From Polaromonas sp. SP1 (GTDB lineage: Bacteria; Pseudomonadota; Gammaproteobacteria; Burkholderiales; Burkholderiaceae_C): a stretch of DNA of 64,000 nucleotides. The position numbers were made by a program, and so were the translations under genes. Location: assembly GCF_003711205.1 (NCBI RefSeq), contig NZ_CP031013.1:3390501-3454500 (forward strand). Direction: 5' to 3'. Below, one piece after another: positions 1-64,000 of the stretch; positions within the stretch are counted from its first letter, which is position 1; every line of letters starts with the position of its first letter. The notes below the pieces were generated by a model. That model was not told the DNA's origin, ran no database searches, and saw nothing but the letters and a program-made list of their open reading frames with translations.

Positions 1-846
1 GGTGACACGGCAACGCGGGCTGTGGCGCAGGTCTTCGTGCATGGTCAGCCAGGTTTCGAGTTTGAAGGACAACTCGCCAGGCAGAACCCGCACCAGGGCG
101 GGGTCACGCGCCGCCAGCGCTGACTGGCACACGCCGATGCCGGCGCCGGCGCGTATCAATGCCAGTTGCGCGAGGTCGCTGTCGGTGCGAGTTGAAAACG
201 CCGCCCGCTTCCAAGCGGGCAAGGCTTTGCGCGCCGAGCGCAGAAAGGGCGTCTCTTCGTCGAACCCAATCAGCGCATGCCGCGCCAGGTCCGCTGACGA
301 CTGTGGCGTGCCACGCGCGTCCAGGTAATCGCGGCGTGCATAAAGACCCAGTTCCACTTCGCCCACACGGCGAGCGATCAACAGTTCCTGCTTAGGCTGT
401 GTCATGCGCACGGCGATGTCGGCTTCGCGTTGCAGCAGGTCCTGCACGCGGTTGGTCAGCACCAGTTCGATGGTCAGACCCGGGTGCGCGCGCTGCAACT
501 GCGCGACGATGGGCGGCAGCACTTCGACACCGATGACTTCGCTCACGGTGACCCGCACCGTGCCGCGCACGCCGTCCCCCTGGCTTTCGGCGGCGCGGCG
601 TAAGGCGGCTGCGGCGCTGGCCATTTCTTCAGCGAAGGGCTGCAGTCCCAGCGCGGCCTCGGTTGGCGCAAAACCGGTTTGTGAACGCGTGAACAGCGCC
701 AGATCGAGCGACTTTTCGAGTGAGGCAACATGGCGTCCGACCGTAGGCTGTGCCACCCCCAAAGACCGTGCCGCACCGGAGAGCGAACCCTCGTGCAGCA
801 CCCCCAAAAACGAACGATAAAGCTCCCAGCCGGCATCTTCTTCCAT
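1..846 (-). CDS. LysR-family transcriptional regulator (C-terminus cut by window edge)
   Basis: The minus-strand frame opens at the ATG at 846-844 and stays open to base 1, giving 282 residues without a stop. The family is usually about 300 residues, so only a short C-terminal tail is missing. The N-terminus is a typical LysR winged helix-turn-helix (residues about 8-65: GWELYRSFLGVLHEGSLSGA, then AARSLGVAQPTVGRHVASLE). The rest resembles a substrate-binding effector domain (EADIAVRM; RDYLDARGTP). It is divergent from the epimerase-like gene at 941 with a 94-bp gap, the usual arrangement in which a LysR protein controls its neighbour. The effector and the regulation itself are inferred. Confidence 0.9.
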   Translation of the reverse strand, partial: MEEDAGWELYRSFLGVLHEGSLSGAARSLGVAQPTVGRHVASLEKSLDLALFTRSQTGFAPTEAALGLQPFAEEMASAAAALRRAAESQGDGVRGTVRVTVSEVIGVEVLPPIVAQLQRAHPGLTIELVLTNRVQDLLQREADIAVRMTQPKQELLIARRVGEVELGLYARRDYLDARGTPQSSADLARHALIGFDEETPFLRSARKALPAWKRAAFSTRTDSDLAQLALIRAGAGIGVCQSALAARDPALVRVLPGELSFKLETWLTMHEDLRHSPRCRVT

Positions 847-940
847 GCAAAAATGTATAGCCGTTACCCTCTCTTAGTCAATTCCATTTTGACCTTTCAA
901 GGCTCAGACTTTCCCCATCGCAACTTTTCAGGGAATTGGC

Positions 941-1978
941 ATGAGCAACAAACAAGACAGATCAAGCACAGCACTTGTGCTGGGTGCAACCGGTGGCATC
1001 GGCGGTGAAGTCGCCCGGCAACTGGAGGCGGCAGGCTGGCAGGTTCGCGCGCTTAGCCGCAGCGAGCCGCCGCCGAGCGAACTACGTGGCGGCATTACCT
1101 GGCTGCGTGGCGACGCGATGAATCCGGGGGATGTCTTGGCTGCGGCACAAAGCTGCGGCGTCATAGTGCACGCCGTCAATCCGCCCGGCTATCGTCGCTG
1201 GGGCGAACTGGTGCTGCCCATGCTGGATAACACGATTGCTGCCGCCCGGGCGCACGGCGCGACCATCGTGTTGCCTGGCACGGTCTACAACTACGGGCCA
1301 GACGCATTTCCCAGCCCCCGGGAGGATTCACCGCAACACCCGCACACTGCCAAAGGCGCGATTCGTGTGCGGCTTGAGCAGCGGCTCAAGGACGCGACCA
1401 GCGACAGTGGCCAGTGCGGCTGCCGGGTGATCATCGTGCGCGCGGGCGATTTTTTTGGGCCGAGGGCCGGTAACAGCTGGTTCTCGCAAGGCCTGATCCG
1501 GCCGGGCGCTTCGGTGCGCAGCATAAAGCTGCCTGGCAAGCCTGGCGTCGGCCACCAATGGGCCTATTTACCGGATGTTGCGCGTACCATGGTTGCCTTG
1601 CTCGCACGGCGGGACGTTCTGCCTGCATTCGCAACTTTCCATATGGACGGCCAGTGGGACACCGACGGCCGCCAGTTGGCCGAAGCGATCTGCCGTGTCG
1701 TCGCGCGGCGCGGCGGTCCTGCGCCATCCATAAAATCCTTTTCCTGGTGGGCGGTGACGCTGGCCGCGCCCTTTGTCGAGACCCTGCGCGAGCTGCGCCG
1801 GATGCGCTACCTCTGGAACACGCCGGTACGCATGGACAACGCCTCCCTGGTGGCGGCGCTCGGTGCGGAGCCGCGCACGCCGCTGGACACTGCTGTGGAG
1901 GAAACGCTGCAAGGGCTGGGTTGCCTTGGTACGCATGGCGAGGATATAAACCACAGTGGTGTGCGCCGCGGTGACTGA
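941..1978 (+). CDS. NAD(P)-dependent epimerase/dehydratase-family protein (extended SDR)
   Basis: A 345-residue protein with an N-terminal Rossmann nucleotide-binding signature GATGGIGG at about residues 15-22. It carries a TVYNYGP segment near residue 114, at the place where extended short-chain dehydrogenases have their catalytic Tyr region. The NAD-dependent epimerase/dehydratase fold covers most of the length, with a C-terminal substrate region (MRYLWNTPVRMDNASL). Substrate and reaction cannot be assigned from sequence. It is transcribed divergently from a LysR regulator 94 bp away, which probably controls it. The ATG at 941 precedes the Rossmann start by a normal distance. A housekeeping sugar epimerase is less likely because the canonical YxxxK motif is not obvious. 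Confidence 0.85.
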   Translation: MSNKQDRSSTALVLGATGGIGGEVARQLEAAGWQVRALSRSEPPPSELRGGITWLRGDAMNPGDVLAAAQSCGVIVHAVNPPGYRRWGELVLPMLDNTIAAARAHGATIVLPGTVYNYGPDAFPSPREDSPQHPHTAKGAIRVRLEQRLKDATSDSGQCGCRVIIVRAGDFFGPRAGNSWFSQGLIRPGASVRSIKLPGKPGVGHQWAYLPDVARTMVALLARRDVLPAFATFHMDGQWDTDGRQLAEAICRVVARRGGPAPSIKSFSWWAVTLAAPFVETLRELRRMRYLWNTPVRMDNASLVAALGAEPRTPLDTAVEETLQGLGCLGTHGEDINHSGVRRGD

Positions 1979-1995
1979 TGCAAGCCAGGCTCCGG

Positions 1996-2271
1996 CTACC
2001 GGCTCGTGCCAAACCTCATTGCTGACCTGGTACGTGCCCGTTCGGCCTCAACCTCCCGATTGCGCGGTTCGGCGTTGGTTACCAATGTCCGGATGAGAAC
2101 CCGCGCAGAGGCCGCAACTTCTTCCACCGCGCGGTCAAACGCGGCTTCGTTGGCCTTGGACGGTACGTTGAAGCCGCTGAGCTTTCTGACGAACTGCAGC
2201 GACGCGTCGCGGATTTCGAGCTCGGTGGCGGGCGGCTCGAAGTTGAACAAGGTCTTGATGTTGCGGCACAT
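1996..2271 (-). CDS. DUF2277 family protein
   Basis: The product is 91 residues from the ATG at 2271-2269, which has an AAGGAG ribosome-binding site about 9 bases upstream. A longer frame back to 2310 adds 13 residues of no visible family similarity. The N-terminus MCRNIKTLFNFEPPATELEI and the conserved LQFVRKLSG and KANEAAFDRAVEE segments are characteristic of DUF2277, a small family of unknown function common in proteobacteria and actinobacteria. It has no signal peptide or membrane segment and is probably cytoplasmic. It is convergent with the epimerase-like gene, 17 bp away. Function unknown. Confidence 0.85.
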   Translation of the reverse strand: MCRNIKTLFNFEPPATELEIRDASLQFVRKLSGFNVPSKANEAAFDRAVEEVAASARVLIRTLVTNAEPRNREVEAERARTRSAMRFGTSR

Positions 2272-2357
2272 GGCTACTGCTCCTTGAGGCAAAGACTTGG
2301 AATCATTCAAGGCGCATTTTGCCGCCGGCCGCAGCCCCTTGCCGGACTTGCGCCTGG

Positions 2358-2765
2358 TCAGGCAGGTTTGATCACCACCGACTCAGCCGAAGCCGTGAAA
2401 GGCCCGTGGTACACGGCCTCGATGTTGTTGCCGTCCGGGTCCAGCACAAAGGCGGCGTAGTAGCCGGGGTGGTATTTGCGGTCACCCGGCGCACCGTTGT
2501 CGGTGCCGCCTGCGGCCAGGGCCGCCTCGTAAAACGCTTTGACTTCTGCGTGGTCTTTGGCCCGGAAGGCCAGGTGGACGTGCGAAGTAGGGCCGTCGGC
2601 CTGGTCTATCCATAACTCGTCGGCCGAGAAATAGGCCTTGTCTTCAATGATGGCCTGTGCCTTGTTGAGTGACTGCAGCACGGCGCGGTAAAAGCGCTTG
2701 CTGGCGGCCAGGTCGTGGGCCCGTAGATGGATGTGGTCGACAAGGCGACCGCGGTGTATTTCCAT
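2358..2765 (-). CDS. VOC (glyoxalase/bleomycin-resistance fold) family protein
   Basis: The chosen start, ATG at 2765, has AGGAG five bases upstream and gives 135 residues. The frame is open to 2885, but that extension has no family-like sequence. The paired beta-alpha-beta-beta-beta modules of the vicinal oxygen chelate fold are recognisable: DHIHLRAHDLAASKRFYRAV near the N-terminus, HVHLAFRAKDHAEVKAFYEA in the middle, and a C-terminal YYAAFVLDPDGNNIEAVYHG. The metal-ligand pattern (His near residue 10, His mid-protein, Glu in NNIEAV) is consistent with a metal-dependent VOC enzyme. The substrate is unknown. Glyoxalase I, dioxygenase and resistance-protein roles are all possible. Confidence 0.85.
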   Translation of the reverse strand: MEIHRGRLVDHIHLRAHDLAASKRFYRAVLQSLNKAQAIIEDKAYFSADELWIDQADGPTSHVHLAFRAKDHAEVKAFYEAALAAGGTDNGAPGDRKYHPGYYAAFVLDPDGNNIEAVYHGPFTASAESVVIKPA

Positions 2766-3001
2766 GACATCTCCTTGGTGTGGTTCAGCCCGGCCAGCGA
2801 GCGGTTCGATCCTGAAATTTACGCGCGCCGATTCACCGTACCTGTAGGACAAATGCGGGCAAGCCGCCCTGAAACCCGGCAACAAAAAGACAAAGATTGG
2901 CCCTGATTTTGTGGCTCGAAGGAACTAATGCCGGTCCAAAAGCCACGAACCATCGGACAATTCACAATCACGCTCACGCCAATTCAAAAAAGAGGGTTCC
3001 G

Positions 3002-3508
3002 ATGCTTTTGACGTATTTCGATGCCATGCCGCGCCGTGTGCTCGCCCTGGTCGCTGTCGCCTGTGTGGCCATGCTGGCGTTTGGCCTGTATTTGCAGCAT
3101 GTGGTCGGCCTGGAGCCTTGCCCGATGTGCATCGTTCAGCGTTATGCCCTGGTGCTGGTGGCGGTGGTGGCCGGCGTGACCGCCATGGCCAAAAGCCGCG
3201 GCCTGCTGGTGGCCGGTTCGGGCCTGATGGTGTTGCTCTCCGGCTTCGGCGCTTTTGTGGCGGCGCGCCAGAGCTTTCTGCAGTGGTACCCGCCTGAGAT
3301 CGCTTCTTGCGGGCGTGACTTTTACGGAATGATCGAAACCTTTCCGCTCAAGCGCGCCATTCCGATGATCTTCAAGGGCAGCGGCGACTGCACCAAGATT
3401 GACTGGACCTTCCTGGGCCTGTCGATTGCCAACTGGTCTTTCCTGTGTTTTGTGGCGATTGCGGCTGTGGGCTTGCTGCTGATGGCTCGCCAGCTGCGCA
3501 AGCGTTAA
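3002..3508 (+). CDS. dsbB: disulfide bond formation protein B
   Basis: A 168-residue inner-membrane protein with four predicted transmembrane segments. Both DsbB cysteine pairs are present: Cys40-Pro-Met-Cys43 in the first periplasmic loop and Cys103 with Cys130 in the second. DsbB reoxidises periplasmic DsbA and passes electrons to quinone. The start was set at 3002 (MLLTYFDAMPRRVLALV) because the longer open frame from 2897 adds 35 polar residues not seen in the family. The gene is followed by a 196-bp gap with two short hairpins and then the SOS operon. No dsbA is adjacent. Confidence 0.95.
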   Translation: MLLTYFDAMPRRVLALVAVACVAMLAFGLYLQHVVGLEPCPMCIVQRYALVLVAVVAGVTAMAKSRGLLVAGSGLMVLLSGFGAFVAARQSFLQWYPPEIASCGRDFYGMIETFPLKRAIPMIFKGSGDCTKIDWTFLGLSIANWSFLCFVAIAAVGLLLMARQLRKR

Positions 3509-3523
3509 GGCCCACGCACTTTG

Positions 3524-3570
3524 CCGATCAGTCGATGATCGGTCGCCGTCCGGGATGAATTCACTCCCGG
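3524..3570. repeat. two consecutive inverted repeats after dsbB
   Basis: The first hairpin pairs CCGATCA (3524-3530) with TGATCGG (3536-3542) around a 5-base loop. The second pairs CCGGGA (3550-3555) with TCCCGG (3565-3570). Neither is followed by a T-run, so they are not standard intrinsic terminators. They may be RNA-stabilising 3' structures or a weak transcription barrier between dsbB and imuA. Confidence 0.5.
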
Positions 3571-3659
3571 CGGCATGGATGGATTGAGGCCAGGCATCCA
3601 TTTGGCCCCGTGTTGAGTCGGCCAATCCGGCATATTTGCCAAGGTTTGAATCGGCAATA

Positions 3660-3679
3660 TACTGTACATAAATACAGTA
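3660..3679 (+). promoter_or_regulatory. LexA (SOS) box upstream of imuA-imuB-dnaE2
   Basis: The 20-mer TACTGTACATAAATACAGTA keeps the CTGT-N8-ACAG core and is almost identical to the known proteobacterial LexA consensus (TACTGTATATATATACAGTA). It lies 25 bp upstream of the imuA start codon, where LexA would occlude the promoter. imuA-imuB-dnaE2 cassettes are established SOS-regulon members. Confidence 0.93.
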
Positions 3680-3704
3680 TTTTCGCCCATTTGAACCTGC
3701 CGCC

Positions 3705-4517
3705 ATGCTTTCCCCCAACTCACTGGACCGCGCCTTGCCGGACCTCGCCCACGTATGGCGCGCCGGCGAGCTGGGCAGTGCGAGCCTGCAAACGGCGGCA
3801 ACGGGCTATGCGGCGCTGGACGGCGCTTTGCCGGGTGGCGGCTGGCCGCAGGGCGCTTTGGTTGAAGTGCTCCAGCCGCAGGCGGGCCTGTATGAATGGG
3901 GCCTGGTGGCGCCGGCCCTGGCCGCTTTGCAGGCAGAGGCACCCGGGCTGTTGACGGTGATGGTGGGTGCGCCGCACCTGCCTTTTGGGCCGGCGCTGGG
4001 CGCGCGCCGGCTTTCGATGCAGCGGCTGCTCAGCATTCATGGCAAACCGGGTGATGCACCGTCTCTTCTGTGGGCCACGCGTGAAGCCCTGCAGTGCGGC
4101 GACGTGCACAGTGTGCTGGCCTGGCTGCCCGATGCGCGCAGCGCGCATTTGCGCCGCCTGCAGATCGCCGCCCATGCGCACAACAAGCTGCTATTTGTCT
4201 TCAGGCCGCTGCGGGCGCAGCAGGAGTCCTCGCCGGCGCCGCTGCGTTTGCTGCTTGAAGGTGCGGCGGCCGAGGCGGGCAACCTGCTTGTGCACGTGCT
4301 TAAACGCCGCGGCCCGCCGCTGGCCGCGCCGCTGCTGCTCGACACCCGGCCGGCCCGGCTGTCGGCGCTGCTGGCGGCCAGCCGTGAAAGGGCGCGGCGC
4401 CAACGCGAGGACGTGGCGCCCATGCTGCTGCCTTCGCTGGTGTCGCTTCCCGTCACTTCACCCGAAAGTCCGATTCATGCCTTGCTGGATCGCATTGCAC
4501 ATCTCGATCACCACTGA
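3705..4517 (+). CDS. imuA: translesion DNA synthesis-associated protein ImuA
   Basis: A 270-residue RecA-like accessory protein of the ImuA-ImuB-DnaE2 mutasome, which performs error-prone bypass of DNA lesions. The RecA-type core is visible (GYAALDGALPGGGWPQGALV, residues about 32-51), but the Walker A Gly-Lys-Thr is absent: LVEVLQPQAGLYEWGL stands in its place. Hence ATP binding is doubtful, as is usual for the ImuA family. It follows a LexA box by 25 bp and its 3' end overlaps imuB by 41 bp, so the two are probably translationally coupled. The start ATG at 3705 fits the family N-terminus. Confidence 0.93.
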   Translation: MLSPNSLDRALPDLAHVWRAGELGSASLQTAATGYAALDGALPGGGWPQGALVEVLQPQAGLYEWGLVAPALAALQAEAPGLLTVMVGAPHLPFGPALGARRLSMQRLLSIHGKPGDAPSLLWATREALQCGDVHSVLAWLPDARSAHLRRLQIAAHAHNKLLFVFRPLRAQQESSPAPLRLLLEGAAAEAGNLLVHVLKRRGPPLAAPLLLDTRPARLSALLAASRERARRQREDVAPMLLPSLVSLPVTSPESPIHALLDRIAHLDHH

Positions 4518-5955
4518 GGCGGCTTCCCCTGGGCCGGCCTTGCTGGATGCCTCTGCCGTGCAGCGGGCCGCGGCCAGCATCGCGCTGGGCTTCACGCCGC
4601 GCGTGGCGCTGGTGGACGAAACCGTGCTGATGGACGTGACGGGCAGCCTGCGCCTCTTCGGCGGGCTGGCCAAACTGGCGGAACAGCTGCAGCGCCAGCT
4701 GCACCTGTTTTTTGAATCAAATCGGGCTCCAGCCCAGGTTGTGCTTGCACAAGGCGCTACATCTTTGATAGCAATCGCCCGTCTGCGGCTGCAGCTTTCA
4801 GCGCAAAAAAGCGGCGCCGCCACCCGCAAAACCCGCGTGGCCGACTTGCCCCTGCACACCCTGACGGCAGCCCGCCCGCACCTCGATGTGCTGGAGCGCA
4901 TCGGCTGCCGCAGCTGGGACGGCCTGCTGCGCCTGCCGCGTGACGGCGTGGCGCGGCGTTTTGGCGCCGGCTTGCTGGCGGCGCTGGACCGCGCCCGGGG
5001 CAGCGCGCCAGACGACTACGCGTGGCTGGTGTTGCCTGAGCACTTTGAGGAAAAGCTCGAGCTCAACGCGCTGGTCACCCACGCCCCGGCGCTGATGGCG
5101 GGTGTCGAGCAGCTTCTGGTGCACCTGCATGCCTGGCTGCTGGGGCGCCAGAGCGGCCTGTGCGCGCTGAAGATCACCTGGCACCTGGACCCGCGCCGCG
5201 ACGTGCCGCCCACCGGCGAGCTCGACATCCGCACCGCCCAGCCCGCGCAAGACCTGCGCCATGTGGCGCGCCTGATCGCCGAGCACCTGGCGCAGCAAAA
5301 GCTGCCGGCGCCGGTGCACAGCGTGAGCCTGCAGTCGCTGGCGACCGAGCTGCTGGCCGATTCGGCGGCGGCCACCGGCAGCCTGCTGATGGAAGCGCGC
5401 CAGCAGGGCGACACCGCGGTGGAGCTGGTCGAGCGGCTGAGCGCGCGCCTGGGCGATGCGCGGGTGCAGGCCTGGCAGCCGTGCGAAGACCACCGGCCGG
5501 AACACATGCAGCGCTGGGTGGAGGCCCGTGGCGCTATTAAATCGATAGCGGGTGGCGCAGGCACCGCCTTGGCTACAGGCCTGAAACGCTTGAAAAATTC
5601 ACCCGGTCCAGCGGCGCCGGCGCCGCGTGTTGAAGCCCTGTACCCGAGCTGGCTGCTGCCCGAGCCGCTGCGCCTGGCGACCGAAGGCCACAAGCCGGTC
5701 TACCAGGGCCCGCTAACGCGCCTGGCCGGGCCGCAGCGGCTGGAGGCCACCGGCTGGCTGGCGCCCAGCGAGGGCGCCCACCAGGTGCATACCGAGCGCC
5801 AGACACCGCCGGCGATGCGCGACTACTACATCTACCGCAGCGAGCAGGGCAGCTTGCTCTGGGTTTACAGCGTGCGGCTGGCCTTGCTGGCCTCAGACGG
5901 CACGGCGGCGCTGCAGCCGCGGCACCACTGGTACCTGCACGGTTTTTTTGCCTGA
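4477..5955 (+). CDS. imuB: Y-family polymerase-like protein ImuB
   Basis: A 492-residue non-catalytic Y-family homologue that bridges DnaE2 and the beta clamp in the mutasome. The ATG at 4477 gives the family-like start MPCWIALHIS. The frame upstream to 3967 is only the shadow of imuA. The landmark FTPRVALVDETVLMDVTGSL followed by RLFGG is conserved. The Y-family catalytic carboxylates are not visible and the first domain looks short, with only about 30 residues between the start and this landmark. The protein carries two copies of the dispersed repeat, encoding ATSLIA (residues about 93-98) and AIKSIA (about 353-358). It overlaps imuA by 41 bp and precedes dnaE2 by 9 bp. Confidence 0.92.
   Translation: MPCWIALHISITTEAASPGPALLDASAVQRAAASIALGFTPRVALVDETVLMDVTGSLRLFGGLAKLAEQLQRQLHLFFESNRAPAQVVLAQGATSLIAIARLRLQLSAQKSGAATRKTRVADLPLHTLTAARPHLDVLERIGCRSWDGLLRLPRDGVARRFGAGLLAALDRARGSAPDDYAWLVLPEHFEEKLELNALVTHAPALMAGVEQLLVHLHAWLLGRQSGLCALKITWHLDPRRDVPPTGELDIRTAQPAQDLRHVARLIAEHLAQQKLPAPVHSVSLQSLATELLADSAAATGSLLMEARQQGDTAVELVERLSARLGDARVQAWQPCEDHRPEHMQRWVEARGAIKSIAGGAGTALATGLKRLKNSPGPAAPAPRVEALYPSWLLPEPLRLATEGHKPVYQGPLTRLAGPQRLEATGWLAPSEGAHQVHTERQTPPAMRDYYIYRSEQGSLLWVYSVRLALLASDGTAALQPRHHWYLHGFFA
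4711..4773 (+). repeat. dispersed element copy A, inside imuB
   Basis: Forward copy: TCAAATCGGGCTCCAGCCCA (4717-4736), spacer, then GCTACATCTTTGATAGCA (4756-4773). It is read in frame as SNRAPAQ...ATSLIA. Confidence 0.8.
5531..5593 (-). repeat. dispersed element copy B, inside imuB (reverse orientation)
   Basis: Reverse copy: palindrome GCTATTAAATCGATAGC at 5533-5549, then the degenerate CTTGGCTACAGGCCTGAAA block. It is read in frame as AIKSIA...LATGLKR. It lies opposite in orientation to copy A in the same gene. Confidence 0.75.
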
Positions 5956-5964
5956 GTTGCTGCG

Positions 5965-8900
5965 ATGCTGCCCGACGCCTTGTCAGAAACCCCTCGGCTG
6001 CCCGACTACGCGGAGCTGCACGCGCTGAGCAATTTCAGCTTCCAGCGCGGCGCCTCGCATGCGCAGGAGCTGGTGGTGCGCGCGGCCGAGCTGGGCTACC
6101 GCGCGATTGCCGTCACCGACGAATGTTCGGTCGCGGGTGTGGTGCGGGCGCATACGGCGGCCAAGGCGCTGGCAAAACTCAGCGTGTTCATCCAGCTGCT
6201 GCCGGGCGCCGAATTCCTGGTCAAGGACCGGAACGGGCATGACGCCTTCCGCCTGGTGGTGCTGCCGCACACCGCCACCGGCTGGGGCAACCTGTGCGAG
6301 TTCATCACCACGGCACGCCAGGTGGGCGACAGGATTGAAAAGGGCAGCTACCGCGTGGCCCTGGGCGAGACGGATTTTTCGGTGCTGTCGCACTGCGAGG
6401 TCTTGCTCTCGCCCTTGCCCGGCGCCATCGAGCTTGACAGCCTGTGCACCCATGCCCAGTGGGCGGTAGCCTGTTTCGGCGCCAGCGCCTGGCTGGCCGT
6501 GACCTTGCTGCAGGGCATGGACGACGCCTTGCGGCTGGCGCAGCTGCGCGAAACCGGCCGGCGCACCGGCATCGCGCTGGTGGCGGCCGGCAACGTGCTG
6601 ATGCACATCCGCTCACGCAAGCCGCTGCACGATGTGCTGACGGCCATCCGGCTGGGCTGCACCGTGCATGAATGCGGCTTTGAGCTGCAGGCCAATGCCG
6701 AAGCGCACCTGCGCCAGCGCATGAAGCTCGCCGAGGTCTACCCGCGCGACCTGCTGCGCGCCACGCTGGAGGTCGCCGGCCGATGCTGCTTCAACCTTGA
6801 TGAAATCCGCAGCCTGTACCGCTACCCGCAGGAAGACATCGTGCCGCGCAGCGAAAGCCCGGCGCACTGCCTGCGGCGCCTGGCCTGGCAGGGCGCGCAC
6901 CAGCGTTACCGGCACGGCATTCCGCACAAGATACGGCGGCAGGTGGGCAAGGAGCTGGCCCTGATCGAGGAGCTCGGCTACGAGATGTACTTCATCACGG
7001 TGCATGACATCGTGCGTTTTGCCCGCAGCCAAAACATCCTTTGCCAGGGCCGCGGCTCGGCGGCCAACTCGGCGGTCTGTTATTGCCTGGCGGTGACGGC
7101 CATTGACCCGTCGGAAAGCAAGCTGCTGTTCGAGCGTTTCATCAGCCGCGAACGCAGCGAGCCGCCCGACATCGATGTCGACTTTGAACACGAGCGGCGC
7201 GAAGAGGTCATCCAGTACATCTATGAAAAGTACGGCCATGACCGCGCCGCCATTGCCGCCACCGTGATCAGCTACCGCTCGCGCAGCGCCGTGCGCGACG
7301 TGGGCAAGGCCCTGGGCATAGACCCCGACACGGTGGAGCTCTATGCCAAAGAGCATTTCTGGTTTGACGGCAGCCAGGTGCTGGAAGAAAAAATCCGCGA
7401 GGCCGAGGTGCAGGCCGATATCGGGCCGGTGCTGCAGTGGCTACAGTTGGCGCGGCTCTTGATGGCGGTGTATCCGGACAAGGAAGACGAGATCGCCGAG
7501 GCCGATGACCGCAAAAAGCGCGAAAAGGAACGCCCGGCCTTCCCGCGCCACCTGAGCCAGCACGTGGGCGGCTTTGTGCTGACACAAGGCAAGCTCACGC
7601 GGCTGGTGCCGGTGCAGCCGGCGTCGATGAAAGACCGCCGCATCATCCAGTGGGACAAAGACGACCTGGAAGACATCGGGCTGATGAAGGTGGACGTGCT
7701 GGCGCTGGGCATGCTCTCGGCCATCCGGCGTTGCCTGGAAATGGTGAACCGGACAAGGAAAACGCAGTATGAGATGCATTCCCTTCCCCTGGAGGACCCG
7801 CAGACCTACGACATGATCTGCGAGGCTGACACCACGGGCGTCTTCCAGATCGAGAGCCGTGCGCAGATGTCCATGCTGCCGCGCCTGCAGCCGCGCTGCT
7901 ATTACGACCTGGTGGTGGAAGTCGCCATCGTACGGCCGGGCCCCATTCAGGGCGGCATGGTGCATCCGTATTTGAAGGCTCGGGAGCTGGAGCGCGGCGG
8001 CGGCAAGGTCGAGCCCGAGTACCCGTCCCTGAACCCCGCGCTGCAACGCACCCTGGGCATTCCCATCTTTCAGGAGCAGGTGATGCAGGTTGCCATGATT
8101 GCGGCCGACTTCACGCCCGGCGAGGCCGATGAATTGCGCCGCGCCATGGCCGCCTGGAAGCGAAAAGGCGGCGTCGGGAAGTTTCACGCCCGGCTGGTCA
8201 ACGCGATGGTGAAAAACGGCTACAGCGAAGAATTTGCCGAACGCATCTTCAGCCAGATCAAGGGCTTCGGCGACTACGGTTTTCCTGAAAGCCACGCCGC
8301 CAGTTTTGCCAAGCTGGTCTACGTGAGCTGCTGGCTCAAGTGCCACGAGCCGGCGTGTTTCCTGGCCGCGCTGGTCAACTCGCAGCCCATGGGTTTTTAC
8401 GCACCCTCACAACTGGTGCAGGACGCGCGCCGGCACGGGGTGGAGTTGAGGGCGGTCGACGTGATGCACAGCGAATGGGACTGCACGCTGGAGCCTATTG
8501 AGAACACACCTCCATCGCAATACCCAGGTATCCATAAAGACCAGCCCGCCGTCCGCCTGGGCTTGCGCCTGGTGTCCGGCCTGTCTGAAGCAGCGGTGAT
8601 CCGGCTGGTGCAGGCGAGGGCGGACGCGCCCTTTACCTCGACCGAAGACCTGGTCTCACGCGCGCAGCTGGGCTCGCTCGAGGTCAACGCCCTGGCCGCG
8701 GCCGATGCCTTGCTGCCGCTGGCCGGCCACCGCCGCCAGCAGGTCTGGGAAGCCTCGGCCATCAAGCCGGCGCCGGGCTTGCTCAAGGCCGTGCCCACGC
8801 ACGAGGCGCCGCTGGTGCTGCCGGACACGCCCGAAGGCGAAAACATTTTGTTCGACTACAACGCCACGGGCCTGACCTTGCGCCGCCATCCGCTGGCCTT

Positions 8901-9276
8901 GCTGCGCGCCCGCCTGGCCAGGCGCGGCCTGCTGACCGCCAGCCAGCTCAACGCCTTGCCCGACGGCCAGGAGGTCGCCGGCTGCGGCATCGTCACCGTG
9001 CGCCAGCAGCCGCAAACCGCCAACGGCACCATCTTTGTCACGCTGGAAGACGAGACCGGCCCGGTCAATGTCATCGTGTGGAAATCATTGCGCGAAGCGC
9101 AGCGCGCCGAGCTGCTGCACTCGCGCCTGCTGGCGGTGCACGGCGTGTGGCAACGCAGCGAGGAAAGCGGCACCGCCAAAGGTTACGGCGCGGTGCGCAA
9201 CCTGGTGGCAAGCCGGCTGGAAGACCTCACGCCGCTGCTGGGGCGGCTGGGAACTTCCAGCCGGGACTTTCATTGA
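5965..9276 (+). CDS. dnaE2: error-prone DNA polymerase III alpha subunit DnaE2 (ImuC)
   Basis: A 1103-residue C-family polymerase that extends from lesions with ImuA and ImuB. Domains in order: PHP (residues about 10-220, ELHALSNFSFQRGASH), palm/fingers with catalytic motif PDIDVDF at 401-407 (Asp402, Asp404) and third Asp577 in GLMKVDVLALGML, helix-hairpin-helix region (GFGDYGFPESHAASFAK), and C-terminal OB domain (QTANGTIFVTLEDETGPVN). All catalytic aspartates are present, so it should be active. Length fits DnaE2 and is shorter than replicative DnaE. It starts 9 bp after imuB, is third in the SOS operon, and ends 163 bp before the next gene with no clear intrinsic terminator. Confidence 0.95.
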   Translation: MLPDALSETPRLPDYAELHALSNFSFQRGASHAQELVVRAAELGYRAIAVTDECSVAGVVRAHTAAKALAKLSVFIQLLPGAEFLVKDRNGHDAFRLVVLPHTATGWGNLCEFITTARQVGDRIEKGSYRVALGETDFSVLSHCEVLLSPLPGAIELDSLCTHAQWAVACFGASAWLAVTLLQGMDDALRLAQLRETGRRTGIALVAAGNVLMHIRSRKPLHDVLTAIRLGCTVHECGFELQANAEAHLRQRMKLAEVYPRDLLRATLEVAGRCCFNLDEIRSLYRYPQEDIVPRSESPAHCLRRLAWQGAHQRYRHGIPHKIRRQVGKELALIEELGYEMYFITVHDIVRFARSQNILCQGRGSAANSAVCYCLAVTAIDPSESKLLFERFISRERSEPPDIDVDFEHERREEVIQYIYEKYGHDRAAIAATVISYRSRSAVRDVGKALGIDPDTVELYAKEHFWFDGSQVLEEKIREAEVQADIGPVLQWLQLARLLMAVYPDKEDEIAEADDRKKREKERPAFPRHLSQHVGGFVLTQGKLTRLVPVQPASMKDRRIIQWDKDDLEDIGLMKVDVLALGMLSAIRRCLEMVNRTRKTQYEMHSLPLEDPQTYDMICEADTTGVFQIESRAQMSMLPRLQPRCYYDLVVEVAIVRPGPIQGGMVHPYLKARELERGGGKVEPEYPSLNPALQRTLGIPIFQEQVMQVAMIAADFTPGEADELRRAMAAWKRKGGVGKFHARLVNAMVKNGYSEEFAERIFSQIKGFGDYGFPESHAASFAKLVYVSCWLKCHEPACFLAALVNSQPMGFYAPSQLVQDARRHGVELRAVDVMHSEWDCTLEPIENTPPSQYPGIHKDQPAVRLGLRLVSGLSEAAVIRLVQARADAPFTSTEDLVSRAQLGSLEVNALAAADALLPLAGHRRQQVWEASAIKPAPGLLKAVPTHEAPLVLPDTPEGENILFDYNATGLTLRRHPLALLRARLARRGLLTASQLNALPDGQEVAGCGIVTVRQQPQTANGTIFVTLEDETGPVNVIVWKSLREAQRAELLHSRLLAVHGVWQRSEESGTAKGYGAVRNLVASRLEDLTPLLGRLGTSSRDFH

Positions 9277-9330
9277 CGCTTGCAGGCGCATGTTCAGCAT
9301 CAGGTAAAACGAGGTGGTTTTTCTGGCGGC

Positions 9331-9350
9331 TATGTACGATAACGAACATA
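9331..9350. promoter_or_regulatory. 20-bp palindromic operator candidate upstream of the first Crp/Fnr gene
   Basis: TATGTACG-ATAA-CGAACATA is a dyad with one mismatch per half-site. It lies 89 bp upstream of the start codon of the first Crp/Fnr-type gene, a likely place for an autoregulatory or partner-regulator site. I did not find an equivalent before the second paralogue. Binding is inferred. Confidence 0.5.
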
Positions 9351-9439
9351 TGAAACGCCGCCAAACGCCTACACTGGCGGGCTGATGCAAGACCTTTTCC
9401 GGTAGTGCCCCTGAAGCCAACCCGACTGGGACTTTCCTG

Positions 9440-10180
9440 ATGGCCACTTCCGCCCACGCCTCCCCCGCCAAATCACTGCCCCGCGACAACCAGTTGCTGG
9501 CAGCCCTTCCCGAGGCCGAACTTGAGCGCTGGCTGCAGCAGCTCGAATGGGTGGAAATGCCGCTGGGCCATGTGGTCTATGAGTCGGGCAAGGTGCAAAG
9601 CCATGTTTACTTTCCGACGACCGCCATCGTTTCGCTGCTTTATGTTCTCGAAAACGGGGCGTCCGCCGAGATCGCCGTGGTCGGCAATGAAGGCTTGGTC
9701 GGTGTATCGCTTTTCATGGGAGGCGGCTCCACACCCAGCCGCGCGGTGGTGCAAAGCGGGGGCCAGGGCTTTCGCTTGAGCGCAAGCGCCATGAAGGAAG
9801 AGTTCGACCGCTCCGGTCCGGTTCTGCATTTGCTGCTGCGCTACACGCAGGCGCTGATTACGCAAATGGCACAGACGGCGGTCTGCAACCGCCACCATTC
9901 ACTCGACCAGCAACTGTGCCGGTGGCTGCTGCTGAGCATGGACCGCCTGCGGGGGAACGAGCTCGTCATGACGCAGGAACTGATCGCCAACATGCTGGGT
10001 GTGCGCCGCGAAGGCGTGACCGAAGGGGCAACCAAACTGCAGCAGGCCGGGCTGATCAAATATTCGCGCGGGCGCATTACGGTGCTGGACCGCCTCGGTC
10101 TGGAGCAACGTACTTGCGAGTGTTATGCGGTGGTCAAAAAAGAATACGACCGCCTTCTGCCCGAGAATAAAACCCCATAA
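9440..10180 (+). CDS. Crp/Fnr-family transcriptional regulator (paralogue 1)
   Basis: A 246-residue protein with an N-terminal cyclic-nucleotide-binding-like beta roll (residues about 40-140: GHVVYESGKVQSHVYFPTTA, EIAVVGNEGLVGVSLFMGGG). The C-terminal winged helix-turn-helix spans about residues 165-235 (MTQELIANMLGVRREGVTEG, then a wing ending KYSRGRITVLDR). The typical Arg/Ser phosphate-binding pair of cAMP-responsive Crp is not obvious and there is no N-terminal Fnr Cys cluster, so the ligand is unknown. It is followed by a paralogue 153 bp downstream with the same layout. A palindromic site lies upstream. Confidence 0.88.
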   Translation: MATSAHASPAKSLPRDNQLLAALPEAELERWLQQLEWVEMPLGHVVYESGKVQSHVYFPTTAIVSLLYVLENGASAEIAVVGNEGLVGVSLFMGGGSTPSRAVVQSGGQGFRLSASAMKEEFDRSGPVLHLLLRYTQALITQMAQTAVCNRHHSLDQQLCRWLLLSMDRLRGNELVMTQELIANMLGVRREGVTEGATKLQQAGLIKYSRGRITVLDRLGLEQRTCECYAVVKKEYDRLLPENKTP

Positions 10181-10333
10181 CAGTATTTCCCTGGGACTTT
10201 GTGTCCTGGTGAACAGGCGGGATACCGCCACTGCGATAGACTGGGGCACCTGCCAAAACTGCCATCGACAGCAGCCGGGCCGTGACGCAGCCTCCCGCCC
10301 CGGGAGGTCGGCAAGCACACCAGAGAACGCCCC

Positions 10334-11029
10334 GTGAAACCTGTCGAAAACAACTTGCTGGCGCTTTTGCCCCGCCAGGATCGCGCACGGCTGCTCAAGC
10401 AGTGTGAACCCGTGGAACTGGTACTGGCGAAGGTGTTGTCCGATCCGGGCCAACCCACTCGCCACGTCTACTTTCCCACCCAGGGTTTTATTTCATTGAT
10501 TGCGGTCGTTCAAGGCAGCCCCGGCGTGGAAGTCGGGATGGTCGGCCGTGAAGGCATGTTGGGGGTACAACTGGCGCTCGGCGTGGCTACCGCGCCGCTG
10601 CATGCGCTGGTGCAGGGTGCCGGCACCGCCTGGCGCATCGGAAACCGGGCCTTCAAGGCAGAACTCGCCGCCAGTCCGGCCCTGCAGCGCAGCATGAACC
10701 GCTACCTCTATGTGCTGATGGCCCAACTGGCCGAATCGACCGCCTGCGTGCGCTTTCACCAGATCGGCCCGCGCCTGGCGCGCTGGCTGCTGATGAGCCA
10801 GGACCGTTCGCAGGCGTCCAGTTTTGACGTGACGCAGGAGTTCCTGGCTTACATGCTGGGTGTGCGCCGCGTGGGGATCACGGCGGCGGCCGGTGAGCTG
10901 CAGCGCAGCGGCCTCATCGCCTACAGCCGCGGCAAGCTCACGGTGCTGGACCGCAAAGGGCTGGAAGCGGCCTCTTGCGGCTGCTATGCGGCTGACCGCA
11001 AGGCCTACATGGACCTGCTGGTCAAGTAG
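10334..11029 (+). CDS. Crp/Fnr-family transcriptional regulator (paralogue 2)
   Basis: A 231-residue paralogue of the preceding gene. It has the same beta-roll landmarks (HVYFPTQGFISLIAVV, VEVGMVGREGMLGVQLALGV) and the same DNA-binding end (VTQEFLAYMLGVRRVGITAA, YSRGKLTVLDRKGLE). The recognition helix differs only modestly (LGVRRVGIT versus LGVRREGVT), so the two may share targets. The last 25 bp overlap the 3' end of the convergent response regulator gene, giving antisense transcript ends. The ligand is unknown. Tandem duplication followed by divergence is the simplest origin. Confidence 0.87.
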   Translation: MKPVENNLLALLPRQDRARLLKQCEPVELVLAKVLSDPGQPTRHVYFPTQGFISLIAVVQGSPGVEVGMVGREGMLGVQLALGVATAPLHALVQGAGTAWRIGNRAFKAELAASPALQRSMNRYLYVLMAQLAESTACVRFHQIGPRLARWLLMSQDRSQASSFDVTQEFLAYMLGVRRVGITAAAGELQRSGLIAYSRGKLTVLDRKGLEAASCGCYAADRKAYMDLLVK

Positions 11030-11499
11030 GCGTCCGGCTGCGGGTCTGCCGCGGCTTGTTGGACGGCCATTTCCAGCAGCTTGCTGTAGTTCTCCAGTTT
11101 TTTATACAGCAGGCGCACTTCCAGCGCGTTGTGGATGCGCGTGCGGACTTCGATCAGGTCAAACGGTTTGCTGATGAAATCCTTGGCGCCGGCTTGCAGC
11201 GCGCGCAGTTTGTGGCCAGGCTCCGCCGTCAACACGATGACCGACAGGTATTTGTCGTGCTTGTCCTGCTTGAGCGCCTCCATCACCTCAAAGCCGTCCA
11301 TGCCTGGCATTTTCAGGTCGAGCAGGATCAGGTCGTAGCGATGTTCGGCATGCAGCGCGGCCACCTCCAGCGGATTCATGGTGGAGCTGACGCGGGTATA
11401 ACCCGTCTCGCTGAGCAATTGCCTGAGCAGCTGCACGTTGACGGGCTGGTCGTCCACCACCAGGATGGCGGCATTGAGGAGGTCGAATTCAGTGTTCAT
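11005..11499 (-). CDS. single-domain-type response regulator
   Basis: A 164-residue protein with a complete receiver domain: acidic pair Asp16/Asp17 (VVDDQP), phosphoacceptor Asp61 (LLDLKMPGMDG), Thr91 (VLTAE) and Lys111 (ISKPFD). The roughly 45-residue C-terminal tail is predicted helical (YKKLENYSKLLEMAVQQ) with no DNA-binding or enzymatic domain. Output is therefore by protein contact or phosphotransfer. Its ATG overlaps the stop of the upstream hybrid kinase (ATGA at 11499-11496), so the pair is translationally coupled and should form one phosphorelay. Confidence 0.92.
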   Translation of the reverse strand: MNTEFDLLNAAILVVDDQPVNVQLLRQLLSETGYTRVSSTMNPLEVAALHAEHRYDLILLDLKMPGMDGFEVMEALKQDKHDKYLSVIVLTAEPGHKLRALQAGAKDFISKPFDLIEVRTRIHNALEVRLLYKKLENYSKLLEMAVQQAAADPQPDAYLTSRSM

Positions 11500-13202
11500 G
11501 AGAGGGTTTCGTTGGCAGCCGCACGGTCGGTCCGGGTTTTTGCGAGCGTGGCCATCAGGTCAAGCGTCTCCATGAACTCGTTGATCTTGATCGGCTTGGT
11601 CAGGTAGCGGAAGAAACCGGCCTGCAGGCCTTTTTCAATGTCGCGGGGCATGGCGTTGGCGCTGAGCGCCACCACGGGAATGTGTTTCGTCAAAGCGTCC
11701 TCTGACAGGATCTTCATGGCCGTGATGCCGCTGATGCCCGGAAGGTTGATGTCCATCAGGATGAAATCCGGCAGCGAGGCTTTGGCAATCGCAATGCCGC
11801 TGATGCCGTCGCGTGCGGACAGCAGGCGGAAATCCGCGCGCCTGGCGATCAGGTCCTCCACCAGCATCAGGTTGGCGGGGTTGTCCTCGACATACAGCAC
11901 GGTGCAGGTTTGCGGGTCGGCGGGCTCGTGCGCGGTGCGACCCAGCGCCAGATCGAGCAGCTCCGGGGAGAGCTTTTGCTCGGTGGTGACGTTCAGGTCG
12001 ATCCAGAACATGCTGCCCTTGCCTATCGTGCTTTCCACGCCGATGGTTCCGCCCATCAGCTCCACCAGCCGCTTGGTCATGACCAGGCCGATGCCTGTGC
12101 CCTGTTCTGTGCTGGCTTCCTGGCCGAGGCGGTTGAAGGGCTGAAAAAGCTGCTCCAGCTTCTCCCCAGCCAGGCCTTCACCGGTGTCTTCCACGCAAAC
12201 GCGGAAGCGCCCGGGCGCAAGGTCGACGTACTTGAGCGTTACCTTGCCGTGCGCCGTGTTGTATTTGATGGCGTTGGACAGCAGGTTGATCAGCACCTGC
12301 TTGAGGCGTGTGCGGTCCACGTTGACGAAGACGGGCGCGGCCAGCTCGGGGAAGCTCACGGCAATGCCGCGTTTTTCGGCTTGCGACTCAATCATGGTTT
12401 CGCACTCGCGCACGACTTCGGCGAGCGACACCGGCTCGAGCGACAGCGAGAGCTTGCCCGATTCAATCAGCGCCAGGTCCAGGATCTCGTTGATCAAGTC
12501 CAGCAAATACCAGCCGGCCTGCAGGATCTGGTCGACGCTGCGCTTTTGCGACGGCGTGGGTTGCGGTGTGCCGGACTCGATCAGCTGCGCAAAGCCGAGG
12601 ATGGCGCTGAGCGGCGTGCGCAGCTCGTGGCTCATGCTGGAGAGGAAATCGGATTTGGCGAGGTTGGCCTTCTCGGCCACCGCCATGGATTCCTTCAGCG
12701 CCATTTCGACCTGCTTGCGCACCGAGTTGTCGGTGCCGATCAGCAGGTAGCCGATGATGGTGCCGAAATCGTCGCGCAGCGCGGTAATCGACACGATGGC
12801 CGGAAAACGGCTGCCGTCCTTGCAGATGCAGGTCAGCTCGTAAATGTCTTCGATGCCGCGCGAGGCCTTGAATGTGAGCGCCTCAAAGCCCGGCGCGATG
12901 GTGGTGGCGAGCTCCTCGCTCAGCGCCTCAGCGCGCGCCATCACCTCTTGCGGGTCGTGGATGTCGCTGGGGTTGAGTTTGTTGACGACTTCGGCCGCCA
13001 TATAGCCCAGCATGCGCTCGGCGCCGACATTAAAGAGCTGGATGATGCCTTTTTCGTCGGTGGCGATGATCGAGAAGTTTTCGCTCGTCAGGATGGCGGT
13101 TTGCAGCGCGCCGGTTTTGAGCAGCGCTTCCTGGCGCAGGGACTCTATGCCGTCGGCCCTGGCAATAGCGTCAAGGACGCTCAGGCTGGAAATAGGTGAC
13201 AT
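11496..13202 (-). CDS. cytoplasmic PAS hybrid sensor histidine kinase
   Basis: A 568-residue kinase. Domains: PAS (residues about 38-165, with a PAC-like ELTCICKDGSRFPAIVSITA), HisKA with phosphoacceptor His192 in SSMSHELRTPLSA, HATPase (N box NLLSNAIKYN about 306-315, G1 VEDTGEGL, G2 GTGIGL), and a C-terminal receiver with Asp484 (ILMDINLPG) and Lys537 (YLTKPIKI). No transmembrane segment is visible, so it senses a cytoplasmic signal, possibly redox or a small ligand through PAS. It is upstream of and overlaps the response regulator gene by 4 bp. Its leader contains a strong 41-bp hairpin. Confidence 0.93.
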   Translation of the reverse strand: MSPISSLSVLDAIARADGIESLRQEALLKTGALQTAILTSENFSIIATDEKGIIQLFNVGAERMLGYMAAEVVNKLNPSDIHDPQEVMARAEALSEELATTIAPGFEALTFKASRGIEDIYELTCICKDGSRFPAIVSITALRDDFGTIIGYLLIGTDNSVRKQVEMALKESMAVAEKANLAKSDFLSSMSHELRTPLSAILGFAQLIESGTPQPTPSQKRSVDQILQAGWYLLDLINEILDLALIESGKLSLSLEPVSLAEVVRECETMIESQAEKRGIAVSFPELAAPVFVNVDRTRLKQVLINLLSNAIKYNTAHGKVTLKYVDLAPGRFRVCVEDTGEGLAGEKLEQLFQPFNRLGQEASTEQGTGIGLVMTKRLVELMGGTIGVESTIGKGSMFWIDLNVTTEQKLSPELLDLALGRTAHEPADPQTCTVLYVEDNPANLMLVEDLIARRADFRLLSARDGISGIAIAKASLPDFILMDINLPGISGITAMKILSEDALTKHIPVVALSANAMPRDIEKGLQAGFFRYLTKPIKINEFMETLDLMATLAKTRTDRAAANETLS

Positions 13203-13228
13203 GGGCCATGTTGTGTAGAAGTAACGAC

Positions 13229-13269
13229 GATCCTGCGGGGCGCCGGCTATGGGCGGCGCCTCCAGGATC
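13229..13269. repeat. two-stem hairpin upstream of the hybrid kinase gene
   Basis: GATCCTG (13229-13235) pairs with CAGGATC (13263-13269). Inside, GGCGCC (13239-13244) pairs with GGCGCC (13255-13260). The structure lies 27-67 bp before the kinase start codon on the minus strand and is probably within its 5' leader. A separate AGTCTTT/AAAGACT palindrome is at 13288-13303. Confidence 0.55.
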
Positions 13270-13388
13270 CTGGCCGGGGGTGTGCGAAGTCTTTTTAAAG
13301 ACTCCGCGAGTATGACAGCTTGGTCTGGAAAGTCTGTTCGTCAACGCACATAAGACATAAGACGAGGCCTCGCGGGCCTGCGGGGCGC

Positions 13389-14021
13389 CTAGGTGTTGGC
13401 CCGGCGGTAAAACGCCAGCGAGCCGGCCAGCGCCAGCAGCGCGCCGCCGCAGGCGCGGTCTATCCAGCGGGTGGCCGAGGCCTTGAGCAGGCGGATCGCC
13501 TTCGCGCCGATAAAGGCGTACGCGAACATGACGGAAAAATCGATACCCGCAAACACCAGCGAAATCGCGAGGTACTGCGGCGCCTGGGCGGCGGTGGGGT
13601 CGATGAACTGCGGCAGCAGGGCCGAGCAGAACAGGTAGCCCTTGGGGTTGGTGACCGCCACCAGGAAGGACTTCATGAAGATCGCCCGGCCGCCGTGCTG
13701 CGTGCCGGCGGCGCCTTCGGCCGGAATCTCAAACCCGCCGCGCGAGCGCAGCAGGCGGATGCCCAGCCAGGCCAGGTACACGGCCCCGGCCCACTTGAGC
13801 ACGGAAAACCAGAACTCGGACGCGGCCAGCAGCGCACCCAGGCCCAGCGCGACTGCGCCCACCAGCACGAAGTCGGACACCACTGCGCCCAGCATGCCGG
13901 GTACCGAGCGGCGCACGCCATAGCGCGAGCCGTTGGCCAGCGCCAGCAGCACGGTCGGGCCGGGCGTGGCAATGGCCACCAGCGCGACGATGGAAAAAAG
14001 CAGCAGGGTGGTGGTGTTCAT
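13389..14021 (-). CDS. LysE/RhtB-family amino acid exporter
   Basis: A 210-residue integral membrane protein with about six hydrophobic segments and the LysE-family N-terminus (IVALVAIATPGPTVLLALAN, the conserved TPGP turn). The second landmark, FLVAVTNPKGYLFCSALLPQ, matches the NPK motif of the family. The family exports amino acids or homoserine lactone-like compounds; the substrate is not predictable here. The ATG overlaps the stop of the upstream DUF1272 gene (ATGA at 14021-14018), so the two are co-translated. Confidence 0.92.
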   Translation of the reverse strand: MNTTTLLLFSIVALVAIATPGPTVLLALANGSRYGVRRSVPGMLGAVVSDFVLVGAVALGLGALLAASEFWFSVLKWAGAVYLAWLGIRLLRSRGGFEIPAEGAAGTQHGGRAIFMKSFLVAVTNPKGYLFCSALLPQFIDPTAAQAPQYLAISLVFAGIDFSVMFAYAFIGAKAIRLLKASATRWIDRACGGALLALAGSLAFYRRANT

Positions 14022-14266
14022 GCCGCCGCCGCGCAGCCTTCAGGCTTGTAGACGCGCTCGGTCGAGGGCGGGTATTTGGCGAGGAGGCGCTCAGGGCGGC
14101 TGGGCCGCACCGTAAAACCGCCGCCGCAATTGGGGCAAACGCCCTTGAGCCGGGTGTCGGCGCATTCGGCGCAGAAAGTGCATTCAAAGGTGCAGATGCG
14201 TGCGTCGGGCGACTCGTTGGGCAGGTCGCGGTTGCAGCATTCGCAGTTGGGACGGAGCTGGAGCAT
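14018..14266 (-). CDS. DUF1272 family zinc-binding-like protein
   Basis: An 82-residue protein starting at the ATG at 14266, with GGAAGG about six bases upstream. The alternative start at 14305 would add 13 residues. It has many paired cysteines (CECCNRDLP, FECTFCAECADT, GVCPNCGGGF), strongly suggesting bound zinc, and matches the DUF1272 pattern (LRPNCECCNRDLP, ICTFECTFC). Biochemical function is unknown. It overlaps the LysE-type exporter by 4 bp. This conserved neighbourhood may reflect a role beside transport, but that is only a guess. Confidence 0.88.
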   Translation of the reverse strand: MLQLRPNCECCNRDLPNESPDARICTFECTFCAECADTRLKGVCPNCGGGFTVRPSRPERLLAKYPPSTERVYKPEGCAAAA

Positions 14267-14320
14267 GGTGGGCCTTCCGTGTTGATGAGCGGCCATTATG
14301 GCCAAAGTGATGCCCGGCCG

Positions 14321-15670
14321 TCAGCTCAGCTTCTTGACCAGCACCTGGCTCTTGCGGTCCCAGTTGTACTTGCGCTTGCGGGCTTCGGGCAGCCAGTCCG
14401 GGTCGACCTGGACAAAACCGCGTTTGATGAACCAGTGCATGGTGCGGGTGGTCAGCACAAAAATGCTTTGCAGGCCGGCGGCGCGGGCGCGTTGCTCGAT
14501 GCGTTTGAGTATCTTCTCGCCGTCGCCCTGGCCCTGGCTTTGCGGCGACACGGTGAGCGCCGCCATCTCGGCTGTTTTAGCCTCGGGGTAGGGGTAGAGC
14601 GCGGCGCAGGCAAAGATCACGCCGTCGTGTTCGATGATGCTGTAGTTGTCGGCGTCGCGTTCGATCTCGGTGCGGCTGCGCTTGACGAGGGTTCCGTCGT
14701 TTTCAAAGGGCTCGATCAGCTGCAGGATGCCGCCCACATCGTCGCCGGTGGCTTCGCGCAGCTCCTCGAGCTTTTCATCGACCACCATGGTGCCGATGCC
14801 GTCGTGCACATAGATTTCCAGCAGCAGCGAGCCGTCTACCGCAAAAGGCAGGATGTGGCTGCGCTCTACGCCGGCCTTGCAGGCCTTGACGCAATGCTGC
14901 AGGTAAAACGCGGTGTCGGTGGGGCGCTCGCCATTGGGCAGGCCGGCCAGCAGCTTTTCGGCGGCGGCCAGCGGCAGTTCGGTGTCGATGGGGTTGTCTT
15001 CGCTTTCGGGCTGGTCGTGGTGGATGCGGATGCCCGGGATCTCGGTCAGGAAGATCAGCTTGTCGGCCTGCATGGCGATGGCCACCGAGGTGGCGACTTC
15101 TTCCATCGTCAGGTTAAAGGCCTCGCCGGTGGGCGAAAACCCGAAGGGCGAAAGCAGCACCATGGCGCCGAAGTCAAGCACCCGGCCGATGGCGGCCGTG
15201 TCGACCTTGCGCACCATGCCCGAATGCTTGAAGTCCACCCCGTCCAGGATGCCGACCGGCCGCGCCGTGAGGAAGTTGCCGGAAATCACCCGCACCGTGG
15301 AGCCGGCCATCGGCGTGTTGGGCAGGCCCTGGCTGAAGGCGGCTTCAATTTCATAGCGCAGCTGACCGGCGGCCTCTTGGGCGCTGTCCAGCGCCACTTC
15401 GTCGGTGATGCGCATGCCGTGGGAGTACTTGGCCGTGTGGCCTTTGGCCTTGAGCTGCTCGTTGACCTGCGGGCGAAAGCCGTGCACCAGGACGATCTTC
15501 ACGCCCATGCTCTGGATCAGCGCCAGATCCTGCGCAATATGCTGCAGTTTGCCGGCGGCAATGGCCTCACCGGCGATGCCCACCACAAAGGTTTTGCCGC
15601 GGTGCGTATGGATATAGGGCGCCACCGAGCGGAACCAGGGAACAAAGGTGAAATTGAAGACGGCGGACAT
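14321..15670 (-). CDS. argA: amino-acid N-acetyltransferase (N-acetylglutamate synthase)
   Basis: A 449-residue two-domain enzyme catalysing acetyl-CoA plus glutamate to N-acetylglutamate, the first step of arginine biosynthesis in the cytoplasm. An N-terminal amino-acid-kinase-like domain (residues about 20-290, VKIVLVHGFRPQVNEQL) is followed by a GNAT acetyltransferase domain with the acetyl-CoA loop SPQSQGQGDGEKIL. Length and order match classic ArgA. The ATG at 15670 gives the conserved start MSAVFNFTFVPWFRSVAPYI. It is divergent from the GGDEF-like gene, with 179 bp between. Arginine feedback inhibition is known for the family. Confidence 0.95.
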   Translation of the reverse strand: MSAVFNFTFVPWFRSVAPYIHTHRGKTFVVGIAGEAIAAGKLQHIAQDLALIQSMGVKIVLVHGFRPQVNEQLKAKGHTAKYSHGMRITDEVALDSAQEAAGQLRYEIEAAFSQGLPNTPMAGSTVRVISGNFLTARPVGILDGVDFKHSGMVRKVDTAAIGRVLDFGAMVLLSPFGFSPTGEAFNLTMEEVATSVAIAMQADKLIFLTEIPGIRIHHDQPESEDNPIDTELPLAAAEKLLAGLPNGERPTDTAFYLQHCVKACKAGVERSHILPFAVDGSLLLEIYVHDGIGTMVVDEKLEELREATGDDVGGILQLIEPFENDGTLVKRSRTEIERDADNYSIIEHDGVIFACAALYPYPEAKTAEMAALTVSPQSQGQGDGEKILKRIEQRARAAGLQSIFVLTTRTMHWFIKRGFVQVDPDWLPEARKRKYNWDRKSQVLVKKLS

Positions 15671-15849
15671 GGGCGCGCTTTCGGGATCGGTTGGGGGCAG
15701 GCCAGGGGCGGAAAAGTCCAGTGAGTGTAAGGGAGACGCCGCTTTTACGCGGTCATGGCGGGGCCGGCCGGCCGGGCGGCCCGCGGGCGGGCGGCGTAGT
15801 CAAATTTGGGGATAGCGAAACCGGGCGCGGCAGGTTATGGTTGACGGCT

Positions 15850-17070
15850 ATGGACAAATACGCGATCGGCTTTTGGGGCTGCTATTTCGGGGCGGCCGGG
15901 CTGATGCTGGCCGGCTCGGTGTTTGCCTATATCCGCTCCCTGCGCCGCATTGCGGTCAACGCGGCTGCTTCGGCCGTGGCCTCGACATTTTTTGTGGTGG
16001 CTTTTCTGGGCGGCCTGCCGATCAGCGACGGTGCCACCCTGGACCGCTTCCTGGCGCATGTGGCCAGCCTGGTGTCGGTGCTGCTGGCTTACCTGCTGTT
16101 TTCCATCCTGGGCCTTCTGCGCAGCCCGAAGGCGCAGCGCAGGGCGCTGGTGTTGCTGGCGGCGCTGGCGCTTTCGGTCATTGCCGCGGGCTGGGCGTTC
16201 AGCCCGCAGCAGGCCCTCTTGCTGAGCCTGGCTGGGGCCATGTTGCTGGGCCTGGTGGCGCTGGCATTCAGCCTGCGCAACGCGCGGCGCGGGGATCGGC
16301 TGGCCTGGGTGGCCGTTTCGGGCGTGCTGTTCATGCTGGTGGCCATTGCGGGTCTTGGCTGGATGGCGCTGGACCGTGCCCATGTGCCATGGCAGGCGCA
16401 TGCCGTCACCGCGCTGGCCGGCACTGCCTACCTGGCCACCATGGCCTCGGTGCTGTGGACGCGCTACTCCTATCTGATCGAGCTGAACCGCGTGATGGCA
16501 CACGGCCCCGCCTATGACCCGGTCACCCGCATGCGCTCCAACAGCGAGACCAACAACATGGTGAGTGCGGCTTTCAGCCACTACAGGGACCAACCCGTGC
16601 CGCTGGGGGTGATCGTGGTGACGATCGCCAATCTGTATGTGCTGGAAAAACTCTATGGCCTGGCGGCCGTCAACCATGCGCTGTTTGTGTGCGCCGGACG
16701 GCTGCGGCGAGCTGTCCCGGCCCATGTCGAGATGGGCCGCCTCGGTGAGGACGGGTTTTTGCTGCTGATGCGCAATTGCCATGACAGCGGCGACCTGGTT
16801 CACCTGGCACGCCGGGTTCAGGAGACTTTGTCCCGTTCAGTGGTGCTCAACACGACCCTGGACCCGGGCACCGCGGCGAACCATCAGACACGATGGGGGG
16901 CGGAAACCGGCGTGGGCGTGCTGAGGGTGTCCAAAACAGACGCCCGTGCCGATTCAGCGGCGGGTATAGGGCGCAGCATGTCACGGGCAGCGCTGGGTTA
17001 CCCCAGCCGGATTGCCTGGTTTGACGAGACCAGCGGGGAAATTGTCGACATGCCCGTGCTGACGGACTGA
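15850..17070 (+). CDS. membrane protein with degenerate GGDEF domain
   Basis: A 406-residue protein. The first ~210 residues contain about six or seven hydrophobic segments. The C-terminal ~180 residues fold like a diguanylate cyclase domain (YDPVTRMRSNSETNNMV, then MGRLGEDGFLLLM), but the catalytic GGDEF is replaced by Gly-Glu-Asp-Gly-Phe at 299-303, so c-di-GMP synthesis is unlikely. It may bind nucleotide or act as a scaffold. The start was moved to the ATG at 15850 because the open frame from 15691 encodes a low-complexity Gly/Arg segment. It is divergent from argA and followed by hrpA after 87 bp. Confidence 0.85.
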   Translation: MDKYAIGFWGCYFGAAGLMLAGSVFAYIRSLRRIAVNAAASAVASTFFVVAFLGGLPISDGATLDRFLAHVASLVSVLLAYLLFSILGLLRSPKAQRRALVLLAALALSVIAAGWAFSPQQALLLSLAGAMLLGLVALAFSLRNARRGDRLAWVAVSGVLFMLVAIAGLGWMALDRAHVPWQAHAVTALAGTAYLATMASVLWTRYSYLIELNRVMAHGPAYDPVTRMRSNSETNNMVSAAFSHYRDQPVPLGVIVVTIANLYVLEKLYGLAAVNHALFVCAGRLRRAVPAHVEMGRLGEDGFLLLMRNCHDSGDLVHLARRVQETLSRSVVLNTTLDPGTAANHQTRWGAETGVGVLRVSKTDARADSAAGIGRSMSRAALGYPSRIAWFDETSGEIVDMPVLTD

Positions 17071-17157
17071 GCAGGCGCGAAGGCCTGCGCGGGAACCGCC
17101 GATAATTGACGGCTTTGGCCGCTCCGGCGTCCCCACCCTTTTTTCTCCGCTCTTGCT

Positions 17158-20100
17158 TTGCCGCCTGCTTTGTCCCCCCTGACCATCACATTCCCCGAAT
17201 CGCTGCCCGTATCGGGCAAGCGCGACGAAATCACCGCCGCGATGACGGCCCACCAGGTCATCATCGTCTGCGGCGAAACCGGCTCGGGCAAAACCACGCA
17301 GTTGCCCAAGATCGCGCTGGCCATGGGGCGCGGCAAGCTCAATTACCCGGCGGGGCAGGGCCGCCTCATCGGCCACACCCAGCCGCGCCGGATTGCAGCA
17401 TCGAGCGTGGCCAAACGCATTGCCGAAGAGCTGAAAACACCGCTGGGTGACGTGGTCGGCTACAAGGTGCGTTTCCAGGACCGGCTCTCGCGCGACGCCT
17501 CCGTCAAGCTGATGACCGACGGTATCCTGCTGGCCGAGACGCAGACCGACCCGCTGCTCAAGGCCTATGACACCATCATCATTGACGAGGCCCATGAGCG
17601 CAGCCTGAACATCGACTTTTTGCTGGGCTACCTGCGCCAGCTGCTGCCGCGCCGGCCCGACCTGAAAGTGGTCATCACCTCGGCGACGATTGATGCGCAG
17701 CGGTTTGCGGATTACTTTGCTTCGGCCAAAGGGCCTGCCCCCGTGATCATGGTGTCGGGTCGCATGTTCCCAGTGGAGCAGCGCTACCGTCCCTTTGAAG
17801 AGTCGCGCGAGCATGACCTGAACGACGCGATTGCCGATGCGGTCGACGAGCTCTGGCTGAGCCCGCACAGCGCGGGCGACATCCTGGTATTTTTGCCCGG
17901 CGAGCGCGAGATCCGCGAGGCGGCAGACCATTTGCGCAAACACCTGGCGCACCAGCCGCTGACGCGCAACGCCGAGGTGCTGCCGCTGTTTGCGCGCCTC
18001 AGCCAGGCCGAGCAGGACCGCATTTTTGACGGCCACAGCGGCCGGCGCATCGTGCTGGCCACCAACGTGGCCGAGACCTCGCTGACCGTGCCTGGCATCC
18101 GCTATGTGGTCGATGCGGGCACCGCGCGCGTCAAACGCTACAGCTTTCGCAACAAGGTCGAGCAGCTGATGGTCGAGCCGGTGTCGCAGGCCGCCGCCAA
18201 CCAGCGTGCGGGCCGCTGCGGCCGCGTGGCCGACGGCATCTGCATACGCCTCTACGACGAGAAAGACTTTCAGGGTCGTCAGCCTTTCACCGACCCTGAA
18301 ATTTTGCGCAGCTCGCTGGCTTCGGTGATCTTGCGCATGAAGGCGCTGCACCTCGGCAACGTCGAGGAATTTGCCTTCATCGAGCCGCCGCAGCGCCGTG
18401 CCATTGCCGACGGCTACCAGTTGCTGGCCGAACTGGGCGCCGTCGATGCCGACAACGAGCTCACGGCCGTGGGCCGCACGCTGGCCAAGCTGCCGCTGGA
18501 TCCGCGCGTGGGCCGCATGATCCTGGAAGCCAAAGACCGCAATGCGCTCGACGAGGTGCTGGTGATTGCCAGCGCGCTCAGCGTGCAGGATGTGCGCGAC
18601 CGGCCCATGGACAAGCAGGCCCAGGCCGACCAGCAGCACGCCAAGTTCGACGACGAGAAAAGCGAGTTCAGCGGCTACCTCAAGCTGTGGAAATGGCTGG
18701 GCGACGCGCGTGGTGGCCACGGCACCGACCATAAACTCTCCAATCGCCAGTACGAGAACCTGCTGCGCGAGAACTACGTCAACATCCGCCGCGTCCGTGA
18801 ATGGCGCGACATTCATTCCCAGCTCCACACGGTGGTGGGCGAACAGAAGTGGGTCTTGAATGACAAGCCGGCCAGCTATGAACAGCTGCATCTGTCGATG
18901 CTGTGCGGTTTGCTCGGCAACATCGGCTGCAAGAGCGACGAAGAAGACTGGTACCTGGGCGCACGCGGCATCAAGTTTTACCGCCATCCCGGCGCACGCC
19001 TGAGCAAGAAGCCGGGCCGCTGGATCGTCGTGGCCGAGCTGGTGGAAACCACGCGCCTCTTCGGCCGCGGCATTGCCAACATCGACCCGGCCTGGATAGA
19101 GCAGGTCGCCGGGCATTTGCTCAGCAAACAGCTGCTGGACCCGCACTGGGAGAAAAAAGCCGCGCAGGTGACGGCGCTGGAGCGCGCCACGCTGTACGGC
19201 CTGGTGGTCTACAACGGCCGGCGCGTCAATTTCGGCCGTGTCGACCCCATCACGGCGCGCGAGATTTTCATCCGCGAGGCGCTGGTGGCCGGCAACTGGG
19301 ACACCAAACTGCCCTTCCTGGCGGCTAACCTGAAGCTGATCCAGCAGGTGCAGGACCTGGAGCACAAGGCCAGGCGCCAGGACGTGCTGGTGGATGAAGA
19401 GCTGATCTACGCCTTCTACGACCAGCAGTTGCCTGCCGATGTGCACAGTGGTGCGAGCTGCGAGCACTGGTACAAGGAAGAGTCGAAAAAGCAACCCAGG
19501 CTTTTGCTGCTGACCCGCGAGGAGCTGATGCGCCACGAGGCGGCCGGCATCACCACGCAGTCTTTCCCCAAAACCCTGCGCATGGGCGGCGTGGATTGCA
19601 CCGTCACCTACCTGCACGAGCCCGGCGATGCGCGGGACGGCGTGACGGTCGATGTGCCGCTGTTTGCACTCAACCAGGTGAACGAGGAACGCTGCGAGTG
19701 GCTGGTGCCCGGCATGCTCAAGGACAAGGTCCAGGCGCTGATCAAGACGCTGCACCAGCGCCCGCGCTCACGCCTGGTGCCGCTGCCGGACACGGCCGCA
19801 CGCATGACGGAGCAGCTGCTTCAGCCTGAAATCTTCGGCGCCGGGTCGCTGACGGACGCGGTGCTCAAGCTGGTGAGGGACGCCACCTCGCTGGACATCA
19901 AACGCAACGACATGAAGCTGGACATGTTGCCGGCCCACCTGTTCATGAACTTTCGGGTGGTGGACGAGCACGGCCGGCAACTGGGCGCCGGGCGCAATCT
20001 GGGGGCGCTCAAGGGCGAGTTGGGGTCTCAGGCGCGTGGCGCTTTCCAGGCACTGGCAGGGCTCAAGAACCTGGCGAAGGCTGTCGAGCCGGAGAAATTC

Positions 20101-21072
20101 GCCGGTCAGGGCTCTTCCAAAGATTCAGCATCAAATCGGCCTCCAGCCCAATCGGGGCATGGACAATCTGCTATTGAAAAGATAGCGCCCAGGGCGCCGG
20201 AGCGCTACACCGGCTGGAGCTTTGGCGAGCTGCCGGAGCTGATGGAGATCAGGAAGGGCGCCCAGACGCTGATCGGGTTTCCGGCGCTGATCGACCTGGG
20301 CGACGCGGTGACGATTGAGGTGTTTGATGAGCCGGAAGCTGCTGCCGCCAAACACCGCGCCGGCCTGCGCAGGCTGTTTTCGCTGCAGATCAAGGACGCG
20401 CTGAAGTACCTGGAAAAGAACCTGCCCGACCTGCAGAAAATGGCGACCAGCTACATGCTGGTGGGCCGCGCCGCCGACAACTCCGGCGGCGGCACGCTCG
20501 AAGAGCTGCGCGAACAGATCATTGAAGTCGCGCTGGACCGCGCTTTCCTGCAGGAGCCGTTGCCGACGAACGAGGGTGAGTTCAAAAAACGCATCGACGA
20601 CGGCCGCGGACGCCTGACATTGATCGCCAGCGAAGTGGCCAGGCTGGCCGCCGGTATCCTGGTGGAGTTTGCCGTGGCCCAGCGCAAGATCAAGGACAGT
20701 AAAAACGCCGCCGAAGCCGCAGCCGATGCCGCCCAGCAACTGCAGCGCCTGGTGCCCAAACGGTTTTTAACCGCCACGCCTTACGGCCAGCTGCAGCACT
20801 TTGCGCGCTACCTCAAGGCCATCACGCTGCGCCTTGAGAAATGGCGCGCCGACCCGGCACGCGACGCCAGCCGTCTGGTCGAGTTGCGGCCGCAAGAGCA
20901 GCGCTACTGGCGCCTGGTGGCCGAGCGCAAAGGGGCAGTCGACGCCCGCATGCAGGAATTCAGGTGGCTGCTGGAAGAGCTGCGGGTGAGTTTTTTCGCG
21001 CAGGAGTTGCGCACGCCGCAGCCGGTCAGTATCAAAAGGCTTGAGAAGGTCTGGCAGCAACTGAATAGCTAA
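17158..21072 (+). CDS. hrpA: ATP-dependent RNA helicase HrpA (DEAH box)
   Basis: A 1304-residue DExH helicase of the long HrpA type, implicated in mRNA processing and rescue of stalled ribosomes. Motif I GETGSGKTT is at residues 39-47 and DEAH at 143-146. Motif VI-like QRAGRCGR follows, then the helicase-associated, OB-fold and long C-terminal domains. The start is uncertain: no in-frame ATG or GTG exists between the upstream stop and motif I, leaving TTG at 17158 or 17170. Copy C of the dispersed repeat lies in frame near residues 990-1010, in a variable linker (SNRPPAQSGHGQSAIEKIA). A strong terminator follows. Confidence 0.94.
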   Translation: MPPALSPLTITFPESLPVSGKRDEITAAMTAHQVIIVCGETGSGKTTQLPKIALAMGRGKLNYPAGQGRLIGHTQPRRIAASSVAKRIAEELKTPLGDVVGYKVRFQDRLSRDASVKLMTDGILLAETQTDPLLKAYDTIIIDEAHERSLNIDFLLGYLRQLLPRRPDLKVVITSATIDAQRFADYFASAKGPAPVIMVSGRMFPVEQRYRPFEESREHDLNDAIADAVDELWLSPHSAGDILVFLPGEREIREAADHLRKHLAHQPLTRNAEVLPLFARLSQAEQDRIFDGHSGRRIVLATNVAETSLTVPGIRYVVDAGTARVKRYSFRNKVEQLMVEPVSQAAANQRAGRCGRVADGICIRLYDEKDFQGRQPFTDPEILRSSLASVILRMKALHLGNVEEFAFIEPPQRRAIADGYQLLAELGAVDADNELTAVGRTLAKLPLDPRVGRMILEAKDRNALDEVLVIASALSVQDVRDRPMDKQAQADQQHAKFDDEKSEFSGYLKLWKWLGDARGGHGTDHKLSNRQYENLLRENYVNIRRVREWRDIHSQLHTVVGEQKWVLNDKPASYEQLHLSMLCGLLGNIGCKSDEEDWYLGARGIKFYRHPGARLSKKPGRWIVVAELVETTRLFGRGIANIDPAWIEQVAGHLLSKQLLDPHWEKKAAQVTALERATLYGLVVYNGRRVNFGRVDPITAREIFIREALVAGNWDTKLPFLAANLKLIQQVQDLEHKARRQDVLVDEELIYAFYDQQLPADVHSGASCEHWYKEESKKQPRLLLLTREELMRHEAAGITTQSFPKTLRMGGVDCTVTYLHEPGDARDGVTVDVPLFALNQVNEERCEWLVPGMLKDKVQALIKTLHQRPRSRLVPLPDTAARMTEQLLQPEIFGAGSLTDAVLKLVRDATSLDIKRNDMKLDMLPAHLFMNFRVVDEHGRQLGAGRNLGALKGELGSQARGAFQALAGLKNLAKAVEPEKFAGQGSSKDSASNRPPAQSGHGQSAIEKIAPRAPERYTGWSFGELPELMEIRKGAQTLIGFPALIDLGDAVTIEVFDEPEAAAAKHRAGLRRLFSLQIKDALKYLEKNLPDLQKMATSYMLVGRAADNSGGGTLEELREQIIEVALDRAFLQEPLPTNEGEFKKRIDDGRGRLTLIASEVARLAAGILVEFAVAQRKIKDSKNAAEAAADAAQQLQRLVPKRFLTATPYGQLQHFARYLKAITLRLEKWRADPARDASRLVELRPQEQRYWRLVAERKGAVDARMQEFRWLLEELRVSFFAQELRTPQPVSIKRLEKVWQQLNS
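20125..20188 (+). repeat. dispersed element copy C, inside hrpA
   Basis: Forward copy: TCAAATCGGCCTCCAGCCCA (20131-20150), spacer, then GCTATTGAAAAGATAGCG (20170-20187). It is read in frame as SNRPPAQ...AIEKIA. Confidence 0.85.
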
Positions 21073-21092
21073 GCCGGACTTCGGATGCAGAC

Positions 21093-21126
21093 AAAAAAAT
21101 GGCCTTGCAATGCAAGGCCATTTTTT
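21093..21126. terminator. bidirectional intrinsic terminator between hrpA and the DUF3309 gene
   Basis: TGGCCTTGCA and TGCAAGGCCA form a near-perfect stem, flanked by A7 on the left and T6 on the right. It can therefore act for both convergent genes. Confidence 0.9.
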
Positions 21127-21144
21127 GTGAAGCATGCGGTAAGA

Positions 21145-21303
21145 CTAGATGCGTCCCATCAGCAGCAGGATCACCAGGATCAGCACCACGAGGCCGATGC
21201 CACCACTGGGCCCGTAACCCCAGCTGCGGCTGTGGCCCCAGGTTGGCAGTGCGCCAACCAGGATCAGGATAAGAACAATCAGCAGAATGAGCGAGAGGGA
21301 CAT
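21145..21303 (-). CDS. DUF3309-family small membrane protein
   Basis: A 52-residue protein from the ATG at 21303, with AAGGAG nine bases upstream. It has two hydrophobic stretches, MSLSLILLIVLILILVGAL and a C-terminal GLVVLILVILLLMGRI, separated by a short polar Trp/Gly/Ser-rich loop (PTWGHSRSWGYGPSGG). This matches the DUF3309 pattern of very small proteins often annotated in Burkholderiales and rhizobia. It probably sits in the membrane. Function unknown. It is convergent with hrpA and shares the terminator. Confidence 0.85.
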   Translation of the reverse strand: MSLSLILLIVLILILVGALPTWGHSRSWGYGPSGGIGLVVLILVILLLMGRI

Positions 21304-21423
21304 TGAAAGCACTCCTTGTTATGTGTGCCTCGATTCTTGCCCGGCGCCGGGCGGAATCAAGCAGGAGGAGGGCGTGTCCAACCGTCGGCAGGCACTGACA
21401 GCCTGCGCCTACAGACCACAGGG

Positions 21424-22599
21424 TTACAGCTTCGCCAGGCGCTGCAGTGCCGTGTTCAGCGTCTCGTCTTTCTTGGCAAAACAGAAACGCACCACGCGCT
21501 GGTCAAAGCCGTTGCCGTAGAAGGCCGACAGCGGAATGGCGGCCACACCGATCTCGGTGGTCAGCCATTTGCAGAATTCGGCTTCGCCCAGGTCGCTCAC
21601 CTCAGAGATATCCACGCACTGGAAATAGCTGCCTTCGCTCGGCAGCAGCTTGAAGCGGGTTTTGGCCAGGCCTTCGCGGAACAGGTCGCGCTTGCGCTGG
21701 TAGAAGGCCGGCAGGCCCAGATAGGGCTGCTCATCGGCCATGTAGCTCGCCAGGCCGTACTGCACGGGCGTATTGACGGTGAAAACATTGAACTGGTGCA
21801 CCTTGCGGAATTCGGCCGTCAGCGCAGCGGGCGCGGCCACATAGCCGACCTTCCAGCCGGTCACGTGGTAGGTCTTGCCGAAGCTGCTGACGATAAAGCT
21901 GCGCGCCGCCAGGCCAGGAAAGCGGGCCGCGCTCTGGTGGATGCGGCCCTGGGCGGCGTCGAACACCATGTGCTCGTAGACCTCGTCGCTGATCAGCAGC
22001 ACGTCGGTGGGCGCCAGCAGGTCCTGCAGGGCGAGCATGTCGGCCTCCGTCCATACCGTGGCGCTCGGGTTGTGGGGCGAGTTGACGATGATCGCGCGCG
22101 TGCGCGGCGTGATGGCCGCGGCGATCTTGCCGAAGTCGGGGCGGAAGGTGCCGGGCGTGAGCGGGACACGCACGACAACGCCGCCGGCCAGCTCGATGTT
22201 GGGCACATAGCTGTCGTAGCAGGGCTCGAGCACGATGACTTCATCGCCGGGATGGACCACCGCCAGGATGGCGGTGATGATGGCCTGTGTGGCCCCGGCC
22301 GTGATGGTGATCTCGGTGTTGGCGTCGTAGCGGTGGCCGTACAGTTTGGCCACCTTGGCGGAAATCGCCTCGCGCAGCACCGGTACGCCCGTCATGGGCG
22401 GGTACTGGTTCAGGCCCTTCGTCATGGCGTCCGTGACGGCATTGACCAATTGCGGGTCACATTCAAAATCAGGAAAGCCCTGGCCCAGGTTGACGGCGCC
22501 TTTTTCGGCGGCCAGGGTGGACATCACGGTGAAGATCGTGGTGCCAACGGCGGGGAGCTTGGTGGTCAGCTTGGGGGTGCGTTCGAGGATGGTTGTCAT
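21424..22599 (-). CDS. PLP-dependent methionine/aromatic aminotransferase (YbdL type)
   Basis: A 391-residue fold-type I aminotransferase. Conserved sites are FTVMSTLAAEKGAVNLGQGF near the N-terminus, NSPHNPSATVW with the substrate-contacting Asn, ISDEVYEHMVFD with the PLP-binding Asp/Tyr, and SFGKTYHVTGWKVGY with the Schiff-base Lys. The closest recognisable subfamily is methionine aminotransferase YbdL/kynurenine-oxoglutarate transaminase, which acts on methionine and aromatic amino acids. Exact preference is not provable. Upstream of its start lies a GC-rich intergenic repeat, then cysB on the same strand, so a sulfur-metabolism link is plausible. Confidence 0.9.
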   Translation of the reverse strand: MTTILERTPKLTTKLPAVGTTIFTVMSTLAAEKGAVNLGQGFPDFECDPQLVNAVTDAMTKGLNQYPPMTGVPVLREAISAKVAKLYGHRYDANTEITITAGATQAIITAILAVVHPGDEVIVLEPCYDSYVPNIELAGGVVVRVPLTPGTFRPDFGKIAAAITPRTRAIIVNSPHNPSATVWTEADMLALQDLLAPTDVLLISDEVYEHMVFDAAQGRIHQSAARFPGLAARSFIVSSFGKTYHVTGWKVGYVAAPAALTAEFRKVHQFNVFTVNTPVQYGLASYMADEQPYLGLPAFYQRKRDLFREGLAKTRFKLLPSEGSYFQCVDISEVSDLGEAEFCKWLTTEIGVAAIPLSAFYGNGFDQRVVRFCFAKKDETLNTALQRLAKL

Positions 22600-22627
22600 G
22601 ATTGAAGCAATGAGTGTTTTTTATTCA

Positions 22628-22711
22628 AGTGGCCGCCGCGGAACCGGCTTAGCCGGGCCGCTAGCGGCGCCCCCTTGAGGGGGAGGCGGGCAAAGCCCGC
22701 TATGGGGGGAG
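22628..22711. repeat. GC-rich dispersed repeat (family 2), copy 1
   Basis: Contains CCCCC-TTGA-GGGGG (22670-22683) followed by the hairpin GCGGGC-AAA-GCCCGC (22686-22700). It fills the gap between cysB and the aminotransferase gene. Related copies lie at 40389, 41555 and 53297. Confidence 0.75.
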
Positions 22712-23656
22712 TCAAACCTCATAATCGTTGACGCGGCCGGCCATGGCCTTGGTAATGAGCGCACGGTCCAGCTTGTCGCTGAGAAGCTCGGCGAATTTAT
22801 ACACAAAGTTGCGCAGGTAGGCGCTGCGCTTGAAGGCGACACGCGCCACATTGATGCCGAACAGCGGGCCTGCCGGGATGGCGACCAGGTCGCTGTTGGT
22901 GCCGTCTTCCTTGATGGCCATTTCGGCCACGATGCCCACGCCCAGGCCCAGGCGGACATAAGTCTTGATCACGTCGGAGTCGATGGCCTCCAGTGCGATA
23001 CGCGGCTGCAGGCGCTTGGCGGCGAAGGCCAGGTCGATCTTGGTGCGGCCGGTGAACGACGGGTGGTAGGTGATCAAGGGCTCGTCGGCCAGGTCTTCGA
23101 GCGTGATGTTTTCTTTTTTGGCCAGCGGGTGGTCGACGGGGATGACAAGCATGTGCTGCCATTCATAGCAGGGCAGGGTGACCAGGTCTTCATATTGGGT
23201 CAGCGACTCGGTCGCGATGCCGATTTCGGCCACTTCGTCGAGCACCATGCGCGCCACCTGGTCGGGCGAGCCCTGGTGCAGGCTGACATTGACTTTGGGG
23301 AAGGCTTCACGCAGCTTGGCCACCGGTTGCGGCAGCACATAGCGGGCCTGGGTGTGGGTGGTGGCGATCGACAGCGTGCCGCTGTCCTGCGCCGAGAACT
23401 GCTCGCCGATGCGGCGCAGGTTGCCGACCTCGCGCATGATCAATTCAATGCTTTTGAGGACATGCTCGCCGGGTTCGGTCACGCGTTTGAGGCGCTTGCC
23501 GTGCCGGGCAAAGATTTCCACGCCCAGTTCCTCTTCCAGTTCGATGATGGCTTTGGACACCCCGGGCTGCGACGTGTGCAACGCCTTGGCCGTCTCGGTG
23601 AGGTTCAGGTTGCGCCGGATGGCCTCCTGGACGAATCGGAATTGGTGGAGGTTCAT
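22712..23656 (-). CDS. cysB: CysB-type LysR regulator of sulfur assimilation
   Basis: A 314-residue LysR protein whose whole length follows CysB. The HTH start is MNLHQFRFVQEAIRRNLNLT, then ETAKALHTSQPGVSKAIIEL. The effector domain includes TTHTQARYVLPQPVAKLREA and SFTGRTKIDLAF, the Thr/Gln region that binds acetylserine or sulfate in CysB. In known systems CysB activates cysteine biosynthesis genes when acetylserine accumulates. It is followed on the same strand by the aminotransferase gene and preceded by a CbiX-like gene, also a sulfur/siroheme-related function. The start at 23656 gives the canonical N-terminus. Confidence 0.92.
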   Translation of the reverse strand: MNLHQFRFVQEAIRRNLNLTETAKALHTSQPGVSKAIIELEEELGVEIFARHGKRLKRVTEPGEHVLKSIELIMREVGNLRRIGEQFSAQDSGTLSIATTHTQARYVLPQPVAKLREAFPKVNVSLHQGSPDQVARMVLDEVAEIGIATESLTQYEDLVTLPCYEWQHMLVIPVDHPLAKKENITLEDLADEPLITYHPSFTGRTKIDLAFAAKRLQPRIALEAIDSDVIKTYVRLGLGVGIVAEMAIKEDGTNSDLVAIPAGPLFGINVARVAFKRSAYLRNFVYKFAELLSDKLDRALITKAMAGRVNDYEV

Positions 23657-23748
23657 ATCAAATTCAGGCTAATTATTCACTTCATTATGCCTGTTTTGCC
23701 CTAAGGAGGCGTGGTGGCTGCGTGGCCTTTAGCCGCGCCAACCGGCCT

Positions 23749-24132
23749 TCAAGCCAGTGCGATACCGGCCATCAGGGCGGTCAGTTCGTGGTACTCGCCG
23801 GCAGTCGGCAAGAGCTCCACGTCGACGCCTGGATGGTTTGCGCGAATCTCATTCACCAGCCGGGGCAGGTCTTCACGCGCGTGTTTGCCAACCCCAAAAA
23901 AAAGCGGGAAGACCCTTATGGAGCTTGCACCTTCAGCTATCAAATTTATAGCAGCTTCAGACAGGGAGGGGGCGCAAAGCTCCACGTAGGCGCACAGCAC
24001 AGGCGTGTCGGGTGCGGTGGTGCGGATTAGCGCCGCAACGGCTTCGATGGGCGCGCGCCATTGCGGGTCGCGCGAGCCATGGGCCAGCAGGATGATGCCG
24101 CGGGTGGCGGCTATAGCGGGTGCTGCAGGCAT
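23749..24132 (-). CDS. CbiX/SirB-like sirohydrochlorin chelatase domain protein
   Basis: A 127-residue single-domain protein of the CbiX/SirB family, which inserts cobalt or iron into sirohydrochlorin. The landmark GIILLAHGSRDPQWRAPIEA near the N-terminus contains the metal-binding His, and VFPLFFGVGKHAREDLPRLV holds the second conserved His. Single-domain CbiX proteins are known to act as dimers. Position next to cysB favours siroheme for sulfite reductase, but cobalamin synthesis is equally possible. The central segment AAINLIA is encoded by copy D of the dispersed repeat, with no obvious gain in length. It ends 92 bp from cysB and starts 3 bp after lptG on the same strand. Confidence 0.85.
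   Translation of the reverse strand: MPAAPAIAATRGIILLAHGSRDPQWRAPIEAVAALIRTTAPDTPVLCAYVELCAPSLSEAAINLIAEGASSIRVFPLFFGVGKHAREDLPRLVNEIRANHPGVDVELLPTAGEYHELTALMAGIALA
23908..23956 (+). repeat. dispersed element copy D, inside the cbiX-like gene
   Basis: CCCTTATGGAGCTTGCAC precedes the palindrome AGCTATCAAATTTATAGCAG. The host gene runs on the minus strand and reads the palindrome as AINLIA. The CCTCCAGCCC block is degenerate here. Confidence 0.7.
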
Positions 24133-24135
24133 CCG

Positions 24136-25278
24136 TTAGCGCCTCAACACCAGCCAGCCGAAGGCGCCCAGCGACACGGCCATGTAAAGCAGGCCCGGCG
24201 TGGCCGCTGCCAGCCAGGGTTGCCAGTTGCGCAGGTTGCCGATGTAGCCAAACACGTTGTTCAGCAGGAAAAAGCTGATGCCGATCATGACGCCGGCAAA
24301 AACGTAGCCCGCGATGCCGCCTGAGCGGAAATGCAGGTAAGCAAAAGGCAGGGCCAATATCACCATCACCAGGCAACTGAGGGGGTAAAAGACCTTTTTC
24401 CAGAACTCGATCTCATAGCGCTGGGCGGTCTGGCCGTTGGCGTCGAGGTGGCGAACATAATTAAAGAGGTCGATGGTGCCCATGCGCTCCGGCTTGAGCA
24501 GGGCCACCGAGACCATCTCTGCGCTGATTTCGGTGGGCCATCGGAAGGTTTCAAGCGTCGCGCGGTTGACCCTGGCGGCGTCTTGCGGCTTGCCGGTGCC
24601 GGTGATGCCGGCGGAAACCTCAAACTCGGCGCGGACCGCCTTGTGAAGCACCCAGGCATCGCCTGTGGCAAAAGTGGCCAGCGGCGCCTGGGTGGTCGAG
24701 ACCACCAGCCCCTTGTTGTTGAATTCAAAAACCTGCACGCCCTGCATTTCGTTGTCGGGCGACAGCGTTTTGACGTTGACGACATAGGTGTTGTAGGCCT
24801 GTTTTTCCTTGAGCCAGGCGCCGGTCTGGCCGATGGTGATCTTGTTCTGGTAGCGCGCCTTGAGCAACTGCGCCGCCCGTTCGCTGGCTGGCGCAACGTA
24901 GTCGCCGATCGCGAAGCTGAACACCACAAACAGCGCACCCAGCGCCAGCAGCAGTTTCAGCGCGCGCCAGGGACCCAGGCCGCTGGTTCGCAAAATCGTG
25001 TATTCGGAGCTTTGGGCCAGCCGGGCCATCACGAAGATCGTGCCGATCAGCACCGAGATCGGCAGGAGTTCATAGAGGTGATTGGGAATCAGGAGCCCGA
25101 CGTACAAAAGCGCATGGCGTATCTGGTAGATGTCTGCGGCATTGATGCCGGTGCTTTTGCCGAGGTACTGGAGCTCGTCGACCAGGTCAAAAAAGAAGAA
25201 CAGCGCCAGGAAACCCAGGGCCACCAGGGCGATGGCGGCCAGGATTTCACCGTAGATGAGGCGGCGTATGGTTTTCAT
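24136..25278 (-). CDS. lptG: LPS export ABC transporter permease LptG
   Basis: A 380-residue inner-membrane permease of the LptB2FG complex, which extracts lipopolysaccharide from the inner membrane. The start MKTIRRLIYGEILAAIALVA and the coupling-helix region FVMARLAQSSEYTILRTSGL are typical YjgP/YjgQ features. There are three N-terminal and three C-terminal membrane segments around a large periplasmic beta-jellyroll (about residues 130-270). Its ATG overlaps the lptF stop by 4 bp (ATGA at 25278-25275), so the two partners are made together. lptB and lptC are not in the window. Confidence 0.94.
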   Translation of the reverse strand: MKTIRRLIYGEILAAIALVALGFLALFFFFDLVDELQYLGKSTGINAADIYQIRHALLYVGLLIPNHLYELLPISVLIGTIFVMARLAQSSEYTILRTSGLGPWRALKLLLALGALFVVFSFAIGDYVAPASERAAQLLKARYQNKITIGQTGAWLKEKQAYNTYVVNVKTLSPDNEMQGVQVFEFNNKGLVVSTTQAPLATFATGDAWVLHKAVRAEFEVSAGITGTGKPQDAARVNRATLETFRWPTEISAEMVSVALLKPERMGTIDLFNYVRHLDANGQTAQRYEIEFWKKVFYPLSCLVMVILALPFAYLHFRSGGIAGYVFAGVMIGISFFLLNNVFGYIGNLRNWQPWLAAATPGLLYMAVSLGAFGWLVLRR

Positions 25279-26399
25279 GGGTGGCTTTCGCTGCCGCGAA
25301 CGGCCAGGGGCGACCTGTTGAGCCGGCGGGCGGGCCGCAAAACCCAGTTGAACTGCCGCTTGGACAGCCAGGCCAGTCCAAGCACGAGGACGCCGCCGTG
25401 AAGCAGCAGCAGGAAGTTGCTGAAGCTGATCAGGCCGACAAAGATCCAGCTCTGGCCGAGGTTGACGAGGTTGTTGTAAACCACGAAGGTCAGCAGCACA
25501 AAAATCATGTTGCCGCTGCGCCCGCCCCGCGGGTTGACGCTGGCCAGCGCCACCGCCAGGATCACAAAATTGATCGAAGCCAGCGCCAGGCCCACGCGCC
25601 AGGCGAGCTCGCTGAGGTTGCCGCGCGTGGGGGCCTTGATCAGGTCGCGCGTGGACAGCAGTTTGGACTCGGGGGCGTTTTCGATCAGCGGGTTGGAGTC
25701 GCCGGTCTTGGTGCCGTACTCTTCAAAGTCGCTGATCTTCAGGCCCGGCTGCCCGATGACGCTTTCAAGGCGCTGGCCGTTTTCAAGCATCAGGAACTGG
25801 GCGTCGCCGAGGGCGTCGATGCGGCCGGAGCGTGCGGTGGTGATGGAGCTTTTGCCCTTTTCGGTGGAGGCAATGAAGACGTTGTTGCTGGCCCGCTCGC
25901 CCGCCAGGTTCCGGTCGATAAAAAACACCCGGTTGCCGCTGGAAGACTCCTGGAACTGGCCCGGCGCGATGCGGTCAAGGTCGCCGCGCTGCTCGTAGCG
26001 GCTTTGCATGTCTTTGGTCTGCTGGTTGGTCCAGGGCCAGACAAAAAGCGCCATCAGGGTGATGACCAGCAATACCGGCCAGGCAAAACGGAAGAGCGGC
26101 CTTAAAAACCCCGCCAACCCCTGGCCGGCGGTGAACCACACCACCATTTCGCTGTCGCGGTACATGCGCGACAGGGTGCTGACCATGGCGATGAAAAGCG
26201 ACAGCGTCAGGATGGTCGGCAGCCGGCCCAGCGCGGAGTAGGCCATGAAGAGCATCACGTCCTGCGGATTGATGAAGCCGCGCGAAGCCTGGCCCAGCGT
26301 TCGGATCAAAACGATGGTCATGACGATGGTGACCAGCACCACCAGGGTGGCCCCGAAACTGCGCGCCAGCTCTTTGCGAATCGAAGATTGGAATAACAT
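25275..26399 (-). CDS. lptF: LPS export ABC transporter permease LptF
   Basis: A 374-residue partner of LptG. The start was set at the ATG at 26399 (MLFQSSIRKELARSFGATLV), the family N-terminus. The open frame reaches 26492, but the added 31 residues are polar and unlike the family. A YjgP/YjgQ pattern is visible: three membrane helices, STLSRMYRDSEMVVWFTAGQ as coupling helix, a periplasmic beta domain (residues about 130-250) and three C-terminal helices. It is divergent from pepA across an AT-rich, T-tract-containing 104-bp region, as is common in betaproteobacteria. Confidence 0.94.
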   Translation of the reverse strand: MLFQSSIRKELARSFGATLVVLVTIVMTIVLIRTLGQASRGFINPQDVMLFMAYSALGRLPTILTLSLFIAMVSTLSRMYRDSEMVVWFTAGQGLAGFLRPLFRFAWPVLLVITLMALFVWPWTNQQTKDMQSRYEQRGDLDRIAPGQFQESSSGNRVFFIDRNLAGERASNNVFIASTEKGKSSITTARSGRIDALGDAQFLMLENGQRLESVIGQPGLKISDFEEYGTKTGDSNPLIENAPESKLLSTRDLIKAPTRGNLSELAWRVGLALASINFVILAVALASVNPRGGRSGNMIFVLLTFVVYNNLVNLGQSWIFVGLISFSNFLLLLHGGVLVLGLAWLSKRQFNWVLRPARRLNRSPLAVRGSESHP

Positions 26400-26503
26400 T
26401 GACTGACTGTCTGCTTTTGCCTGTGTTCTATTTCGGTTTGATTTTTGTCTTATTTTTGTTCTGCCCGGTGTATTGCCCGGTTTATTTACCAAACCCCTGA
26501 ATT

Positions 26504-28045
26504 ATGGACTTTGAACTCAAAACACTGACCCGCGCGCGTATTTGCAGCGAAAAAACCGACGCACTGGTCGTGCTCGTTCCCCAGGACATGGCCTCCGGCG
26601 CCGACGCTTTGTCGGTGCTCGCCGCGCTGGCGATCAAGTCGGGGGACTTTGAAGCCAAGCCAGGCAAGCTCCTGAGTGCCTATCGCACGACCGGCATTGC
26701 GGCCACGCGTGTGGTGCTGGCAGGCGTGGGCGATGCCAGCCCCAAAAATGTCCGTTCTGCAGTCAGCGCAGCCCTGGGCGCACTGAAGTCCAGCAACGCG
26801 CAGCGCCTGACCCTGTGCTTCAGCACGCTGGATGGCGTGCAGGCTGAAGCCGTTCGCGCTGCCGTGACGGCGTGCAGCGACGCAAGCTATACCTACACCA
26901 CCACCAAGTCCAAAGCCACCCCCGCAAGGCTGCGGCATGTGGTCGTTGCTGTGCAGGACGCCGCGACCGCCAAAACAACCAGGGCCGGCTTCGACAAGGG
27001 CGCGGCGCTGGTCAAGGGTGTGGAGTTTGCCAAGGAGTGGGCCAATCGCCCGGCCAATCACGCCACGCCAACCTTGCTGGCCGGCGCGGCCAAAGAGCTG
27101 GGCAAGCTGCGCAATATCAAGGTCGACATACTGGGCCCCAAAGAAGTGGCCAAGCTGGGCATGGGCTCTTTCATGGCCGTCGCCCAGGGCACGGCCGAGC
27201 CCTTGCGCTTCATCGTGCTGCGTTATGCGGGCGCTGCCAGGGATGCGGCGCCTGTGGTGCTGGTCGGCAAGGGCATCACCTTCGATACCGGGGGCATTTC
27301 CATCAAGCCCGCGGCGGAAATGGACGAGATGAAGTTCGACATGTGCGGCGCCGCGAGCGTGCTGGGCACCTTCCGGGCTCTGGCCGAGCTCCAGCCGGCG
27401 CTGAATGTAGTGGGCCTGATCCCGGCCTGCGAGAACATGCCGGGTGGCCGCGCCATCAAGCCTGGCGATGTGGTCACCAGCATGAGCGGGCAGACCATTG
27501 AAATCCTCAACACCGATGCCGAAGGCCGCCTCGTGCTGTGCGACGCACTCACTTACGCCGAGCGTTTCAAGCCCAGGGCGGTGGTCGATATCGCCACGCT
27601 GACCGGCGCCTGCGTGATTGCGCTGGGCGGGGTGCGCAGCGGCATGTTTTCCAGCGACGATGCGCTGGCTGCCGCGCTGTCGGAGGCGGGCGAATCGTCC
27701 ATGGACCTGTGCTGGAGGATGCCGCTGGACGACGACTACGCAGAGGGACTCAAAACCAATTTCGCCGACGTTGCCAATGTGGCGGGCCGGGCCGGCGGCG
27801 CCATCACGGCGGCCAAGTTCCTGCAGCGATTTTCGGCCAGTTTCCCGTGGGCACACCTGGACATTGCCGGTACGGCCTGGAAGAGCGGCGCCGCCAAAGG
27901 CGCCACGGGACGGCCCGTGCCCCTGCTTCTGGACTACCTGCTCGGCCAGGTTTCCGCTGAAAAGGCCAAGCCTTCGGCCAAACCGTCCAGGCCGTCGGCG
28001 AAGGCGTCAGCCAAAGCCAGGCCAGCACCAAGAACCCGGGCATGA
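26504..28045 (+). CDS. pepA: leucyl aminopeptidase (M17)
   Basis: A 513-residue cytosolic metallo-aminopeptidase that releases N-terminal residues. The dimetal site is visible in VLVGKGITFDTGGISIKP (Lys, Asp) and in the family signature NTDAEGR at residues 336-342. The N-terminal macro-like domain (residues 1-160) is normal. The last ~30 residues are a Lys/Ala/Ser/Pro-rich tail (EKAKPSAKPSRPSAKASAKA) not needed for catalysis. The stop overlaps the holC start (ATGA, 28042-28045). In gammaproteobacteria the same pepA-holC order is conserved. Confidence 0.95.
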   Translation: MDFELKTLTRARICSEKTDALVVLVPQDMASGADALSVLAALAIKSGDFEAKPGKLLSAYRTTGIAATRVVLAGVGDASPKNVRSAVSAALGALKSSNAQRLTLCFSTLDGVQAEAVRAAVTACSDASYTYTTTKSKATPARLRHVVVAVQDAATAKTTRAGFDKGAALVKGVEFAKEWANRPANHATPTLLAGAAKELGKLRNIKVDILGPKEVAKLGMGSFMAVAQGTAEPLRFIVLRYAGAARDAAPVVLVGKGITFDTGGISIKPAAEMDEMKFDMCGAASVLGTFRALAELQPALNVVGLIPACENMPGGRAIKPGDVVTSMSGQTIEILNTDAEGRLVLCDALTYAERFKPRAVVDIATLTGACVIALGGVRSGMFSSDDALAAALSEAGESSMDLCWRMPLDDDYAEGLKTNFADVANVAGRAGGAITAAKFLQRFSASFPWAHLDIAGTAWKSGAAKGATGRPVPLLLDYLLGQVSAEKAKPSAKPSRPSAKASAKARPAPRTRA

Positions 28046-28479
28046 CAGAAATCGCCTTTCACTTCAACGTGCCCGACAAGCTGGCGTACGGCTGCCGGCT
28101 GCTTCGCAAGGCCTACCTCAGTGGCGCCAGCGTGGTGGTCACTGCGGAACCGGCGGTGCTGGCCGAACTGGACCAGCTGATGTGGAGTTTCTCGGCCGCC
28201 GAATTTGTGCCGCATTGCCGGGCAGATGCCGGCGACAGCACGCTGGCTGCGACGCCCGTGGTGCTCGCCGAATCGCCAGGCATGTCTCCCCATCACGGCG
28301 TGCTGGTCAATCTGGGGCAGGAGATTCCTGCTGAATTTGAGCGCTTCGAACGCTTTATCGAGGTGGTTGCACGAACGGACGACGACCGCCTGGCTGCGCG
28401 CAGCCGATGGAAGCATTACACCGACAGGGGCTACGCGATGAAGCGGCATGACCTTGCAACGGCCGGGGAGGGTGCATGA
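28042..28479 (+). CDS. holC: DNA polymerase III subunit chi
   Basis: A 145-residue chi subunit, which links the clamp loader (through psi) to single-stranded DNA-binding protein. The start MTEIAFHFNVPDKLAYGCRL, the helix CRLLRKAYLSGASVVVTAEP and the C-terminal RWKHYTDRGYAMKRHDL match the family. It overlaps pepA upstream and the next orf downstream by 4 bp each, so all three are coupled. The holC-encoded fork factor may connect functionally to replication, but pepA does not obviously do so. Confidence 0.93.
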   Translation: MTEIAFHFNVPDKLAYGCRLLRKAYLSGASVVVTAEPAVLAELDQLMWSFSAAEFVPHCRADAGDSTLAATPVVLAESPGMSPHHGVLVNLGQEIPAEFERFERFIEVVARTDDDRLAARSRWKHYTDRGYAMKRHDLATAGEGA

Positions 28480-28853
28480 GCCGCCCGCCCACGCCGCCCC
28501 GGTTTGTTCCCACGCTGACGGAAGTCATCCGGCCGATGCCAGCGCCGGCCGCATCGGCCGTGGCGCCGCCGGCCCCGATGACCGCAAGCGAGCCTCCGCT
28601 GGCTGCCGCGCCGTCGCCGGCAGCGTCCTCCCTGGCGCCCTCAGCGGATGTGCAGGAACAGATGGTGCAGCGTGTACTGCAGCGGGTGGACCTGGTCCTG
28701 GAGCGGCGCTTGCGGGAGGTGGTCGGGCAGCTGATTCTGGAGCACACGCAAAACCTGGCGCCGCGTCTTCGCGAAGAAATTGAAGTGGTCGTGCGCCAGT
28801 CCGTCAGCCAGGCTTTTGACTCCGAAGCGGCAGCGCCAAACAGGCCTTCGTGA
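28476..28853 (+). CDS. hypothetical protein, Pro/Ala-rich with helical C-terminus
   Basis: A 125-residue protein whose ATG overlaps the holC stop (28476-28479). The first 65 residues are Pro/Ala/Ser-rich and likely disordered (TLTEVIRPMPAPAASAVAPP). The remainder is a long amphipathic helix region with many Arg/Glu/Val (MVQRVLQRVDLVLERRLREV, LREEIEVVVRQSVSQAF). No catalytic motif, signal peptide or membrane segment is seen. Position after holC resembles the uncharacterised gene found there in many Burkholderiales. A psi-like role is conceivable from position alone, but nothing in the sequence supports it. Confidence 0.7.
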   Translation: MSRPPTPPRFVPTLTEVIRPMPAPAASAVAPPAPMTASEPPLAAAPSPAASSLAPSADVQEQMVQRVLQRVDLVLERRLREVVGQLILEHTQNLAPRLREEIEVVVRQSVSQAFDSEAAAPNRPS

Positions 28854-29088
28854 CCGAGCGTTTCAAGGTCGCAAAGGCGACTGTTCGTCAGCCTGTTTTA
28901 CGCGTGCGGAAAGCCGTGAAAACACAAGTTCACATAAGGCAATCTGCTCCCCGGGTAAACCCCCTTATCAGAATTTAACCTAGGGACGTTGCTATGGTGC
29001 GGGCCCGGAAATTGCGTTATGTTCGGCCCCGTTGAGTAAAAAAATTGTTCTCAACCTTTAACGGTAATTTCCTAATCGGAGTGTTTTT

Positions 29089-30219
29089 ATGCAAATGAAA
29101 TTAAAACTGACAGTAGTGGCTGCTCTCGCTGCGGTAGCGGGTTTTGCCTCTGCCCAAGACGCAGTGGTCAAAATCGGTCACGTGGCGCCGCTGTCCGGCT
29201 CACAAGCCCACTACGGCAAAGACAATGAAAACGGCGTGCGCATGGCCATCGAAGACCTGAACGCGCAAAACGTGGTCATCGGCGGCAAAAAGGTCAAGTT
29301 TGAAATTGTTGCTGAAGATGATGCTGCTGATCCAAAACAGGGCACCGCAGCCGCACAAAAACTGTGCGACTCCAAAGTTGCCGGCGTGGTCGGCCACCTG
29401 AATTCCGGAACCACCATTCCTGCATCCAAGGTGTACAACGACTGCGGCATTCCTCACGTCACGGGCGCTGCAACCAACCCCAACCTGACCAAGCCCGGCT
29501 ACAAGACCACCTACCGCATCATCGCCAACGACAACGCCCTGGGCGCTGGCCTGGCTTTCTATGCTGCCGACACGCTGAAGCTGAAGAAAGTCGCCATCAT
29601 TGATGACCGTACCGCTTACGGCCAAGGCGTTGCTGAAGTGTTCAAGAAAACGGCCCTGGCAAAAGGCATGACCGTGGTTGACGAACAGTTCACCACCGAC
29701 AAGGCAACCGACTTCATGGCCATTCTGACGGCTATCAAGGCCAAAGCCCCTGATGCCATCTTCTACGGCGGCATGGACCCACAAGGCGGCCCAATGCTGC
29801 GCCAGATGGAACAACTCGGCATGGGCAACGTCAAGTACTTCGGCGGCGACGGCATCTGCACCGCAGAGCTGGCCAAGCTGACCGCAGGCGCCAAGACCAT
29901 CGGCAACGTGGTTTGCGCTGAAGGCGGCGCATCGCTGGCCAAAATGCCAGGCGGCGAAGCATGGAAAAAGCGTTACGACGCCAAGTACCCGAACCAGTTC
30001 CAGGTTTACAGCCCGTACACCTATGACGCGACTTTCGTTCTGGTCGACGCCATGAAGCGTGCCGGTTCGTGGGATCCAAAGGTCTACACGCCTGAGCTGA
30101 TCAAGTCCAACTTCAAGGGCGTGACCACCACGATCGCTTTTGAACCCAATGGCGAACTGAAGAACCCCGCCATCACCCTGTACGTCTACAAGGACGGCAA
30201 GAAATCTGCTCTGAACTAA
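29089..30219 (+). CDS. branched-chain amino acid ABC transporter substrate-binding protein
   Basis: A 376-residue periplasmic binding protein of the LivJ/LivK type. It has a signal peptide of about 22 residues (MQMKLKLTVVAALAAVAGFA, cut near SAQ-DAV) and then the type I periplasmic fold VVKIGHVAPLSGSQAHYGKD. The ligand-facing GHLNSGTTIPASKVYND and AIIDDRTAYGQGVAEV follow. It binds leucine/isoleucine/valine or related compounds for an ABC importer, whose permeases and ATPases are not adjacent. GGAG lies 8 bp upstream. It is preceded by a 235-bp gap, likely with its own promoter, and followed by an intrinsic terminator, so it is expressed alone. Confidence 0.93.
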   Translation: MQMKLKLTVVAALAAVAGFASAQDAVVKIGHVAPLSGSQAHYGKDNENGVRMAIEDLNAQNVVIGGKKVKFEIVAEDDAADPKQGTAAAQKLCDSKVAGVVGHLNSGTTIPASKVYNDCGIPHVTGAATNPNLTKPGYKTTYRIIANDNALGAGLAFYAADTLKLKKVAIIDDRTAYGQGVAEVFKKTALAKGMTVVDEQFTTDKATDFMAILTAIKAKAPDAIFYGGMDPQGGPMLRQMEQLGMGNVKYFGGDGICTAELAKLTAGAKTIGNVVCAEGGASLAKMPGGEAWKKRYDAKYPNQFQVYSPYTYDATFVLVDAMKRAGSWDPKVYTPELIKSNFKGVTTTIAFEPNGELKNPAITLYVYKDGKKSALN

Positions 30220-30234
30220 TCGTTCACTGCCGGT

Positions 30235-30264
30235 AAAAAAGCCACCGCAAGGTGGCTTTTTTTT
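30235..30264 (+). terminator. intrinsic terminator after the Liv-type binding protein gene
   Basis: GCCACC-GCAA-GGTGGC stem-loop (30241-30256) followed by T8. Confidence 0.93.
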
Positions 30265-30357
30265 GCCTGCTCCCTGCCAAAGGAAGAGGGCGCAGGAAGG
30301 GAGCCGGGAATTAGGAGGTGGCGCCGCACGTGTCGGGCTGGAAAGCGAAGCGGGCAC

Positions 30358-30383
30358 AAAAAAGCCCAGACTGGCTGGGCTTT
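30358..30383 (-). terminator. intrinsic terminator downstream of tRNA-Ser
   Basis: On the minus strand AAAGCCCAG-CCAGT-CTGGGCTTT is followed by a T-run (complement of the A-run at 30358-30363). It lies 46 bp past the tRNA 3' end. Confidence 0.85.
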
Positions 30384-30429
30384 CAGGTGTTTTTGCTGCC
30401 GTGTGGAACCTCACGGCAACTAGACATTT

Positions 30430-30519
30430 TGGCGGAAGAGGCGGGATTCGAACCCGCGGTAGGTTTAACCCTACGCACGCTTTCCAGGCGTGTGACTTAA
30501 ACCGCTCATCCACCCTTCC
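30430..30519 (-). tRNA. tRNA-Ser (anticodon GGA)
   Basis: A 90-base tRNA including an encoded CCA end. The acceptor stem is GGAAGGG (rc of 30513-30519) with CTCTTCC, then discriminator G and CCA. The anticodon stem CACGC/GCGTG holds the loop CTGGAAA with anticodon GGA, reading UCC (and UCU). A long variable arm (GTAGGGTTAAACCTAC) and GGTTCGAATCC T-arm are as expected for class II serine tRNA. Confidence 0.96.
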
Positions 30520-30582
30520 GCGAAGCCTTTGATTATAGCAGTGCTGCAGGTGTATGGCGCCAATCAGTCCAAATACGTGAAC

Positions 30583-30957
30583 CTAGTGCACCGCGCCCTG
30601 GAACCGGTGCTTCTCCAGTTGCGCGAGGGTAACAAACTCCAGCGCCTTGCTGTGGGTCGACTCCAGGATAACGGGTGGTGCAAAGCCGGCTTCCAGCGCC
30701 TCCCGCCAGCGGTTGGCGCAAAGGCACCAACGGTCGCCCGCCTTCAGCCCGGCAAAGCGATGCTCGGGCCGCGGCGTGGAAAGGTCGTTGCCGCGGGCGG
30801 CGGAAAACACCAAAAACTCGCTGGTGACCCGAACGCACACCAGGTGTGAGCCCAGGTCCGAGGCGTCCGTGTTGCAGCACCCGTCACGGAAATAACCGGT
30901 AAGCGGGTCGTAGGAGCAGGGCACGAGGTCCGTACCCAGAACATTCTTGGCTTCCAT
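30583..30957 (-). CDS. DUF2237 family protein
   Basis: A 124-residue protein with the DUF2237 pattern: NVLGTDLVPCSYDPLTGYFR, DGCCNTDASDLGSHLVCVRV, GDRWCLCANRWREALEAG and PPVILESTHSKALEFV. Conserved cysteines may bind a metal. It is a small cytoplasmic protein of unknown function found in many bacteria. It lies 63 bp before tRNA-Ser and 60 bp after the SPFH gene, all on the minus strand. No functional inference from neighbours is possible. Confidence 0.9.
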   Translation of the reverse strand: MEAKNVLGTDLVPCSYDPLTGYFRDGCCNTDASDLGSHLVCVRVTSEFLVFSAARGNDLSTPRPEHRFAGLKAGDRWCLCANRWREALEAGFAPPVILESTHSKALEFVTLAQLEKHRFQGAVH

Positions 30958-31017
30958 GGCGTCGTCTGTGAAAAGAAGATGGGGTTCGAGTGAAAAGCGC
31001 GGCTTCAGGTTCCGGTT

Positions 31018-31929
31018 TTAGGCCTTGTTGGCCTGCACCATTTTCATGGCCGAGCTGATGAGGGCGGTGACCTCGGTCATATTGCTAGGCACCACCAGCG
31101 TGGTTTTGGCATCCTTGGCCACCTTGGAATAGGCGTCGACAGCCTGTTCAGCCACCTTCAGCTGCACGGCCTGCTCGCCGCCGGGCTGGCGGATCGCTGC
31201 GGCCACCATCTCGATGGCCTTGGCGTTGGCGTCGGCAACGGCCATGATGGCGGCGGCTTCACCCTGGGCGTTGTTGATGGCTGCCAGTTTTTCGCCTTCC
31301 GAGCGGGCGATAAAGGCTTCGCGTTCGCCGGTGGCGATATTGATCTGCTCTTGCCGGCGGCCTTCGGAGGCGGCGATCAGCGCGCGCTTTTCGCGCTCAG
31401 CCGTGATCTGCGACTGCATGGCATGCAGGATTTCCTTGGGCGGCGTCAAATCCTTGATTTCATAACGCAGGACCTTCACGCCCCAGTTCAGCGCGGCTTC
31501 GTCGATGGCGGCAACCACTTGCGCATTGATGATGTCGCGCTCTTCAAAGGTCTTGTCGAGCTCCAGTTTGCCGATCACCGAACGCAGCGAGGTTTGGGCC
31601 AGCTGCGTGACGGCGACGATGTAGTTGGACGAGCCGTAGCTGGCGCGCATCGGGTCGGTCACCTGGAAGTAGAGAATGCCGTCGACCTGCAACTGCGTGT
31701 TGTCGCGTGTGATGCAAACCTGGCTGGGAACATCCAGCGGGATTTCCTTCAGGCTGTGTTTGTAGGCCACACGGTCCACAAAAGGCACCAGGAAGTTCAG
31801 CCCCGGCGTGAGGCTGCCGTGGTATTTGCCCAGCCGTTCGATCACCCAGGCGTTTTGCTGCGGCACGACCTTGATGCTGCGGACGATAAAGATGCCAGCC
31901 ACGATCAGGATGACGAGTGCGATTTCCAT
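31018..31929 (-). CDS. SPFH/band 7 membrane protein (stomatin/QmcA-like)
   Basis: A 303-residue protein with one N-terminal membrane segment (residues 2-19, EIALVILIVAGIFIVRSI) and a full band 7 domain (KVVPQQNAWVIERLGKYHGS, then LDKTFEERDIINAQVVAAID). A long Glu/Ala/Lys coiled coil follows (SQITAEREKRALIAASEGRR, EAAAIMAVADANAKAIEMVA). Such proteins oligomerise at membranes and modulate protease quality control. The NfeD gene lies 89 bp upstream on the same strand, the classic SPFH-NfeD pair, whose products interact in known cases. Confidence 0.94.
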   Translation of the reverse strand: MEIALVILIVAGIFIVRSIKVVPQQNAWVIERLGKYHGSLTPGLNFLVPFVDRVAYKHSLKEIPLDVPSQVCITRDNTQLQVDGILYFQVTDPMRASYGSSNYIVAVTQLAQTSLRSVIGKLELDKTFEERDIINAQVVAAIDEAALNWGVKVLRYEIKDLTPPKEILHAMQSQITAEREKRALIAASEGRRQEQINIATGEREAFIARSEGEKLAAINNAQGEAAAIMAVADANAKAIEMVAAAIRQPGGEQAVQLKVAEQAVDAYSKVAKDAKTTLVVPSNMTEVTALISSAMKMVQANKA

Positions 31930-32018
31930 GGTTTCTCCGTTCAGTTATTCGTTATTGATGCGTTTTTTGACGCGTCCCGGTCCTGGCTTTCGGGCACAGG
32001 CCGGGTTTCCCTCAAAGC

Positions 32019-32447
32019 CTACAGCTTCTCGATGACCAGCCGGTTGCCCAGCATTTCCTTGATGCGGAAGCTGCCGGGGCTGCCCGGTTCCGCCGGATCG
32101 GCCGCTACCGCGGTCCAGTTGGCGCCACGGAATTTCACCGTCGCCGTGCCGTCGGGGTTCCATTGGGCCACCTGCACTGGCTCACCGATGTCCAGGTTGA
32201 CATCGCGGTTCGCGTTGGCGGGCAGCGGGGCCGGGCTTTTGCCGCGCTGCCAGTGCCAGGCTGCGACTGCGCCGCCGCCAACCACCGCCGCCGCCACGAT
32301 CTGGGCAACCAGCGGCAGGCCCAGGTGGGCGGCGATGGCACCTGCCACCAGGCCCACGGCGATCATCAGCAGGTAAAAGGTGCCGGTCACCAGCTCCACC
32401 GCGACGGCCACACCGGCCAGCAACCACCAGATAGTCGATTCACTCAT
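32019..32447 (-). CDS. NfeD-family membrane protein
   Basis: A 142-residue partner of the adjacent SPFH protein. The N-terminal half has two or three hydrophobic segments (WWLLAGVAVAVELVTGTFYL, LLMIAVGLVAGAIAAHLGLP). The C-terminal half is the compact NfeD OB-fold domain (GEPVQVAQWNPDGTATVKFR, then MLGNRLVIEKL). It lacks the N-terminal serine protease domain of long NfeD proteins, so it is the short NfeD1b type, thought to assemble with stomatin-like oligomers. It shares orientation and probably transcript with the SPFH gene. Confidence 0.92.
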   Translation of the reverse strand: MSESTIWWLLAGVAVAVELVTGTFYLLMIAVGLVAGAIAAHLGLPLVAQIVAAAVVGGGAVAAWHWQRGKSPAPLPANANRDVNLDIGEPVQVAQWNPDGTATVKFRGANWTAVAADPAEPGSPGSFRIKEMLGNRLVIEKL

Positions 32448-32560
32448 GCTTCCTCCTTTTGTCGGTCATCCGCGACATTTTGGGGCAATTAGACCCCAAG
32501 ACAAGCGTAGCGCAACAATATGTCCTTACACTTCGCTGCTTGGAAAAAGCTTCCTCTCAC

Positions 32561-32625
32561 CGCCCGGGCTCAACCTGTCTATGCCCTTTGAGCGTTCCCC
32601 ATGCCCTCCGACAGGTTCAGGGCGA
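32561..32625. repeat. REP-like inverted pair (ACCTGTC/GACAGGT)
   Basis: CGGGCTCAACCTGTC (32565-32579) is opposed by GACAGGTTCAGGGCGA (32610-32625). A related pair occurs at 50308-50375. It lies just before the decarboxylase gene. A shorter TTGGGG/CCCCAA hairpin is at 32480-32499. Confidence 0.6.
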
Positions 32626-32646
32626 CCATGAACTCCAGCCCACGCC

Positions 32647-34935
32647 ATGAAATTTCGCTTTCCCATTGTCATCATTGACGAAGACTTCCGCTCCGAAAAT
32701 ACCTCCGGGCTGGGTATTCGCGCGCTGGCGCAAGCCATCGAAAGCGAGGGCTTCGAGGTGCTGGGCGTCACCAGCTACGGCGACCTGTCGCAGTTTGCCC
32801 AGCAGCAAAGCCGCGCCAGCGCCTTCATTTTGTCGATCGACGACGAAGAGTTCTCGCCCGGCCCCGACCTCGATCCCGCCGTGCTGAACCTGCGCACCTT
32901 CATCGAGGAGGTGCGCCGCAAGAACCTGGACGTGCCGATCTATGTCTACGGTGAGACCAAGACTTCGCGCCACATCCCCAACGACATCCTGCGCGAGCTG
33001 CACGGCTTCATCCACATGTTTGAGGACACGCCCGAATTTGTGGCGCGCCATATCCTGCGTGAAGCCAAAAGTTATCTGGAGGGCGTGCAGCCGCCATTTT
33101 TCAAGGCGCTGCTCGATTACGCCGAAGACGGCTCCTACTCCTGGCATTGCCCGGGCCACTCCGGCGGCGTGGCTTTTCTCAAAAGCCCTGTGGGGCAGAT
33201 GTATCACCAGTTCTACGGTGAGAACATGCTGCGCGCCGACGTCTGCAATGCGGTGGAAGAGTTGGGCCAGTTGCTTGACCACAATGGCGCGATCGGTGCC
33301 AGCGAGCGCAATGCTGCGCGCATTTTCAATGCCGACCATTGCTTCTTTGTGACCAACGGCACATCGACCAGCAACAAGATGGTTTGGCACCACACGGTGG
33401 CGCCCGGCGACGTGGTGGTGGTCGACCGCAACTGCCACAAGTCCATCCTGCACTCCATCATCATGACGGGGGCGATCCCTGTTTTCCTGAAGCCGACGCG
33501 CAACCATTTCGGCATCATCGGGCCGATTCCCCAGAGCGAATTCGAGCCGGATGCCATCCGCGCCAAGATCGATGCCAACCCGCTGCTCAAGGGCGTGGAC
33601 AGCAGCAAGGTCAAGCCGCGCGTGCTGACGCTGACGCAGTCCACCTACGACGGCGTGCTCTACAACACCGAAACCATCAAGGGCATGCTGGACGGCTTTA
33701 TCGACAACCTGCACTTCGACGAAGCCTGGTTGCCGCACGCAGCTTTCCACCCGTTCTACGGCACCTACCACGCGATGGGCAAGAACCGCATACGGCCGAA
33801 AAACGCCGTCGTCTATGCCACCCAGTCCATCCACAAGCTGCTGGCCGGTATCAGCCAGGCCAGCCACGTGCTGGTGCAGGACTCGCAGGACGTGAAGCTC
33901 GACAGGCACCTCTTTAACGAGGCCTACCTGATGCACACCTCGACTTCGCCGCAGTACAGCATCATCGCCAGCTGCGACGTGGCCGCCGCCATGATGGAGC
34001 CGCCCGGCGGCACCGCGCTGGTGGAAGAAAGCATTGCCGAGTCGCTGGACTTCCGGCGCGCGATGCGCAAGATCGACGAGGAATACGGCGACGACTGGTG
34101 GTTCAAGGTCTGGGGTCCGGACAAGCTGGTCGAAGAAGGCATCGGCGAAGCCCAGGACTGGATCATCAAGGGCGAATCCCGCAGCGCCAAGACGGCCAAA
34201 AACGGCGCCAACAACTGGCACGGCTTCGGCCAGATGGCCACCGGCTTCAACATGCTGGACCCGATCAAGTCCACCATCGTCACGCCCGGCCTCGACCTGA
34301 ACGGCAAGTTCGCCAAGACCGGCATCCCGGCCAGCATCGTGACCAAGTTCCTGGCTGAGCACGGCGTGATCGTCGAAAAAACCGGCCTCTACAGCTTCTT
34401 CATCATGTTCACCATCGGCATCACCAAGGGCCGCTGGAACACGCTGCTGACGGCGCTGCAGCAGTTCAAGGACGACTACGACAAGAACCAGCCGATGTGG
34501 CGCATCCTTCCGGAGTTTTGCCAGAAGTACCCCAAATACGAGCGCATGGGCCTGGCCGATTTGTGCCAGCACATCCATGCCCTGTACGCCAAGTACGACA
34601 TCGCCCGCCTGACCACCGAGGTGTATCTGAGCGACCTGGCCCCGGCCATGAAACCCAGCGACGCCTATGCCCACATCGCGCACCGCACAACAGAGCGGGT
34701 CGAGATTGATCACCTGGAAGGCCGCATCACCGTGGGTCTGGTGACACCTTACCCGCCGGGCATTCCGCTGCTGATTCCGGGCGAGGTGTTCAACAAGCGC
34801 ATCGTGGACTACCTCAAGTTCTCGCGCGAGTTCAATGCGCAATGCCCGGGCTTTGAGACCGATATCCACGGCTTGGTGGAAGAGGTCGATGCCAAGGGCA
34901 AGACCCGCTACTACGCCGACTGCGTGAAGAAATAA
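32647..34935 (+). CDS. Orn/Lys/Arg decarboxylase (fold type I, biodegradative family)
   Basis: A 762-residue PLP enzyme that decarboxylates a basic amino acid to a polyamine and CO2. It has an N-terminal response-regulator-like wing domain (residues 1-130, FPIVIIDEDFRSENTSGLGI). In the core, SYSWHCPGHSGGVAFLKSPV and FDEAWLPHAAFHPFYG are typical, and the Schiff-base Lys is Lys397 (ATQSIHKLLAG). The C-terminal domain is complete. Arginine, lysine or ornithine preference cannot be fixed from sequence. An acid-stress or polyamine role is likely, but no antiporter gene is beside it. A strong terminator follows. Confidence 0.92.
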   Translation: MKFRFPIVIIDEDFRSENTSGLGIRALAQAIESEGFEVLGVTSYGDLSQFAQQQSRASAFILSIDDEEFSPGPDLDPAVLNLRTFIEEVRRKNLDVPIYVYGETKTSRHIPNDILRELHGFIHMFEDTPEFVARHILREAKSYLEGVQPPFFKALLDYAEDGSYSWHCPGHSGGVAFLKSPVGQMYHQFYGENMLRADVCNAVEELGQLLDHNGAIGASERNAARIFNADHCFFVTNGTSTSNKMVWHHTVAPGDVVVVDRNCHKSILHSIIMTGAIPVFLKPTRNHFGIIGPIPQSEFEPDAIRAKIDANPLLKGVDSSKVKPRVLTLTQSTYDGVLYNTETIKGMLDGFIDNLHFDEAWLPHAAFHPFYGTYHAMGKNRIRPKNAVVYATQSIHKLLAGISQASHVLVQDSQDVKLDRHLFNEAYLMHTSTSPQYSIIASCDVAAAMMEPPGGTALVEESIAESLDFRRAMRKIDEEYGDDWWFKVWGPDKLVEEGIGEAQDWIIKGESRSAKTAKNGANNWHGFGQMATGFNMLDPIKSTIVTPGLDLNGKFAKTGIPASIVTKFLAEHGVIVEKTGLYSFFIMFTIGITKGRWNTLLTALQQFKDDYDKNQPMWRILPEFCQKYPKYERMGLADLCQHIHALYAKYDIARLTTEVYLSDLAPAMKPSDAYAHIAHRTTERVEIDHLEGRITVGLVTPYPPGIPLLIPGEVFNKRIVDYLKFSREFNAQCPGFETDIHGLVEEVDAKGKTRYYADCVKK

Positions 34936-34960
34936 GCCCGCGGCGTTCCGTCAGGGCGGC

Positions 34961-34993
34961 AAAAAAAGCCGGTGCATTTGCACCGGCTTTTTT
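34961..34993. terminator. bidirectional terminator between the decarboxylase and ligase genes
   Basis: AGCCGGTGCA (34967-34976) pairs with TGCACCGGCT (34979-34988), with an A-run to the left and T-run to the right. It serves both convergent genes. Confidence 0.93.
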
Positions 34994-35016
34994 GATGGTG
35001 CGCTCACCAATGGGTT

Positions 35017-36012
35017 CTAAAGGGCTGCCTCTTCGCGCGTGCGCATAAAGCTGGCAAAGCGGGGAATGCCGCTGTCGTTCAGGCCCCGAAAGCGGTAGGT
35101 GACGGTGCTGCCCACCGGCGGCGGGTTGCGGCGCTGCTCGTCGCTCAGGCCTGTGCCCAGCTTGAAGCGCCGGGCGGCCTTGCCATCCTGCCCCGGCATT
35201 TCTACCAGCAGGGCGCCCACCACACCGGCATATTTGCCTTTGCCCGGAATGTGCGCGACCACGCGGGCTTCCGTGTCTTCGTGGGTTTTGGCTTTGAGCA
35301 GGTCGTCATTGCGCCCGCTTTTATAGAGCGACGCGCCCCGGTGCAGCATCAGCCCTTCGCCGCCGCTCTTGGCGGTCCTGGCCAGCATTGCCTGCAGGGC
35401 AGGGTGATTTGCCACTTTTGATTGCGCTACGGCCTGCACCCAGGGCTGGTCGATCCGGCTCACCAGCCCGCCCAGGGCGGGAATCCGGTCGCTGAAGCTG
35501 CCGCCGTGCGCGGGCAGGTCGAACACCATGAAGCGCATCGCCCGCCATGCCGCATCGTCCGGGGTTTGCTGGCGCACCGTGGAGACGGCCCGGGCGAACT
35601 GGCCGCGGCCTGCCCATAGCTCCCCGTCCAGGGGCGTCTTGGGCCAGCCCGCGGTAAACCAGGCGGGGGCGGCAATGCGCTCGCCGCCCCGGGTCAGCAA
35701 TTTTTCACCGTCCCAGTAGCCGCGTACCCCGTCGTATTTTTCGCTCACCCAGTGGTCGGACAGGGAAATGCCTGGCTGGTAATTTTTGGCCAGCATGAGT
35801 GGCGGGGCGCCCAGCGTGGAGGAGGTGGAAGAAGTAGAAGAAGTAGCGGAAGGGACAGCGGCAGATGCAGCAGAGACGAAGGGAAAGGCCGGTGTCAGAA
35901 GGCCTGCCGCCACCAGCAGCAGATGCAGTGCAGTCAGGCGAAAACGCGTCACGCGGGGACGGTGAGTGGTGGCTGGAGCGGCTGGAGCGTCAAGCCGGAA
36001 TTCGTTTTTCAT
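35017..36012 (-). CDS. ligE: exported ATP-dependent DNA ligase (LigE type)
   Basis: A 331-residue minimal ATP-dependent ligase. Nucleotidyltransferase motifs are intact: motif I Lys92 in SEKYDGVRGYWDG, LDGELWAG, MVFDLP, GEGLMLHRG and motif V LLKAKTHEDTEARVV. An OB domain follows with VTYRFRGLNDSGIPRF. The N-terminus has a hydrophobic segment (residues about 25-42) and a possible signal cleavage near SAASAA, then a Thr/Ser tripeptide tract (residues about 58-66), so the enzyme is probably periplasmic or membrane-tethered. Similar exported ligases are linked to DNA uptake or extracellular DNA in other proteobacteria. A LexA box sits 17 bp upstream of the start codon. Chromosomal NAD-dependent LigA is not in this window. 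Confidence 0.9.
   Translation of the reverse strand: MKNEFRLDAPAAPATTHRPRVTRFRLTALHLLLVAAGLLTPAFPFVSAASAAVPSATSSTSSTSSTLGAPPLMLAKNYQPGISLSDHWVSEKYDGVRGYWDGEKLLTRGGERIAAPAWFTAGWPKTPLDGELWAGRGQFARAVSTVRQQTPDDAAWRAMRFMVFDLPAHGGSFSDRIPALGGLVSRIDQPWVQAVAQSKVANHPALQAMLARTAKSGGEGLMLHRGASLYKSGRNDDLLKAKTHEDTEARVVAHIPGKGKYAGVVGALLVEMPGQDGKAARRFKLGTGLSDEQRRNPPPVGSTVTYRFRGLNDSGIPRFASFMRTREEAAL
35816..35851. repeat. four 9-bp tandem units inside ligE
   Basis: GTGGAGGAG, GTGGAAGAA, GTAGAAGAA, GTAGCGGAA. On the coding (minus) strand they give Ser/Thr tripeptides between the signal and the catalytic domain, so unit-number change would alter linker length without a frameshift. Confidence 0.8.
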
Positions 36013-36028
36013 GGTTGATTTGACTTTT

Positions 36029-36048
36029 TGCTGTATGAATATACAGTC
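36029..36048 (-). promoter_or_regulatory. LexA (SOS) box upstream of ligE
   Basis: TGCTGTATGAATATACAGTC (plus strand) holds CTGT-N8-ACAG at 36031-36046, with 16 of 20 positions equal to the known TACTGTATATATATACAGTA consensus. It ends 17 bp before the ligE start codon. It could instead act on the divergent gene at 36185, but the distance favours ligE. Confidence 0.85.
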
Positions 36049-36184
36049 TATATTTCACCGTGCCGAGGTGCAAGCGTCTCTGTGCAATCGGTTGGCCATC
36101 TGTAGCCCCTTTCACTGGCCGCTCGTGATCAGCCCCACCATTGACCCACGTTCAGTCTGCAAATGACCAGGAAAGGATTCGGCC

Positions 36185-36535
36185 ATGACGACCCAGCAAG
36201 GAAGCTGCCACTGCGGAAAAATCGCTTTTGAGGTGGAGGGCCAGCCTGAAAGTGTGCTGGCCTGCAATTGCTCCATGTGCCAGCGCAAGGGTTCGCTGCT
36301 CTGGTTTGTGGCCCGCGACAAACTCCGGCTGCTGACGCCGGAAGACAACGCCAGCACCTACCTCTTCAACAAGCACGCCATCCGCCACCGGTTTTGCCCG
36401 ACCTGCGGCATTCACCCTTATGGCGAGGGAACCGACCCAAGCGGCAAGGGCATGGCCGCCATCAATGTGCGCTGCCTGGAAGGCATCGACCTTGCCGCCA
36501 TTCCCGTCCAGCATTTCAACGGGCGCGCTTCCTAG
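36185..36535 (+). CDS. GFA/CENP-V family zinc protein
   Basis: A 116-residue protein of the glutathione-dependent formaldehyde-activating (GFA) family. Zinc-ligand cysteines are present in GSCHCGKIAFEVEGQ, CNCSMCQRKG and HRFCPTCGIHPYG. The fold carries one catalytic-type and one structural zinc in known members. Most paralogues are not proven formaldehyde enzymes, so only the family is claimed. It is divergent from ligE across 172 bp that includes the LexA box. A nested inverted repeat follows at 36569. Confidence 0.9.
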   Translation: MTTQQGSCHCGKIAFEVEGQPESVLACNCSMCQRKGSLLWFVARDKLRLLTPEDNASTYLFNKHAIRHRFCPTCGIHPYGEGTDPSGKGMAAINVRCLEGIDLAAIPVQHFNGRAS

Positions 36536-36568
36536 TCTCGGGGGCGCCTTGGCCCGCTTCGCCGGGTT

Positions 36569-36610
36569 GAGACGCATCTGGCGAGGCGGCCCGCCTCTAT
36601 GTCGCGTCTC
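36569..36610. repeat. nested inverted repeat between the GFA and GNAT genes
   Basis: GAGACGC (36569-36575) pairs with GCGTCTC (36604-36610). Inside, GAGGCGG (36583-36589) pairs with CCGCCTC (36591-36597). There is no T-run. It may be an mRNA 3'-end structure. Confidence 0.55.
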
Positions 36611-36708
36611 TCGGGCGCTCCCCAAGATCCCCGAATGCGCCAATAATCAGCAGGACTGACAACTGACTTCCTGCTGCGCCCGGCGCTGTGGGCTTTCCTC
36701 CAGAGACA

Positions 36709-37455
36709 ATGAATTCGAGCGACATCGACTCCATAGAGCGCGCCACCGTTGCGGCGGTATCCCCCGAAGCCGTTGAAGAATTTGACGGCTGGCTGCTGGC
36801 CTTTGACCACGGAACGGTCAACCGGGCCCACTGCGCTGTCCCGCTGAGACATGCACCCGCCGGGAACACCGTGGTCGGCCAGATTGAGGCACGCTACCGG
36901 GCGCGCGGGCTGCGCACGCTGTTCCGGCTGGCCAATGAGCCCTGTTTCGACAGCTTGCGGCTGGAACTTGAGCGGCGCAATTACCAGCGCGGCCGGCCGG
37001 TGCTGGTCCAGGTGGGCTCCGCGCAGGCCATGCGCGATGGCTGTGCCGCCACCCCTGCCGAAACCGCCGATGTACCGGATGCGCAATGGGCAGCGCTGTT
37101 TCTCGCCGCAGGTTTTGACCCGGTCGATGGCGCGAGCCGGGTCAAGGCCTTGGGCCGCGCCCGCGGCTCTGTGTTTGCCAGCGTCCGTGAAAACGGCAAA
37201 ACCGTGGCGGCGGGCGCCGGCGCGTTCAGCCATGGCTGGTCTAGCGTGCACGGCATGCGTACCGACCAGGCGTGGAGGGGGCGGGGGCTTGCCGGGCGGG
37301 TGCTGGCGGGCATTGCGGACGTGGCGATCCAGCGCGGCATTGAGCGGGTGTTCCTGCAGGTGGAAGATATCAACGCCCCCGCGCTGTCGCTTTACCGCCG
37401 CGCGGGGTTTGAAACGGCCTGGAGTTATGACTACTGGAGCCAGCCCGCAGTGTGA
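36709..37455 (+). CDS. GNAT-family N-acetyltransferase
   Basis: A 248-residue protein. The C-terminal ~110 residues are a standard GNAT domain: HGMRTDQAWRGRGLAGRVLA contains the acetyl-CoA pyrophosphate loop (RxxGxG/A pattern), followed by QVEDINAPALSLYRRAGFET. The N-terminal half (FDGWLLAFDHGTVNRAHCAV, LFRLANEPCFDSLRLELERR) looks like a second, degenerate acetyltransferase repeat. The acceptor substrate is unknown. The ATG at 36709 is preferred to a GTG at 36688, though neither has a clear ribosome-binding site. Downstream are two opposed copies of the dispersed element. Confidence 0.85.
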   Translation: MNSSDIDSIERATVAAVSPEAVEEFDGWLLAFDHGTVNRAHCAVPLRHAPAGNTVVGQIEARYRARGLRTLFRLANEPCFDSLRLELERRNYQRGRPVLVQVGSAQAMRDGCAATPAETADVPDAQWAALFLAAGFDPVDGASRVKALGRARGSVFASVRENGKTVAAGAGAFSHGWSSVHGMRTDQAWRGRGLAGRVLAGIADVAIQRGIERVFLQVEDINAPALSLYRRAGFETAWSYDYWSQPAV

Positions 37456-37480
37456 GTGGACGGCGGGGCGTCTGGCTACC

Positions 37481-37535
37481 GCTCTTCTTTTGATAGCAGC
37501 CAGCCCATGTAATTAAAGGGCTGGAGGCCAAAATG
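37481..37535 (-). repeat. dispersed element copy E (intergenic)
   Basis: Reverse copy: a palindrome half, TTTTGATAGCAG, then CCCATGTAATTAAAGGGCTGGAGGCC. It opposes copy F 72 bp away. Confidence 0.8.
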
Positions 37536-37607
37536 GGCCAAACTGGCATAAAAAAGGACTTCCGCTGCTCGCGCATCGGGCAAGCACCGGAAATCCCTTG
37601 GGTTTCA

Positions 37608-37667
37608 GCATCAAAAAGGCCTGAAGCCCTTTAAAAACCTGGGCTAGCTGCTCCTGAATTGATAGCG
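37608..37667 (+). repeat. dispersed element copy F (intergenic)
   Basis: Forward copy: CATCAAAAAGGCCTGAAGCC at the left and GAATTGATAGCG at the right. It lies 17 bp past the fabI stop codon. Confidence 0.75.
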
Positions 37668-37683
37668 TGAGGCCTCAGCCTGC

Positions 37684-38493
37684 TCAGCCCGCCTCGGCCG
37701 GCTCGGCAATCCCGCCCACCACGTGGCTGAAGCCGCCGTCGACATAAGTGATCTCGGCGCTCACACCGCCGGCCAGGTCGCTCAGCAAAAAGGCCGCGAC
37801 ATTGCCCACATCCTCAATCGTCACGTTGCGGCGGATCGGCGAGGCCTCGGCGACCACGCTCAGGATCTTGCCGAAGCCCTTGATACCGCTGGCGGCCAGG
37901 GTTTTGATCGGGCCGGCGCTGATGCCGTTGACGCGCATGCCTTTGGGGCCCAGCGATTCGGCCAGGTAACGCACCGACGCCTCCAGGCTGGCCTTGGCCA
38001 GGCCCATGGTGTTGTAGTTGGGCACGGTGCGCACGGCGCCCAGGTAGGTCAGCGTGAGCAGCGCCGATTTTTTGTTCAGGTAGGGCAGGGCGGCCTTGGC
38101 CATCGCCGGGAAGCTGTAGGCGCTGATGTCGTGGGCGATCTTGAAGCTCTCGCGCGAGAGGCCGTCCAGGAAGTCGCCGGCAATCGCCTCACGCGGCGCA
38201 AAGCCGATGCTGTGCACAAAGCCGTCAAAGGTCGGCCAGGTTTTGGAGAGATCGGCAAACATTTTTTCGATCTGCGCGTCGTCGCCCACGTCGCAGTCAA
38301 AAATCAGCTTGGAGTCGAAGTCGGCGGCGAACTCGGTGATGCGGTCCTTGAAGCGCTCGCCGACGTAGCCGAAAGCCAGTTCGGCACCCTGTGCATGGCA
38401 GGCCTTGGCGATGCCGTAGGCGATGGAACGGTTGGAGAGGACCCCCGTGATCAACAGTTTTTTGCCAGTGAGGAATCCGGTATGTGTCGCCAT
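37684..38493 (-). CDS. fabI: enoyl-[acyl-carrier-protein] reductase (NADH)
   Basis: A 269-residue SDR-type enoyl-ACP reductase, catalysing the last step of each fatty acid elongation cycle. The nucleotide site [15 protein letters not shown], and the catalytic Tyr150/Tyr160 and Lys167 ([20 protein letters not shown]), match FabI. The start is the ATG at 38493, with GGAG 8 bp before it. The open frame to 38628 overlaps the divergent yejA promoter region and lacks family-like sequence. It is divergent from yejA with 95 bp between. Confidence 0.95.
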
Positions 38494-38588
38494 TGAGGTG
38501 CTCCAGTAAATGCGCTTCGGGTATGCCGGCAGCGGCGCGGCGTCTGCGCGCCGGAATTTTGCCGACTCAAGTAGTGCAGAATTGTCGC

Positions 38589-40388
38589 ATGCGAAGTTTG
38601 CTGGTCTGGGCCCTGATGGGAGTTTCATCGCCGTTGTGGGCCGCGCACGGCTACGCGCTCTGGGGCGACCTCAAATACCCCGCGGGCTTTGCCCACTTCG
38701 ACTACGTCAATCCTGCCGCGCCCAAGGGCGGCGACCTGCGCCTGGTCAGCAACCTGCGCTACTCGACCTTCGACAAATACAACCCCTTCACGATCAAAGG
38801 CTCGGCCCCGGCGTACCTCTCGGACTTCATGTTCGACTCGCTGCTGACCGGCGCCATGGACGAGACCGCCTCGGGCTACGGCCTGCTGGCCGAAGACGTC
38901 GAGGTGGCGCCTGACGGGCTGGCGGCCACCTTCCGCCTGCGCAAAGAGGCGCGCTTTCACAACGGCGACCCGGTGCTGGCCGCCGACGTCAAGTACAGCT
39001 TCGACACCCTGATGGGCCCGCATACCTCGCCGAGCTACAAGACCCTGCTCGAGGACGTCGCGGCCTGCGAGGTAACCGGTGAGCGGACCGTGCGCTTTCG
39101 CTTCAAAAAGCCGAACCGCGAACTGCCGCTGACGGTGGGCGGCCTGCCGGTGTTCAGCCGCAAATGGGGTATGGACGGTGCCGGCAAAGCCAAGCCTTTT
39201 AACGAGGTAGTGACCGACATCCCCATCGGAAGCGGTCCCTACCGTATCGGCCCGGTGGTGTTCGGCAAGGACATCACCTACGTGCGCGACAAGGCCTACT
39301 GGGGCGAAAAGCTCAATGTCCGGGTCGGCACGGAAAATTTCGACAACGTGACCGTCAAGATATACAGGGACAACACCGCCAAGTTGGAGGCGCTCAAGGC
39401 CGGCGAGTTCGACATCATGCGGTTCTTCTCGGCCGGCGACTGGGCCCGGCGCCTGAGCGGCAAGCGCTTTGACAGCGGCGAGCTCGTCAAAGGCGAGTTC
39501 AAGCACCGCCTGCCCTCGGGTTTCCAGAGTTACGTGCTCAACACCCGGCGCGAAAAGCTCAAGGACCCGCGCGTGCGCGAGGCCCTGGGCCTGGCGATCG
39601 ACTACGAATGGATGAACCGCCAGCTCTTTTACAACGCCTACCAGCGTGTGACCGGCATTTTCGGCAATACCGATTGCCAGGCCACCGGGACGCCGTCGGC
39701 CGAAGAACTGGCGCTGATGGAACCCTGGCGCAAACAGATTCCGGTGGGCGCCTTCGGCCCCATGTACGTGCCGGCGCGCACCGACGGCGATGCCTCCCTG
39801 CGCGCCAACCTGCGCCGCGCCCAGACGCTGCTCAAGGAGGCCGGCTGGGAAGTAAAGGACGGCAAGCTGCGCAATGCCAAGGGCGAGGCCATGGTGCTGG
39901 AATACCTGGATAGCAACGAAGGCGGCGTGCGTACGATTTCGCCCTGGATGCGCGCCCTCGACAAGCTCGGCATCCAGCTCAACTTCCGCCAGGCGGATTT
40001 CGCGCTGTATCAGCAGCGCCTGCAGAAGTTCGAGTTCGACATCGTCTCCATCGCCTACGGCGGCACCAACAACCCGGGCCAGGAGTTTGCCGACCTCTTC
40101 GGCAGCAAGGCTGCCGGCATCGAGGACTCAGGCAACTTCAGCGGCGCCGCCAATCCCGCGATTGATGCCATGATCGCGAAGATGACCAGCGCCAAGACCA
40201 AGGCCGAACTGCTGCCCGCCTGCCATGCGCTGGAGCGCATCGTGGCGCACAGCCATTACCTGTTGCCGCAGTGGACGGCGGGCACCCACCGCGTGGTGTA
40301 CAACGCACGCCGCCTGGCCATGCCGGGCCAGATGCCGCCTTATGCGCCTGGGGAAACCTGGATCATCAATACCTGGTGGGCTAGATGA
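38589..40388 (+). CDS. yejA: peptide/microcin C-type ABC transporter substrate-binding protein
   Basis: A 599-residue extracellular solute-binding protein family 5 member. The signal peptide is residues 1-18 ([18 protein letters not shown]), followed by [20 protein letters not shown] and [15 protein letters not shown], typical of YejA. The start was moved to 38589; the longer frame to 38484 reads through the fabI leader. YejABEF imports oligopeptides and, in Escherichia coli, microcin C. It is followed by yejB after 137 bp containing a GC-rich repeat, so downstream expression may be modulated. Confidence 0.93.
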
Positions 40389-40506
40389 ACACCCCCGTCG
40401 AAAAGATGTACCCCCCCGTCGGACGTTCGCTTCGCGTAACGCCTTCCCCCCTCCAGGGGGCGGCGCCTGTGGCCTGGCGGAGCCAGCTCCACGGCGCCTG
40501 CTGGGT
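40389..40506. repeat. GC-rich dispersed repeat (family 2), copy 2
   Basis: Contains CCCCCC-TCCA-GGGGG (40446-40460) and the hairpin CTGGC-GGA-GCCAG (40474-40486). It fills the yejA-yejB gap. Confidence 0.75.
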
Positions 40507-40525
40507 TTGAGAGGTCTGGCTATTC

Positions 40526-41554
40526 ATGTTTGCCTACATCCTCAAACGCTGCCTGTTGATGATTCCGACCTTGTTCGGGGTGCTGCTGATCACCTTTGTG
40601 GTGATGCAGTTTGTGCCGGGCGGGCCGGTCGAGCAATATATGGCCGAGGCCAAGGCCGGTGCGGGCCGCGGCACTGAAGGCGGGGGCCTGAGCTACCGGG
40701 GCGGGCAGGGCGTGGACCCGAAGCGGGTCGAGCAGATCAAGGCGCTTTACGGTTTCGACAAACCGGCGCCCGAGCGCTTTTACCTGATGCTCAAGCAGTT
40801 CCTGAGCTTCGACCTGGGCAGGAGCTTCTTCCAGAACAAGGAGGTTTGGCAGCTGATCAAGGAGAAGCTGCCGGTTTCCATCAGCCTGGGCCTGTGGACT
40901 TTCTTCATCAGCTACCTGGTGGCCGTGCCGCTGGGTGTGGCCAAGGCGGTGCGCGCCGGTTCGCGCTTTGATTTCGTCACCACCTTGCTGGTGCTGGCCG
41001 GTTATGCAATACCGGGTTTTGTGCTGGGCGTCGCGCTGCTGGTGATCTTCGGCGGGCAGTTGCAGTGGTTTCCGTTGCGCGGCCTGACCTCGTCCAATTG
41101 GGAAACCCTCAGCTGGGGGGCGCGCATCACCGACTACCTCTGGCACATCACCTTGCCCGTCACGGCCATGGTGCTGGGCAGTTTTGCCGTCACGGCCATG
41201 TTGACCAAAAACGCCTTTCTCGAGGAAATCCGCAAGCAATACGTGCTGACCGCCCGCGCCAAGGGCCTGGGCGAGCGCCAGGTGCTCTGGAAGCATGTGT
41301 TCCGCAATGCGCTGATTCCCATCATCACCGGCTTTCCGGCGGCTTTTATCGGCGCGTTTTTCACCGGCTCGCTGCTGATCGAAACCCTGTTCTCGCTGGA
41401 CGGCATGGGGCTGCTCAGTTACGAAAGCATCATCCGGCGCGACTACCCGGTTGTGCTGGGCACCCTTTACCTGTTTACCTTGATCGGCTTGTTCACCAAG
41501 CTGATTTCCGATTTGTCTTATGTCTGGGTGGATCCGCGTGTCAGATTTGACTAA
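40526..41554 (+). CDS. yejB: peptide ABC transporter permease YejB
   Basis: A 342-residue inner-membrane permease with six predicted helices. The start MFAYILKRCLLMIPTLFGVL, the PGGPVEQ loop and the binding-protein-dependent transport signature TARAKGLGERQVLWKHVFRN (EAA-type loop) are as in YejB. Loop residues 47-56 (GRGTEGGGLS) are Gly-rich. It pairs with YejE to form the membrane channel. It is bracketed by two GC-rich repeat copies. Confidence 0.94.
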   Translation: MFAYILKRCLLMIPTLFGVLLITFVVMQFVPGGPVEQYMAEAKAGAGRGTEGGGLSYRGGQGVDPKRVEQIKALYGFDKPAPERFYLMLKQFLSFDLGRSFFQNKEVWQLIKEKLPVSISLGLWTFFISYLVAVPLGVAKAVRAGSRFDFVTTLLVLAGYAIPGFVLGVALLVIFGGQLQWFPLRGLTSSNWETLSWGARITDYLWHITLPVTAMVLGSFAVTAMLTKNAFLEEIRKQYVLTARAKGLGERQVLWKHVFRNALIPIITGFPAAFIGAFFTGSLLIETLFSLDGMGLLSYESIIRRDYPVVLGTLYLFTLIGLFTKLISDLSYVWVDPRVRFD

Positions 41555-41690
41555 CCCCCCCGAAGCGGCCTCCGGCCGCCTCCCCCCCAGGGGGGCGCCG
41601 TTGGCGGACGGGCGAAGCCCGATCCGCGACGGCACTGGCGAAAACCAGTCCCCCGCTGCCAGCCTTAGCCCGATCCGCGGCGGCGCTGAG
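41555..41690. repeat. GC-rich dispersed repeat (family 2), copy 3
   Basis: CCCCCCC-A-GGGGGG (41582-41595) and the hairpin CGGGC-GAA-GCCCG (41609-41621). It lies between yejB and yejE and makes the yejE frame look falsely open from 41520. Confidence 0.75.
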
Positions 41691-41702
41691 CAGGAAAAAT
41701 AC

Positions 41703-42725
41703 GTGTCGAATTCCCCCGCGCGCCGGGCCTGGAGGCGGTTTCGGCGCAACAAGCTCGGGTTCTACAGCCTGGTGCTGTTCTGCACATTGGTGGCGCTGAG
41801 CCTTTTTGCAGAGCTGGTTTCAAACGACCGGCCGCTGCTGGTGCGCTATGAGGGTAGCTATTACTTCCCCATGGTCAAGAACTACAGCGAGAAAACCTTT
41901 GGCGGTGATTTCGACACGGCGACGGACTACCTGGACCCTTTCATTCGCGAACGGCTGGCGCAGGGCAGCAATTTTGCGCTGTACACGCTCAATCCCTATG
42001 GCCCGAATACCCTCAACTATTTTGCGAAAGAGCCCAACCCCTCCAAACCCACACGCGCCAACCTGCTGGGCACCGACGACCGCGGGCGTGACCTGTTGGC
42101 CCAGCTGATCTACGGCTTTCGGGTGAGCGTGCTGTTTGCGCTGGCGCTCACGGCCACCGGCGTGCTGCTGGGCCTGCTGACCGGCGCGCTGCAAGGCTAC
42201 TTCGGCGGTAAAACCGACCTGCTGTTCCAGCGTTTCATCGAGATCTGGGGCTCCATGCCAGAGCTGTATTTGCTGATCATCTTCAGCGCCGTCTTTGCGC
42301 CCAGCGTGGCGCTGCTGCTGATCCTCCTCAGCCTGTTCGGCTGGATGGGCTTGTCCGATTACGTGCGCGCCGAGTTCCTGCGCAACCGCCAGATGGACTA
42401 CGTGCGCGCGGCCCGCGCGCTGGGCGTGGGCAACCTGCAGATCATCTGGCGCCACATCCTGCCCAACAGCCTGACCCCGGTCGTGACCTTCCTGCCGTTT
42501 CGCATGAGCGGCGCGATTCTGGCGCTGACCTCGCTCGACTTCCTGGGCCTGGGCGTGCCGCCGGGAACGCCCTCGCTCGGCGAGTTGCTGTCGCAGGGCA
42601 AGAACAGCATCGACGCCTGGTGGATTTCGCTGTCCACCTTCGCCGTTCTGGTGATCACCTTGCTGCTGCTGACCTTCATGGGCGACGCCTTGCGCGACGC
42701 CATGGACCCCAGGAAGGCCGACTGA
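41703..42725 (+). CDS. yejE: peptide ABC transporter permease YejE
   Basis: A 340-residue permease with about six helices. It starts at GTG 41703 (VSNSPARRAWRRFRRNKLGF) with AGGA upstream, giving the length of E. coli YejE (341). The open frame from 41520 adds 61 residues that are encoded by the GC-rich repeat and should not be included. The EAA loop (DYVRAARALGVGNLQIIWRH) is conserved. The stop overlaps the yejF start (TGATG). Confidence 0.92.
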   Translation: MSNSPARRAWRRFRRNKLGFYSLVLFCTLVALSLFAELVSNDRPLLVRYEGSYYFPMVKNYSEKTFGGDFDTATDYLDPFIRERLAQGSNFALYTLNPYGPNTLNYFAKEPNPSKPTRANLLGTDDRGRDLLAQLIYGFRVSVLFALALTATGVLLGLLTGALQGYFGGKTDLLFQRFIEIWGSMPELYLLIIFSAVFAPSVALLLILLSLFGWMGLSDYVRAEFLRNRQMDYVRAARALGVGNLQIIWRHILPNSLTPVVTFLPFRMSGAILALTSLDFLGLGVPPGTPSLGELLSQGKNSIDAWWISLSTFAVLVITLLLLTFMGDALRDAMDPRKAD

Positions 42726-44368
42726 TGGCCACGCCGCTGCTTGACGTCCAGAACCTGCGGATATCGTTCGCGGGCAAATCCGTGGTCCACGGCATCGATT
42801 TTTCCATCGCGCCCGGCGAAAAGCTGGCGCTGGTGGGCGAGTCGGGCTCAGGCAAGACCGTGACGGCGCTGAGCCTGCTGCGGCTGGCGCAAAACGCCGC
42901 CGTTAACGGAAAGGCCGTTTTTACCGGCGTCGACGGGGCAGGGCGGACGGCCAGCGGGGCGCCGCCCAGGTCGCCCGTGGACCTGCTGTCTTTGCCGGAG
43001 CAGTCGCTGCGCGGGATACGCGGGCGCGACATCGCCATGATCTTCCAGGAGCCGATGACGGCGCTGAACCCCCTGTTCAGCGTGGGCAACCAGATCGCTG
43101 AAGTTATACAGCTAAAACAGGGCCTGGCCCAGGCGGAGTCTGCACAAGCCGCTATCAAATTGCTAGCAGATACAGGGATTACCGAGCCTGAAAGGCGGGC
43201 CAATTCCTTCCCGCACCAGCTTTCGGGCGGGCAGCGCCAGCGGGCCATGATCGCGATGGCGCTGGCTTGCCAGCCCAGGCTGTTGCTGGCCGACGAGCCC
43301 ACCACGGCGCTGGACGTCACCCTGCGCGGGCAAATCCTGGACCTGCTGGGCGACTTGCAGCAGCGCAACGGCATGGCGGTGCTGATGATCACCCATGACC
43401 TGAACCTGGTGCGCAAGTTCGCCGACCGTGTGGCCGTGATGGAAAACGGCCGCATCGTGGAGCAAGGCCCGGTGGCAGAAGTTTTCGCCCGGCCCCAGCA
43501 CGCCTACACCCGCAAACTGATCGACAGCAAACCGCAGCGGGACGGGCTGGCCGCGGCGGACGGCGGCGCCGACCGCGATGCGCCCGCCATGAAGGCGGAC
43601 AAGCTGCGCGTTGCCTACCCGGTGCCCATTCCCGGCATCCGCGGCTGGTTCCGGCATGCCGAATTTGTGGCCGTCAAAAGCGCCAGTTTCCAAATCCCCC
43701 CCGGCAGGACGCTGGGCGTGATCGGCGAATCCGGCTCCGGCAAATCCACCCTGGCCCTGGCCAGCCTGGGGCTGCTGCCTTTTTCAGGGGAACTGCAGGC
43801 GGCCGGCCAGGCCTGGAGCCGGCAAGCGGCACGCAACAAGGCCATCCGCCGCGCCGTGCAGGTGGTGTTCCAGGACCCGTTTTCCTCGCTGTCGCCCCGC
43901 ATGACCGTCGAAGCCATCGTGGAAGAGGGCCTTTTGGTGCATGAGCCCGGGCTGGCCGCCCTGGGCCGCAGGGAGCGGGCGCTGCAGGCGCTGGCCGATG
44001 TCGGCATGACCGACGCCCAGTTTCCGGGGCTGCTGCAGCGTTATCCGCATGAGTTTTCAGGCGGGCAACGCCAGCGCCTCGCAATTGCCCGCGCGCTGAT
44101 CGTCAACCCCAGCCTGCTGGTGCTGGACGAACCCACCAGCGCCCTGGATGTGACCATTCAGAAGCAGGTGCTGGGGCTGCTGCAACGGCTACAGCGCGAA
44201 CGGGGCTTGAGTTATTTGCTGATCACGCACGATGTCGATGTGATTCGTGCCATGGCCCATGAAGTCATGGTGATGAAAGACGGCGACGTGCTGGAAGCAG
44301 GTTCGTTGAGCGCTGTGCTGGATACGCCGCAGCATCCTTACACGCGGGTTCTGGTGTCTGCCGCCTGA
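42725..44368 (+). CDS. yejF: peptide ABC transporter ATP-binding protein YejF (two ABC domains)
   Basis: A 547-residue double ATPase energising YejBE. Each half has Walker A (GESGSGKT at 38-45 and again GESGSGKSTL), signature (LSGGQRQRAM; FSGGQRQRLA) and Walker B (LLADEPTTALD; LVLDEPTSALD). The start at 42725 overlaps the yejE stop by one base (TGATG). Copy G of the dispersed repeat lies between Walker A and the signature of the first half (AQAAIKLLA, residues about 137-150), in a helical region. The length is close to the family norm, so function is probably preserved. It is the last gene of yejABEF. Confidence 0.94.
   Translation: MATPLLDVQNLRISFAGKSVVHGIDFSIAPGEKLALVGESGSGKTVTALSLLRLAQNAAVNGKAVFTGVDGAGRTASGAPPRSPVDLLSLPEQSLRGIRGRDIAMIFQEPMTALNPLFSVGNQIAEVIQLKQGLAQAESAQAAIKLLADTGITEPERRANSFPHQLSGGQRQRAMIAMALACQPRLLLADEPTTALDVTLRGQILDLLGDLQQRNGMAVLMITHDLNLVRKFADRVAVMENGRIVEQGPVAEVFARPQHAYTRKLIDSKPQRDGLAAADGGADRDAPAMKADKLRVAYPVPIPGIRGWFRHAEFVAVKSASFQIPPGRTLGVIGESGSGKSTLALASLGLLPFSGELQAAGQAWSRQAARNKAIRRAVQVVFQDPFSSLSPRMTVEAIVEEGLLVHEPGLAALGRRERALQALADVGMTDAQFPGLLQRYPHEFSGGQRQRLAIARALIVNPSLLVLDEPTSALDVTIQKQVLGLLQRLQRERGLSYLLITHDVDVIRAMAHEVMVMKDGDVLEAGSLSAVLDTPQHPYTRVLVSAA
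43117..43169 (+). repeat. dispersed element copy G, inside yejF
   Basis: GGGCCTGGCCCAGGCGGAGT, TCTGCACAAGCC, then GCTATCAAATTGCTAGC. It is read in frame as AIKLLA. Confidence 0.8.
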
Positions 44369-44638
44369 GGCTGGAGGTCGGAAATTTCTCATAAATCACT
44401 TTAACTATAAAAAATAGTAGATTGATTTATATGGATATTTTAGAAAAAAAGTCTTGACTTGAACAAGACCGGCCAAGTCCCATTTATTTTCCCGGGGACT
44501 CCTTTTCTTCTCCATTGCATTAGGGTGTTCAAGCGCCGATTGAGGTTTCAGGCTTCAGTCACCAGCTGCATATCTGACAATTCATATTTGCAGCAACGGG
44601 TTTCAGGCGTTCCCTTTGGTTTCAGGCACGGAAATTGT
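44369..44638. other. gene-free region with AT-rich island before rimP
   Basis: No credible reading frame is seen. Bases about 44388-44460 are strongly AT-rich (CTATAAAAAATAG; TTGATTTATATGGATATTTT) against a GC-rich background. A hairpin GTCTTG/CAAGAC is at about 44451-44469. It may hold upstream promoter (UP-like) or nucleoid-protein sites. No T-tract terminator for yejF was found. Confidence 0.6.
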
Positions 44639-44667
44639 TTGCATCGAAGGGCGCGGCACGTTACAAT
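44639..44667 (+). promoter_or_regulatory. sigma-70-like promoter candidate for rimP-nusA-infB
   Basis: TTGCAT (44639-44644), a 17-bp spacer, and TACAAT (44662-44667). A start near 44674 would place the hairpin leader directly after the transcription start. Confidence 0.5.
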
Positions 44668-44682
44668 AAGAGCTTCACGACC

Positions 44683-44719
44683 AAATGGGCGGGTTTTCAC
44701 CGCCCATTTTTTTTGGGCG
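44683..44719 (+). promoter_or_regulatory. rimP leader with terminator and alternative hairpin
   Basis: AAATGGGCGG (44683-44692) pairs with CCGCCCATTT (44700-44709) and is followed by T-rich sequence: an intrinsic terminator form. CGCCC (44701-44705) can instead pair with GGGCG (44715-44719), putting the U-run into the loop. The two are mutually exclusive. A rimP leader has been described in other proteobacteria; whether this is the same structure needs a covariance search. Confidence 0.7.
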
Positions 44720-44763
44720 TTTGTTTTTGAACGATTGATTTAAACCGGGTATTAAAAGACTGA

Positions 44764-45360
44764 ATGGCATTGCAAGAGACGATTGAGCAAACTGTGACTG
44801 GGCTGGGCTACGAGCTGGTCGAGATCGAGCGCACCGGCGGCGGTTTGCTGCGCGTCACGATCGACATGCCCTACGTCCAGGGCGCCGAACAGTTCATCAA
44901 TGCCGAAGATTGCGAAAAAGTCACCCGCCAGCTCCAGTTTGTGCTGGAAGTCGAAGGCGCCGAATATGCGCGGCTGGAGGTCAGCTCCCCCGGCATCGAC
45001 AGGCCCCTGCGCAATGAAAAGGATTTTGAGCGTTTTGCCGGGGAGTTGATCGACATCACCCTCAAGGCGCCGATTGGCGTGGCAGCCAGCGCCGGTTCAA
45101 CCGTCGCGGCCAGCCGCAAGAAATTCCGCGGCACGCTGGAACGTGCCGCGACCGGTACAGCCGGCTGGCAAATCGTCTGGAGCGACGAGCCCGCCGTGAA
45201 ACCTGGCCAAAAAGTTAGCAAGAAGAAGGTCCCCGCACCGCTGCAGGCGCTGGGTTTTACGCTCGACGAGATCCATCAGGCGCGCCTTGCGCCCGTGGTT
45301 GATTTCAAGGGGCGTAAACCCAAAATAGCCCCTGGTGCCGAACCCTCTACAGACAATTAA
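44764..45360 (+). CDS. rimP: ribosome maturation factor RimP
   Basis: A 198-residue protein needed for 30S subunit maturation. N-terminal alpha/beta domain: ETIEQTVTGLGYELVEIERT, INAEDCEKVTRQLQFVLEVE, LEVSSPGIDRPLRNEKDFER. The C-terminal SH3-like half has an insertion rich in Ala/Ser/Thr/Lys (residues about 108-160), longer than in E. coli RimP (about 150 residues), as in many betaproteobacteria. It is first in rimP-nusA-infB, preceded by an attenuator-like leader, with nusA 33 bp downstream. Confidence 0.94.
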   Translation: MALQETIEQTVTGLGYELVEIERTGGGLLRVTIDMPYVQGAEQFINAEDCEKVTRQLQFVLEVEGAEYARLEVSSPGIDRPLRNEKDFERFAGELIDITLKAPIGVAASAGSTVAASRKKFRGTLERAATGTAGWQIVWSDEPAVKPGQKVSKKKVPAPLQALGFTLDEIHQARLAPVVDFKGRKPKIAPGAEPSTDN

Positions 45361-45393
45361 ATTTCAAGAAATGAAGAAAGGCAGGCTTGTGAA

Positions 45394-46920
45394 ATGAATC
45401 GCGAACTGTTGATGTTGGTGGATGCCATCTCGCGTGAAAAAAATGTGGAACGTGACGTCGTCTTTGGCGCCGTCGAGCTCGCGCTCGCCTCGGCCACCAA
45501 GAAGGTGTACGAAGGCGAAGTGGACATCCGCGTGGCCGTCGACCGCGACAGCGGCAATTACGAGACCTTCCGCCGCTGGCTGGTGGTGCCTGACGAGGCC
45601 GGCCTGCAAAACCCTGAAGCCGAAGAGCTGGTCAGCGATGCCCGCGACGAAATCGCCGACATCGAAGAGGGCGACTACATCGAAAAGCCGGTGGAAAGCC
45701 TGCCCATCGGCCGTATTGGCGCGCAAGCCGCCAAACAGGTCATCCTGCAAAAGATCCGTGACGCCGAGCGCGAAATGCTGCTCAACGACTTCATGTCGCG
45801 CGGCGACAAGATTTTTGTGGGCACCGTCAAGCGCATGGACAAGGGCGACATCATTGTCGAATCCGGCCGTGTTGAAGGCCGCCTGCGCCGTTCCGACATG
45901 ATCCCGAAGGAAAACCTCCGCTCCGGCGACCGCGTCCGCGCCATGATCATGGAAGTGGACACGACCCTGCGCGGCGCGCCCATCATCCTCTCGCGCACCG
46001 CGCCCGAGTACATGATCGAGCTGTTTCGCCAGGAAGTCCCTGAAATCGAGCAGGGCCTGCTGGAGATCAAATCCTGCGCCCGTGACCCCGGCTCTCGCGC
46101 CAAGATCGCCGTGCTGTCGCACGACAAGCGCGTCGACCCGATCGGCACCTGCGTCGGCGTTCGCGGCACCCGTGTCAACGGCGTGACCAACGAACTCGCC
46201 GGCGAGCGCGTCGACATCGTGCTGTGGAGCGAAGACCCGGCCCAGTTCGTGATCGGTGCGCTGGCTCCGGCCAACGTGTCTTCCATCGTGGTGGACGAAG
46301 AGCGCCACGCCATGGACGTCGTCGTCGATGAAGAAAACCTGGCGATTTCGATCGGCCGGGGCGGGCAGAACGTGCGCCTTGCCGCCGAGCTGACCGGCTG
46401 GAAGATCAACATCATGACGGCCGACGAGTCTGCCCAGAAGCAGGCCACCGAAACCGACACCAGCCGCAAGCTTTTCATGGAAAAGCTCGACGTGGACGAG
46501 GAAATCGCCGACATCCTGATCTCCGAAGGCTTTACCAGCCTGGAAGAAGTGGCTTATGTGCCGCTGCAGGAAATGCTGGAGATCGAATCCTTCGACGAAG
46601 ACACCGTCAATGAGCTGCGCACGCGCGCCAAAGACGCACTCTTGACGATGGAAATCGCCAAGGAAGAAAATGCCGAAGGCGTTTCGCAGAACCTGCGCGA
46701 CGTTGAAGGCCTCACGCCTGAGCTGATCGCCAAACTTACGGAAGCGGGCATCAGCACCCGCGACGACCTGGCCGATCTGGCTGTGGACGAACTTACCGAT
46801 ATCACCGGCCAGTCTGCGGACGAAGCCAAAGCCCTGATCATGACCGCTCGCGCGCATTGGTTTACCGATGAGCCCGCTGCCGCTGACACCCCTGCACCCG
46901 CAGCGGCCCAAGAGCAATGA
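45394..46920 (+). CDS. nusA: transcription termination/antitermination factor NusA
   Basis: A 508-residue RNA polymerase-binding factor. N-terminal domain [21 protein letters not shown]1 domain ([20 protein letters not shown]), two KH domains ([40 protein letters not shown]), and two C-terminal acidic helix-hairpin-helix repeats ([40 protein letters not shown]). Full length for the proteobacterial type. It lies 28 bp before infB and is co-transcribed with rimP and infB as in most bacteria. Confidence 0.97.
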
Positions 46921-46948
46921 TCATGAAAGGCCTGCAGGAAAAAAACAT

Positions 46949-49852
46949 ATGTCCAGTACCACTACCGTCGCTGAATTCGCAGCTGAACTCAATAAATCTC
47001 CCGCCACGCTGATCGAGCAATTGACCAGCGCCGGGGTTGCCAAGGCGCAAGCCAGCGACCCCCTGTCCGAGGCGGACAAGCAGAAGCTCCTGGGCTATCT
47101 GCAGGCCAGCCATGGCACCGTCACGGCCGAGCGCAAAAAAATCACGCTGGTGAAAAAGTCCACCAGCGAAATCAAGCAGGCCGACGCCACCGGCAAAGCC
47201 CGCACCATCCAGGTGGAAGTCCGCAAAAAGCGCACCTTCGTCAAACGCGAGGACGGCTCCGACCTGCCCGCGGAAGAAGTCCAGCCTGAAGTGGCTGCAG
47301 CGCCGCAGGCGCCCGTCATCGACCAGGCCGAACTCATCCGCCGCGAGGAAGAAGCCAGCCGGCACGCAGAATTGCTGCGCCGCCAGGAGCAGGAACTCGC
47401 CGAAAAACGCCGTCTGCGTGAAGAGCAGGACGCCAAGGACGCCGCCCGCGAGCAGGAACGCCTGGCCGCCGAGCACACCGCCCAGGCGGCCGCCGCCGCT
47501 GCTGAAGCCGCCGTCGTCAAGAAGGCCAAGCCCGCCGGAAAAGCCAAGGAAGCCGCTCCGGCCACGGCCGAAACGGCCAAGGCCGCAGAGACCGCCGCCG
47601 CCGAGCAAGCCACCAAGTCGGCTGATGCCGCCGCGGCCGCCGCTGCCGCCAAAGCCAAGGCCACCGCTGAATTCCAGGCCGATGCCGCCAAGGCGCAAGA
47701 GCTGCAGGATCGCCGCCGCAAGGCCGAGGCCGAGGCGGCCGGCATCCGCGCCATGATGTCGGCGCCCAAGCGCGTCCTGGTGCCGCACGTCGACCCCAAG
47801 GCCGCCATCAAGGGCACGTTGCACAAACCGGCCGGCGCGCCGGGCGCAGCCGCCAGGCCCGGCGCTCCCGCTGCTGCGGGCGCACCGGCCGCAGCAGGCA
47901 AGAAAGAAGTCAAGTCGGAGAACCTGTCTTCGACCTGGAAAGACGACGCAGCCAAGAAAAAGGGCATCCCGAGCCGTGGCGCGCCCGTCGTGCCGGGCCG
48001 TGGCAATTTCCGCAGCGGCCCGCGCGGCCGCCGCAGCAACGACCGCGAAGCACGTCCGGAATCCACGTTTGTGGCGCCGACCGAGTTCAAGGTCATTGAA
48101 GTGCACGTGCCCGAAACCATCACCGTGGCCGAACTCGCCCACAAGATGAGCGTCAAGTCTTCCGAGGTGATCAAGCACTTGATGAAGCTTGGCCAGATGG
48201 TCACCATCAACCAGCCGCTGGACCAGGACACCGCCATGATCGTGGTGGAAGAAATGGGCCACAAGGCGGTCACCGCCGCGCTGGACGATCCGGAAGCCTT
48301 TACCGACGAAGACGTCCATGGCCAGCAGGCAGAACTTCTGCCGCGCGCACCGGTTGTCACGGTCATGGGCCACGTCGATCACGGCAAGACCTCGCTGCTG
48401 GACTACATCCGCCGCGCCAAGGTGGCCGCGGGCGAAGCCGGCGGCATTACCCAGCACATCGGCGCCTACCACGTGGAAACCCCGCGCGGCATGGTGTCCT
48501 TCCTGGATACCCCGGGCCACGAGGCGTTCACAGCCATGCGTGCCCGTGGCGCTCAGGCGACCGACATCGTGATTCTGGTGGTGGCTGCCGACGACGGCGT
48601 GATGCCGCAAACCAAGGAAGCCATCAAGCACGCCAAGGCGGCTGGCGTTCCCATCGTGGTTGCCATCAACAAGATCGACAAGCCGGGCATCAACCTGGAA
48701 CGCGTCAAGGGCGAGCTGGTCACCGAAGAAGTGATTCCCGAAGAGTTCGGCGGTGATGTGCCTTTTGTGGGTGTCTCCGCCCATACCGGCGCCGGCATCG
48801 ACGCCCTGCTGGAGCAGGTGCTGCTGCAGGCCGAAGTGCTTGAGCTGAAGGCGCCGGTGGATGCACTGGCCAAGGGCCTCGTCATTGAAGCCCAGCTGGA
48901 CAAGGGCCGCGGCCCCGTGGCCACCGTGCTGATCCAGGCCGGTACGCTCAAAGCCGGCGATGTGGTGCTGGCCGGCTCGACCTACGGCCGCGTGCGCGCC
49001 ATGCTGGACGAAAACGGCAAGCCGATCAAGAGCGCGGGTCCGTCGATCCCGGTCGAGATCCAGGGCCTGACCGACGTGCCCCAGGCCGGCGATGAGTTCA
49101 TGGTGATGACCGACGAGCGCCGCGCCCGTGAAATCGCCACCTACCGCGCCGGCAAGTTCCGCAATACCAAACTGGCCAAGCAACAGGCCGCCAAGCTGGA
49201 GAACATGTTCTCCGACATCGGCGCCGGCGAAGTCAAAATGCTGCCCATCATCATCAAGGCCGATGTGCAGGGTTCGCAGGAAGCCCTGGCCCAGTCGCTG
49301 CTCAAGCTGTCGACAGACGAGGTCAAGGTCCAGCTGGTGTACTCCGGGGTCGGCGGTATTTCCGAGTCCGACGTCAATCTGGCCATCGCCTCCAAGGCGG
49401 TGGTGATCGGCTTCAACACCCGCGCCGATGCCCAGGCCCGCAAGCAGGCCGAAAACAACGGCGTGGACATTCGTTACTACAACATCATTTATGACGCTGT
49501 GGACGAGTTGCGCTCCGCGATGTCGGGCATGCTGACGCCGGACAAGAAGGAAGAAGTCATCGGCAATGCCGAGATCCGCCAGGTGTTCAAGGTCAGCAAG
49601 ATCGGCTCGATCGCCGGCTGTATGGTCACCGCCGGTGTGGTTCGCCGCAACGCACGCCTGCGCCTCTTGCGCGAGAACGTGGTCATCTTCACGGGTGAAC
49701 TCGACTCGCTCAAGCGCTTCAAGGACGACGTCAAGGAAGTCAAGGAAGGCTTCGAGTGCGGCTTGAACGTCAAGGGCTACAACGACATCCAGGTTGGCGA
49801 CATCCTGGAATTCTTCGAAATCAGGGAAGTGGCCCGGACGCTGGAGGCCTGA
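46949..49852 (+). CDS. infB: translation initiation factor IF-2
   Basis: A 967-residue GTPase that delivers initiator tRNA to the ribosome. The start is the ATG at 46949 ([20 protein letters not shown]); the frame to 46868 is only the nusA shadow. The N-terminal ~400 residues are Ala/Glu/Lys-rich and contain a long Ala-rich helix. The G domain has GHVDHGKT at 474-481, then DTPGHEAF and NKID. The C-terminal domains II-IV are complete. rbfA follows 67 bp later. Confidence 0.97.
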
Positions 49853-49919
49853 AGCCCGGCCGGCCGGCAAGCCCTTCAAGCTGCCGGCCACCGCCCAACA
49901 GGCCCCACCATTTTTTGAC

Positions 49920-50288
49920 ATGCGTAAAAAATCTTCCACCCCCAACCGCGGCTTTCGCGTTGCCGATCAGATCCAGCGGGATCTGACGGAGCTGATCGCG
50001 CGCGAGTTGAAAGACCCGCGGGTCGGGATGGTGACCATCCAGGCCGTCGAGGTGACGGCCGACTATGCGCATGCCAAGGTGTATTTCAGCGTGCTCGTCG
50101 GCGACCCGAAAGAGTGCGAAGAAGCGCTCAACCAGGCGGCCGGCTTCCTGCGCAACGGCCTGTTCAAGCGCCTGATGACGCACACGGTGCCGACCCTGCA
50201 CTTCCACTTCGACCGCACGACGGAACGTGCGGCCGACATGAACGCCTTGATTGCCAAGGCGGTTTCTTCTCGCGCGCAAGACGACTGA
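49920..50288 (+). CDS. rbfA: 30S ribosome-binding factor A
   Basis: A 122-residue KH-type protein for late 16S rRNA maturation and cold adaptation. The ATG at 49920 gives [20 protein letters not shown], then [20 protein letters not shown] and [15 protein letters not shown], diagnostic for RbfA. The frame upstream of 49920 (to 49794) overlaps the infB end and is not family-like. It lies 67 bp after infB, in the standard infB-rbfA-truB order. Confidence 0.94.
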
Positions 50289-50307
50289 GTTCGCGCCGTT
50301 TCCCTTG

Positions 50308-50375
50308 ATGACAGGTTCAGGGACAACGGTGCCAACGGAGCGCCCGGGCCAGCCCGCGCGCTGAGCCTGTCGGAA
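50308..50375. repeat. REP-like inverted pair between rbfA and truB
   Basis: GACAGGTTCAGGG (50308-50320) is opposed by GCGCTGAGCCTGTC (50358-50371). It is related to the pair at 32561-32625. It could modulate 3'-end stability of the upstream mRNA. Confidence 0.6.
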
Positions 50376-50378
50376 TTT

Positions 50379-51425
50379 ATGACGCAAACCTCTTCACATC
50401 GCCAGAAAATCCAGCGACGTCCCGTGCACGGCGTGCTGCTGCTCGACAAGCCGCTGGGCCTGTCGAGCAATCAGGCCTTGCAGAAGGCCAAATGGCTGCT
50501 GCGCGCCGACAAGGCCGGCCACACCGGCACGCTGGACCCGCTGGCCACCGGCGTGCTGCCGCTGTGCTTCGGCGCGGCGACCAAATTCAGCCAGATCCAG
50601 CTCGACGCCGACAAGACCTACGAGGCCGTGTTGCTGCTGGGCCAGAAAACCACGACAGCCGACGCCGAAGGCGACGTGATCGAAACCCGGCCTGTGCCCG
50701 AGATCACGCCCGCCTTGCTCGAGGCCCTGACGGCGCGTTTCACCGGCCCGCTGGCGCAGATCCCGCCGATGTACTCGGCGCTCAAGAAAGACGGCAAGGC
50801 GCTGTATGAATACGCCCGCAAGGGCGAAGACGTGGAGCGGGAAGCCCGCCATATCACGATTTTCAAGCTGAATATGGCTCTGGCCCAAGACAGCCGTGCA
50901 CCTGCTGCTATCAAAATAATAGTGACCTGCAGCAAAGGCACCTACATCCGAACGCTGGGCGAAGACATCGGCGAGGCCATCGGTTGCGGCGCCCACCTCG
51001 GCTCGCTCAGGCGGCTGGAGACCGGCGGCTACGGGACGCAGCAGTGCGTGACCTTGCCGGCGCTGGAGGCCATGACCGAGCCCGAACGCGAAGCCTGCCT
51101 GCTGCCGGCGCAGTCGCTGGTGTCGGCGTACCCGTCTGTCACATTGGACGCCGACAATGCAGGGCGGTTTTTAAGCGGCCTGCGCCGCCGGGGCGAGCCC
51201 GGCCAGTGGGGCGCCGATGCGCCGCTGGTGCAGGTTTACGGCACTGCACCCCCGGCCTTCCTGGGCTCGGCCCATGTGACGGCCGACGAATTGATTCCGC
51301 AGCGTCTGCTGAGCCCGATTGAAATACAGGACATCCTGCAAGCCGCCAAAACGCGTGCCGAACTTTTTTCACCCGATCCCGCTGCCGCGCCCACCGGCGC
51401 CGAAGCTCCTTCTTTCCAACATTAA
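50379..51425 (+). CDS. truB: tRNA pseudouridine(55) synthase
   Basis: A 348-residue enzyme converting U55 of tRNA to pseudouridine. The catalytic Asp is Asp53 in [47 protein letters not shown] and [20 protein letters not shown] are diagnostic. Directly before [10 protein letters not shown], copy H of the dispersed repeat encodes part of a beta-hairpin ([16 protein letters not shown]), a few residues longer than in E. coli. The C-terminus has a PUA-like region. It lies between rbfA and typA, probably in the same transcript. Confidence 0.95.
50866..50924 (+). repeat. dispersed element copy H, inside truB
   Basis: GGCTCTGGCCCAAGACAGCC, GTGCACCTGCT, then GCTATCAAAATAATAG. It is read in frame as AIKIIV, just before the conserved CSKGTYIRT. 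Confidence 0.75.
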
Positions 51426-51459
51426 CCCGTACCGTTTCGAGTCTTCCTGAAAGCCAACC

Positions 51460-53286
51460 ATGAGCCATAAACAAATCCGCAATATCGCCATCATCGCCCA
51501 CGTTGACCATGGCAAAACCACCATGGTTGACCAGTTGCTGCGCCAGTCCGGCACCTTTGCCGAGCACGAAAAGGTGGTCGACACCGTGATGGACAACAAC
51601 GCGATCGAAAAAGAACGCGGCATCACCATCCTGGCCAAGAACTGCGCCGTGACCTGGGAAGGCACGCACATCAACATCGTCGACACCCCGGGCCACGCCG
51701 ACTTCGGCGGTGAAGTGGAGCGCGCGCTGTCCATGGTCGACGGTGTGGTGCTGCTGATCGATGCGCAGGAAGGCCCCATGCCCCAGACGCGTTTCGTGAC
51801 CAAGAAGGCCCTGGCGCTGGGCCTCAAGCCCATCGTCGTGGTCAACAAGGTCGACAAGCCGGGCGCCAACCCCGACAAGGTCATCAACGCCGCTTTCGAC
51901 CTGTTCGACAAGCTGGGCGCGACCGACGAGCAACTCGATTTCCCGGTGGTGTACGCCTCGGGCATCAACGGCTGGTCTTCGCTCGAAGAAGGCCCGCCGA
52001 ACGAGCAGTGGGGCCCCGACATGTCGGCGCTCTTCAACACCATCCTCAAGCACGTGCCTGCGCAAAAGGGTGACCCCGCAGCGCCGCTGCAACTGCAGAT
52101 TTCCGCCCTCGACTTCTCGACCTTCGTCGGCCGCATCGGCGTGGGCCGTATCAGCCAGGGCACGATCAGGCCCATGATGGACGTGGTTGTCATGGAAGGC
52201 CCGGACGGCAAGGCCGTCAAGGGCCGCATCAACCAGGTGCTGACCTTCCAGGGCCTGGAGCGTGTGCAGGCGACCGAAGCCGGCCCCGGCGAGATCGTGC
52301 TGATCAACGGCCTGACCGACATCGGCATCGGCGTGACGATCACCGACCCCACCAACCCGGCGCCGCTGCCCATGCTCAAGGTCGATGAGCCGACCCTGAC
52401 CATGAACTTCTGCGTCAACACCAGCCCGCTGGCCGGCCGTGAAGGCAAGTTCGTCACCAGCCGCCAGATCTGGGACCGCCTGCAGAAAGAGCTGCAGCAC
52501 AACGTGGCCCTGCGCGTGAAGGAAACCGACGAAGAAGGCATCTTCGAAGTCATGGGCCGTGGTGAGTTGCACCTGACCATCCTGCTGGAAAACATGCGCC
52601 GCGAAGGTTATGAAATGGCGGTGTCCAAGCCGCGCGTCGTGATGAAGGACGTCAACGGCGAAAAGCACGAGCCTATCGAACTGGTCACCGCCGACATCGA
52701 AGACCAGCACCAGGGCGGCGTGATGCAGGCCCTGGGCGAGCGCAAGGGCGAGCTGGTGAACATGGAGCCGGACGGCCGCGGCCGTGTGCGCCTTGAGTAC
52801 CGCATCCCGGCGCGCGGCCTGATCGGCTTTACCAACGAGTTCCTGAATCTGACGCGTGGTTCCGGCCTGATCTCCAACATCTTCGACAGCTACGAAGCGC
52901 ACAAGGGCGACATCGGCGGCCGTAAAAACGGTGTGCTGATCTCGATGGACGACGGTGAAATCTTCACCTACGCCCTGGGCAAGCTGGACGACCGCGGCCG
53001 CATGTTCGTGCGCGCCAACGACCCGGTGTACGAGGGCATGATCGTCGGCATCCACAGCCGCGATAACGACCTGGTGGTCAACGCCACGCGTACCAAGCAG
53101 CTGACCAACTTCCGCGTCAGCGGCAAGGAAGACGCGATCAAGATCACGCCGCCTATCGAGCTCACGCTCGAATACGGTGTCGAGTTCATTGAGGACGACG
53201 AGCTGGTTGAAATCACGCCCAAGTCGGTTCGCCTGCGCAAGCGCCACCTCAAAGAGAGCGATCGCAAGCGCGCCGGACGGTCTTGA
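51460..53286 (+). CDS. typA: ribosome-associated GTPase TypA/BipA
   Basis: A 608-residue translational GTPase of the EF-G-like family, involved in ribosome assembly and stress adaptation. G1 AHVDHGKTT is at residues 13-21, G3 DTPGH and G4 NKVD follow, and the domain III-V and C-terminal regions ([20 protein letters not shown]) are characteristic of BipA. It starts 34 bp after truB. A GC-rich repeat and an intrinsic terminator follow, closing the rimP-typA cluster. Confidence 0.96.
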
Positions 53287-53296
53287 GCCCCACGCT

Positions 53297-53394
53297 GAGT
53301 AGCGCCCCCACGGTCGCTCACTTCGTGTAGCTTCCTGCCCCCCGAGGGGGCCGCCCGCCTGCGGTCTGGCAAAGCCAGTCCCGCGGCTCATGCT
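53297..53394. repeat. GC-rich dispersed repeat (family 2), copy 4
   Basis: CCCCCC-GA-GGGGG (53338-53350) and the hairpin CTGGC-AAA-GCCAG (53366-53378). It lies between the typA stop codon and its terminator. Confidence 0.75.
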
Positions 53395-53443
53395 GGCATG
53401 AAGAAAGGGCAGCTCCGTGTAGTGCGGTGAATCGCCAGAAACC

Positions 53444-53480
53444 AGGCCGCTGTGTGTGTAAGCTCCAGCGGCCTTTTTAA
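53444..53480 (+). terminator. intrinsic terminator after typA
   Basis: AGGCCGCTG (53444-53452) pairs with CAGCGGCCT (53466-53474), followed by T-rich sequence. Confidence 0.9.
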
Positions 53481-53518
53481 CTTTTTTTGTGTTCGCTTTC
53501 AGCCTGAATTGATTGCCC

Positions 53519-54394
53519 ATGAAACTCACGCATTCCAAAGCCGTTTTCCTGATGATCCTCGTGACGATGATGTGGTCGATTGCGGGTGTGGTCACGCGTC
53601 ACCTGGAGTCGGCACGCAGCTTTGAGGTCACGTTCTGGCGCAGCTTTTTCACGGTGGTCTCGCTGCTGGTGATCCTGCCGTTGTGGCAGGGCAGGGCAGT
53701 CTTCACCAAAATCCGCAACGGCGGCTCGGCGCTCTGGATCTCCGGCTTTTGCTGGAGCGTGATGTTCACGGCTTTCATGGTGGCGCTGACGCTCACCACG
53801 GTGGCCAATGTGCTGGTGACCATGGCGGTCAGCCCCTTCATCACGGCCTTGCTGGCCCGGGCCTTTATCGGCCACAAAATCCCCGGCCGCACCTGGCTGG
53901 CCATTGCCATGGCCGGCGCCGGTATTGCCTGGATGTACGGCGGGCAAATGGACCTTTCCAGCCACCTGGGCGGCACGCTGGTGGCCCTGATGGTGCCGCT
54001 GGCCAGCGCTAGCAACTGGACGGTGGTGCAGCACAGCCGCGCGCACGGCAAAAACATCGACCTGGTGCCGGCCGTGCTGGTGGGTGCGGTGATTTCGACG
54101 CTGGCGACCTTGCCGCTGTCGTTTCCGTTTTCCGCGACGCCGCACGACATCGGCCTGCTGGCCTTGCTGGGCCTGGTCCAGCTGGCCATTCCCTGCGTGT
54201 TGTCGGTAATGTGCGCCGGCGTCCTCAAGGCGCCCGAAGTGGCCTTGCTGGCGCTGCTGGAAGTGATTTTCGGGATTTTGCTGGCCTGGTTTGGCGCGGG
54301 CGAAGTGCCCGGCGCCAGCGTGCTGACCGGCGGTGCGCTGGTCATAGGCGCATTGGTGGTCAATGAACTGATTGGATGGAGGCAGCGGGCATGA
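53519..54394 (+). CDS. DMT-superfamily (EamA) transporter
   Basis: A 291-residue protein with about ten transmembrane helices in two EamA repeats: MKLTHSKAVFLMILVTMMWS, then FWRSFFTVVSLLVILPLW, and VPLASASNWTVVQHSRAHGK, then CAGVLKAPEVALLALLEVIF. This family exports or imports metabolites; the substrate is unknown. The ATG at 53519 is preferred to an in-frame TTG two codons upstream. The stop overlaps the next gene's start (ATGA at 54391-54394), so co-expression with the enoyl-CoA hydratase homologue is expected. Confidence 0.9.
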   Translation: MKLTHSKAVFLMILVTMMWSIAGVVTRHLESARSFEVTFWRSFFTVVSLLVILPLWQGRAVFTKIRNGGSALWISGFCWSVMFTAFMVALTLTTVANVLVTMAVSPFITALLARAFIGHKIPGRTWLAIAMAGAGIAWMYGGQMDLSSHLGGTLVALMVPLASASNWTVVQHSRAHGKNIDLVPAVLVGAVISTLATLPLSFPFSATPHDIGLLALLGLVQLAIPCVLSVMCAGVLKAPEVALLALLEVIFGILLAWFGAGEVPGASVLTGGALVIGALVVNELIGWRQRA

Positions 54395-54417
54395 GTGGAA
54401 TCAGTGGAATGAGCGGA
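54391..54417 (+). repeat. three 9-bp tandem units at the hydratase N-terminus
   Basis: ATGAGTGGA, ATCAGTGGA, ATGAGCGGA, encoding MSG-ISG-MSG. Alternative ATGs at 54376, 54409 and 54418 leave the true start somewhat open. Confidence 0.75.
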
Positions 54418-55536
54418 ATGAATGCGGAAAGCAAAACCGAGGTGCTGGTGGAGCGGCGTGCAAACGCCGGGCTCATCACCCTGAACCGGCCCAAGGCGCT
54501 CAACGCGCTGTCGCTGCAGATGATCCGGGACCTGACCCAGGCCTTGCTGGCCTGGCGTGACGATGCGTCGGTGCAGGTCGTGGCGATTCGCGGCTCCAAC
54601 AAAAAAGGACAGCCCGGCACGCCTGAAAGCCTTTTTGGCGGTTTCTCGGCGGGCGGCGACATCCGCTTCTTTCACCAGGCCGTGCTGGCCGGTGACCCGG
54701 CGCTCGAAGACTTCTTCACCGAGGAATATGCCCTCAACCACCTGATCCACACCTATCCCAAGCCGTACATCGCCTTCATGGACGGCGTGGTCATGGGCGG
54801 CGGCATGGGCATCAGCCAGGGCGCGCGTGTGCGCATCGTGACGGAACACACCAAGATGGCCATGCCGGAGACCAACATCGGGCTGTTTCCGGACGTGGGC
54901 GGTGGCTACTTCCTGAGCCGCTGCCCCGGACACGCCGGCGAATACCTTGCGCTGACGGGCGACGTCATCGGTGCAGACGACGCGCTGGCTTACGGGCTGG
55001 CGGACGTCAAGGTCGATGCAGCGCGCCAGCCGGCGCTGTGGGACGCCCTGGGCAATGAGTCATTTGCTTCGACCGCAGATGCTGAGCGATGGATTGCTAC
55101 TGAATTGATAGCTAAAAGTCCAGGTTCCACCTGGGCTGGAGGCCAAATCGACACTTATTTCTCGCTGGACCGCGTGAAACACATCGTCGACGCGCTGGAA
55201 GCTTCGTCCGAGCCTTGGGCCGTCAAAACGGCGGCCACCCTGCGCAAACGCTCGCCCTTGATGCTGCACGTGACGCTCGAGCAGATCCGCCGCGCCCGCA
55301 GCATTAGCCTGGCGGACAACCTGCGCATGGAGCGAGACATGGTGCACCAGTGCTTTCACTTGCGGCCAGGCACGGCGAGCGAGACCGTCGAGGGCATACG
55401 CGCGCTGGCTATCGACAAGGATTACAAACCGCAGTGGAACCCGGCGCGCATTGAAGACGTGAAGCCGGACATGGTGAAAGCGTTTTTTGCCAGCCCGTGG
55501 ACGGCCCAAACGCATCCTTTGCGTGGCTTGACGTAA
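54391..55536 (+). CDS. enoyl-CoA hydratase/isomerase family (3-hydroxyisobutyryl-CoA hydrolase-like)
   Basis: A 381-residue crotonase-fold protein. GGFSAGGDIRFF and GVVMGGGMGIS form the oxyanion hole, and MPETNIGLFPDVGGGYFLSR is typical of the 3-hydroxyisobutyryl-CoA hydrolase branch used in valine breakdown. Other hydratase activities remain possible. The ATG at 54391 overlaps the transporter stop, with GGAGG 8 bp upstream. The N-terminus is encoded by three 9-bp repeats (MSGISGMSGM). Copy I of the dispersed repeat encodes ATELIAKSPG...TWAGGQID around residues 236-254. Confidence 0.88.
   Translation: MSGISGMSGMNAESKTEVLVERRANAGLITLNRPKALNALSLQMIRDLTQALLAWRDDASVQVVAIRGSNKKGQPGTPESLFGGFSAGGDIRFFHQAVLAGDPALEDFFTEEYALNHLIHTYPKPYIAFMDGVVMGGGMGISQGARVRIVTEHTKMAMPETNIGLFPDVGGGYFLSRCPGHAGEYLALTGDVIGADDALAYGLADVKVDAARQPALWDALGNESFASTADAERWIATELIAKSPGSTWAGGQIDTYFSLDRVKHIVDALEASSEPWAVKTAATLRKRSPLMLHVTLEQIRRARSISLADNLRMERDMVHQCFHLRPGTASETVEGIRALAIDKDYKPQWNPARIEDVKPDMVKAFFASPWTAQTHPLRGLT
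55096..55152 (-). repeat. dispersed element copy I, inside the hydratase gene
   Basis: Reverse copy: GCTACTGAATTGATAGC (55097-55113), then CTGGGCTGGAGGCCAAATCG (55131-55150). It is read in frame as ATELIA...WAGGQI. Confidence 0.85.
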
Positions 55537-55560
55537 AAAGCGCTTTACCAGGCCAGTTAC

Positions 55561-55620
55561 GCTATTAAATCGATAGCTGAAAGCCTATGTACCGCCTGGG
55601 CTGGAGGCGGATTTCATTTA
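55561..55620 (-). repeat. dispersed element copy J (intergenic)
   Basis: Reverse copy: GCTATTAAATCGATAGC (55561-55577), then CCTGGGCTGGAGGCGGATTT (55595-55614). It lies between two convergent genes, 25 bp past the hydratase stop codon, and is about 450 bp from copy I in the same orientation. Confidence 0.88.
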
Positions 55621-55637
55621 AATTTGCGGGCCGGGCC

Positions 55638-56531
55638 TCAGAGTTGCTGATACACCAGCTGCGCCAGCCTCATCAGCTCTTCCCGTGAAACTGCGCCGCT
55701 CAGCGCATACCCAAAGCCCTGGTCCACCCAATAAAACGAGGGCACAGGCCCGTCGCCGCTGTAGCGGAAGGCGGTTTCCAGGCTGCCAGGCTGGGGTGCA
55801 ACCGGGGGAGGTGCAAGGCTGACTGAAGCACCGGAAGCACCGGAAGCACCGGAAGCGGTGGCATCCAGCGCCCCCAGGTACAGCGTCAAACGCAGGCCGG
55901 CCGCGTTCTGGAACATGAACTGCGCCCGGGCGCCGCCGTCACCGGACAGCAGCCGCCCGCCGACCAGCTCATAGCCTTGCGAAGCCAGCACCGGAACCTT
56001 CAGCGGGCGCCCCACACGTTTGGACAGCCACTGCACCAGATGGTCTTGCTGCGCGGCTGTGACCTCGACCGGGTGGCGCACCTCGGGTGAGAACACCGCG
56101 TGCGCCAGCGAGGCCTGGCGTACAAAGGATTGGGAAGATTGCATCGCAAGCTGCCCCCGCGCCGGGCCGCCGATCTGGCCACGCGACAGCCAGCCCACAC
56201 CAAAAGCCAGCATCACCGCCGCCGCCATGCCGCCCCAGCGCTGCCATTGCCCGATCCGGCGCCTGCCGGCCTCGCCGCGCCGCGCTGCCGCCAGCAGCGC
56301 ATCGGGAATGGCTTCGTCCAGCACCGGGCGGTGCAGCGCGCGCAAGGCCTCGCGTTGGGACTTCCACGCGGCCAGGGTCTCGCGGGCAGCGGCATCGCCG
56401 GCCAGCAGGGCCTCCAGCTCCGCACGCCGTGCGGGCGGCAACTGGCCGTCGACCATGGCATTGATCTGGTCGTGCATCGGTTCGCCGTGAGGGTCAAGGG
56501 AAGTGCCTTGCGGTTTGTCCATGGTCGTCAT
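55638..56531 (-). CDS. anti-sigma factor (transmembrane)
   Basis: A 297-residue protein with an N-terminal cytoplasmic sigma-binding-like helix region (MHDQINAMVDGQLPPARRAE, then LEALLAGDAAARETLAAW). One membrane segment is at about residues 104-120 (GMAAAVMLAFGVGWL), and a periplasmic domain with GYALSGAVSREELMRLAQLV closes the protein. The canonical His-x3-Cys-x2-Cys zinc motif is absent, so sensing is not by zinc thiol redox. Alternative starts at 56522 (MDKPQG) or 56477 (MHDQIN) are possible. It follows the ECF sigma gene by 4 bp, so it should control that factor. A periplasmic linker has GAS tripeptide repeats. Confidence 0.88.
   Translation of the reverse strand: MTTMDKPQGTSLDPHGEPMHDQINAMVDGQLPPARRAELEALLAGDAAARETLAAWKSQREALRALHRPVLDEAIPDALLAAARRGEAGRRRIGQWQRWGGMAAAVMLAFGVGWLSRGQIGGPARGQLAMQSSQSFVRQASLAHAVFSPEVRHPVEVTAAQQDHLVQWLSKRVGRPLKVPVLASQGYELVGGRLLSGDGGARAQFMFQNAAGLRLTLYLGALDATASGASGASGASVSLAPPPVAPQPGSLETAFRYSGDGPVPSFYWVDQGFGYALSGAVSREELMRLAQLVYQQL
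55825..55860. repeat. four 9-bp tandem units in the anti-sigma gene
   Basis: GAAGCACCG three times, then GAAGCGGTG. On the coding (minus) strand they give Gly-Ala-Ser units in the predicted periplasmic linker. Confidence 0.85.
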
Positions 56532-56535
56532 GCCT

Positions 56536-57075
56536 TTATTTCAGGCGCCTGAGCTGCGGGGGTGCACCGGTTTCGGCGGGGGTAGCGGGTGTGGCGGGCA
56601 TGGCCGGTGCGTCCATCAATTCCCGCAGGCGGCTGCGCGCCCGCGACAGGCGCGACATGACGGTCCCGACAGGCACACCGGTGATTTTGGCGACTTCGTC
56701 ATACGAAAGGTCTTCCAGGCTGACCAGCAGCAACACCACCCGCTGGTCTTCGGGCAGTCGCAGCAGGCAGCGCTGCAAGTCCAGCGACTGCGCCGTGCCG
56801 GCTTCGGGTGCGGCCATTTCGTGCTCGACGTCATCGACATTGACGGTGGCGCCGGCTGCCGCCTGTCGCACAGAGCGCCGAACCTGGTTGATAAAAATGT
56901 TGTGCATCAGCGTGAAGAGCCACGCGCGCAAGTCGCTGCCCACCGCCCACAAGCGCCATTTGGTGCAGGCCCGCTCCAGCGTGTCCTGCACCAGGTCGTC
57001 CGCCATCCAGGCGTCACCCGTCAGCGCGCGCGCATAGCGGCGCAGGCTGGGGATGTGGTCGGTCAGCGGGGCCAT
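56536..57075 (-). CDS. ECF-family RNA polymerase sigma factor
   Basis: A 179-residue extracytoplasmic-function sigma factor. Region 2: SLRRYARALTGDAWMADDLV, QDTLERACTKW, LRAWLFTLMHNIFINQVRRS. Region 4: RCLLRLPEDQRVVLLLVSLE, then VAKITGVPVGTVMSRLSRAR as DNA-recognition helix-turn-helix. A C-terminal Pro/Ala/Thr tail (PAMPATPATPAETGA) is likely disordered. It sits between a small lipoprotein gene (62-bp gap) and its anti-sigma gene (4-bp gap). A candidate promoter upstream of the lipoprotein gene suggests autoregulation. Confidence 0.93.
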   Translation of the reverse strand: MAPLTDHIPSLRRYARALTGDAWMADDLVQDTLERACTKWRLWAVGSDLRAWLFTLMHNIFINQVRRSVRQAAAGATVNVDDVEHEMAAPEAGTAQSLDLQRCLLRLPEDQRVVLLLVSLEDLSYDEVAKITGVPVGTVMSRLSRARSRLRELMDAPAMPATPATPAETGAPPQLRRLK

Positions 57076-57137
57076 GGGTTGGGGATGCCTGCGGCCATCG
57101 TAGCGAAGTCAGCTGCAGGCCTCACAGCATTGCGGCG

Positions 57138-57512
57138 TCAGGGCTTGACGACGTGCCAGACATTCATGAAGCCATCACCGGTCTTGTCGCCGGGCTTGGC
57201 ATCCTTGGCCCAGTAGTAAAGCGGCTTGCCCTTCATGGCCCATTGTTTCTTGCCGTCGTCGCGTGTGATGACGCTGTAGTCACCGGCGGCTTTGTCGGCG
57301 TCTGCGGCCATCAGCGGCGGCCAGTTGGTCGCGCAAGGGCCGTTGCAGACAGACTTTCCGCTGCCTGCCGCGTCGCGGTCAAAGACATACAGCGTCATGC
57401 CGTTGGGGCCCACCAGCACGCCGTCGGCGACTTTGGCCGGGCTGCTGGCAGTCATGGAGGCGCAGCCGCCGAGCAGGGCGGCCGTCAAAAGGGCGGTGGA
57501 CAGCAATTTCAT
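57138..57512 (-). CDS. COG4315-type secreted lipoprotein
   Basis: A 124-residue protein with lipoprotein signal MKLLSTALLTAALLGGCASM (lipobox LGGC, lipidated Cys17). Two characteristic repeats follow: LVGPNGMTLYVFDRDAAGSG, with CNGPCATNWPPL, and QWAMKGKPLYYWAKDAKPGD. Function is unknown; proposed roles include redox sensing through the CxxxC motif. The start is the ATG at 57512, with GGAGA six bases upstream. It is the first gene of a likely operon with the ECF sigma factor and anti-sigma factor, making it a candidate target or sensor of that system. Confidence 0.9.
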   Translation of the reverse strand: MKLLSTALLTAALLGGCASMTASSPAKVADGVLVGPNGMTLYVFDRDAAGSGKSVCNGPCATNWPPLMAADADKAAGDYSVITRDDGKKQWAMKGKPLYYWAKDAKPGDKTGDGFMNVWHVVKP

Positions 57513-57578
57513 GGAATTCTCCGGTGTGGTGGTGGGCAGGGTATCGGTTTGCACGCCACGTTTGACGCGGCTGCACAC

Positions 57579-57609
57579 GGATAAACACCGGCCGGGGCCG
57601 GTTTATTCC
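57579..57609 (-). promoter_or_regulatory. ECF-type promoter candidate for lipoprotein-sigma-anti-sigma operon
   Basis: Minus strand: GGAATAA (rc of 57603-57609), 17 bp, then TTTATCC (rc of 57579-57585). The GGAAT block is typical of ECF -35 elements and GTTTAT is a plausible -10, about 65 bp before the lipoprotein ATG. It is also a dyad, so a hairpin or operator is the alternative reading. Confidence 0.5.
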
Positions 57610-57665
57610 ATCGCCGGAGAAAAATAAACGGATGTGCTGCGGCCAGCCGGCCGCGTGCCTGCCGA

Positions 57666-58199
57666 TCAGCGGTTGCGGGACTTCATCGCGCGCTCCACCT
57701 CGCGTTTGCCTTCGCGGTCCTTGATGGTGTCGCGCTTGTCGTGCTCGCCCTTGCCCTTGGCCAGGCCGATTTCGCATTTCACCTTGCCGGCCTTCCAGTG
57801 CATGTTCAGCGGCACCAGCGTGAAGCCTTTTTGCTCGACTTTGCCGATCAGGCGGCGGATCTCTTCCTTGTGCATCAAGAGCTTCTTGGTGCGCACCGAG
57901 TCCGGACGCACATGGGTCGAAGCCGTGCCCAGCGGGTTGATCTGGCAGCCGATGATAAAAAGCTCACCGCCGCGCACCACCACATAACCGTCGGTCAGCT
58001 GCACCTTGCCTTCGCGCAGGGACTTCACCTCCCAGCCTTCCAGCACCATGCCCGCTTCAAAGCGCTCTTCAATGTGGTAATTGAAAAGCGCTTTTTTGTT
58101 GTCGGCAATGCGCACGGCCGCCGCAGCTGCCTTGGGGGAGAGATTGGCGGAAGGCGTTGCGGCCGATTTTTTCGAGGAGGATGCTTCTTTGGTGGCCAT
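57666..58199 (-). CDS. smpB: tmRNA-binding protein SmpB
   Basis: A 177-residue partner of tmRNA in trans-translation. [40 protein letters not shown], the [10 protein letters not shown] segment and the basic C-terminal tail [20 protein letters not shown] are diagnostic. The N-terminal 30 residues are a Ser/Ala/Lys-rich extension beyond the usual ~160. It is divergent from ratA-rnfH with 86 bp between, the same arrangement as in E. coli. The ssrA gene itself is not in the window. Confidence 0.95.
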
Positions 58200-58285
58200 G
58201 GATAAGAGATAAGGGCGAAATCTGGAAAGTACAGTGTCAGCAACGCGGCTAATACAATTGACAATTGCGCCCAGACCCTGATTGT

Positions 58286-58732
58286 ATGAAAACCGTTCAC
58301 AAGTCCGTTTTAATTTGGTACAGCGCCGCCGAGATGTTTGCGCTTGTGACGGATATCGCCAGGTATCCCGAGTTTTTGCCCTGGTGCGACCAGGCTTCGG
58401 TGCTGGAGGAAGATGCCAACGGCATGACCGCCAAGGTCGGCATTTCGTTTGCCGGCCTCACGCAAAGCTTCACCACCCGCAACACGCACCAGAAAGACCG
58501 CAAGGTCAGCCTCAAGCTGGTCGACGGCCCCTTTTCAAAACTCGACGGGCATTGGGATTTCACGCCGGTAGGCAAGGGCGGCGAAAGGGCCTGCAAGGTC
58601 GAGTTCACCCTGCGCTATGACTTCGACAACGCAGCGCTGGCGGCCCTGGTCGGGCCCGTGTTTGAAAAGATCGCCGGCAGCCTGGTCGATGCCTTCGTCA
58701 AGCGGGCGTCGGACGTCTATGGCGAAGGCTGA
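58286..58732 (+). CDS. ratA: RatA/COQ10-type START-domain protein
   Basis: A 148-residue polyketide-cyclase/START-fold protein. [35 protein letters not shown], and the C-terminal [20 protein letters not shown] are typical. In E. coli RatA blocks 70S formation. Homologues also bind ubiquinone (COQ10), so either function is possible. The ATG at 58286 is chosen; the upstream frame adds seven residues. It overlaps rnfH by 14 bp. Confidence 0.9.
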
Positions 58733-59075
58733 GGCCACGGCGCTCCTGGCGGTCGCTATCGTTTATTCGCCCGCGCCCCGGCAGGTGCGCGAATGGCAAG
58801 TCAAGATCCCCGCCGGAACAACTGTTGCCAAGGCACTGGCGGCCTGCGGGGTGCTGGATGAATTTCCGGAACTGCAGGCGAGCCGGCCGGTGCTGGGCAT
58901 CTGGGGCCGCAAAACCGTGCCCGGGCATGTGCTGCTGGAGGGTGACAGGGTGGAAATCTATCGCGGCCTGCGTGTGGACCCGAAAGTCGCCCGGCGTGAG
59001 CGGTTCCGCCGGCAGGGCGCAAAACGGGCAGGGCTTTTTGCCAAAACCCGGATGGGCGCCAAAGCGGGCTACTAA
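58719..59075 (+). CDS. rnfH: RnfH-family ubiquitin-fold protein
   Basis: A 118-residue member of UPF0125/RnfH, a small beta-grasp (ubiquitin-like) family. ALLAVAIVYSPAPRQVREWQ, VKIPAGTTVAKALAACGV, LGIWGRKTVPGHVLLEGDRV and EIYRGLRVDPKVARRERFRR are diagnostic. The ATG at 58719 overlaps ratA by 14 bp, with the frame within ratA discarded as shadow. The ratA-rnfH pair was once considered a toxin-antitoxin module, but RnfH is not a proven antitoxin. It converges with the DUF4124 gene after 21 bp. Confidence 0.92.
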   Translation: MAKAEATALLAVAIVYSPAPRQVREWQVKIPAGTTVAKALAACGVLDEFPELQASRPVLGIWGRKTVPGHVLLEGDRVEIYRGLRVDPKVARRERFRRQGAKRAGLFAKTRMGAKAGY

Positions 59076-59096
59076 GCCATCACAGGGCCATGCGGC

Positions 59097-59633
59097 CTAT
59101 TTGCAATCGCTGTCAATAATCGCTTGAACGCGCTTTGTTTCTGCGGCCTTGGCGTTGTCATCCATGATTTCCCGCTCGCCCTTGGCGTTGACCGCAGCCA
59201 TTCTGACGCCGGCCTGCAGATTGGCCTGGGCTTTTTTGGCGCGCTCACAGTTGTCGGCCCTTGCCTTGGCGACTTTTTCCTCGTCGGCCTTCTTTTTGGC
59301 CGCTTCTTCTTCGTCGGCCTGCTTCTTTTTGGCTTCCAGCTGGGTGTCTTTGCCCGAAAGCTTGGGGGCAGTGCCTGCGTTGGGTTTGGGTGCAGCGCCT
59401 GCTGGAGCCGGTGCTGCCGCTGAATCTTCAGGCGCAACGGGCGCCGCAACCATCCGGGATCCGGCCGGCCTTTTCAGAATGTTTTTTTCCTGGATGTCGG
59501 CAGGCGGCGAGCGGTCGCTGTAGACCTTGCGGCCGTCCTTGTCGATCCATTGCCACTGGGCCAGCGCCGGGATGGTGAAAGACACGCCGGCCAAGGCCAG
59601 GAGGAGTGTTCTTGAAACGAGTTTGAGGTCCAT
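59097..59633 (-). CDS. DUF4124 domain periplasmic protein
   Basis: A 178-residue protein with a signal peptide (residues 1-25, [19 protein letters not shown], cleaved near PALA-QWQ). The N-terminal DUF4124 segment is [20 protein letters not shown]. It is followed by a Pro/Ala linker and a long charged coiled coil ([20 protein letters not shown], then [20 protein letters not shown]). Function unknown. It lies upstream of and divergent from guaB, as in many Burkholderiales. The C-terminus ends IIDSDCK. Confidence 0.9.
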
Positions 59634-59783
59634 TTTGCGAGTGTAGCGCCGCGCCGTGCGGATTGTTGGCTGTCGCGGTGCAAAGCAGCCTTTTTACAAC
59701 CGCAGAGCAACAGGTGCGCCGCAAGCTGCCCCGGCGGCGCCAGGGACGCTAGGGTTAGTACCGACGGGTCTTTACGACAAGGG

Positions 59784-59789
59784 TACAAT
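59784..59789 (+). promoter_or_regulatory. probable -10 element of guaB
   Basis: TACAAT lies 21 bp before the guaB start codon. The -35 region 17 bp upstream (CCGACG) is poor, so only the -10 is claimed. GGAG for translation is at 59799-59802. Confidence 0.4.
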
Positions 59790-59810
59790 CGTGTTTTTGG
59801 AGCCATCCCT

Positions 59811-61280
59811 ATGCGCCTACTCGGCAAAGCGCTCACCTTCGACGACGTATTGTTGGTGCCAGCGTTCTCCCAGGTCCTGCCCAAGGACACTTCACTTTCC
59901 ACCCAGTTCTCCCGAAACATCCGCCTGAATCTGCCGCTCGTGTCGGCCGCCATGGACACGGTCACTGAAGCCCGGCTGGCCATCGCCATTGCGCAAGAAG
60001 GCGGCATCGGCATCGTTCACAAGAACCTCACGGCCCAGCAGCAGGCCGCCGAGGTCGCCAAGGTCAAGCGCTACGAAAGCGGCGTGCTGCGCGACCCGGT
60101 TGTCATCACTCCCACCCACACGGTGCGCCAGGTCATGGCGCTGAGCGAGCAGCTCGGCATTTCCGGATTCCCGGTCATTGATGGCGGCCGGGTCGTCGGC
60201 ATCGTGACGGGGCGTGACATGCGCTTCGAATCGCGCATGGACGTGCCGGTCAGCACCATCATGACGCCGCGCGAGCGCCTGATCACCATTTCCGAAACCG
60301 CCTCGCTGGCCGACGCCAAGGCGCTGCTCAACAAGCACCGCCTCGAGCGCGTGCTGCTGGTCAATGACAATTTCGAGCTCAAGGGCCTGATCACCGTCAA
60401 GGACATCACCAAACAAACCACCTTCCCGAATGCTGCACGCGACTCGCACGGCCAGCTGCGCGTGGGCGCCGCGGTCGGCGTGGGTGAGGGCACTGAGGAA
60501 CGCGTCGAAGCGCTGGTCAAGGCCGGCGTTGACGCCATCGTGGTGGACACCGCCCACGGCCACAGCAAGGGTGTGCTCGACCGGGTGCGCTGGGTCAAGC
60601 AGAACTACCCCCAGGTCGACGTGATCGGCGGTAACATCGCGACCGGCGCCGCGGCGCTCGCATTGGTTGAGGCCGGCGCCGACGGCGTCAAGGTCGGCAT
60701 CGGCCCCGGCAGCATCTGTACCACCCGTATCGTCGCCGGCGTGGGCGTGCCCCAGATCATGGCCATCGACAACGTGGCCACGGCCTTGCGCGGCACCGGC
60801 GTTCCGCTCATCGGCGACGGCGGCATCCGCTACAGCGGCGACATCGCCAAGGCCATCGCGGCGGGCGCCAACACGGTGATGATGGGCGGCATGTTCGCCG
60901 GTACCGAAGAAGCGCCGGGCGAAGTCATCCTGTTCCAGGGCCGCAGCTACAAGAGCTACCGCGGCATGGGCAGCATTGGCGCGATGCAGCAGGGCAGCGC
61001 CGACCGCTACTTCCAGGAATCAAGCACCGGCAACCCCAACGCCGACAAACTGGTCCCCGAGGGCATTGAAGGCCGCGTTCCTTACAAGGGTTCCATGGTC
61101 GCCATCGTGTTTCAGATGGCCGGCGGTCTGCGGGCCAGCATGGGTTACTGCGGTTGCCCCACCATCGAAGACATGCGCGACAAGGCCGAGTTTGTGGAAA
61201 TCACGTCCGCCGGCATACGCGAAAGCCATGTCCACGACGTACAGATCACCAAGGAAGCGCCGAACTACCGGGCTGATTGA
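59811..61280 (+). CDS. guaB: IMP dehydrogenase
   Basis: A 489-residue enzyme oxidising IMP to XMP with NAD+, the committed step of GMP synthesis. It is a TIM barrel with two inserted CBS domains (residues about 95-205). The catalytic Cys303 is in [15 protein letters not shown], and the flap [17 protein letters not shown] is present. The ATG at 59811 gives [20 protein letters not shown]. It is followed by a terminator and then guaA, so the two genes of the GMP branch are only partly coupled. Confidence 0.97.
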
Positions 61281-61296
61281 GCCTGACAGCGGCCCA

Positions 61297-61332
61297 AGGC
61301 GTCTGATAAACCAGACGCCTTTTTCTTTTTTT
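61297..61332 (+). terminator. intercistronic intrinsic terminator between guaB and guaA
   Basis: AGGCGTCTG (61297-61305) pairs with CAGACGCCT (61312-61320), followed by a T-rich run. It ends 20 bp before the guaA start. Confidence 0.9.
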
Positions 61333-61351
61333 GCCTTGGAGTAACACCCTC

Positions 61352-62971
61352 ATGCAGCACCAGAAAATCCTCATCCTCGATTTCGGTTCCCAGGTCACCC
61401 AGCTGATTGCCCGCCGTGTGCGCGACGCCCACGTGTTTTGCGAAGTGCATCCCTGCGATGTCAGCGACGATTGGGTCCGCGAATACGCCAAAGACGGCAC
61501 GCTCAAGGGCGTCATCCTGTCGGGCAGCCACGCCAGCATTTACGAAGAAACCACCGACAAGGCGCCGCAAGCCGTCTTTGAACTGGGCCTTCCGGTGCTG
61601 GGCATCTGCTACGGCATGCAGGCCATGGCGCACCAGCTGGGCGGCAAGGTTGAGGGCGGCCACAAACGCGAATTCGGCTCCGCCGACGTGCGGGCCCGCG
61701 GCCACACCGCCTTGCTCAAGGACATCGCCGACTACACCACAGCCGAAGGCCAGGGCATGCTCGACGTCTGGATGAGCCACGGCGACAAGGTCACCGAAAT
61801 GCCGCCGGGCTTCAAGCTCATGGCGTCGACCGATTCCTGCCCCATCGCCGGCATGGCTGACGAAGACCGCCGCTTTTACGCGGTGCAGTTCCACCCCGAA
61901 GTCACCCACACCAAGCAGGGCAACGCCATCCTCAAGCGTTTTGTGCTGGATATCTGCGGCACCCGCCAGGACTGGGTCATGGGCGACTACATCAGCGAGG
62001 CGGTCGAGAAGATCCGTGCGCAGGTGGGCGACGAGGAAGTCATCCTGGGTCTCTCGGGCGGTGTTGATTCATCGGTGGCCGCTGCGCTGATCCACCGCGC
62101 CATCGGCGACCAGCTGACCTGCGTGTTCGTCGACCACGGCCTGCTTCGCCTCAATGAAGGCGACATGGTCATGGAGATGTTTGTCGGCAAGCTGCATGCC
62201 AATGTGATTCGTGTGGACGCAGCCGGCCAGTTCCTCGGCCATCTCGCAGGTGTCAGCGAGCCGGAGGCCAAACGCAAGATCATCGGCCGCGAATTCGTTG
62301 AAGTTTTCAAGGCCGAGGCCGCGCGGCTCAAAGCCGGCACCGGCGGCCACAAGGGCGCCAAATGGCTGGCCCAAGGCACCATTTACCCTGACGTAATTGA
62401 GTCGGGCGGCGCCAAGAGCAAAAAAGCCGTCACCATCAAAAGCCACCACAACGTGGGCGGCCTGCCTGAGCAACTGGGCCTGAAGCTGCTCGAGCCCCTT
62501 CGCGAGCTGTTCAAGGATGAGGTTCGCGAACTGGGTGTTGCGCTGGGCCTGCCGCACGATATGGTTTACCGCCACCCGTTCCCCGGCCCGGGCCTGGGCG
62601 TGCGCATCCTGGGTGAAGTCAAAAAGGAATACGCCGACCTGCTGCGCCGCGCCGACGCGATCTTCATCGAAGAGCTGCGCAACTTCAAGGACGCGGAAAC
62701 CGGCAAAACCTGGTACGACCTGACCAGCCAGGCCTTCACCGTGTTTTTGCCGGTCAAGAGCGTGGGCGTGATGGGCGACGGCCGCACCTACGACTACGTG
62801 GTGGCCTTGCGCGCGGTGCAGACCAGCGACTTCATGACGGCTGACTGGGCCGAGCTGCCCTATGCACTGCTCAAAAAGGTCTCCGGCCGCATCATCAACG
62901 AAGTGCGCGGCATCAACCGCGTGACCTACGACGTCAGCAGCAAGCCGCCGGCGACGATCGAGTGGGAATAA
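61352..62971 (+). CDS. guaA: GMP synthase (glutamine-hydrolysing)
   Basis: A 539-residue enzyme converting XMP to GMP. The N-terminal glutamine amidotransferase has the catalytic Cys86 in GICYGMQAM and His in QFHPEVTHT. The ATP-pyrophosphatase P-loop SGGVDSS is at 235-241. The C-terminal dimerisation domain ends [20 protein letters not shown]. The start is the ATG at 61352; the TTG at 61331 lies in the terminator. Together with guaB it completes GMP synthesis. Confidence 0.97.
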
Positions 62972-62983
62972 AGCGGCCACGGC

Positions 62984-63580
62984 ATGTCAGCGCAGTCGTC
63001 ATTTCCGGGGTTTGACGAGCCCAAGGCAACTGACCGCCTTTTTCTGGCGCTGTTCCCGCCGCCGGAGATTGCCCTGGAGATCGCCTCGCTGGCCGGCCGG
63101 CTCCGCGCAGACCACGGGTTGCGCGGCCGGCCGCTCGAGGCGGCACGCTTTCACATCACCTTGAACCATTTGGGCGACTACGCCGGTCTGCCGCCCGACA
63201 TCATCAGGCAGGCCGGTACCGCAGCGCGAAAGACCGCAGCCGGCGCAGCGCCGTTTCAGGTCGCGTTCAACCGCGCCGAAAGCTTTGCCGGCAAGCCCCG
63301 TAGCCGGCCTCTGGTTTTGCGCGGGAATGACGGTCTGGCGGATTTGCTGGCCTTTCAGCAAACGCTTGGCACCGCGCTCAAGCAGGGCAACCTGGGTCAA
63401 TGGGCCAAAGGCCCTTATACGCCGCACGTGACCTTGCTCTACGACGACCAGTTGCTGCCGCCAACGCCGGTGCCGGCCATTGGTTGGACGGCGACGGAAA
63501 TGGTTCTGGTGCACAGCCTCCTGGGCGAAACCCGACATGTGCACCTGGAGCGCTGGCCGTTGTCGGGCCGCGGCGCCTGA
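62984..63580 (+). CDS. thpR: RNA 2',3'-cyclic phosphodiesterase (2H family)
   Basis: A 198-residue 2H phosphoesterase. The two catalytic His-x-Thr motifs are FHITLNHLG (about residues 57-65) and PHVTLLYDD (about 147-155). The family (ThpR/LigT) opens 2',3'-cyclic phosphate ends of RNA; ligation is a side reaction. FLALFPPPEIALEIASLAGR is a typical N-terminus. It starts 12 bp after guaA and may be its last co-transcribed gene. Confidence 0.92.
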   Translation: MSAQSSFPGFDEPKATDRLFLALFPPPEIALEIASLAGRLRADHGLRGRPLEAARFHITLNHLGDYAGLPPDIIRQAGTAARKTAAGAAPFQVAFNRAESFAGKPRSRPLVLRGNDGLADLLAFQQTLGTALKQGNLGQWAKGPYTPHVTLLYDDQLLPPTPVPAIGWTATEMVLVHSLLGETRHVHLERWPLSGRGA

Positions 63581-63732
63581 AACGCACCAGGCCTGCTGTC
63601 TCCGCGGATCGCACACTGCCTTAATCCCTGTCGGAAACAGATGTTTTGGCGCTTTTGAATCCGGTGCCTGGCCATTTGCGTAATACTTTGGTGCACATTC
63701 GGCTTTTTTTTGCCTTTCCCTGATTGATTGCG

Positions 63733-64000
63733 ATGCTCCTAGCCCCCATTCCGGACACCGACAACGAGCGCCTGGATGCCTTGCGCAACGGCTTTTGTGC
63801 ATATGCACCGCGTGAGGAGCGGTTTGATCGCATCACCCGCACCGCCAAAAGGCTGCTCGATGTGCCGATTTCCCTGATCTCCATCGTTGAAGAGGATGAG
63901 CAGTGGTTTCGCTCGGTGCAGGGCATCGAGGTCGACCACACCGCACGGGACATCTCTTTCTGCGGCCACGCCGTGGCGATCAACAAACCCCTGTGCATCC
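63733..64000 (+). CDS. GAF-domain signalling protein (N-terminal part only)
   Basis: The window ends inside this gene after 89 codons from the ATG at 63733. The start ERLDALRNGFCAYAPREERF and the GAF segment VPISLISIVEEDEQWFRSVQ, then RDISFCGHAVAINKPL, are typical of GAF domains that precede histidine kinase or diguanylate cyclase modules. The output domain is outside the window, so the function is open. The ATG is followed by a normal helical lead-in to the GAF domain. No clear ribosome-binding site is seen. It is separated from thpR by 152 bp. Confidence 0.8.
   Translation, partial: MLLAPIPDTDNERLDALRNGFCAYAPREERFDRITRTAKRLLDVPISLISIVEEDEQWFRSVQGIEVDHTARDISFCGHAVAINKPLCI

Follow-up and report, generated by a model that had tools for sequence, protein, structure and literature searches.

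A promoter-proximal terminator ahead of rimP-nusA-infB in Polaromonas as a candidate site of NusA feedback

Described leaders of the rimP-nusA-infB operon

The general rimP-leader was described by Naville & Gautheret in 2010 as a GGGc...gCCC motif located 4–130 nt from the rimP start codon, with no antiterminator and with NusA as the candidate regulator (PMC2965389). In Bacillus subtilis, NusA-stimulated termination in the leader autoregulates nusA, as stated in a 2025 review citing Mondal et al. 2016 (PMC12288461). The Nus-dependent terminators of this bacterium tend to be weak and to have interrupted U tracts. In Escherichia coli, transcripts of the operon increase in mutants with reduced NusA termination (PMC6511841).

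The window studied here is the whole 64,000-nt stretch of the Polaromonas sp. SP1 genome that was analysed. On its + strand, it encodes rimP (44764..45360; NCBIfam NF011235, 343.7 bits, cut-off 297), nusA (45394..46920; TIGR01953, 389.8 bits, cut-off 253.4) and infB, the gene of IF-2 (46868..49852; TIGR00487, 866.8 bits, cut-off 424.4), whose true start is probably a little 3' of the mechanical ORF start at 46868. The RimP protein is 98% identical to that of Polaromonas sp. YR568.

The terminator and its conserved core

Direct reading of the + strand upstream of rimP reveals an intrinsic terminator stem-loop at 44683..44709, with a folding energy of −16.7 kcal/mol. Its 10-bp stem is formed by AAATGGGCGG (44683-44692) paired with CCGCCCATTT (44700-44709) around a 7-nt loop (44693-44699), and it carries the signature GGGC (44687-44690)...GCCC (44702-44705). 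The U tract, also on the + strand, comprises eight T residues (44707..44714), three of which also pair at the base of the stem, and 49 nt separate its end from the start of rimP. Five terminator-like sites were found in the region, against 2.0 expected from shuffles, and the two hairpins named in the original prediction were among them.

We compared the regions upstream of rimP in the window, its 80 closest relatives, 40 more genomes of the same family and 40 genomes from 31 other Burkholderiales families (161 in total), and added 20 genomes from other gammaproteobacterial orders. Using a strict core pattern (NGGGC-loop-GCCC-T run) and dinucleotide shuffling as a control, we detected the core in sense orientation at 151 of the 161 Burkholderiales loci, against one of 161 on the antisense strand and a mean of 0.25 in the shuffles, the loci being related and the trials not independent. 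Most of the ten loci lacking the strict core have a slightly changed copy of it, and the core was also present in 14 of the 20 loci from other gammaproteobacterial orders. The element reaches 1.5–1.8 bits per column, compared with 0.08 (+45 to +70) and 0.27 (−60 to −40) in the flanks, and conservation drops to background directly beyond it. Within Comamonadaceae, the T run consists of exactly eight residues in 85 of 96 rows. The terminator hairpin with a U run, as originally predicted, is thus real and conserved. By eye, one locus (L132) shows a candidate hairpin altered on both arms (GGGAC...GTCCC), a rare departure from GGGC/GCCC. Outside Comamonadaceae (L128-L180), the sequence 3' of the hairpin often contains a conserved and interrupted U tract, approximately TTTTTT(A/G)TTTGTGG, which is common to Burkholderiales and the other gammaproteobacterial orders.

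The GGGC/GCCC pairs are constant over 82 distinct arm pairs, partly by construction, as the search pattern demands them. For the next three stem pairs, the count of double-change cells was 17, whereas a shuffle that ignores relatedness gave 3.4 on average and never more than 8. In 38 sequences from other families, 99.1% of the stem cells are paired, four of the six pairs never vary and covariation is thin. Given that GGGC/GCCC never varies and that covariation outside the family is thin, the terminator appears to be conserved above all as a sequence. A covariance model (R1) trained solely on other families and run on the 4.5 Mb genome ranked the window terminator first genome-wide with 29.7 bits, followed by a site with 23.5 bits, while the second-best site within the window scored 14.5 bits.

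The gene order around the hairpin allows it to be read as the ordinary 3' terminator of upstream ABC-transporter genes, with no role in the control of rimP: an ABC ATPase gene lies upstream of rimP here, an arrangement shared by 72 of 80 relatives, and the terminator scan detected no other + strand terminator between the two. However, a conserved promoter lies at a fixed distance between the ABC gene and the hairpin (see below), and the hairpin is kept where the neighbour of rimP is a 5S rRNA gene (L155) or a tRNA gene (L165, L167), so that it goes with rimP and not with the upstream gene. We therefore regard this explanation as very unlikely, although the hairpin may, as a second role, end ABC-transporter transcripts.

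Promoter coupling and alternative pairings

A consensus scan identified a sigma-70-type promoter on the + strand, TTTGCA-18-TACAAT (alternatively TTGCAT-17; 44638..44667), within a conserved block of columns. This match, together with its fixed distance to the hairpin in relatives, bears out the earlier suggestion of a plausible promoter just upstream. It predicts a +1 position near 44672-44677, and the hairpin would begin about 10 nt past this start. The distance from the end of the −10 hexamer to the hairpin core is a constant 18–20 nt in all 78 scored Comamonadaceae loci, against about 8 to more than 200 nt in other Burkholderiales according to the same, crude scan. Given the 18–20 nt spacing, only about 10 nt of RNA would precede the stem in Comamonadaceae, leaving no space for an aptamer, an upstream ORF or an upstream antiterminator.

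These first bases form a segment of their own, CTTCACGACC (44673..44682, + strand), with about 1.6 bits per column in Comamonadaceae, compared with 0.08–0.3 in the flanks. Roughly the first ten bases of the transcript are thus nearly invariant in this family, although the terminator stem does not include them. The genome has a single copy of the 12-mer TTCACGACCAAA; the strict core pattern has one further match there, and no further match is accompanied by the 5' segment. The near-invariant CTTCACGACC and the close linkage of hairpin and promoter are lineage-specific traits. A speculative and rather improbable reading is that the Comamonadaceae leader acts as a promoter-coupled stop signal, in which NusA or another factor would recognise the invariant CUUCACGACCAAA and the GGGC/GCCC hairpin together as a single sequence-specific site, halting RNA polymerase before it has transcribed more than about 40 nt.

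The invariant 5' segment could also be expected if the short terminated RNA were a trans-acting small RNA, or if the hairpin served mainly to shield readthrough mRNA at its 5' end. A rimP leader fragment does occur among the ProQ-associated small RNAs of enterobacteria (PMC5391140), but no target is known, and for mere 5' protection the U tract and its invariance would be superfluous. We give both versions very little weight, marginally less than the ABC-transporter explanation.

The original prediction was of an attenuator built from two competing hairpins, the second pairing CGCCC (44701-44705) with GGGCG (44715..44719, + strand). This pairing can form, and as both stems use 44701-44705 they are indeed mutually exclusive, which is the point in favour of an antiterminator. 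In relatives, however, the third base of the GGGCG arm drifts between G, T and C. Of 26 distinct, equally long Comamonadaceae rows, just 10 have the alternative stem perfect and 14 have its third pair broken, and none contains a compensatory change; the prediction had itself named the lack of covariation as evidence against this stem. The absence of compensated changes is explained by the 5' arm, CGCCC, being fixed by the terminator. In the leader ensemble, the pair probability of the stem is about 3e-5, forcing it costs 6.9 kcal/mol, and it is dominant in none of 38 sequences, while about 7% of shuffled downstream sequences offer a 5-bp partner by chance. Furthermore, the GGGCG arm would be transcribed after the U tract, too late to act as an antiterminator. 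The alternative stem is therefore a weak by-product that does not exceed chance, and the conserved or covarying antiterminator of a classical two-hairpin attenuator was not found in these sequences. Of all the explanations considered, the classical attenuator is the least credible. It is also unneeded, since neither the B. subtilis mechanism as reviewed nor the 2010 family description calls for an antiterminator. It is a sequence-specific GGGC/GCCC stem, rather than any competition between folds, that is most strongly constrained.

We also considered, and rejected, an outer CGACC/GGTCG stem that would extend the terminator across the U tract. Ramlibacter-like sequences make it look attractive (9 of 26 rows have it perfect, and its probability exceeds 0.5 in 33 of 38), but the segments on either side of the hairpin gave 5.85 pairs with each other in Comamonadaceae, against 5.68 with shuffled downstream sequences, and results were similar elsewhere.

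Putative NusA feedback and comparison with known systems

The explanation we favour, with a probability of roughly 60%, is that NusA-stimulated premature intrinsic termination limits rimP-nusA-infB without an antiterminator. The promoter-proximal terminator would stop a share of the RNA polymerases after about 40 nt, ahead of the operon, and the fraction reading through would set operon expression. NusA, itself encoded in the operon, would most likely stimulate pausing and termination at the hairpin, so that readthrough would decrease when NusA is high and increase when NusA is low, with no antiterminator hairpin involved. Direct feedback by NusA was already raised as a possibility in the original prediction, and this part of it is plausible, having been proposed in PMC2965389 and reported for B. 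subtilis nusA in PMC12288461; at the present locus, we infer both termination in vivo and its dependence on NusA.

The strength of the hairpin bears directly on this dependence. The median folding energy is −16.7 kcal/mol in Comamonadaceae, compared with −11.2 to −12.6 kcal/mol elsewhere, and the U run is an uninterrupted eight residues, compared with mostly six elsewhere; other Burkholderiales typically have weaker stems and interrupted U tracts. Given this strong hairpin and uninterrupted U8, set against the weak Nus-dependent terminators of B. subtilis, the Comamonadaceae hairpin may terminate largely without NusA. The element could then work constitutively as a promoter-proximal terminator, or be tuned by a different factor (NusG, RimP or an RNA chaperone), with a fixed or otherwise controlled leak into the operon. 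NusG too stimulates B. subtilis terminators with weak A-U pairs at the bottom of the stem, and the invariant sequence suggests a specific reader. On the other hand, NusA is the reported regulator of the B. subtilis counterpart, according to the same review, and in E. coli it is the operon's classical repressor, as cited in PMC2965389 and PMC6511841. We consider a constitutive terminator or another factor possible but unlikely, and retain NusA-stimulated termination as the preferred explanation.

Two Rfam families concern the same leader. RF01770, the gammaproteobacterial rimP leader, belongs to the same operon and shares the downstream hairpin motif as described in PMC2965389; its model covers a leader of 102 positions, longer than the element studied here. 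Its covariance model matched the E. coli control but gave no match in the window at E values up to 10 and none in the genome, and membership of RF01770 was rejected. RF02420 (Bp1_162, Bp1_Cand612_SIPHT) was reported as an RT-PCR-validated Burkholderia small RNA (PMC3521395). In a Burkholderia-like genome, its model aligns to the rimP leader at 69.9 bits, antisense to rimP (L122:146-242, corresponding to G267:C44:373275-373371, plus; RimP at G267:C44:372873-373166, minus). A second genome (G168) has a weaker match, again next to rimP and antisense to it, whereas a third, weak one (G154) lies away from rimP; the window itself reaches no more than 21.1 bits (minus strand). RF02420 thus resembles the window element in sitting on the rimP leader, and differs from it in having a model that represents the antisense strand. 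It is likely that the RNA detected as RF02420 is the rimP leader, and the strand chosen for the family may be the wrong one.

The Polaromonas leader resembles the B. subtilis system of NusA autoregulation (Mondal et al. 2016, as reviewed in PMC12288461) in having an intrinsic terminator in the leader of the nusA operon; there, the extent of termination sets expression. Experimental proof belongs to B. subtilis only, while the Polaromonas hairpin, known from its sequence, is stronger than typical Nus-dependent ones. Terminators of the B. subtilis type are suboptimal, with a weak hairpin or an interrupted distal U tract; with −16.7 kcal/mol and U8, the present one is not weak, but such lower strength and interruptions do prevail in other Burkholderiales. 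The B. subtilis leader in PMC2965389 is 180 nt long, whereas the hairpin here would begin about 10 nt past the expected start.

The closest likeness is to the general rimP-leader of PMC2965389. As there, a short GGGc...gCCC terminator is directly followed by a T stretch ahead of rimP-nusA-infB, the distance to rimP (49 nt) falls within 4–130 nt and no antiterminator is visible; the longer stem of 10 bp and the uninterrupted U run set the present element apart. By these features, we assign it to the general rimP-leader as a new, uncurated member of a family known since 2010. Self-limitation of a core transcription factor, experimentally supported elsewhere, would thereby extend to Burkholderiales, with many members that can be annotated.
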